From Parcubacteria group bacterium ADurb.Bin115 (GTDB lineage: Bacteria > Patescibacteriota > Patescibacteriia > Patescibacteriales > UBA12465), in the NCBI GenBank assembly GCA_002070735.1, contig MWDX01000022.1, forward strand, positions 1-36,424: 36,424 bases of DNA. Direction: 5' to 3'. Positions 1-36,424 of the stretch are shown in pieces. A model generated the notes under the pieces. That model was not told where the DNA came from and searched no databases. It saw only the letters and a list, made by a program, of their open reading frames with translations. The position numbers were made by a program, and so were the translations under genes. The stretch's first letter is position 1. The number at the start of each line of letters is the position of its first letter.

Positions 1-806
1 TTCTCATCAGCTGTGAGCTTTTTGTCTAAGCCGAGAATTGTCCGATATTGTATTAATCCTGCCCGTTCTTGAGTGGAATCGGCTGTATTACCAAGATGAT
101 TGAGTAATTGGCCCTTATCCCGAGTGTTTAATATTATGGCCTCGGAAGCAATATCGGTTAAAACATTGCTGACCGGAGCAGTAATAACCGGAACGGAAGG
201 GGTTGAAGTACTGACTGGAGCCACGATAGGAGCCACCGTTAAAGTGCAGCTTTGCGTAGTCGCTAATTGTTGAGCGGTGGTTAAAGAACAACCGGACGGC
301 GACTGGCTTAAAACGCTGCGAACTTGAATGGAGCCGTTACAAGTCTGCCAAGGACCATAATTGACACTGGTACAAGGGACAACATAACTTCCGCCGCCGC
401 CACTGCTATGGCTGCCGCTATTACTGGAAATAGTATAAGAAAAAGAAACCACGTTGGATGGGACGGAATTAGTCGAACCATAACAAGCGATAGCCTTAAT
501 GGTTTGGGAAGCGTTGACCGTAATCGCACCGGAATAAAGAGTGCCAGTTGACGGGCAGGAAGGACTTGAACCATTGGTTGTATAGCGGATGCTAGTAGAA
601 TCGGCGGCAGTTAAACTGACTGAAAAAGCGGAAGAAGCGGAGTGGCCGCTGGCCGGACTGGCCACCGGATCATTAGGAACGCCACCAGTGATACCGGAAA
701 CAAAACCATTACCGCCGAGCGTGCCGGTAATCTCATCGGCAAAAACTAATGGCGCTAAAAATAATAACAGTGCTAAAGAGATAATTAAAATTGGTATTTT
801 TTTCAT
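1..806 (-). CDS. Secreted surface protein with chitobiase-C-terminal-like domain (3' end outside window)
   Basis: The frame opens at an ATG (806) and runs off the left edge after 268 codons, so the C-terminus is missing. The N-terminus is a classic Sec signal peptide: MKKIP, a run of I/L/A/F, then an FADE-type cleavage region near residue 24. Residues about 62-126 read as a beta-sandwich domain (RYTTNGSSPSC, then LYSGAITVNASQTIKAIAC). This is the pattern of the chitobiase/beta-hexosaminidase C-terminal-like (CHB_HEX_C) or Fn3-associated module, often found in cell-surface proteins. A Ser/Gly-rich linker and a Pro/Thr/Val-rich stretch follow. The next gene upstream on this strand is another secreted protein (876-4211), 69 nt away, so the two may be co-transcribed. 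No Shine-Dalgarno is visible. Function beyond surface display cannot be told. Confidence 0.85.
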   Translation of the reverse strand, partial: MKKIPILIISLALLLFLAPLVFADEITGTLGGNGFVSGITGGVPNDPVASPASGHSASSAFSVSLTAADSTSIRYTTNGSSPSCPSTGTLYSGAITVNASQTIKAIACYGSTNSVPSNVVSFSYTISSNSGSHSSGGGGSYVVPCTSVNYGPWQTCNGSIQVRSVLSQSPSGCSLTTAQQLATTQSCTLTVAPIVAPVSTSTPSVPVITAPVSNVLTDIASEAIILNTRDKGQLLNHLGNTADSTQERAGLIQYRTILGLDKKLTADE

Positions 807-832
807 ATAATTATTAGATTAGTTAATTATTC

Positions 833-866
833 CGGCCGGCGCCGATTCAAAACCGAACGCCAGCCG
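833..866 (-). other. GC-rich stem-loop between two surface-protein genes
   Basis: On the minus strand CGGCTGGCG (866-858) can pair with CGCCGGCCG (841-833), giving 9 bp with one G-U and a 16-nt loop. It lies in the 69-nt gap between the two surface genes. No T-run follows, so it is not a standard intrinsic terminator. It may instead be an mRNA-processing or stability hairpin. Confidence 0.5.
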
Positions 867-875
867 ATACCAAAA

Positions 876-3800
876 TTAATTTTCTAACCCGTAACTGGTG
901 CTATAGGAACCGCCAGCTTGGCCACTAGGAATTTGGACTTGGATATGAATCTTAGTTTGCATCCCGGGAGCGTTCGGAGAGGTGTTATTATCGATATTTA
1001 AGATAATATCATCAGGATAAGTGTTCGCGGCGGTAATAAAGACCGGATTGCTTGCGCTGCCTCTTAAACCGGACGTAATCTCTTCTGACCAATATTTCAT
1101 ATTGCCGGCAACCGGCAAAGTATTGCCGCCCGAGGTCCAATCCGCAAATTTGAGATGGAAATGGTTGGCATTAGTCGGAATAGTCGCAGACATAACCCAT
1201 TCCCAGCCATTATCATAGCCACCGTTAGCTACGCCCCAATATCTGATCTGACTGATATTATCCACGGCTAAAGCGCCGGTTGGAGCGGATTCGGTGGTAA
1301 ATTGCGAAGTGGTAGGTGAACCGTAATCAGCTAATAAATGATTGCCGGCTAAATCGGCGATACCGGTTGTGACTTTAATCCAATAAGACGTGGCATTATC
1401 TAATATCAAATTAGGACCACCGAGCCTGATCATTTTCTGGTTTTCCATCAACATCGGCGAACCGATATTAACCGGGGTAGCACAGGTCGGATCATCGACT
1501 AAACATAACATCACGGTTGTGCTGCCGATGGTCGTCGGATCTAAAGCTTCATTAAAGCTGACATATAAATCATCGGGGGTAATACTGACATTAGTCGAAC
1601 TGGCGGCCGGAACTTGGCTGACAAAGAGAGGGCTGGTGGTATCTGAAGCATTAGAAACAAGGAAAGTAACATAATCACTATAACCGGTTAAACCTGAAAC
1701 AGTGTCTTTAACTCTTAAAGTGTGGCTGCCATTAGCTAGGGAGGTGGTATCTAAAACATAAGTGCCGGGATTAGCATTAGTCGTAGCAGCCGTATATGCG
1801 CCTCCGTCGATAGAGACTTGGGCATTAGTTGTCGCTCCGGAATTAGTAGTAAAAGTCAAAGTGGTTGTAGCTAATAAAGTTGCGCCGGCCGTGGGATTAG
1901 TGATAGCAATAACCGGGGCAGCAGGAGCACCATCAGCGACTACATCATAAGAAGTAGCAAATTGTTGTATAGTATTTCCTGTTATATCGGCGGCATCAAT
2001 GGATAAACTATATCTTCCTATCACCCCTCCATGAGTAAGGCTGTATGTCCAGGTCCCGGGTATTGCTGTCTCAGTGGCATCAAAACCATTTACCTTTACG
2101 GTATCAGCAGTATTATTTTCAACAATTGTTACTACTACAATTGGATCTAACGTAGCTTGATAAGCCGTTTTATCAACATTTACGTTACTTATAACCGGAG
2201 CAATAGTATCAACTCCAAATGTTCCTGCGGTATTATCTGCAAGCATTGTATTGGTGGCAACATCTTTGGCACCAGATACGGTTATAGTGGCTGTTGCTGC
2301 TTCATTATTATCTAAAACTGTAAATGTCCCCACCCAGGTATTTGCAGTATAAGAAGATTGCGTCACCGTGTAAGGATTCGTTGCAAGCCCTGTTATTCTA
2401 ATTGTTGGGGGAGTCGCGGTATCCATTAATTCACTGAATACAACTGTAATGGTTGCAACCCCTGGACCTGCGGGGTCTGATCCGACTGTCGCAGAGGTAA
2501 CGGTCGGTTTGACATTATCAGTGATCGCTACTGGATCGGCGGTGGCATCGGCATTGCCGATTACATCAGTCACTCCATCAGTCGGATTTAATGTAGCACC
2601 ACTCACAATCGTGGTTTCCGTTCCCAGGGTGATTGTGAGAATGGTGTTAGTCGGGGTATTCCAGGTGGCGGTAAATCCAGTCGCGCCGAAGATTCCGGCT
2701 GAGAGACCCAATTCCGTGGCTAAAGCAACGGGGTCGGCTGTGGTTAATGTGGCCGTATCCATCGCCTCGCTAAAGGTGACGGTCAGGGTGTCGGTGCCGC
2801 TGATAGCGGTACTGGCATCGACATCAGTCCAGACTATAGTATTTAATGTAGGATTTAAGGTATCGACATCAATGGTACCGGCCGTCGTGTTATCAAGCAT
2901 GACGTTAGTGGCTAGATCCTGAGCGGTAGTAACCTTGATATTTCCAGTCGCATCTTCGTTTCCGTCAGTGAGGGTGACGGTGCCAACCCAGGTATCTCCG
3001 GTATATGTGGATTGGGTAACGGTATAATCGTCACCGGCTAAGTCGGTTAAAGTGACAACCGGGGGGACAGTTGTATTCATTGTCTCGCTGAAGACGACAG
3101 TGACAGTCACCGCCTCGTTTTTCGCCGGATTAGGGACAGCGGTGGCTGATTCAACTGTCGGTCTGACATTATCAGTGATCGCTACTGGATCGGCGGTGGC
3201 ATCGGCATTGCCGATTACATCAGTCACTCCATCAGTCGGATTTAATGTAGCACCACTCACAATCGTGGTTTCCGTTCCCAGGGTGATTGTGAGAATGGTG
3301 TTAGTCGGGGTATTCCAGGTGGCGGTAAATCCAGTCGCGCCGAAGATTCCGGCTGAGAGACCCAATTCCGTGGCTAAAGCAACGGGGTCGGCTGTGGTTA
3401 ATGTGGCCGTATCCATCGCCTCGCTAAAGGTGACGGTCAGGGTGTCGGTGCCGCTGATAGCGGTACTGGCATCGACATCAGTCCAGACTATAGTATTTAA
3501 TGTAGGATTTAAGGTATCGACATCAATGGTACCGGCCGTCGTGTTATCAAGCATGACGTTAGTGGCTAGATCCTGAGCGGTAGTAACCTTGATATTTCCA
3601 GTCGCATCTTCGTTTCCGTCAGTGAGGGTGACGGTGCCAACCCAGGTATCTCCGGTATATGTGGATTGGGTAACGGTATAATCGTCACCGGCTAAGCCGG
3701 TCAAAGTGACAACCGGGGGGACAGTTGTATCCATTGTCTCGCTGAAGACGACAGTAACAGTCACCTCCTCGTCTTTCGCCGGATTAGGGACAGCGGTGGC

Positions 3801-4211
3801 TGATTCAACGGTCGGTTTGACATTATCAACCTCAAATACGGCATTAGACGTGTCATAAACGTTAACATTATCTGATCGGTAAACTTTAATAAGATAATTG
3901 CTGCCATTGGCTACGGAGCTGGTATCCCAATCAAAGGTTCGAGTACCGGCGGCAATTCCTTCTGTAATTAATGTAGACGTCTGCCAATTATTAGTGGTAT
4001 AAACAATGTCCACTGTGCTAACATCGCCAACTTCAGTCCAAGTAATATCCTGATGTCCGCTCCAGACTTCGCCACCATTAGGAGCGGTTACGGTGATATT
4101 AGTGATAGCGGCGTTCGCCTGATAAACAAAAACCCCGCCGATGGCCACTATAACTAATGCCATTCCCAGCAGCGTTCGTTTAAACATTTTCTCTTTTAAA
4201 AAGTTTTTCAT
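876..4211 (-). CDS. Large secreted protein with repeated Ig-like domains
   Basis: 1111 aa. Residues 1-35 form a signal peptide (basic start, hydrophobic core LLGMALVIVAIGGVFVY, cleavage near QANAA). Residues about 36-130 (VTAPNGGEVWSGHQDITWT) resemble the Ser-Thr-rich/Kre9-Knh1-like surface domain. Residues 132-349 and 350-567 are two almost identical 218-residue units, each ending in Asp-rich bacterial Ig-like sequence (TLTVTFSEAMDTATL). A diverged third unit, more Ig-like segments and a Big_5-like domain (TSPLFVSQVPAASSTNV, about residue 875) follow. The last ~130 residues are a distinct unrecognised C-terminal domain. No LPXTG motif or C-terminal membrane anchor is seen. The start is ATG 4211; ATG 4187 (residue 9) is possible and has a weak AAAGAGAA before it. 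The likely role is cell-surface adhesion or shell protein, inferred only from architecture. Confidence 0.9.
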   Translation of the reverse strand: MKNFLKEKMFKRTLLGMALVIVAIGGVFVYQANAAITNITVTAPNGGEVWSGHQDITWTEVGDVSTVDIVYTTNNWQTSTLITEGIAAGTRTFDWDTSSVANGSNYLIKVYRSDNVNVYDTSNAVFEVDNVKPTVESATAVPNPAKDEEVTVTVVFSETMDTTVPPVVTLTGLAGDDYTVTQSTYTGDTWVGTVTLTDGNEDATGNIKVTTAQDLATNVMLDNTTAGTIDVDTLNPTLNTIVWTDVDASTAISGTDTLTVTFSEAMDTATLTTADPVALATELGLSAGIFGATGFTATWNTPTNTILTITLGTETTIVSGATLNPTDGVTDVIGNADATADPVAITDNVRPTVESATAVPNPAKNEAVTVTVVFSETMNTTVPPVVTLTDLAGDDYTVTQSTYTGDTWVGTVTLTDGNEDATGNIKVTTAQDLATNVMLDNTTAGTIDVDTLNPTLNTIVWTDVDASTAISGTDTLTVTFSEAMDTATLTTADPVALATELGLSAGIFGATGFTATWNTPTNTILTITLGTETTIVSGATLNPTDGVTDVIGNADATADPVAITDNVKPTVTSATVGSDPAGPGVATITVVFSELMDTATPPTIRITGLATNPYTVTQSSYTANTWVGTFTVLDNNEAATATITVSGAKDVATNTMLADNTAGTFGVDTIAPVISNVNVDKTAYQATLDPIVVVTIVENNTADTVKVNGFDATETAIPGTWTYSLTHGGVIGRYSLSIDAADITGNTIQQFATSYDVVADGAPAAPVIAITNPTAGATLLATTTLTFTTNSGATTNAQVSIDGGAYTAATTNANPGTYVLDTTSLANGSHTLRVKDTVSGLTGYSDYVTFLVSNASDTTSPLFVSQVPAASSTNVSITPDDLYVSFNEALDPTTIGSTTVMLCLVDDPTCATPVNIGSPMLMENQKMIRLGGPNLILDNATSYWIKVTTGIADLAGNHLLADYGSPTTSQFTTESAPTGALAVDNISQIRYWGVANGGYDNGWEWVMSATIPTNANHFHLKFADWTSGGNTLPVAGNMKYWSEEITSGLRGSASNPVFITAANTYPDDIILNIDNNTSPNAPGMQTKIHIQVQIPSGQAGGSYSTSYGLEN
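2511..3818 (-). repeat. Two tandem 654-bp units inside the surface-protein gene
   Basis: Unit A is 2511-3164 and unit B 3165-3818; the period is exactly 654 bp (218 codons). By direct reading, 2511-3042 equals 3165-3696 without a difference (532 bp). The remaining ~120 bp of each unit hold all the differences I found, about ten, several of them non-synonymous (D/G, N/D, A/E, R/K). A short start of a third unit at 3819 (GACATTATCA) then diverges. This is consistent with recent duplication or gene conversion. Confidence 0.95.
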
Positions 4212-4432
4212 AATTTTATAAATTAGACCAGAAAGTTTTTTGATCCAAGAAGTTCGACAGCTCCCTGAACGTAAATTTCGCTAATCTAATTTTTTTGTTT
4301 TGTTATTATATTAAATTAAAAAACACGACTAAAAAGCTTGGTTAAAAATTTCTTATAACTCCTTTATTATCGCTTGATTTTTCATTTATCTTAAATTTAT
4401 CTAAATTATACAACTTTATGAAAACGGGCGCA

Positions 4433-4467
4433 AGGGTTTCGAATCAGGGTTTCGAATCAGGGTTTCG
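4433..4467. repeat. 13-bp tandem repeat, 2.7 copies
   Basis: AGGGTTTCGAATC occurs at 4433-4445 and 4446-4458, followed by a partial copy at 4459-4467. It lies in the 421-bp non-coding stretch 4212-4632. Apart from this repeat and the inverted repeat at 4520-4584, that stretch is A/T-rich and shows no gene I can support. Confidence 0.85.
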
Positions 4468-4519
4468 TTTTTTGGCAGGGTTTTTGGCTCTATAATAATT
4501 AGTGTGGTGGATAAAACAA

Positions 4520-4584
4520 AAATAGTGGTAAAATTAGCTGTAAAATAAAGTTTCCCAACTTTAGCTAATAATTAACCACTATTT
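4520..4584. repeat. Inverted repeat AAATAGTGGT / ACCACTATTT
   Basis: Perfect 10-bp arms at 4520-4529 and 4575-4584 enclose secondary symmetry (TTAGCTAA-like) in the 45-bp loop. It precedes a short broken frame starting at ATG 4587. It could be the end of a decayed mobile element or a hairpin; neither is proven. Confidence 0.6.
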
Positions 4585-4632
4585 CTATGTCAAAATGTAT
4601 CAGCAAAATATTAAATCTGCAAGGGTTTTTAA

Positions 4633-4833
4633 TTGGAAATCAAGGGAAAATTATTGGATTATAACCGTCAATTCAAGAAACTCGCAGGCACTTTCAAGAG
4701 TTTTGAGATTGTTTTTGATTATATGAACTTTCTAGCCTCGGAGTCTTATATAGCTGATGTCTTAAACCCTCTAATTGATTGTATTGAAAAAGAATCAGAA
4801 CTATTAGACGAACAAGTCACGGAAGATTTATAA
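4633..4833 (+). CDS. Small hypothetical protein (TTG start) or 3' fragment of a lost gene
   Basis: 66 codons from a TTG directly after an in-frame TAA (4630-4632), ending at TAA 4831-4833. The translation is protein-like: charged and amphipathic, starting MEIKGKLLDYNRQFKKLAG and ending in an acidic tail ESELLDEQVTEDL. I recognise no family. There is no ATG and no Shine-Dalgarno, and the frame is closed immediately upstream, so it may be the surviving C-terminal piece of a larger gene. It faces the Fic gene (convergent, 132 nt apart). The gap 4834-4965 holds only a tandem 10-mer (GATAATCGCA at 4903-4922). Confidence 0.35.
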   Translation: MEIKGKLLDYNRQFKKLAGTFKSFEIVFDYMNFLASESYIADVLNPLIDCIEKESELLDEQVTEDL

Positions 4834-4965
4834 AACCTAGTTATTGATTACATATATTTTTATAAATTAAATACTTACGGCATAAATTATTATACAGATG
4901 ACGATAATCGCAGATAATCGCAATACACACTATTCCTAAATATTTAAAAATTTTATTAATTTATA

Positions 4966-6114
4966 CTAATCATTTTTACTAAAAATATCTATATATTTTT
5001 TATATATATAAGATTGCCCATATTTAACATCTTTATCTTTCTTAGAGAGAATTCCAATCTGAACAAAACGATCAATAACTCTTTGAGCCCCAGCTCTGGT
5101 ATAGCCAGTCCATTCTTGAACATTAGAAACGTTTACAATAGGCTGTCCATAGAGTTTCGGTAAAATAATAACAGCACTTTCTGATGCTCTGGTTCCTAAT
5201 TTTTGTATTTTTTGTGTATCCTTATCTCTTAGTTCAGTAATTTTTTCTACAGTTACAATCGCCTCTTGAGCTATTTCTATAACTCCATCTAAGAAGAAAT
5301 CTACCCAATCAAATACATTCCCATTATGATAGGCCCTTAATTTTTCATAATATAATTCCTGATGGCGCTTAAAATAAGAAGATAAAAATAAAACTGGTTT
5401 ATCTAGAAATTTTTCTTTCCATAAATAAAAAGTAATAAGCATTCTTCCTGTTCTGCCGTTGCCATCTAGAAAAGGATGGATAGTCTCAAATTGAGCATGA
5501 ATTATTCCAGCTTTTATTAAGGTTAAAATCTCTTCATCAGAATATAAAAACTTTTCTAAATCAGCTAAGGCTATTTTCATTTCTTCAACTGGTGGTGGAA
5601 CAAAACGAGCATTATCAGGACGAGTGCCGCCAATCCAATTTTGAGTTTTTCTAAATTCCCCTGGATCAGAAAACTGAGTAGCACGAGCCTTGTCCATTAA
5701 TTTTAAGTGTAGCTCTCTAATAAAACGAAGGGAGATTGGAAAATCATCATCTTTTACTCTTTTCATGCCATAATTTAGAGCCTTAATATAATGCAAAATA
5801 TCATCAACATCTTGTGGGACGTTAGCGTTTATTTTTGCCTCCGCCTCAATAGCGTCAACCATAGTAGCTTTAGTTCCCTCAATTTGACTAGAAGAAGCGG
5901 CATCTTTTCGTATATACATCCAAAGAAAAAAATCGATATCGGGTAAAAGTTTAGTAATACCATCCAATTTCCCTAATAATCTCGTGGCTTGTTCATTTTT
6001 TTTAAGTATTGAAAAATCAAAAGAAAATCCCTCTTCCGGAGGAAATTTATTAGGAATAAAGGCCTTATAGCCAGTTATTTGTTGTGTATTTTTACCTATT
6101 TCTACTTTTTTCAT
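4966..6114 (-). CDS. Fic-family protein (probable AMPylase) with N-terminal inhibitory helix and C-terminal winged helix
   Basis: 382 aa. The Fic core HPFLDGNGRTGR starts at His213 and is complete, with catalytic His, phosphate-binding Asn/Gly and the terminal Arg, so transfer of AMP (or another nucleotide) to a protein hydroxyl is expected. Residues 75-80 (SSQIEG) match the inhibitory [S/T]xxxE[G/N] motif upstream of the core, as in class II Fic proteins that are auto-inhibited through the Glu (E79). Residues about 320-375 look like a winged helix (VSNVQEWTGYTRAGAQRVID). That is typical of Fic-HTH proteins and suggests direct DNA binding. The gene stands alone, flanked by decayed sequence and next to tRNA-Gln. 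Its promoter is covered with palindromic boxes, suggesting autoregulation. No antitoxin gene is seen beside it, so a classic Fic/Doc toxin-antitoxin pair is unlikely. The natural target is unknown. Confidence 0.93.
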   Translation of the reverse strand: MKKVEIGKNTQQITGYKAFIPNKFPPEEGFSFDFSILKKNEQATRLLGKLDGITKLLPDIDFFLWMYIRKDAASSSQIEGTKATMVDAIEAEAKINANVPQDVDDILHYIKALNYGMKRVKDDDFPISLRFIRELHLKLMDKARATQFSDPGEFRKTQNWIGGTRPDNARFVPPPVEEMKIALADLEKFLYSDEEILTLIKAGIIHAQFETIHPFLDGNGRTGRMLITFYLWKEKFLDKPVLFLSSYFKRHQELYYEKLRAYHNGNVFDWVDFFLDGVIEIAQEAIVTVEKITELRDKDTQKIQKLGTRASESAVIILPKLYGQPIVNVSNVQEWTGYTRAGAQRVIDRFVQIGILSKKDKDVKYGQSYIYKKYIDIFSKND

Positions 6115-6116
6115 AG

Positions 6117-6190
6117 TTTGTATCTATTTAATCTATAATGTATACAAAGTATAGTAGTTTGTATATATTAAGTCAATAGATGTATACAAA
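6117..6190 (-). promoter_or_regulatory. Operator-like array of TTTGTATA / TATACAAA boxes upstream of fic
   Basis: Four half-sites lie within 74 bp: TTTGTATC (6117-6124, touching the fic start codon), TATACAAA (6141-6148), TTTGTATA (6158-6165) and GTATACAAA (6182-6190). The middle two make a perfect inverted repeat, TATACAAA-N9-TTTGTATA, whose spacer contains most of the -10. The 14-mer ATGTATACAAAGTA recurs at 6138-6151 and 6180-6193, exactly 42 bp apart (about four helical turns). A regulator bound here would block the fic promoter. The winged helix of the Fic protein itself is the natural candidate (inference). Confidence 0.75.
6148..6176 (-). promoter_or_regulatory. Sigma70-type promoter of fic
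   Basis: On the minus strand: TTGACT (-35, 6176-6171), 17-nt spacer, TATACT (-10, 6153-6148). The predicted start, near 6141, leaves a leader of about 27 nt before ATG 6114. No Shine-Dalgarno is visible in the leader. Confidence 0.75.
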
Positions 6191-6272
6191 GTAATATAAT
6201 TCCCCATTAAAAGCTTTAGCGCGCACAACTTAGATTTTGCGCTCACGCCTTAAAAGAATTTGAAAAAAGTAG

Positions 6273-6458
6273 CCCGAAAAACAAAAAAAATTATTTGTTT
6301 CTTTAGGTTCAAACCGAACGATAATTAATAAAAACCTTAATATTTCTTATCATAATTGGCTTTTACCGATAAAAAATAATGCAGAAAAATTTAATGCGGA
6401 ATTAGCTAAGTTAAAACCGCCAAAAATTAGCGAGTATTATAGAAAAAACGAGGCTTTA
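6273..6458 (+). pseudogene. Unidentified decayed coding fragment next to tRNA-Gln
   Basis: An open frame begins after TAG 6270-6272 and contains no ATG, GTG or TTG start. It reads as ordinary protein over about 60 codons, for example NISYHNWLLPIKNNAEKFNA followed by ELAKLKPPKISEYYRKNEAL. It then runs antisense through the tRNA-Gln terminator and gene to TAA 6570. A protein-like frame with no start looks like the 3' remnant of a lost gene. I cannot name the family. The rest of the 6194-6478 gap shows nothing else beyond the terminator. Confidence 0.35.
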
Positions 6459-6467
6459 ACCTCGCTT
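6443..6467 (-). terminator. Intrinsic terminator of tRNA-Gln
   Basis: On the minus strand CGAGG (6464-6460) pairs with CCTCG (6453-6449), extendable to 7 bp with flanking A-T/G-U pairs, and six T follow (6448-6443). It lies 12 nt past the tRNA 3' end. Confidence 0.8.
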
Positions 6468-6478
6468 AATCTACACTG

Positions 6479-6549
6479 CTCGGGGACAGGGATTCGAACC
6501 CCGATAAACAGGACCAGAACCTGTTGTCCTACCATTAGACGATCCCCGA
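6479..6549 (-). tRNA. tRNA-Gln (anticodon CTG)
   Basis: The minus strand folds as a cloverleaf: acceptor TCGGGGA/TCCCCGA, anticodon stem ACAGG/CCTGT with loop TTCTGGT (anticodon CTG, reads CAG), and T-arm CGGGG-TTCGAAT-CCCTG. The U1-A72 pair and G discriminator fit tRNA-Gln identity. The 3' CCA is not encoded (GCAG follows), so a CCA-adding enzyme is needed. The gene lies downstream of lysS and ends at a T-run terminator. Confidence 0.93.
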
Positions 6550-6553
6550 ATAA

Positions 6554-6580
6554 AAATGGCCTAATTACTTAAAGCCATTT
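6554..6580 (-). terminator. Hairpin between lysS and tRNA-Gln (possible weak lysS terminator)
   Basis: AAATGGC (6580-6574) pairs with GCCATTT (6560-6554) on the minus strand across a 13-nt loop, and TTAT follows. It is placed to end lysS mRNA, but it also lies downstream of the candidate tRNA-Gln promoter, so it may belong to the tRNA leader. Confidence 0.4.
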
Positions 6581-6593
6581 CAATGATACGGCT

Positions 6594-6621
6594 ATTATAT
6601 CAATTACTTATTTTTTTTCAA
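6594..6621 (-). promoter_or_regulatory. Candidate promoter of tRNA-Gln
   Basis: Minus strand TTGAAA (6621-6616), 16-nt spacer, TATAAT (6599-6594). It overlaps the end of lysS. A start near 6587 would give a leader of about 38 nt containing the hairpin at 6554-6580. Confidence 0.5.
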
Positions 6622-8118
6622 GGGTGAATCTTTCTTTTCCATCTCCTCCCTTTTCGGCCTCATTAAAGGAAAAAGCGTCGTTTCTCTCACCGGCTTGTCC
6701 ACCATAAAGGCAAACAAACGCTCGCCAAAACCAAAGCCGCAAGTCGGGGGCATACCGTGCTCAAGCATTTCCACAAATTCCCAATCAGGCATCATCGCTT
6801 CCTTGTCGCCCCTGTCTATCAGTTTCTGCTGAAGCTCAAAACGCTGGCGCTGATCAATCGGATCGTTTAATTCAGAAAAGCCGTTGCCGACTTCACTGCC
6901 GGCAATAATAATTTGAAAACGTTCCGTTAATTCAGGGTTTTCGGGCTTGGCTTTAGATAAAGGCGAGACTAATTTAGGATGATTGACTAAAAATACCGGA
7001 CCAGCCATGCTTTTACGACAATATTTCCAAAGAGTATCCATTAAACGTTCGCGATTATTGCCCTCATATTTTACTTGTAATTCGTCTAATTTAGATTTTA
7101 TTTCTTCTTCGCTGGCTTTAAGGATGTCAATCCCTGTCTTTTCTAAAACAGTTTCCCGATAATCCAGTTTAGGCCAATCACCGGCCAAATCATATTCCAT
7201 GCCCTTAGTGCTGAATTTCGTTCTACCAAAAACCTTTAAAGCGATTTCTTGATATAATTCCTGGGTTAATTTCATTCCCATCTCGTAATTAGCGTAGGCC
7301 CAATAGAATTCCATATTGGTAAATTCCTGCAGATGATCAGGGCTAGAACCTTCATTGCGATAGACGCGACCAATTTCGAAAACTTTTTCAAAGCCGGCTG
7401 CCATTAATCTCTTTTGCCACAACTCGCCTACGGAAATGCGTAAAAAAACATCTAAATCAAAATCATCATGATGGGTGCGGAAAGGATTGGCCTCAGCGCC
7501 GCCGGTGGTAGTTTCTAAAGTTGGAGTCTCCACCTCTAAAAAACCGTGGCGCTTCATAAAATCACGAGTAACTTCCCAAAATTTGGCTTTTTTATAGAAA
7601 ATATCTTTGATTTCGGGGTTTAATAAAATATCTAAATAACGGTGGCGATAGCGCTCATCTTCGTCTTTTAGGCCATACCAAGCATTAGGAATAGGCGCAA
7701 TCGCCTTGCTTAACACCTTCCAATCGGATACCATTAAGCTTTTTTCACCACTATGGGTGACAAAAATGGTGCCGGCAGTCTCAAGAAAATCGCCGCTATC
7801 AATTAATTTGACCAACCTTTTATAGCTTTCATGGCCTAATTCCTTTTGGGAAAAAGCTAATTGGATGCGACCGGAAGCATCTTCAAGATGAGCAAAAGTC
7901 AAATTGCCGTGGCCACGCACTTCGCGCAAACGGCCAGCAATTATAACTTTTGTTTGATTGGCTTCTAATTTTTCCATATCAGAAAAAATCTGGGCAATAC
8001 TATAATTACGTTGGCTCTTTGCTGGATAAGGATTAATACCGGCAGCTTTTAAAGCCTCAAGCTTTTTTAGACGCTCCTCTCTTTCACTGCCTGGCGCCAG
8101 ATTTTTTTCTGCGGACAT
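6604..8118 (-). CDS. lysS: Lysyl-tRNA synthetase, class II
   Basis: 504 aa, the usual length for bacterial LysRS-II. It charges tRNA-Lys with lysine using ATP in the cytoplasm. An OB-fold anticodon-binding domain covers about residues 55-150 (VIIAGRLREVRGHGNLTFAHL). The class II core follows: motif 1 region (FLEVETPTLETTTGGAEANPF), motif 2 (FEIGRVYRNEGSSPDHLQEF) and motif 3 near the C-terminus (GFGFGERLFAFMVDKPVRET). Motif 3 has GFGFGERL where many bacterial enzymes have GIGIDRL-type sequence, so Glu replaces the Asp beside the key Arg. The last ten residues are a Lys/Ser-rich tail. The start is ATG 8118, 5 nt after greA stops, so the two are co-transcribed, with tRNA-Gln downstream. Confidence 0.97.
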   Translation of the reverse strand: MSAEKNLAPGSEREERLKKLEALKAAGINPYPAKSQRNYSIAQIFSDMEKLEANQTKVIIAGRLREVRGHGNLTFAHLEDASGRIQLAFSQKELGHESYKRLVKLIDSGDFLETAGTIFVTHSGEKSLMVSDWKVLSKAIAPIPNAWYGLKDEDERYRHRYLDILLNPEIKDIFYKKAKFWEVTRDFMKRHGFLEVETPTLETTTGGAEANPFRTHHDDFDLDVFLRISVGELWQKRLMAAGFEKVFEIGRVYRNEGSSPDHLQEFTNMEFYWAYANYEMGMKLTQELYQEIALKVFGRTKFSTKGMEYDLAGDWPKLDYRETVLEKTGIDILKASEEEIKSKLDELQVKYEGNNRERLMDTLWKYCRKSMAGPVFLVNHPKLVSPLSKAKPENPELTERFQIIIAGSEVGNGFSELNDPIDQRQRFELQQKLIDRGDKEAMMPDWEFVEMLEHGMPPTCGFGFGERLFAFMVDKPVRETTLFPLMRPKREEMEKKDSPLKKNK

Positions 8119-8123
8119 ATATT

Positions 8124-8582
8124 TTAATCTATTTTTACAATTTTATATTCGACGATTCCTCGCGGTGTTTCCACCTGAACGATAGCCCCCTTCTTTTTAC
8201 CCAAGAAAGCCACCCCCAGAGGAGACTCATTAGAAATTTTGCCATTAATTGGATCGGCTTCATTGAAGCTAACAATCGTATACTTTTTTTCTTTGCCGTC
8301 GCATTTAACGGTAACACATGACCCCATGGTTACATCTTCGTGTCCGCCCTCATTATTAACCACCGTGACATTTTTGAGAATATTAGTTATTTCTAAAATT
8401 CTGCCCTCATTTAAAGCTTGCGCGTCTTTAGCTTCGCTATATTCCGCGTTTTCGCTCAAATCGCCCAAATCTTTGGCGCGTTCGATTCTTTCGGCAATTT
8501 CTCGACGCTTGATTAAGCTTAGATAATTGAGCTCATCCTGTAATTTATCATAACCTTCTTGAGTAATAATTTGTTCAGACAT
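8124..8582 (-). CDS. greA: Transcription elongation factor GreA
   Basis: 152 aa. It binds the RNA polymerase secondary channel and stimulates cleavage of backtracked RNA. The N-terminal coiled coil is clear (residues 1-75: EGYDKLQDELNYLSLIKRRE, then RAKDLGDLSENAEYSEAKDA). It carries the acidic tip residues D-L-S-E-N-A-E-Y that reach the polymerase active site. The C-terminal FKBP-like domain follows (about residues 80-152), with NESPLGVAFLGKKKGAIVQV. Length and motifs are those of normal GreA/GreB; the short basic surface favours GreA. It sits between the polysaccharide genes and lysS. A 63-nt gap (8583-8645) separates it from the upstream membrane gene and holds a small stem (GCCTT/AAGGC) but no clear promoter. 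Confidence 0.97.
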   Translation of the reverse strand: MSEQIITQEGYDKLQDELNYLSLIKRREIAERIERAKDLGDLSENAEYSEAKDAQALNEGRILEITNILKNVTVVNNEGGHEDVTMGSCVTVKCDGKEKKYTIVSFNEADPINGKISNESPLGVAFLGKKKGAIVQVETPRGIVEYKIVKID

Positions 8583-8645
8583 AAATTAGAAATTAAAGAT
8601 TAAGGCGCCTTGGGCAATAAGGCCGGACGCGACAATTAGTATGAA

Positions 8646-10115
8646 TTATAAAGGATTTTTTTTGATAAAACAAGAGGAAAATATCAGAAAGCCGAAACCT
8701 AAAGGATGATTGAGATAAGGGGTAAAAATATTGACTACCATTAAAAATATCAACCCGGCCAAAATTGCCGCTGGCAGCATCTTGCCATGCTCCCGCATTT
8801 TTTTAAGCAAATCAACAATCAAAACGATTAGCCAGGCAAAATAAGCGATTAAACCGAATAATCCCAATTTCAGCCAAGTATCAAGATAGGCCCATTCAAA
8901 GGCATAAGTCGTATACCAGCCGCTTGGATTTAGAGAGAGGACGCGCGGGTCTTGAGAAAAATAGGAAACACTGGCGCCGAAGCCCTTGCCCCAAAACAAC
9001 GAATCGTTAATACTTTGCCATAAATTAGGTAAAAGAGACCAGCGAGAAGATATGGCCGCTTCCCCGCTACTGAAATCTAGTCTGGCGCTTAATGCCGCCG
9101 CTGATAAGCCAGTCTGAGGATTCGGATACGGAAATTTCACTACCACTAAAATCAACAACAAAGACAAGCCCAAAGCAGCACCAGTATAGACTAAAGCCTT
9201 TAGATATAAACTAATTTTCTTCCTAAAACTTATCACCGCCATCACTCCTGCCGTGAAGGCGAAGGCCAACCAAAAACTGCGCGACATGCTAATAATAATT
9301 ACTGACAACAAAACAGCGAGACTAATTATCAATAGATAGGGATTTTTTTTGGTTTTCAAGTCTAAAGACGGCCAAAGCAAAAGAAAAAAGGCAATGGGTA
9401 TATATATTTGCGACTGGATAAAAATACGATACCAGCCACCGCCCATAGCCGTAATTTCACCGACGCCGCTCCGTCTAATCCAAAGGTAAACATCGGGCAT
9501 GATGCTGATGTTGTGTGAAAAGATAAAGAGCAACATCAAGGTTTTCAGACTCAACCAAAAAATAGCCGTAAAAAAGACGGCTCGCAAGCGTTGCTCTTGT
9601 TTGTCGTCAATTTGGGAATAGGCTAATATCGTCGGCAATAAAAGTCCAAGATAAAACCAAGCGTTGCCATCGGTAAAAATATCGCTAGCGCCATTGCCGC
9701 GGAGATAACCATGAACAAAAGCTAAGATAATAAAAGCGGCTAAAACTGACACCCAAGGCCAATAGGAGAAATTAAACAGTTTGGTCCGCCATACTGTGGG
9801 GAAGCCGCGACGGAAGATAAAAATACAGGAGGCCAACATTAATGCCAACCAAATTACCAATCGCAACGATACGGAGACGCCGAAGATAGAGGCGGAAAAA
9901 AGATGTCCTTTTGAACCAATAACCAATTCCGCTAAAGCTACCAAGAGACCCGATTCTAAAGAAGATAAACTTAAGAAAAAAACCGCCAAAAAAGCGGTTA
10001 TCAACAAATATATTTGCAGTTGAGGTAAAAAATAAGCAGTAAAAGACAAAAGTTCAACCAGAATTATCAAACTGAAAATAAAAAAATATGGGGATTTTAC
10101 TTTAAATAAATTCAT
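8646..10115 (-). CDS. O-antigen polymerase/ligase-like membrane protein (Wzy/WaaL superfamily)
   Basis: 489 aa, very hydrophobic, with about 11-13 predicted membrane helices and a soluble loop around residues 330-400. The stretch IISMSRSFWLAFAFTAG (about residues 275-295) matches the Wzy_C/O-antigen ligase signature (SxSRxxW/G in a helix). The large extracytoplasmic loop with FWGKGFGASVSYF (G-x-GFG) is also typical. Such proteins polymerise lipid-linked sugar repeats or transfer the finished glycan; which of the two cannot be told. Start ATG 10115 lies 3 nt after the DUF192 gene stops. Together with the flippase and two GTs upstream it gives the export-polymerisation half of a surface polysaccharide pathway. 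Confidence 0.85.
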   Translation of the reverse strand: MNLFKVKSPYFFIFSLIILVELLSFTAYFLPQLQIYLLITAFLAVFFLSLSSLESGLLVALAELVIGSKGHLFSASIFGVSVSLRLVIWLALMLASCIFIFRRGFPTVWRTKLFNFSYWPWVSVLAAFIILAFVHGYLRGNGASDIFTDGNAWFYLGLLLPTILAYSQIDDKQEQRLRAVFFTAIFWLSLKTLMLLFIFSHNISIMPDVYLWIRRSGVGEITAMGGGWYRIFIQSQIYIPIAFFLLLWPSLDLKTKKNPYLLIISLAVLLSVIIISMSRSFWLAFAFTAGVMAVISFRKKISLYLKALVYTGAALGLSLLLILVVVKFPYPNPQTGLSAAALSARLDFSSGEAAISSRWSLLPNLWQSINDSLFWGKGFGASVSYFSQDPRVLSLNPSGWYTTYAFEWAYLDTWLKLGLFGLIAYFAWLIVLIVDLLKKMREHGKMLPAAILAGLIFLMVVNIFTPYLNHPLGFGFLIFSSCFIKKNPL

Positions 10116-10118
10116 AGC

Positions 10119-10586
10119 CTACCAAGTTATTTCGGAGCCTACACCCAAGTGGCAATCGCGGCTGCGTCCAGCCTTAATTTCCAAAACAGCATCAACAGGC
10201 ACGCCACTATGATAAGAGGTTTCCGGACTTTTCCCTTCCGGCGCCGCCTCATGATATAAATTAACTATGCGATGATTGCGAATAAAGATAAGATCTAAGG
10301 GAAAATTCATTTTTCTCATTACAAAAGTTTTGTCGGCGGCTGGAGAAAATAAAAATAACATACCTTTATCCGCATCTAAAGAGGTTCGATGAGATAATCC
10401 CTGATATTGCTGGGCGGGATTAAGCGCGGTCTCGACCATAAAAATGCAATCACCCGCTTGGACTGGCAAATAGTCATATTTGTTAGGAACGAAAAAACGC
10501 CAAATTAAAAAAGCTGCCAACAAAACCAATAACAGCAAAAAGAGAAAAAAATATTTTTTAGGAAGTGAGAATTTACGCCAAAACAT
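10119..10586 (-). CDS. DUF192-family protein with N-terminal membrane anchor
   Basis: 155 aa. Residues 11-32 form one membrane helix or uncleaved signal (FFLFLLLLVLLAAFLIWRFF). Residues about 45-150 match DUF192: QYQGLSHRTSLDADKGMLF, then FVMRKMNFPLDLIFI, then VLEIKAG. The family has a conserved small beta-fold of unknown biochemical role and is usually exported. The start (ATG 10586) lies inside the end of the GT2 gene (14-bp overlap) and the stop is 3 nt from the polymerase-like gene, so it is translated within the polysaccharide operon. Its presence there does not prove a role in glycan synthesis. Confidence 0.88.
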   Translation of the reverse strand: MFWRKFSLPKKYFFLFLLLLVLLAAFLIWRFFVPNKYDYLPVQAGDCIFMVETALNPAQQYQGLSHRTSLDADKGMLFLFSPAADKTFVMRKMNFPLDLIFIRNHRIVNLYHEAAPEGKSPETSYHSGVPVDAVLEIKAGRSRDCHLGVGSEITW

Positions 10587-11274
10587 GTTTTTTCTTAATT
10601 ATCGCCATTGCCCGCCGATACTTTTTTACCGCCGGCAAGAAAGGTAATAATTTGTAAGCAAAAGACGGTAGCCAAGAACTGATACTACCACCAGGAGTAA
10701 TTTTAAACAACACTTTATCAATCCAAACCCCTTGCTTCCCTGCTTCCATCATTGTTAACCATAAGTCCCAATCCTGAAACTTACGGAGGCTTTCATCCCA
10801 ACCGTTAACGGGAAAATCACTTCTTCTAATAAGAGCCATGGTGTGAATATAAGGACCGGCTTGCAGACGAGCGGCATTAAAAGGTCCGACTTTAAACAGC
10901 TTCTTGCCCCAAAAAAATGAAGGATAGGCGTAACTGGCCGCCGGATTATCCACTAAAGCCTGAAGCATAATTTCTAAGGCGTCTGGCTGTAAATCGGCAT
11001 CCGCATCGCAGAAAAACAGATACTCGCCCCTAGCTTCCTGATAGCCACGGTTACGCGCGGCGGCCGCTCCCTGGTTTTCCTGACTTAAAAAAATAAAACG
11101 GTTATCAATTTTAATCTGCGCACAAAAATCAGCAAAGACAGCTTCTGGATTATCGCTGGAACCGTCATTAACCACAATTACTTCCCAATCGCTCAGTGAT
11201 TGCCGGGCGATGCTAGCCAGGGTCAAAGACAATTTTTTAGCTTGATTATAAACGGGGATGATAATAGAAATCAT
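10573..11274 (-). CDS. Family 2 glycosyltransferase (GT-A fold)
   Basis: 233 aa, cytoplasmic or membrane-associated, transferring a sugar from a nucleotide donor. The N-terminus is typical GT2: SIIIPVYNQAKKLSLTLASI, then WEVIVVNDGSSDN. The nucleotide/metal site shows as YLFFCDADADLQPDAL (a DxD-type motif around residues 95-105). KFQDWDLWL around residue 180 fits the acceptor-side ED/WD motif. It overlaps the upstream GT4 gene by 4 bp (ATGA), a sign of translational coupling, and overlaps the DUF192 gene downstream by 14 bp. Donor and acceptor sugars cannot be predicted. Confidence 0.93.
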   Translation of the reverse strand: MISIIIPVYNQAKKLSLTLASIARQSLSDWEVIVVNDGSSDNPEAVFADFCAQIKIDNRFIFLSQENQGAAAARNRGYQEARGEYLFFCDADADLQPDALEIMLQALVDNPAASYAYPSFFWGKKLFKVGPFNAARLQAGPYIHTMALIRRSDFPVNGWDESLRKFQDWDLWLTMMEAGKQGVWIDKVLFKITPGGSISSWLPSFAYKLLPFLPAVKKYRRAMAIIKKKHVLA

Positions 11275-12356
11275 AAGTTTTTCAGGGAAGATAAATATTG
11301 ACGAAGAGTTTCCGCCTGTTTAGACCAAGTAAATTCAACTTCCGCCCTCACCTTTCCTTGTCTGCCAAGTTTTTTCTTCAAATCGTCTGAGGCCAGCAAT
11401 TGATTGATAGCTTCAGCAATTTCTTCTTGATTTTCAGAATCTACCACCAGGCCGTTAACCATATTAATCACGGCATCGCCCACGCCCCCGCTGTTACCGG
11501 CAATCACTGGTCGCCCCATTAAGTTAGCTTCCAGATAAACAATGCCGAAGCCCTCGAAATCTCCCGCTAAATCTCGGGAAGTCATTATAAATATATCACA
11601 TAAATCTAAACAAGACCATTTTTCTTCTTCTCCTAAAGAGCCTAAAAAGATAATCTTTTGGCTTTGCGGACTAGCCGTGGCTAAAGCTTGTAAAGCCTCT
11701 CTTTCCGGACCGTCGCCAGCAAGGAGATAGCGCCAATTTTCTCCCGGCACTTTCGCTAAAGCGGCGATTACTTGATCGAAGCCTTTGCGCTTGACCAAGC
11801 GCCCCATGGAAAAAATAATTTTTTTGTCCGCTAATCCATATTCTTGAATTAATCTATCTTTTATCTCCTCCACCGGTTTGCCGGCACTAGCGCCAGGATT
11901 GATTAAAACCACTTTTGCCGCCGCGGCGGGATAGAAATTTAGCAATATTTTTTGAACGCGAGAATTAGCACAGACGATTATACGTGCTTTCCGTAAAATT
12001 AAACGAGTTAAAAGACGCTTACGCCGAGAACGTAGGGCAAAACTTAAATCCATGCCATGTAAAAAAATACCATAGGGCAAAGGTTTAAAATAATGTAAAA
12101 CCCAAGCCACAGTTCCTAAAGGCAATATCTGACCGAGAAACAAAAAATCGGGTTTATTTTTATTTATTGCTCTTCTTAAAGTTAATAAAGCGCGCCGCCA
12201 CGGTAATATTCCCCGAGAAGCTAGAAGTAAATTTTGAGAGTTATCGACCACTTGCCAAACATCATCAGGCGACCAATGACGGATAAGATTGCCATAGTAG
12301 CTAGCAACACCGCCAATTTGGGGAGGATATTCAAGGGTGGCTAATAATATTTTCAT
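11271..12356 (-). CDS. Family 4 glycosyltransferase (GT-B fold)
   Basis: 361 aa. The N-terminal Rossmann half opens with LLATLEYPPQIGGVASYYGN, whose glycine-rich loop fits the acceptor-binding region of GT4 enzymes. The C-terminal half (about residues 170-345) has IIFSMGRLVKRKGFDQVI and the E-x7-E donor motif EGFGIVYLE, followed by GNSGGVGDAV. It is a retaining sugar transferase using a nucleotide sugar; substrate unknown. Its start lies 3 nt after the flippase stop, and its TGA stop overlaps the next gene's ATG. Confidence 0.93.
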   Translation of the reverse strand: MKILLATLEYPPQIGGVASYYGNLIRHWSPDDVWQVVDNSQNLLLASRGILPWRRALLTLRRAINKNKPDFLFLGQILPLGTVAWVLHYFKPLPYGIFLHGMDLSFALRSRRKRLLTRLILRKARIIVCANSRVQKILLNFYPAAAAKVVLINPGASAGKPVEEIKDRLIQEYGLADKKIIFSMGRLVKRKGFDQVIAALAKVPGENWRYLLAGDGPEREALQALATASPQSQKIIFLGSLGEEEKWSCLDLCDIFIMTSRDLAGDFEGFGIVYLEANLMGRPVIAGNSGGVGDAVINMVNGLVVDSENQEEIAEAINQLLASDDLKKKLGRQGKVRAEVEFTWSKQAETLRQYLSSLKNL

Positions 12357-12359
12357 AAG

Positions 12360-13790
12360 CTAGGAACGTCGAAAAGAATTAATGACGCTGTTTATATCCG
12401 CCTTCTTTAAGGCCCCCAAAGCCATCAAAGCTAAAAAATAGACCACGCCGCCGCCGGCTATAGCCAAAAAGACATGAATATATGCTTTACCCTGCCAGAT
12501 AATTACAGCCATTAAAGCGGCCGCCAGAAAAGAACGCCACAGAATTTTAAAATTTTGGCGCGGTCGATATACAATTAAACCCCGCATTGACCAAGCGCCC
12601 AAACTCAACATTAAAGCATTGCTGAACAAGACGGTAAAACTAGCACCCAAGGCGCCCCAGCGGGGAATTAAAAAGAGATTTATCGCCACGCTAATTACCG
12701 TCGCTATCGCCATATTGGCAGTATTGCGCCGTTGGCGGTCGCAGGCGTTAAGCAAAGAGCCCACCGGAAAATTAAGAAAAATAAAAAAGAGGGCGACAAT
12801 AGAAAGACGCAGGGGCCAAATCGCCTCCGGACCAGCCTTAAAAATAGGCACAATCTTGTCGGCTAAGGCAAAAACGCCAAAGATAATCGGCAAAGAAATA
12901 ATAATCAAATAATTAATCGCCCGCTCGAAAGAAATCCTTAACTGTTCCCGATTATCTTGCCAATAAGTACTCATTGCCGGATATAAAGAGGCGGTAAAGG
13001 CCATTGGCAAAAACTGCAGGGCAAAAATCAGTTTAAAAGCAATTTGATACAAACCAACTTGGGCGTAACCGGCGATAAAACCTAAAAGCAAAGAATCAAG
13101 ATAAGTAAACAATCTTTGTAAGGCGTTATAAAGAGCGAAGGGCCAGCTAATTAAAAATATCCGCTTCACCTTAGCCGCGTCCCAACGTGGTCTGATGGTA
13201 AGTTTAAACTGGCGTTTAATAATAAAAGCCGAATAAGTAAAATTAAACAGGCTGGCGGCCACTAAAGCGGATAATAAAAGCCACAGCGGCCAAGAGGCTA
13301 ACAGAGCTAAATAACCAAAAATTAACACGATAAGCTGGAAAACAACCGAAGCAATGCTTTCATATTTTAAATTATGAAAACCGCGAGCAACCGAGAAAAA
13401 AGTGCTCGTAAAAGCATCAAGCACCATTGAGCACGCGGAAACAATAATTAAAACAAATAGGGTTTGGTCATAAGCAAACGAAGCAACGATAAGCGCAAAA
13501 ATAAAAGTGCCAAGCGCCAGCCATAGCTTGATACTCAGCACGCTCTGGAGCCAATCTGAAGCCTTGCTTTGATCCTTGGCCACTTCCCTAATCAAAACAT
13601 TATTAAAACCGCAATCGATTAAAATTGCAAAAACGGTAGTAAAAGAAATGGCCGTGTAATATTGGCCTAAAGCATGGAGTCCCAAAAAACGCGCCAACAG
13701 GATAAAATAAAAAAAAGAAATAAATTTCTGAATAATCAAGGCAAGCGTCAAATAAGAAGTATTTTTGGCAATATTAGCTACTTTATTCAT
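12360..13790 (-). CDS. Polysaccharide flippase (Wzx/PST family, MVF-like)
   Basis: 476 aa with about 12-14 membrane helices. Start and middle are typical of lipid-linked oligosaccharide flippases: NTSYLTLALIIQKFISFFYF, FLGLHALGQYYTAISF, then the paired repeats of a 14-TM transporter. The frame stays open upstream to a TTG at 13811, but ATG 13790 is the better start: it begins the canonical N-terminal helix, and an extended -10 promoter sits 35-43 nt before it. It is the first gene of the operon running down to lysS. The role, inferred from family and context, is moving undecaprenyl-linked glycan units across the membrane for the polymerase-like protein at 8646-10115. Confidence 0.9.
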   Translation of the reverse strand: MNKVANIAKNTSYLTLALIIQKFISFFYFILLARFLGLHALGQYYTAISFTTVFAILIDCGFNNVLIREVAKDQSKASDWLQSVLSIKLWLALGTFIFALIVASFAYDQTLFVLIIVSACSMVLDAFTSTFFSVARGFHNLKYESIASVVFQLIVLIFGYLALLASWPLWLLLSALVAASLFNFTYSAFIIKRQFKLTIRPRWDAAKVKRIFLISWPFALYNALQRLFTYLDSLLLGFIAGYAQVGLYQIAFKLIFALQFLPMAFTASLYPAMSTYWQDNREQLRISFERAINYLIIISLPIIFGVFALADKIVPIFKAGPEAIWPLRLSIVALFFIFLNFPVGSLLNACDRQRRNTANMAIATVISVAINLFLIPRWGALGASFTVLFSNALMLSLGAWSMRGLIVYRPRQNFKILWRSFLAAALMAVIIWQGKAYIHVFLAIAGGGVVYFLALMALGALKKADINSVINSFRRS

Positions 13791-13824
13791 AAAAAAGATA
13801 AAAGGATGCAAATAATCTGTAGTC

Positions 13825-13853
13825 AGTATAACAGGTATTGATTAATTTTTAAA
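13825..13853 (-). promoter_or_regulatory. Promoter of the polysaccharide operon (extended -10)
   Basis: Minus strand TG-T-TATACT (13833-13825) is an extended -10. The -35 position (13853-13848, TTTAAA) is weak, as expected for that class. It lies about 35 nt before the flippase ATG and interleaves with a plus-strand promoter for rpmE. Confidence 0.55.
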
Positions 13854-13866
13854 GTTATGATATTGT
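13838..13866 (+). promoter_or_regulatory. Candidate promoter of rpmE-prfA-prmC
   Basis: TTGATT (13838-13843), 17-nt spacer, TATTGT (13861-13866). The leader to the rpmE ATG would be about 85 nt and contains an A/T stem (AAAGAAAA/TTTTCTTT, 13877-13898) followed by T-rich sequence, possibly an attenuator. Confidence 0.45.
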
Positions 13867-13958
13867 GGAAATACTAAAGAAAAAATTGATTTTCTTTTTT
13901 TGCGCCTTTACCGCCAATTAAGAAAATATGCGAGGCAATTCCAGCCCCCTTAATTTAT

Positions 13959-14300
13959 ATGAAAAAAGACATCCATCCTCAATATCACAAAAATTGCGTA
14001 GTCACTTGCGTCTGTGGCAATAGCTTTGAAACCGGATCCACTGTTCCCGAAATCAAAGTAGAGCTTTGTTCCGCTTGCCATCCTTTCTATACTGGTAAGC
14101 AAAAATTAGTTGACACCGCGCGCCGGGTAGAGAAATTTAGCGCCAGGGTGGCGGCTAAAACTAGTATTGGCGCTGGTAAAAAAGGCAAGAAAGTGAAGAA
14201 AGCGGCTAGAGCCGAGGCTAAGGCCAATAAAGAAGTGGTGGTTAAGACTAAAGACATTAAGAAAATTGCTCAGGTAACTCTGAACGCCAAGAAAAAATAA
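13959..14300 (+). CDS. rpmE: Ribosomal protein bL31 with long basic C-terminal extension
   Basis: 113 aa against about 65-75 for ordinary bL31. Residues 1-65 are standard: [12 protein letters not shown], then [12 protein letters not shown], then [19 protein letters not shown] and RRVEKF. Zinc-binding Cys pairs C-x-C and C-x-x-C are intact, so this is the zinc (C+) form of this large-subunit protein. Residues about 70-113 are an extra Lys/Ala/Val-rich tail ([20 protein letters not shown]), probably disordered and RNA-binding. The order rpmE-prfA-prmC is a known bacterial arrangement. No Shine-Dalgarno precedes the ATG (CCCCCTTAATTTAT). Confidence 0.96.
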
Positions 14301-14320
14301 CGAATTATAAAGAAGACAAT

Positions 14321-14369
14321 CAGCTCCTGCTTATCCAGCTTAATTTTTAGGCAAGATAATCAGGAGCTG
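14321..14369 (+). promoter_or_regulatory. Long stem-loop between rpmE and prfA
   Basis: CAGCTCCTGCTTAT (14321-14334) pairs with ATAATCAGGAGCTG (14356-14369): 9 bp, one mismatch, then 4 bp, with a 21-nt loop. CTTGTTT follows, too poor in T for a strong terminator. The second arm contains AGGAG, 18 nt before the prfA ATG, so folding could hide a ribosome-loading element. Attenuation or mRNA processing are other options. Confidence 0.55.
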
Positions 14370-14384
14370 CTTGTTTAAACGGCT

Positions 14385-15422
14385 ATGTACGAAGAAATTA
14401 AGGAAAAATTTGCGGCGATAGAGCAAAAATTATCAGACCCGGAACTGATTAAAGATCACCAGGCTATGATTAAAGTTTCCCAAGAACATGCCGCCCTGAA
14501 GCATTTAATTAACCTTATTAACGAAGAGGAGCGTTTAATTAAAGAAATCGCCGCCAATAATAATATCATCAATCAGGAAACTGATGAAGATTTAAAAGAT
14601 CTGGCCATAGCCGAGTTAAGCTCTTTTACAGAACAGTTGGAAAAAATAAAAGAAGAAATTGAGGAAGAATGCCACCCGCAAGGACCAAACGACCACAAAA
14701 ATGCCATTATCGAAATTAGAGCCGGTACCGGCGGCGATGAAGCCGCCCTATTTGCAGGCGACTTATTCCGCATGTACGTCCGCTTCTGCGAACGCCGGGG
14801 CTGGAAAACAGAAATGATTGAATCTAGTGCTATTGGCAGCGGCGGTTTTAAAGAAATAATTTTTGCGGTTAAAGGACAGGGGGCTTTCGGTTTTCTAAAA
14901 TACGAAGCCGGCACTCACCGGGTTCAACGCGTCCCCGAAACAGAAAAACAAGGGCGTATTCACACCTCCACCGCCACGGTGGTTGTCTTGCCGGAAGCGG
15001 AAGAGGTTGATATTGAAATTAAACCGACTGATATTCGGGTTGATACTTTTTGTGCCAGCGGTCCTGGTGGCCAAAGCGTTAATACCACCTACTCCGCTGT
15101 CCGCATTCTTCATCTGCCCACCGGTTTAATTGTTAGCTGTCAGGACCAAAAATCACAGCATCAAAATAAAGAAAAAGCGCTTCAGGTTCTTCGTTCCCGT
15201 CTCTTGGCGCGCCAAGAAGAAGAGCGAATAGCCGCTAATTCCAGCGCCCGCAAAAATCAAGTGGGCGCCGGCGACCGGAGTGATAAAATCAGAACCTATA
15301 ATTTCCCCCAAGATCGGATGACCGACCACCGTATCGGCCAATCATGGCACAATTTAAGCAGCCTGATGGATGGCGACTTGGAAGAGGTAATAAAAACCGT
15401 AAAAAAAGCCAGCCGCGAATAA
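14385..15422 (+). CDS. prfA: Peptide chain release factor 1
   Basis: 345 aa, slightly short for RF1 (about 360). It recognises UAA/UAG in the ribosomal A site and triggers peptide release. Domain 1 is the N-terminal helical bundle (residues 1-95). The stop-codon recognition loop carries the RF1-type P-x-T tripeptide as Pro184-Glu185-Thr186 (RVPETEKQGRIHTSTATV), where E. coli has PAT. The catalytic GGQ is at residues 228-230 in the normal context CASGPGGQSVNTT. The start is ATG 14385. The prmC gene, whose product methylates the GGQ glutamine, begins 5 nt downstream, so substrate and modifier are made together. Confidence 0.97.
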   Translation: MYEEIKEKFAAIEQKLSDPELIKDHQAMIKVSQEHAALKHLINLINEEERLIKEIAANNNIINQETDEDLKDLAIAELSSFTEQLEKIKEEIEEECHPQGPNDHKNAIIEIRAGTGGDEAALFAGDLFRMYVRFCERRGWKTEMIESSAIGSGGFKEIIFAVKGQGAFGFLKYEAGTHRVQRVPETEKQGRIHTSTATVVVLPEAEEVDIEIKPTDIRVDTFCASGPGGQSVNTTYSAVRILHLPTGLIVSCQDQKSQHQNKEKALQVLRSRLLARQEEERIAANSSARKNQVGAGDRSDKIRTYNFPQDRMTDHRIGQSWHNLSSLMDGDLEEVIKTVKKASRE

Positions 15423-15427
15423 AAGAT

Positions 15428-16294
15428 ATGAATAATATCGGGCAATATCTAGCGACCGCCAAATCTTTTAGCCGGGAAGCTCTCAGCCTCCTGGCTTTTG
15501 TTTGTGGACGCGATTCCAGCTGGATAATCGCCCACCCCGAATACAAATTAAATAATCAAGAAACCAAGTTATTCACCAAAAAATTCGAACAATTAAAAAC
15601 AGGCCGCCCTTTAGCTTATCTTTTGGGCGAAAAAAACTTTTACAAACATTCTTTGATAGTCACTCCGGCCGTCTTAATTCCCCGTCCGGAAAGCGAAATT
15701 ATAGTGGAGACTGCGATTGACTATTACCAAAAGAAGCGCCATAACCGCCAAATCTTTCTTGACCTTGGCACCGGTTCCGGGGCTTTAATTATCGCCATCG
15801 CGGACCACCTCAAAAGTAAAGAAGTTTCCCGTCATGGCCGTTGCTATTTCGGCGCTAGCGATATTTCCCCTGCCGCCTTGGCCATCGCCGTCAAGAACGC
15901 TAAAAAACAACACTTAAAGTCACAAATTTCTTTCCGCAGCGGTGACTTACTCCAGCCTTGGCGCCGATATTTACAAATTAACCGCCGCTCACCCTTATTT
16001 ATTGCCGCTAATCTCCCTTATTTAACTCCCGCCGAGAAAGCGCGGGAAACGAGTATTGCCTACGAACCCAAATTAGCTCTTATCGGAGGAAAAGACGGCT
16101 TAGAATTATACCGCCGACTCCTTCAACAAATAGAAACCTTGAAACTATCAGGCCCCCTCTTGCTCATGATGGAAATTAATCCCCATCAAGCCGCCGCCTT
16201 AGTTAAAGAGGCAAAAAAATATTACTTGCCCCAGTATATCCAAAAAAAAGCCGACCTGAGTGGTCGGACCAGATTTATTATTATTGATAAATAA
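15428..16294 (+). CDS. prmC: Release-factor glutamine N5-methyltransferase
   Basis: 288 aa. It methylates the Gln of the GGQ motif in release factors using SAM. Residues 1-75 form the helical N-terminal domain; the Rossmann methyltransferase domain follows with motif I FLDLGTGSGALIIAIA (about residues 115-130). The catalytic N-P-P-Y appears as Asn195-Leu196-Pro197-Tyr198 (AANLPYLTP): the second position is Leu, while the Asn, second Pro and Tyr are kept. The frame is open upstream to ATG 15344 inside prfA, but ATG 15428, 5 nt after the prfA stop, gives the normal N-terminus. It ends 4 nt from the stop of the convergent DUF3048 gene, with no terminator between. Confidence 0.95.
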   Translation: MNNIGQYLATAKSFSREALSLLAFVCGRDSSWIIAHPEYKLNNQETKLFTKKFEQLKTGRPLAYLLGEKNFYKHSLIVTPAVLIPRPESEIIVETAIDYYQKKRHNRQIFLDLGTGSGALIIAIADHLKSKEVSRHGRCYFGASDISPAALAIAVKNAKKQHLKSQISFRSGDLLQPWRRYLQINRRSPLFIAANLPYLTPAEKARETSIAYEPKLALIGGKDGLELYRRLLQQIETLKLSGPLLLMMEINPHQAAALVKEAKKYYLPQYIQKKADLSGRTRFIIIDK

Positions 16295-16298
16295 GAGA

Positions 16299-17399
16299 TT
16301 ATTCAAGGTGAGTATTGCTGTCAGCTACTTCAATCCAGGTTATGCCTGGATTTAATTGTATTTCCGCGCCGTCATCATAATAATAACGAGTACGCTCGCC
16401 CGGACGGTGGCGCCAAAAACCGGAGCGACAAATACCATCCAGGCAAATCTCCGCCCTGCCCTCTCCTTCTAAATCCAGGGCCAAACGACCGGCAACATCT
16501 AAAATTCGGCTTTCGACTTTTTGGATAATAACATTTTTAGCCTGAATCAAGCCCGCTAAATCGCGACTTTCTACGCCGTTAAAATAACGCTGATAACTGT
16601 TAGACTCGGGCAGATAGCGCCACAAAGCTTGAAAATTAGCGCTAAAACGCAAAGATATATCTTTCGGTTCCGGTGTTTTTTCCGGTTTGACTTCCTTCTT
16701 AAAAAGCCAAGAATCAGCTTTCTTTTCGTCTAAACCGCGCTGGCTTAAATAGGAGCGCCAATTATCGCCGCTAGTTAAGACATTATGCGGTGCCATTCTC
16801 ACCACTGATGTCTCCCGCCAAAAATAATTACCATTATAAAATTCATTTAAATCGTACAAATTAGCCGATTTTAAAAGATCCAAAGCTTCCGGACTACCGC
16901 CGCAATGGATAAACAACGCTCTTAATTCTTCTGCCCAGGCAACAAAATATGGCCGAGCACTCCTCACTGGTCCGACCGCGCTCACATCGATATTGGCGGG
17001 AAAAATCGCTAAATAGCGAGTCATACCCCCCTCCACCGGAGCTTCATAAACCAAAGAAGCCAAACTCAGAGCATTCTGAGGCCGAGCCAGCACGTCATTA
17101 TCAATTACCACCGCTACCGGAAAAGCGGAGGCCTCTTTCTCATTGGCCACCGGCAAGCCATTTAGCCAACTAATCGGACAATCGACGCAACCGTCATCAT
17201 TTTCCACAACCGCCTCGTCTCTTAATGGCACCTCTGTACTGGTTGGGGAGGAGGAAGAGTCCAAAAAAGACAGCCACTGCCAATTAGGGGAAAAAACTAG
17301 ATAATACAAGCCTAAACCAGAGAAGACCAATATAAAAAGGGCGGAGATAAGAATCGCCCTGCCCTTTTTAGATAAATATTTTCTACCTCCATCCTCCAT
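16299..17399 (-). CDS. DUF3048-domain protein (YerB-like), membrane-anchored
   Basis: 366 aa. Residues about 14-33 form one N-terminal membrane helix (AILISALFILVFSGLGLYYL), leaving the rest outside. Two DUF3048 parts follow. The N-terminal part is about residues 90-225 (PVAVVIDNDVLARPQNAL, then VYEAPVEGGMTRYLAIF and VGPVRSARPYFVAWA). The C-terminal part is about residues 255-366 (YQRYFNGVESRDLAGLIQAK, ending at GITWIEVADSN). DUF3048 proteins are extracytoplasmic and of unknown activity; B. subtilis YerB belongs here. A Glu/Pro/Ser-rich linker follows the helix. It is last in the operon after rodA and rplY (18 nt after the rplY stop), so an envelope role fits but is not shown. Confidence 0.93.
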   Translation of the reverse strand: MEDGGRKYLSKKGRAILISALFILVFSGLGLYYLVFSPNWQWLSFLDSSSSPTSTEVPLRDEAVVENDDGCVDCPISWLNGLPVANEKEASAFPVAVVIDNDVLARPQNALSLASLVYEAPVEGGMTRYLAIFPANIDVSAVGPVRSARPYFVAWAEELRALFIHCGGSPEALDLLKSANLYDLNEFYNGNYFWRETSVVRMAPHNVLTSGDNWRSYLSQRGLDEKKADSWLFKKEVKPEKTPEPKDISLRFSANFQALWRYLPESNSYQRYFNGVESRDLAGLIQAKNVIIQKVESRILDVAGRLALDLEGEGRAEICLDGICRSGFWRHRPGERTRYYYDDGAEIQLNPGITWIEVADSNTHLE

Positions 17400-17417
17400 A
17401 GACGTAAAAATAGAAGT

Positions 17418-18059
17418 CTATTTTTTATCCTCCGTCTTTTTATCCTCCGTCTTTTCTTCCCCTTCTTTGGCGGTCGTTGCTTCCGTCGCCGGCACTTCAG
17501 CGGCCGGAACCTCTTCCTCCACCCTCTTCGGTTCTTCAATTATACAAATAACCTCGTTGCTTTCATGCATCAATTCAATGCCTTCCGGTAATTTAAGATC
17601 TTGTAAATAAATAGCATCGCCAAACTCATTTAAGCCAGAGATGTCGACATCGATATGATCGACTAAATTGCTCGGCAGACACTCAACGGCCACCTCGTTG
17701 ATATTAACCAAAAAAACACCACCAAGCTCTTTAACCGCTCGCGATTCACCTCTAAATTCTAAAGGAATTTCCGTTTTCACTTTAGCCTTCATATCAACTT
17801 TATAAAAATCAATATGTAAATATTTGCCCTTTAAAACATCTTTTTGGACAGCCTTGACTAATACTGGAAATTCTTGTTTATTAAGCTCTAAAGTAATTAA
17901 ATTTGACTCGCCGGCCTCTGCAAAAACTTTAGTGAAAGTATTGTAATTTAATTTTAAAATAGTACTTTCTAAGCCTTTCCCATATAAGACAGCGGCTAGA
18001 TCGCCTTGACCTAATTTTTCATTTTTTTCCCTAATTTCAGCTGATAATTTAAATTGCAT
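17418..18059 (-). CDS. rplY: Ribosomal protein bL25, CTC form
   Basis: 213 aa. The N-terminal L25 domain (residues about 4-90) binds 5S rRNA: GDLAAVLYGKG, then LITLELNKQEFPVLVKAVQ and KYLHIDFYKVD. The C-terminal TL5/CTC beta domain (about residues 95-185) contains IPLEFRGESRAVKELGGVFL and VDHIDVDISGLNEFGDAI. Together they make the long two-domain CTC (general-stress) form. The last 30 residues are a low-complexity Glu/Lys/Thr/Ala tail, with a 15-bp tandem repeat in the DNA (17422-17452) encoding repeated K-T-E-D-K. The start ATG 18059 has an AAAGGAAA just upstream, one of the few Shine-Dalgarno-like signals in the window. Confidence 0.95.
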   Translation of the reverse strand: MQFKLSAEIREKNEKLGQGDLAAVLYGKGLESTILKLNYNTFTKVFAEAGESNLITLELNKQEFPVLVKAVQKDVLKGKYLHIDFYKVDMKAKVKTEIPLEFRGESRAVKELGGVFLVNINEVAVECLPSNLVDHIDVDISGLNEFGDAIYLQDLKLPEGIELMHESNEVICIIEEPKRVEEEVPAAEVPATEATTAKEGEEKTEDKKTEDKK

Positions 18060-18107
18060 ACTTTCCTTTAACTCGCCTTAGCTACGCTTTCTGTCAGCCA
18101 GCGGCGG

Positions 18108-19214
18108 CTAATAATTAATTTTTGATTTAATAATAATATTTTCAATAATACCGGTAAGGATAAATAAGGAGAAGATGGAGCTCCCGCCGTAGCTAATAAA
18201 AGGAAGCGACAAACCGACCACCGGCATAATGCCAATATTCATACCAATATTAATAAACATTTGAATAAAAATCAAGCCCGCCGCCCCTAGAACAAAATAA
18301 ATACTGAAATCGTTGGGCAAACGTTTGACCGCCGCCAGACAGCGACTAAAAAACAGAGAAAAAAGCAAAAGTACGACCATTACGCCCAAAAAACCAAATT
18401 CCTCAGCAATTACTGAAAAAATAAAATCATTTTGCGCTTCCGGCAAAAATTTCAACTGTGATTGAGAACCTAGGCCCATCCCCTTGCCGTGCCAAGAGCC
18501 GGAGCCGACCGCAATAATTGCTTGAGAGATATTATAACCCTCAACTAAAGAATTGTTGCCCGGATTCAAAAAAGTCAAAAGACGTTGACGCTGATAATCT
18601 TTAAAGAAAAAAGACCAAGCCAAAATAAATATCAGTAAAGAAGAAACAAAAATAGCCACTAAATATTTTTTGGGGAAACCGGCTAAAATTACCATTATCA
18701 ACCAAATAGCCCCTAACATTAAAGCGGAACCAAAATCAGGTTGCATAAGAACCAGAAACATCAAAAAAGCGGCCGCAACACCGGAAACTACCAAATGCCG
18801 CCAGGTCTTAACTTTGGTCGCCAAGTCGGCAAAATAACCGGCTAAAAAAATAAGGAGGATGATTTTGATAATTTCTACCGGCTGAATACCGAAGCCGGCC
18901 ACATCAAACCAACCGCGAGTACCGCGAATACTGGAACCGAAAATCAAAACCGCCACCAAAACTGTCACCCCGAAAAAATAGAGATAGCGGCGCAGGCTTT
19001 TTAAAAAACGATAATCGACAAAAGCAAAAAAAAACAAAAGCACCAAACCGATGGCGACAAAAATTAGCTGCTTATAAAAATTAAGAAGATTGAGACTGCC
19101 TTGACCCAAAGCGACGCTATATATTTCCATTAAACCGAAAGAAGCCAGCAACACTACCGCCGCCAGCAAAAGCCAATCCATTTCTTTTAAATATAGTCTG
19201 ATTTTCATCCACAT
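18108..19214 (-). CDS. rodA: RodA, SEDS-family peptidoglycan glycosyltransferase
   Basis: 368 aa with about 10 membrane helices. SEDS proteins polymerise lipid II into glycan strands, RodA with the elongation machinery. Diagnostic stretches are MQPDFGSALMLGAIWLI, which holds the functionally essential Asp of the family, then GKGMGLGSQSQLKFLPEAQN, DFIFSVIAEEFGFLGV and LPFISYGGSSIFSLF. RodA is preferred to FtsW because of the length, the short N-terminus and GRGxGxG-SQ/LP-AQNDFIF order; FtsW cannot be fully excluded. ATG 19214 is 3 nt after the upstream gene stops; ATG 19208 is an alternative. The gap to rplY (18060-18107) is 48 nt. No class B PBP partner is in the window. Confidence 0.92.
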   Translation of the reverse strand: MWMKIRLYLKEMDWLLLAAVVLLASFGLMEIYSVALGQGSLNLLNFYKQLIFVAIGLVLLFFFAFVDYRFLKSLRRYLYFFGVTVLVAVLIFGSSIRGTRGWFDVAGFGIQPVEIIKIILLIFLAGYFADLATKVKTWRHLVVSGVAAAFLMFLVLMQPDFGSALMLGAIWLIMVILAGFPKKYLVAIFVSSLLIFILAWSFFFKDYQRQRLLTFLNPGNNSLVEGYNISQAIIAVGSGSWHGKGMGLGSQSQLKFLPEAQNDFIFSVIAEEFGFLGVMVVLLLFSLFFSRCLAAVKRLPNDFSIYFVLGAAGLIFIQMFINIGMNIGIMPVVGLSLPFISYGGSSIFSLFILTGIIENIIIKSKINY

Positions 19215-19217
19215 ACA

Positions 19218-20138
19218 TTAGGGAATAATCTCGCCGCGGTAAGGAAAATAGACGCTTTGATCTAAAATATTAACATCGGGGATAATTTCCACTTTATTAA
19301 CGCGCTCACCCCCTGATGGCCAGGATAAAGTGACGGAACGTGTTTCTGCGGACAACAAATTTTCTAAATTATAAGCGTTCACCCCGACTATCCGCGCACC
19401 GTTCCACAAAATAATATCAATTGGCAAGGTGGCAAAATGATACGGAGTGTTATTTTTAACAGTAAATTGTAGGGAGTGAAAAGGATTTTTATCGCCGCTC
19501 CCGGTAAGGCTATATTTATTATCTAACACCTGCACATCAGCCCGGTTTTTAAAATAACTATTCCAATCGGGAATATCATGGGCATTTAAACGCTGCCAAT
19601 TCATGTTAACCACAACCAAACGAAGATTGCTTGGCTTTTCCTCCAGTTCTTGACCGAGCAACAAAAGATATTTCTTGGCACCGGGTAAAATAAAGGAATC
19701 GCCGCAAAGTAACTGGACGCCGTCACTATTTTCTAGGCAATAACGAAAATTACTATAATGGCGAGCATTGGGATTTTCCAGCGGTACTAAAAAATCATAT
19801 TTTCCTTGAACAGAAAAAACAGAAATGTCGCCGACAACGAGATTTTTGGGGGCATTAAGATCACGATAGGCCTGACTATTAATTTGATTGTCCGTTAAAT
19901 TATGCAACAATTCCGTGTCCGCCTGGCGACCGTACAGAAAATAATAAAGATAACTATAGGCAGAATAAGCGAAAGAAAGAGCCGCCGTTATTATTAAAAT
20001 AATTATGAAGATACGCATTATTTGGCGGCGATGAAGCGACAACCATAAACCTATATTCATCTTTTTCAAAGTCAAACCCTCTAAATCTTCATAATTTTCT
20101 AAATCAGCTTCTTTATTCTCTCTAGGCTTCTTGTTCAT
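19218..20138 (-). CDS. Single-pass membrane protein of unknown function upstream of rodA
   Basis: 306 aa. Residues 1-40 are charged and cytoplasmic (NKKPRENKEADLENYEDLEG). Residues about 42-66 form one membrane helix (IMRIFIIILIITAALSFAYS). The remaining ~240 residues would be extracytoplasmic and rich in beta strands. Two segments (about residues 100-175 and 215-300) resemble FxLYD-type beta-sandwiches, for example FTVKNNTPYHFATLPIDIIL then VGVNAYNLENLLSAET; this similarity is by eye only. I recognise no named family. Start ATG 20138; its stop is 3 nt before rodA, so the two are translationally close and may work together in wall synthesis (inference). Confidence 0.8.
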   Translation of the reverse strand: MNKKPRENKEADLENYEDLEGLTLKKMNIGLWLSLHRRQIMRIFIIILIITAALSFAYSAYSYLYYFLYGRQADTELLHNLTDNQINSQAYRDLNAPKNLVVGDISVFSVQGKYDFLVPLENPNARHYSNFRYCLENSDGVQLLCGDSFILPGAKKYLLLLGQELEEKPSNLRLVVVNMNWQRLNAHDIPDWNSYFKNRADVQVLDNKYSLTGSGDKNPFHSLQFTVKNNTPYHFATLPIDIILWNGARIVGVNAYNLENLLSAETRSVTLSWPSGGERVNKVEIIPDVNILDQSVYFPYRGEIIP

Positions 20139-20143
20139 AAATG

Positions 20144-20152
20144 TGTTATAAT
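20144..20152 (+). promoter_or_regulatory. Candidate extended -10 of the aldolase gene
   Basis: TG-T-TATAAT (TG 20144-20145, hexamer 20147-20152), with no good -35. The start would be near 20159 and the leader about 48 nt. It faces a minus-strand extended -10 at 20166-20174. Confidence 0.4.
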
Positions 20153-20165
20153 TAAGAATATTTTG

Positions 20166-20174
20166 ATTATAGCA
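20166..20174 (-). promoter_or_regulatory. Candidate extended -10 of the rodA operon
   Basis: Minus strand TG-C-TATAAT (20174-20166), with a weak TTTAAA at the -35 position (20194-20189, 17-nt spacer). The start would be near 20159, leaving a leader of about 20 nt before ATG 20138. Confidence 0.5.
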
Positions 20175-20206
20175 TAATCATTTTAGTTTTTAAATAAAAA
20201 AATCAT

Positions 20207-21145
20207 ATGGTTAAATTTAGTGTTCCCTTATCCGTCCCCAAACAACAGCGAGATAATTATCTAAAAAATCTTAAACTCGCTACCCGTGGCTGTGGCCGCC
20301 TTTTTCTTTTTGCCGGCGACCAGAAAGTCGAACATTTAAACGCCGACTTCTATGGTCCAGGCATTACTCCTGAAGATGCTTCCCCGGCACATCTCTTTGC
20401 CATTGCCAGCCAAATTCCTGGGGCGGTTTTAGCGGCTCATGTCGGCTTGCTTGCCACTTACGGAAAAGACTATAAAAACCTCCCCTATATCCTCAAAGTC
20501 AACGGCAAAAGTCCGCTCTCCGGCAGCCAAGATAATCTATACAGCGGCGCTTGGCTCAAGAACGATCATGTTATCCGTTTTCAAAGACAAAGTGGCTTGA
20601 AGATCGTGGGTTTAGGCTACACTGTCTATCTCGGCAGCAATCAGGAAGCGCAAATGCTTAAAGAAGCGGCAGAAATGATTCACAGTGCTCACCAAGCCGG
20701 TTTATTGGCAATCATCTGGATGTATCCTCGTCATCCGCAAATCAAAAATGAAGATGACGTCCATCTAATCGCTGGCGGCGCGGGTGTGGCCGCTTGTCTG
20801 GGGGCGGATTTTGTTAAGGTTAAATATCCATATAAGACCGCTAACACCGAGACTAAAGCAGCTGCTTTTAAAGAGGTGATAAGGGCCGCCGGAAAAACAA
20901 GAGTAATTTGCGTCGGTGGTGGCCGACAAAAAGCGGAAGATTTATTAAAGCATCTTTTTAGACAACTTAAAAACGGCGCTGCCGGCATGGCTATCGGACG
21001 CAATCTCCATCAACGACCGCTAAAAGAAGCAATGTCTTTAGGCATGGCTATTAGTGCTCTGATTCATGATAATGTTAGCTTAAATCAAGCTTTAGCCATA
21101 CTAAAAAAAGAGCCAGCGTCTCTTAAAAATCAAAAGAAATCATAA
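20207..21145 (+). CDS. Class I fructose-bisphosphate aldolase, DhnA/DeoC-LacD type
   Basis: 312 aa TIM-barrel enzyme, expected to interconvert fructose-1,6-bisphosphate with DHAP and glyceraldehyde-3-phosphate through a Schiff base. Supporting motifs are FLFAGDQKVEHLN near the N-terminus (substrate Asp on strand 1), GADFVKVKYPY (K-x-K, the Schiff-base Lys region of archaeal-type class I aldolases), ICVGGGRQKAEDLL, and the phosphate-binding GAAGMAIGRNLHQR. Related DhnA-family enzymes act on other aldol substrates (e.g. AroA' or LsrF), so the sugar is not certain. It stands alone, divergent from the rodA operon, and ends in a strong hairpin terminator. No other glycolytic gene is nearby. Confidence 0.88.
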   Translation: MVKFSVPLSVPKQQRDNYLKNLKLATRGCGRLFLFAGDQKVEHLNADFYGPGITPEDASPAHLFAIASQIPGAVLAAHVGLLATYGKDYKNLPYILKVNGKSPLSGSQDNLYSGAWLKNDHVIRFQRQSGLKIVGLGYTVYLGSNQEAQMLKEAAEMIHSAHQAGLLAIIWMYPRHPQIKNEDDVHLIAGGAGVAACLGADFVKVKYPYKTANTETKAAAFKEVIRAAGKTRVICVGGGRQKAEDLLKHLFRQLKNGAAGMAIGRNLHQRPLKEAMSLGMAISALIHDNVSLNQALAILKKEPASLKNQKKS

Positions 21146-21172
21146 AATTTTAGGACTGTTTTAAGTCTATCA

Positions 21173-21205
21173 AAAAAAGACGCTCTTAGTAAAAGCGTCT
21201 TTTTT
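21173..21205. terminator. Bidirectional terminator between aldolase and the 21231-22670 gene
   Basis: AAAAAAGACGCT (21173-21184) pairs with AGCGTCTTTTTT (21194-21205) across a 9-nt loop. Flanking A/T runs make it work in both directions, ending the aldolase (+) and the convergent minus-strand gene. Confidence 0.92.
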
Positions 21206-21230
21206 AATTGGAAAAAAATATCAAAACCCC

Positions 21231-22670
21231 TTATTCAACGGTGATTTTAATTCTGTCAGCCAAACTAGGGGCGCGTTTAATAAAAGCCGGAAAAAATTTA
21301 AGTTCATAAGATTCAATTTCGGGGAAAGAACGAAGATAATCAGCAATTTGCGCTTCATTCAAATTAACTAACTGGCGGCGATCAATGATATTGGCGTCAG
21401 TCCGTAAAGACATCAAGCCCTTAAAACTGGCGGTAACCGTCGCTGTCCCGGTGTCAACATCAAAAGCATCAAGGCGATAAGCAATATCCTTACTATCAAA
21501 AGCGGAAAGTTTTTTATCATCTGGCAATAAGAAAGCTAACTTTGCTTTTACCAGTGTTTCTGCCTGCTCTTTGGAAAAAGAAACGAGGGTAAGGTTGTTG
21601 GTAGCGGAAACCTTAAATTCCGCCACTTCTTCCCCTAATTTAGCGCCCAAATCAATTTTCGCATTACTATCATCTAAAGAATAAGCTAGAGATTCGTGAT
21701 CGTTGTAAAAAGAAGCGAGGCTATTATCTACTTTAGCCGCTAAAATAGATTTAATATCATTAATAGCCTGATCAAGATCGCGCTGCTTCACATATTTTTT
21801 GACTTTATGGCTATACTCAAAAGCCTCATCACTGGTAGCATAAATTTGATCTTGCAAGCCTAGCCAAAGACCGGGAATAGTGAATCGGGTCGGTCCGATA
21901 GCCATTTCCGGCGACACCTTGTCCGCGTAAATTTGTGCCTTGACCTTACCACCGGCCGGAATATTTACCGCTTCTTTTAAACGAAAAAGCTTATTATCAG
22001 GACTAAGCAGACGAGTATTAGCAACTAAAGGCTGAGCTTTACTATATTCATTATGTAAAGTTACTTCCCCGTTAATTTCCTCGCCTAATATCTCCTCACC
22101 ACTAGCTTCATATACTTTTTCCGCGCTCAAGGGAACACTCTGAATACGACCAATTAAGCTGCGGCTGTTAGCGACAGCCGGGGCTTGCTTATCAAGAGCG
22201 GGAACAATGTTAAAGGAGATTGAATCAGAGATGACTTCCGCGCGGGGGTGTAAGGAAATTTTTAAACTGGGAAGAAAAAAATAGGCCACAATTACTAGAA
22301 AAACTGCAGTCAAAGCGATAAACTGAAAAGCGATACGACGATAAAGATGTAAAGATTTTCTGCTTCTGCTGGCCGAGTCTTTATTATCAGGTAAAGAAGT
22401 AGATAAGTTTGGGGCTTGTTTTTTATCTTTCATCTCGGCCACTAAATCAGAAAAGAATTTTTTCTGAACATCCAGACTCTCCCTCTCTTCAAAATTATCC
22501 GCTGGCAATTCTTCCACTGGATGCCGAGTTAAAACATCTTCATCATCGGCAATGACATCAATCGTGATGGGCTTAGCTTTAGGCAAAGGCTTCTCTTTTT
22601 TAACAACGCGCTTGGCACGCGTTTTTTTAAGGGCCGGTTTGTTATCGGCTTCTTTTTTTAATTTAGGCAT
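21231..22670 (-). CDS. Membrane-anchored protein with baseplate-J-like extracytoplasmic region
   Basis: 479 aa from ATG 22670. That start is preferred over the TTG at 22691 because GGAGG (22685-22681) precedes it by 10 nt, a rare clear Shine-Dalgarno here. Residues about 1-115 are highly charged and probably cytoplasmic (Lys-rich, then acidic). One membrane helix follows (IAFQFIALTAVFLVIVAYFF), then ~340 residues outside. The region RLLSPDNKLFRLKEAVNIPA, KVKAQIYADK and GPTRFTIPGL resembles the baseplate J/gp47 beta-rich core, where a value is followed by 'nontrivial additional contributions'. The C-terminal third has repeated alpha-beta segments. Some Patescibacteria proteins of this shape are labelled baseplate-J-like; no phage tail genes are nearby, so a true contractile system is not indicated. 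Function unknown. Confidence 0.78.
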   Translation of the reverse strand: MPKLKKEADNKPALKKTRAKRVVKKEKPLPKAKPITIDVIADDEDVLTRHPVEELPADNFEERESLDVQKKFFSDLVAEMKDKKQAPNLSTSLPDNKDSASRSRKSLHLYRRIAFQFIALTAVFLVIVAYFFLPSLKISLHPRAEVISDSISFNIVPALDKQAPAVANSRSLIGRIQSVPLSAEKVYEASGEEILGEEINGEVTLHNEYSKAQPLVANTRLLSPDNKLFRLKEAVNIPAGGKVKAQIYADKVSPEMAIGPTRFTIPGLWLGLQDQIYATSDEAFEYSHKVKKYVKQRDLDQAINDIKSILAAKVDNSLASFYNDHESLAYSLDDSNAKIDLGAKLGEEVAEFKVSATNNLTLVSFSKEQAETLVKAKLAFLLPDDKKLSAFDSKDIAYRLDAFDVDTGTATVTASFKGLMSLRTDANIIDRRQLVNLNEAQIADYLRSFPEIESYELKFFPAFIKRAPSLADRIKITVE

Positions 22671-22745
22671 AAGCTTGTTTCCTCCGGACAAGCCGGTTTT
22701 AAAAATAATGATACCGCTTTAATTCAAGACAATTCTCTATTTTTT

Positions 22746-22774
22746 ATTATATCAAATTTTTTTTGAGCTCACAA
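22746..22774 (-). promoter_or_regulatory. Promoter of the baseplate-J-like gene
   Basis: Minus strand TTGTGA (22774-22769), 17-nt spacer, TATAAT (22751-22746). It lies in the 128-nt gap after dnaE. The leader of about 70 nt carries the GGAGG ribosome binding site. Confidence 0.65.
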
Positions 22775-22798
22775 TCCAGGGAAAATAAGATTGCCGTT

Positions 22799-25700
22799 TC
22801 ACGCTCTTTCCGGCTCCACCACTTGGACAAAAGAACCACAAGTCGCTCTTAGTTCCCCGCGTAATTTTTCTGAATTATCAACGGTGGCAGAAATTTTTAA
22901 AATATTATCTTTTTTACCATCGGGGACGCGAAAATATACAGGGTTATCGCCAGGATAACTGGCTAATAATTCTTTAAGCACTGCTTGCTGAGCGGCATCA
23001 GGCGCCTGCTTAAAAACCAAACGAAGAGCTGGTTCAATCTCAATGTTGGCGCGCCTGGGCGATAGGGGGGTAGCGGAAAAAGACGGTGACTGACTTTTAT
23101 TCCAATCGCCGTTATTTTTGGGGCGCCAATGATTTTCTATTTTAGACGCCAATAAGGTTCTCTTAAATTCATCAATTGAAGATTGCGGCGAAGCGGGCGA
23201 CAGAGATCCGGCCTGATCGACTAATATTTTTAAATCTGAATCTTTTTCCGACAAACGTCCCCGCGCAATAATCAGACCACCATCCCGCCACAAACTGCTC
23301 GTGATTTTTAAAAGACTAGGAAATACCAATAATTCCACACTACCACTTTGATCTTCTATCTTCGCAAACAACATTGATTCACCCTTGCGGGTAATTATTT
23401 TTTTTAAACTAGTAATCACTCCCGCCACCACCAAATAATCATCTCTGCGATGATTTTTTAAGCGCGATAAAGGCAGGCTAAAGCCGGACAGATATTGGGT
23501 AAACATTGACAAGGGATTATCACTGATATAAAGACCGAGTAGTTCTTTTTCCCAAGAGAGCCTATCAATTGAGGCAATAGGTTCTGCTGGCAGTAATTGA
23601 GGCCTAGAGAGATTAATAAACTGGGGCGCGGCCGCAAACAGACTGGCTTGGCGGCTTTCTTGCTGTTTGCTGTTTTCCTTGTTAAACAGAAGCAATCTTT
23701 CCAAATTAGATAACAGAAATCCTAATTCGCCAAAGCTATCTAAAGAACCGCTTTTAATCAAACTCTCCAGAGACTTCTTGTTTAGATCTTTATCATTAAC
23801 CCTTTCCAACAAATCAAAAATATCCTTATAGGGGCCACGCTCTTTGCGCTCAGCAATAATAACCTCAACAATATGTTCGCCCACGTTTTTAATCGCATTA
23901 AGACCAAACCTGATGGTATCTACTTTTTCATTGGCGCCCGCGGTCCTATTCTCTTTAGTGCCGGCAGTAACCACTGTAAAAGAATCAAATGATTCATTGA
24001 TATCAGGGGGCATTACCTTAATGCCCATACTCCGACATTCTTCAATTTCAATTGCTACCCGATCACTATCATGCTGGTCGGAGGTAAGCAGGGCCGCCAT
24101 AAATTCCACCGGCCAATGAGCTTTCAAATAAGCGGTCTGATAACCAATCATCGCGTAACAAGCGGCGTGACTGCGGTTAAAACCATAGCCGGCAAAAGGT
24201 TCAATAAAAGAAAATACCTTCTCCGCCAGTTCTTTATAAATTCCATTTTTAACACAACCGTCAATAAATTTCTCTTTTTGTTCAGCGAGAAGAGCGGGAA
24301 TCTTTTTCCCCATAGCCTTGCGCAAGATATCGGCTTCACTCGGAGTAAAACCGGCCAAAGCCCGAGAAATCTGCATCACCTGTTCCTGATAGATAGCCAC
24401 CCCGTAAGTCCTGGCCAAAATCGGCTCCAATTTGGGGTGAAGATATGAGACTTTCTTCTCTCCATGCTTGCCGCTAATATAATCAGGAATCCACTCCATC
24501 GGTCCGGGACGATAAAGAGCCACCATCGCGATGATATCTTCAAATTCAGTCGGTTTCAACTCGCGCAAATAGCGTTTCATACCTGACGATTCAAACTGGA
24601 ACACGCCGGTTGTTTCGCCTTGTTGGAAAAGACGGTAGGTAGATTCGTCATTCAGCGGCAATTTATCAATATCTATTTCCAAGCCTCTGGTTTTTTTGAT
24701 AATCCTTAAAGCTGATTCAATAATAGTCAGGTTTTTCAAACCTAAAAAGTCCATTTTCAATAAGCCTAAATCCTCCACCGGATGCAAGGAATATTGAGAA
24801 ATAATACTCTTGTCAGCCGAAGATGCATATTGGATGGGCACGTATTCGGTTAGCGGTTTCGGGGTAATCAAAACGCCGCAAGCATGAGTGGAGCTATGAC
24901 GAGCCACCCCTTCCAAGCGCTGGGCGTAATCCAAAATACGCTTTGCCTCAGGCTCATTCTGATACATTTCTTTCAGCTCCGGCACTTCCGCCAAAGCTTT
25001 CTTTAAAGAAGTGAACATCGGAATGCTCTTGGAGATTTTATCGCAGTAATCATAAGGAGCACCCAGCACCCGGCCGACATCGCGCACCGCCGCTCTAGCC
25101 GCCATCGTCCCGAAAGTAATAATCTGAGCCACGTGGTCATGTCCATATTTCCGGCCGACATAATCTAAAACATCACCGCGACGGGCATCAGCAAAATCCA
25201 TATCAATATCAGGCATGGAAATACGGTCCAGATTTAAAAAACGCTCAAATAACAAATCATAGCGCAAAGGATCAAGATTGGTAATACCGGTAAGATAGCA
25301 AATCAAAGAACCGGCGGCGCTGCCGCGACCGGGACCGACAACAATCTTGTTATCTTTCGCCCAGTTGACGAAATCAGCCACGATTAAAAAGTAGGCGGAC
25401 CAACCCATTTGGGCGACAATTGATAATTCATAATTTAATCGCTCCAATATCTTCTCCAAGCTTAAATCCCCCGGTAAAAAAGAGCCCTCTTTCAAAACGT
25501 ATGATTCACCTGATTTTATTAATCCATATTTTTTTTCTAAGCCCTTTTCGCAGAGAAAACGTAAATAGGAATTACCATCATACCCCTCGGGCACTTCAAA
25601 AAAAGGAAGCTGAATTTCTCCTAAAGGTATGTTCAAATTGCACATTTCCGCAATTTTCACAGTATTGGCAATTGCTTCCGGCACCTGGGCAAAGGCCCTT

Positions 25701-26455
25701 TCCATTTCTACCGCCGGCCGCATCGAATAATCGCCGTGGCCAATCATCCGCAGGCGGTCCATATCATCAATTTTTTTCTTGTTTTGCAGGCAAAGTAAAA
25801 TATCCTGCGCTTCGGCATCCTCCGGTCTAAAATAATGAACATCATTAGTCGCCACTAAAGGCACGCCCAGGGCTTTGGAAAAAGCGATTAATTGCTTATT
25901 AACTTTTTCCTGCCCCTCGAGCTCGGGATGATCCATTATTTCTAGATAATAATTATCTGGTCCAAATAATTCACTATATTCCTTAATTCTTTTTTTTGCC
26001 TTTTCCCCCTCTCCGTTTAAAATATGCTGAGAAATTTCCCCGCCCAAACAAGCGCTGAGGGCGATCAAGCCCTCATGATATTGGGTGAGAAGTTCCCAAT
26101 CAATGCGCGGCTTGTAGTAAAAACCCTCCAAATGAGCCAAGGATACCAATTTGATTAAATTCTTGTAACCGGTCTCATTTTTAGCCAGCAAGATTAGATG
26201 ATAACTGCGGCCATCGGCGCGCGTATTTTTATCATGCCGGGAAGCCGGCGCCACGTAGGCTTCATAACCGATAATTGGCTTCACCCCCGCTTTCTTGCAC
26301 TTCTGATAAAATTCAATGGCGCCATAAAGCACACCGTGGTCAGTGATGGCAACGGCATTAGAACCTTCTTCCTTGGCGCGGCTAACTAATTCATCAATCT
26401 TAGTTAAACCGTCTAATAAGGAATAATGGGTGTGATTGTGGAGATGGACAAACAT
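22799..26455 (-). CDS. dnaE: DNA polymerase III alpha subunit
   Basis: 1218 aa replicative polymerase of the DnaE1 type. The N-terminal PHP domain (residues 1-~280) keeps metal-binding residues (HLHNHTHYSLLDG, AITDHGVLYG, ATNDVHYF), so it could be an active proofreading or phosphatase domain. The palm carries the catalytic Asp pair at about D416/D418 (MPDIDMDFADARR) and GPGRGSAAGSLICYLTG before it; the third Asp is in LLKMDFLGLKNLTI. The fingers/beta-binding part follows, then an HhH region, the OB domain (LVVAGVITSLKKIITRKGE) and a C-terminal tau-binding-like domain. ATG 26455 gives MFVHLHNH with no extra residues. The stop is TGA. It stands between parB and the baseplate-J-like gene with its own promoter. 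Confidence 0.98.
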   Translation of the reverse strand: MFVHLHNHTHYSLLDGLTKIDELVSRAKEEGSNAVAITDHGVLYGAIEFYQKCKKAGVKPIIGYEAYVAPASRHDKNTRADGRSYHLILLAKNETGYKNLIKLVSLAHLEGFYYKPRIDWELLTQYHEGLIALSACLGGEISQHILNGEGEKAKKRIKEYSELFGPDNYYLEIMDHPELEGQEKVNKQLIAFSKALGVPLVATNDVHYFRPEDAEAQDILLCLQNKKKIDDMDRLRMIGHGDYSMRPAVEMERAFAQVPEAIANTVKIAEMCNLNIPLGEIQLPFFEVPEGYDGNSYLRFLCEKGLEKKYGLIKSGESYVLKEGSFLPGDLSLEKILERLNYELSIVAQMGWSAYFLIVADFVNWAKDNKIVVGPGRGSAAGSLICYLTGITNLDPLRYDLLFERFLNLDRISMPDIDMDFADARRGDVLDYVGRKYGHDHVAQIITFGTMAARAAVRDVGRVLGAPYDYCDKISKSIPMFTSLKKALAEVPELKEMYQNEPEAKRILDYAQRLEGVARHSSTHACGVLITPKPLTEYVPIQYASSADKSIISQYSLHPVEDLGLLKMDFLGLKNLTIIESALRIIKKTRGLEIDIDKLPLNDESTYRLFQQGETTGVFQFESSGMKRYLRELKPTEFEDIIAMVALYRPGPMEWIPDYISGKHGEKKVSYLHPKLEPILARTYGVAIYQEQVMQISRALAGFTPSEADILRKAMGKKIPALLAEQKEKFIDGCVKNGIYKELAEKVFSFIEPFAGYGFNRSHAACYAMIGYQTAYLKAHWPVEFMAALLTSDQHDSDRVAIEIEECRSMGIKVMPPDINESFDSFTVVTAGTKENRTAGANEKVDTIRFGLNAIKNVGEHIVEVIIAERKERGPYKDIFDLLERVNDKDLNKKSLESLIKSGSLDSFGELGFLLSNLERLLLFNKENSKQQESRQASLFAAAPQFINLSRPQLLPAEPIASIDRLSWEKELLGLYISDNPLSMFTQYLSGFSLPLSRLKNHRRDDYLVVAGVITSLKKIITRKGESMLFAKIEDQSGSVELLVFPSLLKITSSLWRDGGLIIARGRLSEKDSDLKILVDQAGSLSPASPQSSIDEFKRTLLASKIENHWRPKNNGDWNKSQSPSFSATPLSPRRANIEIEPALRLVFKQAPDAAQQAVLKELLASYPGDNPVYFRVPDGKKDNILKISATVDNSEKLRGELRATCGSFVQVVEPERA

Positions 26456-26496
26456 TTAAACAAAAATTAAGCCTTTTTTATCTTTAAACTATAGCA

Positions 26497-26525
26497 ATTT
26501 TAAGCGGAGCCAGCAATCTTGTCAA
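26497..26525 (-). promoter_or_regulatory. Promoter of dnaE
   Basis: Minus strand TTGACA (26525-26520), 17-nt spacer, TAAAAT (26502-26497). The start near 26490 gives a leader of about 35 nt before ATG 26455. It lies just after the parB terminator. Confidence 0.65.
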
Positions 26526-26544
26526 AGAAGTAAAATCTTGTTTT

Positions 26545-26577
26545 AAAAAATAAAAAGAGGCCGATATTTCGGTCTCT
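26545..26577 (-). terminator. Intrinsic terminator of parB
   Basis: Minus strand AGAGACCGA (26577-26569) pairs with TCGGCCTCT (26564-26556), 9 bp with one G-U, followed by TTTTATTTTTT. It separates parB from dnaE. Confidence 0.88.
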
Positions 26578-26626
26578 AGTTTTAAATTTTTTATTTACTG
26601 AGTAATTTAAAAATTAACTGATTATA

Positions 26627-27505
26627 TTATATATTTTCTATTTTGTCAATAATGTTCCCTAATTCTTCTTCACTATAGAAATCCAATACCACCCGTCCGC
26701 CGTGGCGGGAACGAATAATTTTAGCTTTAGTTCCAAAAAAAGAACGCAACTTGGCCTCTTTATCTTGATCGGCATAATTAACAGTAATACGGGCAGCTTT
26801 GGTACCGCCTAAGCGTTTCGTTTCGGCGCTGGTCTGAGCAACTGTCAAATTTTGATTGATTATTTTCTTAAATAAAACCATCTGTTGGCCAGGACTGGTA
26901 ATACCCAATAAATACTTGGCATGCGCCTCACTGATGCGTCCGGAGCTTAAAGCGTGCTGGATTTCTTCCGGTAATTCCAATAAACGTAAAATATTGGCGA
27001 CAGTAGAACGAGCCTTGCCGACCTTTTTAGCGATTTCTTCCTGGGTGAGGTTAAATTCATCCATTAAGCGACGATAGGCGCGGGCGGCTTCAATTAAACC
27101 CAAGTCTTGACGCTGCCCATTTTCAATCAAAGCTAACTCTAACTTTTTTTGTTCGCTCGCTTCCCTAATTATTACCGGTACTTCTTTTAAGCCTAAAGCT
27201 TTGGCGCTACGCCAGCGCCTTTCTCCGGCAATCAGTTCATAACTATCGCCTTGGCGTGTAACCACCAAGGGCTGAAGAATGCCGTGTTCTTTAATTGAAG
27301 CCATTAGTTCCTGTAAAGTAATCTCACTAAAATTATGACGAGGCTGATAGGGATTCATGACGATTCTATCCGGGTCAACATGAAAAACGCGATCAGTGTC
27401 GGACAATACCGCCAGCGGTTCCTTGGTTGTATTATTAGAAGAAACCGCCTCGAAATTTTTTTTAGGAATAAGGGAGTCTAGGCCCCGACCCAAAGCTTGC
27501 GCCAT
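26627..27505 (-). CDS. parB: Chromosome-partitioning protein ParB (Spo0J family)
   Basis: 292 aa. ParB is a CTP-dependent DNA clamp that loads at parS and spreads. The N-terminal CTPase/ParB domain has NPYQPRHNF, then GILQPLVV and GERRWRSAKALG (the usual GERRYRA box with Trp), then ALIENGQRQDLGLIE, where Gln replaces the common Glu of the QRED-type box. The HTH domain (about residues 150-215) has LTQEEIAKKVGKARSTVANI. A C-terminal dimerisation domain follows (RVVLDFYSEEELGNIIDKI). ATG 27505 gives MAQALGRGLDSLIPKK, the standard start. It follows parA on the same strand, but with a 206-bp gap holding decayed sequence instead of the usual overlap. No parS consensus (TGTTTCACGTGAAACA) was seen. 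Confidence 0.97.
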   Translation of the reverse strand: MAQALGRGLDSLIPKKNFEAVSSNNTTKEPLAVLSDTDRVFHVDPDRIVMNPYQPRHNFSEITLQELMASIKEHGILQPLVVTRQGDSYELIAGERRWRSAKALGLKEVPVIIREASEQKKLELALIENGQRQDLGLIEAARAYRRLMDEFNLTQEEIAKKVGKARSTVANILRLLELPEEIQHALSSGRISEAHAKYLLGITSPGQQMVLFKKIINQNLTVAQTSAETKRLGGTKAARITVNYADQDKEAKLRSFFGTKAKIIRSRHGGRVVLDFYSEEELGNIIDKIENI

Positions 27506-27518
27506 ATGATTTATATTG

Positions 27519-27532
27519 AATATCTAGATATT
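27519..27532. promoter_or_regulatory. 14-bp perfect palindrome before parB
   Basis: AATATCTAGATATT is its own reverse complement. It lies 14-27 nt upstream of the parB ATG in a 206-bp gap. It could be an operator, but the sequence is A/T-rich and no second copy was noticed. Confidence 0.4.
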
Positions 27533-27562
27533 AATATTTGTAAAGCTTGATTAAATGCCTAT

Positions 27563-27709
27563 CTATGATTCTACCCGCCCAGCTAGCTTCGACCGGATCA
27601 ATAAAATTATCAATCGGAGCCGATGCAGGTTAAATCCAGAATTCTTAAAAATCTCGGAAATTTCTTGAGTTTTCCCCTTGTTAGCGGCGGCGATGATAAT
27701 GTCTTTTAT
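27563..27709 (-). pseudogene. Decayed N-terminus of an RdgB/HAM1-like dITP/XTP pyrophosphatase
   Basis: Just after the parA stop a 48-codon frame reads KDIIIAAANKGKTQEISEIF. That matches the start of RdgB/HAM1 proteins, which begin with an I-I-I/L-A-T/S-x-N-x-G-K-x-x-E substrate-binding pattern. There is no start codon: the position expected for ATG is ATA (27709-27707). After about 25 residues the frame loses similarity and stops at TAG 27565-27563; the rest of the ~200-aa enzyme is missing. RdgB normally removes non-canonical purine nucleotides. The fragment would have been the gene between parA and parB. Confidence 0.6.
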
Positions 27710-27711
27710 AA

Positions 27712-28485
27712 TTAAAGCGCCTTAGACTCCAGAGCAATTACCTCTTGCGCCAATTCCTCATAAGCCCTAGCTCCTCTTGATTTCGGGTCATAATGAAGAA
27801 TACTGCGGCCGTAACTCGGCGCCTCGGCTAACTTAACACTTCTCGGAATTACTGATTTGAAAATTTTACCGGGGAAAAACTTATTCAATTCTTCTAAGAC
27901 CGCGCCTGACAATTTATTGCGCCGATCAAACATGGTGACAACCGCCCCCATGATCTCTAAGTTAGGCTTTAAATTGTCTTTAACCAAATTAATTGTTTCC
28001 AGAAGCTGGCCCAATCCTTCTAAGGCATAGTATTCACTTTGAATAGGAATCAAAACGGCATCAGCGGCGACCAGGCTATTAACGGTTAATAACCCCAGAG
28101 AGGGCGGACTATCGATGATTATATAATCATAATCTGCTCTAATTTCTTCCAGAAGCAAAGCCAAACGGAATTCGCGATTTTCCAAAGACACCATCTCAAT
28201 ACCGGCGCCGGCTAAAGCAATGGTGGCCGGAACGATATGATAGCGCTCTTGAGAGGTTTTTTTAATCACGGAACTTAAACTCTTCTGCCCTAACAGCGCT
28301 TCGTATATACCGTCTTCAAGTTTCTGATACTCAATGCCGAGACCAGAAGTGGCATTAGCCTGAGGATCTAAATCAAGCAACAAAACAGATTTTCCGGCTT
28401 CCGCTAAATAGGCTCCTAAATTAACAGTGGTGGTGGTTTTACCCACCCCTCCTTTTTGATTGACGATAGCAATAATCTTGGCCAT
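27712..28485 (-). CDS. parA: Chromosome-partitioning ATPase ParA (Soj family)
   Basis: 257 aa. The deviant Walker A KGGVGKTTT has the signature Lys (K11) and catalytic Lys (K16). Walker A' / switch motifs show as LLLDLDPQANATSGLG and DYIIIDSPPSLGLLTVNS. ParA binds DNA non-specifically with ATP and is stimulated by ParB to move origins. The frame is open upstream to 28662, but that part runs antisense through tRNA-Leu and its promoter; ATG 28485 begins the canonical MAKIIAIVNQKGG. A consensus promoter lies 55-83 nt upstream and shares its -35 with tRNA-Leu. It is followed after 2 nt by a decayed RdgB fragment, then parB. Confidence 0.97.
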   Translation of the reverse strand: MAKIIAIVNQKGGVGKTTTTVNLGAYLAEAGKSVLLLDLDPQANATSGLGIEYQKLEDGIYEALLGQKSLSSVIKKTSQERYHIVPATIALAGAGIEMVSLENREFRLALLLEEIRADYDYIIIDSPPSLGLLTVNSLVAADAVLIPIQSEYYALEGLGQLLETINLVKDNLKPNLEIMGAVVTMFDRRNKLSGAVLEELNKFFPGKIFKSVIPRSVKLAEAPSYGRSILHYDPKSRGARAYEELAQEVIALESKAL

Positions 28486-28539
28486 ACTAAAAACAGCAAT
28501 TTTAGTAAAAAAAGAGAAAATATCGATTAGTTCTTTTTT

Positions 28540-28568
28540 ATTATATCGTAAAACAAAGCCTTTGACAA
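28540..28568 (-). promoter_or_regulatory. Promoter of parA
   Basis: Minus strand TTGTCA (28568-28563), 17-nt spacer, TATAAT (28545-28540). Its -35 overlaps the -35 of the divergent tRNA-Leu promoter (28562-28567) by 5 bp. Leader about 48 nt. Confidence 0.75.
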
Positions 28569-28590
28569 TCAAATATTTATTTATTATACT
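28562..28590 (+). promoter_or_regulatory. Promoter of tRNA-Leu
   Basis: TTGACA (28562-28567), 17-nt spacer, TATACT (28585-28590): a near-perfect sigma70 promoter. The start is near 28597, 7 nt before the mature tRNA 5' end. Confidence 0.85.
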
Positions 28591-28603
28591 TAAGTCCATA
28601 ATC

Positions 28604-28690
28604 GCCCAGGTGTCGGAACTGGTAGACGAACGCGATTCAAAATCGCGCGGCCGAGAGGCCATGCGGGTTCGATTCCCGCTCTGGGCACCA
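28604..28690 (+). tRNA. tRNA-Leu (anticodon CAA), CCA encoded
   Basis: 87-nt cloverleaf with the long variable arm of a class II tRNA (GGCCGAGAGGCC). Acceptor GCCCAGG pairs with TCTGGGC; anticodon stem CGCGA/TCGCG closes the loop TTCAAAA (anticodon CAA, reads UUG); T-arm GCGGG-TTCGATT-CCCGC. Discriminator A and genomic CCA (28688-28690) are present. Confidence 0.97.
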
Positions 28691-28763
28691 AAATTTCGCT
28701 AAAAATTTCAAGTGGGAAAACGCAAAATTTTCCTTACAAAATTCAGTAGCAAGACTAGTAAAA

Positions 28764-28785
28764 TCAGCAAAAATGCTGGTTTTTC
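28764..28785 (+). terminator. Terminator after tRNA-Leu
   Basis: CAGCA (28765-28769) pairs with TGCTG (28774-28778), plus a U-G pair, followed by GTTTTT. It separates the tRNA from the DUF218-like gene. Confidence 0.65.
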
Positions 28786-28857
28786 TGCTATTTACTAATT
28801 GTATAATTTATGTTATTATAATTAATTCTTTTAACAATTTAATTAAGGAGGTTAACC

Positions 28858-29361
28858 TTGGAAACCGTGATTGTGGCTTTCGCATTCGGGGCTCCTTCTC
28901 ACACCCTTTCCAACCAGCGCATCGCTCAGATCGCTTCAAGAAAGGCACAAGAGCTTCATATTTCTATTTATACCCAACTCGATGTTCGTATCGAACCCGA
29001 CATTGAGGTGAGACGTGTTAAGGAAAACCCAGGAAATCCACCGTCGACTTGGCGGATTGCGCGAGGAGTCGTTCAATTAGCGGAGCAACAAGGATTCAAT
29101 GAAATTTTAATTGTTGCCGCTAAACCCCATCTCCCCCGTGCTCTCCGAGATGTCGAGCGGGCAGTTCGCGAAGCTGGGAAGGATATTAAAATTCGTGTCT
29201 GCGAAGAAATCGAGCAGTATCCTGAAGATTCGTGGTTCTGCCCCGATTCCACGCAAGACCGAGTTAGATCAAAGAAAAAATGGGATAAGCGAGAAAAAAT
29301 CTTTAAGCTTATGCCCTTCTTCATTTACAAAAATATCGCCACGAAAGTGATGCGATATTAA
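28858..29361 (+). CDS. DUF218/YdcF-like protein, TTG start with strong Shine-Dalgarno
   Basis: 167 aa. The start is TTG 28858: AAGGAGG (28845-28851) lies 6 nt upstream, the best ribosome binding site in the window. The N-terminal half has VIVAFAFGAPSHTLSNQRIA and QELHISIYTQLDV; the middle has STWRIARGVVQLAEQQGF then EILIVAAKPHLPRALRDVER. This order (strand, helix carrying T-x-x-A-R/N, strand, H-x-x-R-A) fits the DUF218 (YdcF/SanA/ElyC-like) fold. These proteins are linked to envelope functions, and YdcF binds SAM; the activity is unknown. The last ~45 residues are basic and may touch membrane or RNA. Codon use (many CTT/CTC, CGT/CGC, ATC) differs from TTA- and AAA-rich neighbours. A TATAAT at 28817-28822 lacks a good -35. 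A strong terminator follows. Confidence 0.8.
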   Translation: METVIVAFAFGAPSHTLSNQRIAQIASRKAQELHISIYTQLDVRIEPDIEVRRVKENPGNPPSTWRIARGVVQLAEQQGFNEILIVAAKPHLPRALRDVERAVREAGKDIKIRVCEEIEQYPEDSWFCPDSTQDRVRSKKKWDKREKIFKLMPFFIYKNIATKVMRY

Positions 29362-29364
29362 TCG

Positions 29365-29402
29365 AGCCCCTTGTGGTTTTACCACCTGGGGCTTTTCTTT
29401 TT
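29365..29402 (+). terminator. Terminator of the DUF218-like gene
   Basis: AGCCCC (29365-29370) pairs with GGGGCT (29388-29393), with an inner stem GTGGT/ACCAC, followed by TTTCTTTTTC. It begins 3 nt after the stop codon and lies between convergent genes. Confidence 0.9.
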
Positions 29403-29416
29403 CTAAAGAGAATAAA

Positions 29417-30499
29417 TTACTGAATCACACCGCCCCCCAAAAGACGCCGACCTTGATAAAAAACAGCGCTCTGCCCCGGTGTTACCGCTCTAATCGCTTT
29501 TTTAAGTATAACCTTTAATTCACCTCTTGTCTTTCCAGCTGTCACTATGCACGGCCAAGCATCGTGGCGATAACGGATAACCGTGCGGCAAGATAAAGGT
29601 AATGATGGCCGTTTTTTATCCATCCAGGTTGCCTGTTTGATGGTAAATTCTCGACGATACAAGAGATTGTCATCCCAAGTACGCACCACCCATAAAATAT
29701 TATTTTTTCTATCTTTTTCCGCCACGTAATAAGGGCCGGTGCCGCCGATTTCAATCCCCTTTCTTTGCCCGACGGTATAAAGAGGAAGACCGAGATGTTC
29801 GCCAATAATTTGACCATCCTCTTGTCTTTTAATTGGCCCCGGCTTTAATTTTAGATGTCTTTTTAAAAAATTATTATGCGGACCCTTAAGAAAACAAAGG
29901 TCCTGACTTTCCGCCTTGCTGGCAGTTGGCAAACCATATTTGGCGGCCAAGGCGCGCACTTCCGACTTAGTATAATTACCCAAAGGAAAATACAGTCTTT
30001 TAATCTCTGACTGGCTAAAAGTATATAAAAAATATGATTGATCCTTATAATTATCCTTGGCTCTGTATATTTTTACCTCCCCGTTCTGCTCAAGACGTTT
30101 GAGATAATGGCCGGTAGCAACAGCGTCATAGCCTAAAGACAAAGCTTGGCGAAGCAGCAAACCAATTTTAATCTGCTTATTACAGACGACACAGGGATTG
30201 GGCGTGCGACCAGCTTCATATTCAGCCAGGAAATAATCAACGACCACTTTCTTAAATTCAGCAGCAAAATCTAAGGTAAAAAAAGGAATACCGATTTTAG
30301 CCGCTACTTTTCTAGCATCACGCAAAGATTCCCCAGAGCAATCTTTGTTTGCACTCTTATGAGGATCGGCTTCATCCTTCCAAAAATTTAAAAAAACACC
30401 GGCGACCTCATGTCCCTGGTTCTTTAATAGCTGGGCCGCTACCGAAGAATCCACTCCGCCCGACATCGCTACCAATATTTTAAGTTTCTTTTTTTTCAT
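29417..30499 (-). CDS. mnmA: tRNA-specific 2-thiouridylase MnmA
   Basis: 360 aa. It makes 2-thiouridine at position 34 of tRNA-Lys, -Glu and -Gln using ATP and sulfur relay. The PP-loop is SGGVDSS at residues 13-19. The two catalytic cysteines are present: C103 in TPNPCVVCNKQIK, with C106, and C202 in ESQDLCF. LYTVGQRKGIEIGGTGPYYV in the C-terminal half is a family hallmark. The frame is open upstream to 30607 inside the previous gene, but ATG 30499 starts the normal KKKKLKILVAMSGG. The 59-nt gap from the GT4 stop holds no clear promoter, so it may be transcribed with the EPS genes. It converges on the DUF218-like gene. Confidence 0.97.
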   Translation of the reverse strand: MKKKKLKILVAMSGGVDSSVAAQLLKNQGHEVAGVFLNFWKDEADPHKSANKDCSGESLRDARKVAAKIGIPFFTLDFAAEFKKVVVDYFLAEYEAGRTPNPCVVCNKQIKIGLLLRQALSLGYDAVATGHYLKRLEQNGEVKIYRAKDNYKDQSYFLYTFSQSEIKRLYFPLGNYTKSEVRALAAKYGLPTASKAESQDLCFLKGPHNNFLKRHLKLKPGPIKRQEDGQIIGEHLGLPLYTVGQRKGIEIGGTGPYYVAEKDRKNNILWVVRTWDDNLLYRREFTIKQATWMDKKRPSLPLSCRTVIRYRHDAWPCIVTAGKTRGELKVILKKAIRAVTPGQSAVFYQGRRLLGGGVIQ

Positions 30500-30558
30500 A
30501 CTTTTGCCGTCACTAAAATTAAAAAAACCGGCCTCAATCCGACTTATCTCCTTTACTC

Positions 30559-31704
30559 TTATAGACTTTTGAATAATTCTAAATACTGCTTTGCCGTCTT
30601 TTCCCAAGAAAAATTATGAATCTGCTCTTGTCCGGCTTTAATTAATCGCGTCCTTACCTGGCTATCAGTAACCACCAATTCCAGCGCTTTGGCAATTTCA
30701 TTAATATCATAGGGATTAATGGTTAAAGCGGCCGAGCCAACGACTTCTGGCAGACTAGAAACATTACTAGTTATCACCGGCAAATTGCGCGCCATCGCTT
30801 CAAGCGGTGGCAAGCCAAAACCTTCATAATATGAAGGATAAATAAAAACTTCTGCCCTTCGATATAAAAGTTCCTTTTCGCGGGCTGAGACATATCCTAA
30901 AAACTTAATATCACGGCGATAGGGAGATTCCTCCCAAGCGCGATAGATAGGACGGTTGCGCCAACCGCTGCCCCCAGCCAAAACTAGTTGCAAATCAACT
31001 AAATTAACATTATCGTCCCGCAAGCGATTATAGGCGTAAATCAGCCCGACAATATTCTTACGAGGCTCAATTGTGCCTAAATATAAAATAAATCTCTTTT
31101 TTAACTCATGGCGGCGGAAAAAATTACGCTCTTCTTCCGGTCCCGGCATCGGTACGCCCGGATTAACTCCAGAATAAATCGTCTGGACTTTTTCTGGCTC
31201 AATTTTAAGCAATTCAATTATATCTTGACGGGTATTTTCAGAAACTGCCACAATCGCCGTGGCGCGAGTGGCTAATTTTTTTAAAGCCAAAGATCGGTGC
31301 CAAAAATTTTTGCGGTAGCTAAAAAATTCAGGATAATGTAAAAAGGAAATATCATGAATAGTCAAAACATGTTTAGTCTCTTGAGAAAAATTACTGAAAT
31401 TAATATGCGGCGACCAAAAAATATCAACCCCGCCGACTAAACGGTCAAGTTTCGGCCAAGCAAACCCTTTCTGTAAACAATAATTAAAAAATTTATTAGG
31501 ATAACGGCTCCGCTTTATCAGCAAATTTGGGTGCTCAAAATTACCGATACGCGCCCTGACGTCACGGCAAGAATTATAAAAAAGACGATATTCGTTATCA
31601 AAATCAAGACGCAAGAGTGTGCGCAACAAGATTGAACTATACTCGGAAACGCCGCTATATTGCTTATCCATCAAAACGCGGATATCGACGCCAATTCTCA
31701 TCAT
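30559..31704 (-). CDS. Family 4 glycosyltransferase (mannosyltransferase-like)
   Basis: 381 aa, GT-B fold. The N-terminus [20 protein letters not shown] is the typical acceptor-domain opening of WbpY/mannosyltransferase-B-like GT4 enzymes (G-V-D-x-R, then G-V/I-x-x-Y/S). The C-terminal donor domain has [20 protein letters not shown], then [20 protein letters not shown] and the E-x7-E motif [10 protein letters not shown] retaining transfer of a nucleotide-activated sugar to a lipid-linked acceptor is expected; mannose is a guess from the subfamily. Two in-frame ATGs (31704 and 31701) are possible. It starts 4 nt after the preceding gene's stop, as part of the three-gene EPS cluster 30559-34270. 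Confidence 0.93.
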
Positions 31705-31708
31705 ATAA

Positions 31709-32845
31709 TTAGGCTAAAGCTTGTTTAGATTTGATAAAAGCAAACATTCGGCGCTTGAATTCAGAAACGGCATAAGTATCGGCGTGGGCTTTAATCGCCC
31801 GGCTATCCCAAACTTTTCGGCCGCTATCCAAATCTTCCAAGAAACATCGGACCAAAGACATAATAGCGTCTGGCGTCTGCTCGTTAAAGAATAGGCCGCT
31901 TTCATTTTCAACGACAGTTTCGGTAGCGCCGCCGCGGCGATAAGCCAAAACCGGCCGGCCGGCCGCCATCGCTTCCACGGCGGTAATGCCAAAATCTTCT
32001 TCTTGGGGATTAATGAAAGCCAAGGCGTGGGCATAGAGCTCAGCCTTCTGGTCTTCACTAACGCGCCCTAAAAATTCAATATTGGCCGCTCTTCCGGCGA
32101 GACGCTGCAAACGCGGCCAATCTAGACCATCGCCAAAAATTTTTAAATTAAAACCATCACCCAGAGCCTTAAAAGCCTGAACCACAATATCAACGCGTTT
32201 ATACGGCGCCAAACGGCAACCCGAAAGAAAATATCTTTCTTGATGGCTTTGCTGGCTTAAATCGGCAATTTGAAAGTTATCGGTCTCAACCGGCGGATAG
32301 ATGATTTCCGAATCACGACGATAATATTTACTGATGCGTTTTTGAACAGTGGCGGAATTGGCAAGGAAATAATCGACTCTCTGCGCGGCGGCGTAATCCC
32401 ACAGACGCAGACGCCCTAAAGTTAAAGAAATTATCTTCTTTATCCACTTATTGTATTTTAATTCATTTAAATACTGATGGGCATCGCTCCAAAGATAGCG
32501 CGTCGGCGTGTGGCAATAGCAGAGATGGAGAGTATTGGGCGAAGTAATCACCCCTTTAGCAAAAGCGCTGGCATCAGAAATTACCAAATCAAATTCGCGC
32601 AAATCAAAAAATTCAACCGCCATCGGCATGAAAAATAAATACCACTTATAGTGCCTAACCCCTCCGGGCAAGCGCTGAATAATCGAAGTTTCTATCTTTT
32701 TGCCGGCAAAATTTTTGTCAACATTCTTTTGTTCGTACAGTAAAGTGTAAATCGGCGCTTCCGGAAACATTTCCGTCAGCGCCTTTAACACTTTCTCCGC
32801 CCCGCCCGCTTGGGCCAGGTGGTCGTGGATGAGAGCGACTTTCAT
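31709..32845 (-). CDS. Family 4 glycosyltransferase (WbaZ-like)
   Basis: 378 aa. The opening MKVALIHDHLAQAGGAEKVL with its G-G-A-E loop, then LCYCHTPTRYLWSDAHQYL, matches the WbaZ/GT4 group of O-antigen and EPS glycosyltransferases. The donor domain contains YFLSGCRLAPYKRVDIVVQA, then NIEFLGRVSEDQKAELYAHA and the E-x7-E motif EDFGITAVE followed by AYRRGGATETV. It is cytoplasmic and peripheral. It begins 9 nt after the sugar-1-phosphate transferase stops, which suggests it adds the second sugar to the polyprenyl-linked primer (inference). Confidence 0.93.
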   Translation of the reverse strand: MKVALIHDHLAQAGGAEKVLKALTEMFPEAPIYTLLYEQKNVDKNFAGKKIETSIIQRLPGGVRHYKWYLFFMPMAVEFFDLREFDLVISDASAFAKGVITSPNTLHLCYCHTPTRYLWSDAHQYLNELKYNKWIKKIISLTLGRLRLWDYAAAQRVDYFLANSATVQKRISKYYRRDSEIIYPPVETDNFQIADLSQQSHQERYFLSGCRLAPYKRVDIVVQAFKALGDGFNLKIFGDGLDWPRLQRLAGRAANIEFLGRVSEDQKAELYAHALAFINPQEEDFGITAVEAMAAGRPVLAYRRGGATETVVENESGLFFNEQTPDAIMSLVRCFLEDLDSGRKVWDSRAIKAHADTYAVSEFKRRMFAFIKSKQALA

Positions 32846-32854
32846 CTTTTTATG

Positions 32855-34270
32855 TTATTCCGCTTGGCGATGTTTTAAGACCGCTAAAGGGGTTTTTAAA
32901 AGGATAGAAATATCCAAAAGCAAAGACCAATTTTCCAAATAATATACATCCAGCTTCACCTCTTCTTCAAACAGCAAATCGCTGCGACCGGAAACTTGGG
33001 CCATCCCGGTAATACCAGGCTTAACCGTTAGGGTTTTTTTATGATGATGCTCATACTTAGCCACTTCTTCCGGTAAATGCGGACGCGGGCCCACCAAGCT
33101 CATTTTGCCGATAAACACCAAAAATAATTCCGGCAATTCGTCCAAAGACCAGCGACGGATAAGCTTACCAACGCCAGTCACCCGCGGATCATCCTTAATC
33201 TTCACCAAGGGGCCGTCGGTACGTAAATTTTTGTCAGCCAATTCCTTGTAGCGCATGCTGTCGGAATTAACAATCATGGAACGGAATTTAAAATAGTGGA
33301 AAGGCCGACCGCCTTCGCCGACTCTGGTAACGAAAGAGCCGTCGTCGCGCTTGGAAAAGAAAACCGGACCGCGGGAATCGAGCTTAATAGCCAAAGCAAC
33401 TAATAGTAAAATTGGAGAAAACAGAATAATTAAAAGAGCGGAACCGAAAATATCAAATAATCTTTTCCAAATGCGTCCCCAGCCGTCCAAAGTTGTTTTT
33501 TTCACCTCCACAATCGGAATGCCGGCCAAATCGCTGACCTCGGTACGCAGAACTTTTACCTCCAATAAATCGGCGACGTATTTATAGACCAGATGATGTT
33601 CGGAGGTAAAATCATACAAGCGCAGCGCTTCCGCTTTACTTAAATTAGGGTCGCTCTGCATGACCTCATCCACTCTTTGGGCTTGCATTATTTCCGTTAA
33701 TTCCTGCGCGCTTTCCAAGGAAAAATCACGTAAACGCTTGACGACGCGATAGCCCCACTGAGGAGTGGAAGCAAATTCGGAAAGCAGCTTATCCGTGGTC
33801 TTGCTGTTGCCAACTAAGACCAGGTTGCGCGTGCCGAGGCCATAGCGAAAAAGCAAACGCTGCAGCCAGCGCACGAGCAAATGTCCGAAGCTCACATAAA
33901 TAATTGATAAAAACCAAGCGGCAATGACGATAAAACGGGAATCAAATAATTCACGACGGAAAAAGATATAAATGGCGATTAAAGCCAAGCCGGTAGAGCA
34001 AGCGAGAATTATCCGCGCCAGTTCCCGGGCGACATTGTCCGGCCGGCGAATATTGTAAAGTCCGGAAAAAGCAAACACCAAAATCCAGACTAAAGCGATA
34101 ATGGCGCTCAATTCTAGATACTTATCAAAGGATAAATTAAAAATTACCGGTCTGATATCGGTGGAGAGACTGGAAAAACGCAAGTGATAGGCGGAAATTG
34201 CCGCCAAAACGACAAGAACGTAATCTAAAGGCACGAGCAAGAAACTAAAGAATAGTTCCGGTTTTTTCAT
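32855..34270 (-). CDS. Polyprenyl-phosphate sugar-1-phosphate transferase (WcaJ/WbaP-like)
   Basis: 471 aa initiating enzyme: it transfers hexose-1-phosphate from a UDP-sugar to undecaprenyl phosphate at the inner face of the membrane. The N-terminal part has 4-5 membrane helices (residues 8-135), then a soluble CoA-binding-like domain (about residues 145-245). One further membrane hairpin is at about 270-295 (IFGSALLIILFSPILLLVAL). The catalytic domain has LDSRGPVFFSKRDDGSFV, HYFKFRSMIVNSD, RRWSLDELPELFLVFIGKM, SLVGPRPHLPEEV and KPGITGMAQVSGRSD, including the conserved K-F-R-S-M and D-E-L-P boxes. Substrate sugar (Glc or Gal) is not readable. First gene of the EPS cluster; rnpB ends 57 nt upstream without a visible terminator. 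Confidence 0.96.
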   Translation of the reverse strand: MKKPELFFSFLLVPLDYVLVVLAAISAYHLRFSSLSTDIRPVIFNLSFDKYLELSAIIALVWILVFAFSGLYNIRRPDNVARELARIILACSTGLALIAIYIFFRRELFDSRFIVIAAWFLSIIYVSFGHLLVRWLQRLLFRYGLGTRNLVLVGNSKTTDKLLSEFASTPQWGYRVVKRLRDFSLESAQELTEIMQAQRVDEVMQSDPNLSKAEALRLYDFTSEHHLVYKYVADLLEVKVLRTEVSDLAGIPIVEVKKTTLDGWGRIWKRLFDIFGSALLIILFSPILLLVALAIKLDSRGPVFFSKRDDGSFVTRVGEGGRPFHYFKFRSMIVNSDSMRYKELADKNLRTDGPLVKIKDDPRVTGVGKLIRRWSLDELPELFLVFIGKMSLVGPRPHLPEEVAKYEHHHKKTLTVKPGITGMAQVSGRSDLLFEEEVKLDVYYLENWSLLLDISILLKTPLAVLKHRQAE

Positions 34271-34326
34271 ATTAATATTAAAACCGCATCAAGCCTGGGT
34301 ATGATTCGGTAATTTAAAATTGTTAA

Positions 34327-34676
34327 AGGGGCAAGCGATAAGCCGGATTCTGTCGTGAGCGGCCATTTATCTAGCCCAATCGTCACCGATTGGGTCAAGC
34401 GAGCTACTTTTTACCACTCAATGAAGAATAGCTTTGCTCTTGCTTCCGGCAGGGTTTACCGCGGACACGCCGTTACCGGCGGCCGAAGCTTGTCGCCCTA
34501 AAAGGACATCAAGCCACTTTTCACCTTTCTCCACCCGAGAGTGGATAGTATTGTCTCTGTGGCACTTTCCCTAAGATTACTCTTGGCGGACGTTATCCGC
34601 TGCCATTTTTGAGAAGTCCGGACTTTCCTCTTCTTGGTGCCAAATAGCACCAAAAAGCGGCCGCTTACTTGCCCCG
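34327..34676 (-). ncRNA. rnpB: RNase P RNA, class A
   Basis: About 350 nt on the minus strand. The ends pair as P1 (GGGGCAAG/CTTGCCCC, 34675-34668 and 34335-34328). Conserved blocks are present in order: GAGGAAAGTCCGGACT near the 5' end, TAGGGAAAGTGCCACAGAGA, GCGGTAAACCC, and ACAGAATCCGGCTTAT near the 3' end. These are the hallmarks of the bacterial type A catalytic RNA that trims the 5' ends of tRNAs. A GGU suitable for CCA binding can be seen in the P15-region loop (GAGTGGTAAAAAG). Exact ends are approximate. Confidence 0.96.
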
Positions 34677-34688
34677 ATTAACACCTTT

Positions 34689-34717
34689 ATCGTACTAAAA
34701 ATACTAAAAAAAATCAA
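34689..34717 (-). promoter_or_regulatory. Promoter of rnpB
   Basis: Minus strand TTGATT (34717-34712), 17-nt spacer, TACGAT (34694-34689). The start near 34682-34676 fits the P1 5' end. The rest of 34718-34876 holds a short palindrome (CGGAAGTTTCCG, 34796-34807) and no gene I can support. Confidence 0.6.
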
Positions 34718-34876
34718 ATTTTAGTACAATCTTTAAAGATTCTTGGCAAGGTATTGACAGCTAATCTAATATACTGTGATTATCAAGACAAACAACGGAA
34801 GTTTCCGGTAAAACATAAGTAGACCATGGCTTTTCTTTTCAAGCCAGTCGCCAAAGCTGATCTTTTATTCACAAGG

Positions 34877-34915
34877 ATAAAAAATAACAGGGAAGAATTA
34901 TCTTCTTCCCTGTTA
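34877..34915 (-). terminator. Terminator of the LamG-domain gene
   Basis: AACAGGGAAGAA on each strand forms a perfect 12-bp stem (34886-34897 with 34903-34914, 5-nt loop). On the minus strand it is followed by ATTTTTTAT. It begins 39 nt past the gene's stop. Confidence 0.9.
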
Positions 34916-34953
34916 TATATAGCCAACAAAATTAACCCAACAAAAATTAAATT

Positions 34954-36424
34954 TCAAGGTAAAGTTGAATACTCTTCTTCAACCTTATCCGCGCTTAAAC
35001 TTCCCTGCCATAACTTAAAATTATCTATCTTATAATCATTTACCGAACTCCTGAAACTTAAATTATCAATTTTAGCTCCAGTCGGTAAAGGCAGACTCTC
35101 TAAATCAATCTTTAATTGACCGTCAACAAACAGTTGCCAACGATAGCGATAATCGTCATAGACTAAAGCCAAATGGTGCCACAGATTATCTCCCGGTAAA
35201 AATTCATGCCCTTCTTGAAAAAATTCCCCGTTTCTTTCCGTCCATAAACGCTGTTGCCAATTATCAAGCGCCAAACTCGTTAATTTCTCCTCGCCCTGAT
35301 TGAAATCAAGATGCAGACGGCCGCTATAGGGCAAAACGGCATTATTCTGCCACCACCAAGAGGCAGAAAAATTATTAGTATTAATCGCCGGAATCTCTAA
35401 GTTATAAACCGAACCGATGGGCGGAAAGGACAAAGCCTTGCCGTCTAAGCCATCATACACTAAAGCCCCTGCCGGCAAATCCCAATTAATGTTGCCGACA
35501 CTATCATGAGCAATGTGGCCGCTAGCTTCATTAAAGTTCCAGGAATGCAACAAAGTTAAGTTCGGCGGCGCTTCCCTGCTTACTTGTGGATTAAAAGGCT
35601 GATGGGCATTAGCTAAAGCGATAATTTCTTCTTGACTTAAAGCCCGGTTCCATAAAGAAACCTCATCAAGCACAATCACGCCGGCATAGGCGCCGATTTG
35701 CAGATTATCAAAATCAGGACCAAGACCGCTGAAATTTTGAAAAAACATTTCTTGACCATCGATATAAATAGCCCAGTAGCCGCCGGCGGCATTCCACACC
35801 AAAACGCCCTGGTGCCAAGCTTTATCCATATAACCGTTAGCGTTATAGCGTCCGTCTAAACCGGGAAAACCCGAAAAAGAAAACATGGTGGCAAAAATTT
35901 CAAAACGCAAGCTGATATTTTCAGCAGTATTTCTAAAAACAAAATAAGGATGACTATAGTCATCGTCACCTTTATACTGAAAGGCAAAACTGAAATTTGA
36001 ACCGCTTAAAGCCGGCGTCAAATTCACTTGAAAATTTTCGGCGCCGTTATAGGAAATACGGCGACCGCAACCCCAGCGCCCGACCATCCACTCGCCGCCG
36101 CCGCTTAAAGCTAAAGAAGTCTTGTGACTAATCATCTCCGCCGTACTGTCTCCTTGGCATTCAGAAAATGACCATAAGTATTGCAAACCATCACTATTTA
36201 TGCCCGGTTGCAAAGTAAACGGCTGGTCATTGCCACCCTCATTATTCTCTTGATTATTATCATCATTATCATCATTATCATCATTATTATTTTGACTTTC
36301 TTCATCATCTCCATTTTCTTCTCCATCATCTCCATTTTCCTCATCATCGTCTTGATTCTCTTCCTCCTCTTCATTTTCAGAGGGCAAGACACCGCCCAAT
36401 GGCCATAGCAAAAAATCATGAGCA
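34954..36424 (-). CDS. Surface protein with acidic linker and two LamG/concanavalin-like domains (5' end outside window)
   Basis: The frame is open to the right edge (A-H-D-F before the TTG at 36411), so the true start lies outside; about 490 residues are visible. Near the edge is a 50-residue Asp/Glu/Asn tract, encoded partly by GAT/AAT-type trinucleotide and 9-bp repeats (about 36250-36350). This is a flexible, calcium-binding-like or spacer linker. Two LamG_3-type jelly-roll domains follow: the first (FAFQYKGDDDY, then WAIYIDGQEMFF and VIVLDEVSLWNRALSQEEII), the second (LLHSWNFNEASGHIAHDSVG, then WHHLALVYDDYRYRWQLFVD and KIDNFKLWQGSLSADKVEEE). Such modules bind glycans or proteins at the cell surface. 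The visible C-terminus ends right after the second domain with no anchor. Confidence 0.88.
   Translation of the reverse strand, partial: AHDFLLWPLGGVLPSENEEEEENQDDDEENGDDGEENGDDEESQNNNDDNDDNDDNNQENNEGGNDQPFTLQPGINSDGLQYLWSFSECQGDSTAEMISHKTSLALSGGGEWMVGRWGCGRRISYNGAENFQVNLTPALSGSNFSFAFQYKGDDDYSHPYFVFRNTAENISLRFEIFATMFSFSGFPGLDGRYNANGYMDKAWHQGVLVWNAAGGYWAIYIDGQEMFFQNFSGLGPDFDNLQIGAYAGVIVLDEVSLWNRALSQEEIIALANAHQPFNPQVSREAPPNLTLLHSWNFNEASGHIAHDSVGNINWDLPAGALVYDGLDGKALSFPPIGSVYNLEIPAINTNNFSASWWWQNNAVLPYSGRLHLDFNQGEEKLTSLALDNWQQRLWTERNGEFFQEGHEFLPGDNLWHHLALVYDDYRYRWQLFVDGQLKIDLESLPLPTGAKIDNLSFRSSVNDYKIDNFKLWQGSLSADKVEEEYSTLP

Follow-up and report, generated by a model that had tools for sequence, protein, structure and literature searches.

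A four-half-site array over the promoter of a SoFic-family gene, a probable operator for autorepression by the winged helix of its own Fic protein

CccR of Yersinia pseudotuberculosis is a class II Fic protein with a C-terminal HTH domain that represses its own gene through inverted repeats near the -35 and -10 elements, and dimerisation is required for this effect. The evidence includes a footprint on its own promoter, EMSA and lacZ autorepression, and regulation and toxicity were reported to be independent of each other (PMC9755527). CbFic2 of Coxiella burnetii is also a class II Fic protein with a DNA-binding C-terminal HTH. Its binding was non-specific in the assays, an operator was not described, and on DNA it becomes a deAMPylating dimer, DNA binding thus switching the mode of the enzyme (PMC10628234). 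The SoFic family (PADLOC PDLC03963), which also has the class II inhibitory helix, is represented by EcSofic (9VJC) and SO_4266 (3EQX/3ZCN) (PMC12249575). DNA binding was stated not to be reported for SoFic (PMC10628234), and we found no description of a SoFic operator or of DNA binding in the open-access papers searched. The C-terminal domain has been treated as a regulator of the enzyme, with a purely enzymatic role, and it is twisted outward in apo EcSofic compared with ATP-bound SoFic; how this single-gene defence stays off was called unclear in the same 2025 structural paper (PMC12249575).

The window analysed here (36,424 nucleotides, the whole stretch of DNA) encodes a Fic protein with the class II motif (S75..E79-G80), H213 and a predicted C-terminal winged helix, all of them present as the preliminary description had claimed (Table 1). 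The Fic motif HPFx[D/E]GN[G/K]R and the inhibitory-helix motif (S/T)xxxE(G/N) occur as HPFLDGNGR at 213 and SSQIEG at 75, and both show little or no variation among 70 relatives. The PADLOC SoFic profile matched over its full length (E = 2.8e-112; protein residues 15-380 on profile positions 5-360 of 361), and the AlphaFold model (pLDDT 93) showed a whole-length fold match to SoFic and to the FIC protein of M. marinum (7CB8). The match to SoFic 3zcn included the C-terminal winged helix (VIA Z 40.1, 356 residues). Among solved structures, 7CB8 came nearest in both sequence (around 27% identity) and fold (Z 40.5 over 367 residues); the fold match to CbFic2 was weaker. Judged from these matches, the protein is a member of the SoFic phage-defence family in the PADLOC sense, with a score of 142.6 bits against the NCBIfam SoFic equivalog NF046030 that lies far under the curated cut-off of 550. 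Pfam recognised Fic_N (PF13784) and Fic and no DUF4172 domain at the N-terminus, whereas both CccR and CbFic2 start with DUF4172 (PMC10628234); secretion by the T6SS is a further feature that sets CccR apart (PMC9755527).

Other genetic contexts were considered and rejected. A type II toxin-antitoxin operon of the FicT-FicA type does not fit, as the inhibitory helix lies inside the Fic protein and the only candidate partners next to it are very short ORFs. No convincing ORF for a small downstream antitoxin was found at the locus, and no counterpart was identified of the AS1 gene that lies downstream of EcSofic.

Table 1. Positions in the window of the fic gene, its protein motifs and the elements of its promoter region
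Feature	Position	Strand	Remarks
fic gene	4966..6114	(-)	382 aa; Fic_N and Fic domains and C-terminal winged helix; assigned to SoFic by PADLOC
Class II inhibitory helix motif SSQIEG (residues 75-80)	5875..5892	(-)	S75, E79 and G80 without variation among 70 sequences
Fic motif HPFLDGNGRTGR (residues 213-224)	5443..5478	(-)	Sequence motif
C-terminal winged-helix domain (around residues 308-380)	4975..5193	(-)	AlphaFold model, pLDDT mostly >90
Recognition helix TRAGAQRVIDRFVQ (residues 339-352)	5059..5100	(-)	Predicted; contains the box-tracking residues A341 and R345
-35 element TTGACT	6176-6171	(-)	Predicted; placement relative to the array shared by close orthologues
-10 element TATACT	6153-6148	(-)	Predicted; 17-bp spacer from the -35; placement shared by close orthologues
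Half-site A	6180..6190	(-)	TTTGTATACAT; upstream of the -35
Half-site B	6158..6168	(+)	TTTGTATATAT; within the -35/-10 spacer, orientation opposite to A
Half-site C	6138..6148	(-)	TTTGTATACAT; touches the -10 and extends downstream of it
Half-site D	6117..6127	(+)	TTTGTATCTAT; ends 2 nt before the ATG; weakest (degenerate) copy

Upstream of this gene, positions 6117-6190 hold four 11-bp half-sites with the consensus TTTGTATACAT, alternating in orientation and spaced by around 21 bp, or two helical turns. Half-sites A to D lie at -76, -54, -34 and -13 relative to the fic ATG, with start-to-start distances of 22, 20 and 21 bp, and like-oriented boxes are separated by 42 and 41 bp. The CccR operator, by comparison, consists of two 10-bp arms around a 26-bp spacer, AGATAATCAT-N26-ATGATAATCT. 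The perfect palindrome previously proposed over the -10 was recovered exactly, as TATACAAA (6141-6148)-N9-TTTGTATA (6158-6165), and so was the 14-bp direct repeat ATGTATACAAAGTA (6138-6151 and 6180-6193, offset 42 bp); a second family of direct repeats is found at 6114/6155 with an offset of 41 bp. The additional half-site placed upstream of the -35 also stood, but the one placed on the start codon has to be moved, since TTTGTATC at 6117-6124 stops 2 nt short of the ATG (6114-6112). As alternating half-sites two turns apart would all lie on one face of the helix, this layout would, with a dimeric protein, suggest two cooperating dimers or a tetramer. The predicted sigma-70-type promoter TTGACT-17-TATACT sits within the array, in a region with two further promoter-like matches (shuffle mean of 1.3). 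A tRNA-Gln(ctg) gene lies around 290 bp upstream of the array (6478-6549, minus strand); insertion next to a tRNA was discarded as a general context, as the tRNAs near orthologues are merely scattered.

The region is AT-rich, so that chance or low complexity could in principle generate such repeats. This explanation is vanishingly improbable: a model-free score for four alternating half-sites reached 59 against a mean of 38.6 in dinucleotide-preserving shuffles (z = 9.3; 0 of 60 shuffles), in agreement with the earlier claim that the array is beyond chance, and reversed-pattern controls and control upstream regions also speak against it. It is refuted by conservation in orthologues. We assembled 110 Fic upstream regions, comprising 80 relatives from genome contigs, 29 from Patescibacteria genomes and 1 from a viral contig, many of them from metagenome bins whose host names are uncertain. 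The region of L124, near repC of an Agrobacterium Ti plasmid, was taken only because its annotation named Fic. Direct 10-mer repeats, counted with no sequence assumed, peaked at offsets of 40, 41 and 42 bp (21, 26 and 13 loci, respectively, where 0.7-0.9 were expected for each), and this peak was absent from the control stretches. The four-box array was found with z≥4 in 53 of the 110 Fic upstream regions and in 6 of 220 upstream regions of other genes, and with z≥6 in 39 and 2 of them, respectively; matches in a shifted register (L018 and L022) were counted as doubtful. Three of the six control matches were themselves linked to Fic, one being the same broken Fic gene (L119) and two lying between fic and the next gene. 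At 60% identity or more, 14 of 17 Fic upstream regions had z≥4 and, by reading the boxes, 16 of 17 close orthologues retained at least three of them. The preliminary description had named the absence of the boxes upstream of orthologues as evidence against its proposal; the array is conserved there. It had also pointed to the word TTTGTATA as the thing to look for in other Fic promoters. The layout does recur there, but the word itself would miss most of the conservation, because it varies between clades while the layout holds: TTTGTATACAT, TTTGTTTACAT, TTTGTTGACAT, TTAGTTTACAT, TAGTTAACACT, AGTTGACATCT, TGACTTAGAAT and others occur as boxes.

Around half of the 110 relatives showed no significant array under the four-box test, and some of these may be operon-internal, decayed (L004) or built differently. 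In L080 (L080:1989-4439; L081 is alike), one of the control matches between fic and the next gene, the hsdM- and hsdS-like genes of a type I restriction system flank fic in the order hsdM-fic-hsdS, and TGTGTAAAGT boxes form an array in the stretch from fic to hsdS instead of upstream of fic. Fic proteins of 57-73% identity, with the same array in whole or in part, also occur in bins assigned to Nanoarchaeota, Anaerolineaceae, Bacteroidetes and Chitinophaga (L008, L009, L013 and L015). Either gene and operator were recently transferred together, or these are Patescibacteria contigs placed in the wrong bins. A mainly phage-borne gene was rejected, as the viral contigs gave one relative only.

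Pseudomonadota members nearer to SoFic proper (L133, L137, L140, L143 and L144) have the same four-box layout, with boxes often like TGTATAGAAAA. The E. coli SoFic loci were found using a Salmonella plasmid homologue as the query; a distant proteobacterial locus, used as a DNA query against E. coli genomes, gave no match. In the E. coli promoters (L147, L148 and L149), ATATGTCGAT boxes recur and a direct repeat of 70 bp is present, which suggests six or more half-sites. SoFic promoters from both E. coli and Salmonella fitted the strict 40-42 bp model poorly (z of 2.2-3.5) despite the repeated ATATGTCGAT boxes. The E. coli SoFic of L148 is identical to PDB 9VJC over the stretch compared, and its promoter arrangement is related to the window array but more complex. 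For L147, the annotation records a frameshift in fic.

The boxes of the array could instead be the sites of some other, unlinked regulator such as a global repressor that happens to control Fic genes, as AT-rich palindromes are common among repressor sites. We consider this very improbable, because the array accompanies Fic genes in distant phyla and because of where the boxes occur and what they follow. A pattern search of the 758-kb genome returned the exact TTTGTATACAT only twice, both times at sites of the array, and one-mismatch sites elsewhere in this genome were not above the control. The pattern TATACAAA-N7..11-TTTGTATA had one occurrence in the 758 kb and none for the reversed-pattern control. 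Likewise, in a second genome (700 kb) the exact TTTGTTGACAT was found four times, all within its fic array. A Fic paralogue in the window's own genome (29% identity) is without this array (z = -1.1). Beside the start codon of this minus-strand gene, on its upstream side, there is a different palindrome, ATTGGATATAG-N5-CTATATCCAAT (L002, C13, around L002:1895-1930), so this paralogue may be autoregulated too, through an unrelated word.

The box word also follows the recognition helix of the Fic protein and not its catalytic core. Across 43 loci, the partial Mantel correlation of box distance with recognition-helix distance was 0.41 given the core (P = 0.002, the floor for 499 permutations), and that with the catalytic core given the helix was 0.03. 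Two residues one turn apart on the predicted helix of the AlphaFold model track specific bases, with base calls made by eye. Lys345 goes with A at box base 3 in 11 of 12 cases (L097 is the exception) and other residues go with T in 17 of 17, while Glu341 goes with G at base 7 in 3 of 3 cases, a base seen in none of the 26 others. On a tree built from the core only, base 3 and residue 345 change three times each and four times jointly, and base 7 and residue 341 change twice each, both times together, Glu341/G having been gained twice; the independent changes behind these counts are few and the sequences are related. The two rules combine independently, as L096 (E341, R345) has TTTGTTGACAT and L017 (E341, K345) has TAAGTTGACAT. 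The box words follow the recognition helix, and in each of two genomes the exact box is confined to the fic array; we regard this as strong evidence for direct recognition of the boxes by the Fic protein. The many diverged pairs of operator and recognition helix would make up a naturally occurring collection of near-orthogonal repressors, and with it the beginnings of a readable recognition code.

We consider it highly probable that the four half-sites form an operator for negative autoregulation, bound by the C-terminal winged helix of the Fic protein. Autorepression through this domain, as first suggested for the locus, is strongly supported by comparison, namely by orthologue conservation, co-variation with the helix and an exact box at its own promoter only. 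We infer binding and repression by the window protein, and from the spacing alone we infer cooperativity: the protein would bind the half-sites probably as two cooperating dimers or as a tetramer along one face of the DNA, covering the -35, the spacer, the -10 and the start region and thereby excluding RNA polymerase. Repression would limit the amount of a potentially toxic AMPylator. Such an autoregulatory loop would be self-contained and travel with the gene, its sequence drifting alongside the recognition helix. Read in this way, the array is a putative case of the autorepression known from the distant Fic-wHTH protein CccR, in a new geometry.

It is very improbable that the bound Fic protein mainly activates, or that the operator DNA sets the state of the enzyme (a dimer, deAMPylating or inactive, as in CbFic2) with transcription control secondary. 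The deAMPylating dimer of CbFic2 on DNA (PMC10628234) and the outward twist in apo EcSofic (PMC12249575) are in line with such a role, but the array lies over the -35, the -10 and the start region in most loci, as expected for repression, and regulation and toxicity were independent in CccR (PMC9755527). The array encloses the whole core promoter at 37 of the 46 loci, and the offset of the -10 from the central dyad is constant in nearly all close orthologues.

For autorepression, phage infection is a natural guess at the relieving signal, given the role of the family in phage defence. Coupling of the AMPylation state to transcription, also raised in the preliminary description, is speculation. 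A rather unlikely form of it is that the operator is also a ligand: Fic bound to the four sites would be kept in an oligomeric state that does not AMPylate, until an infection signal (a nucleotide change or a phage factor) twists the C-terminal domains, with DNA release, higher expression and AMPylation following in one step. If so, sensor, repressor and toxin would all be encoded by the single gene of this defence system. A conserved operator co-evolving with the C-terminal domain would give that domain a second role, and low-level, autoregulated expression is predicted across the family.

Elsewhere in the window, a large predicted surface protein (876-4211, minus strand) has two nearly identical stretches, and the antisense ORFs 2449-2922 and 3052-3576 within its gene have most of their sequence in common. 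This gene appears, from these repeats, to carry a recent internal duplication.
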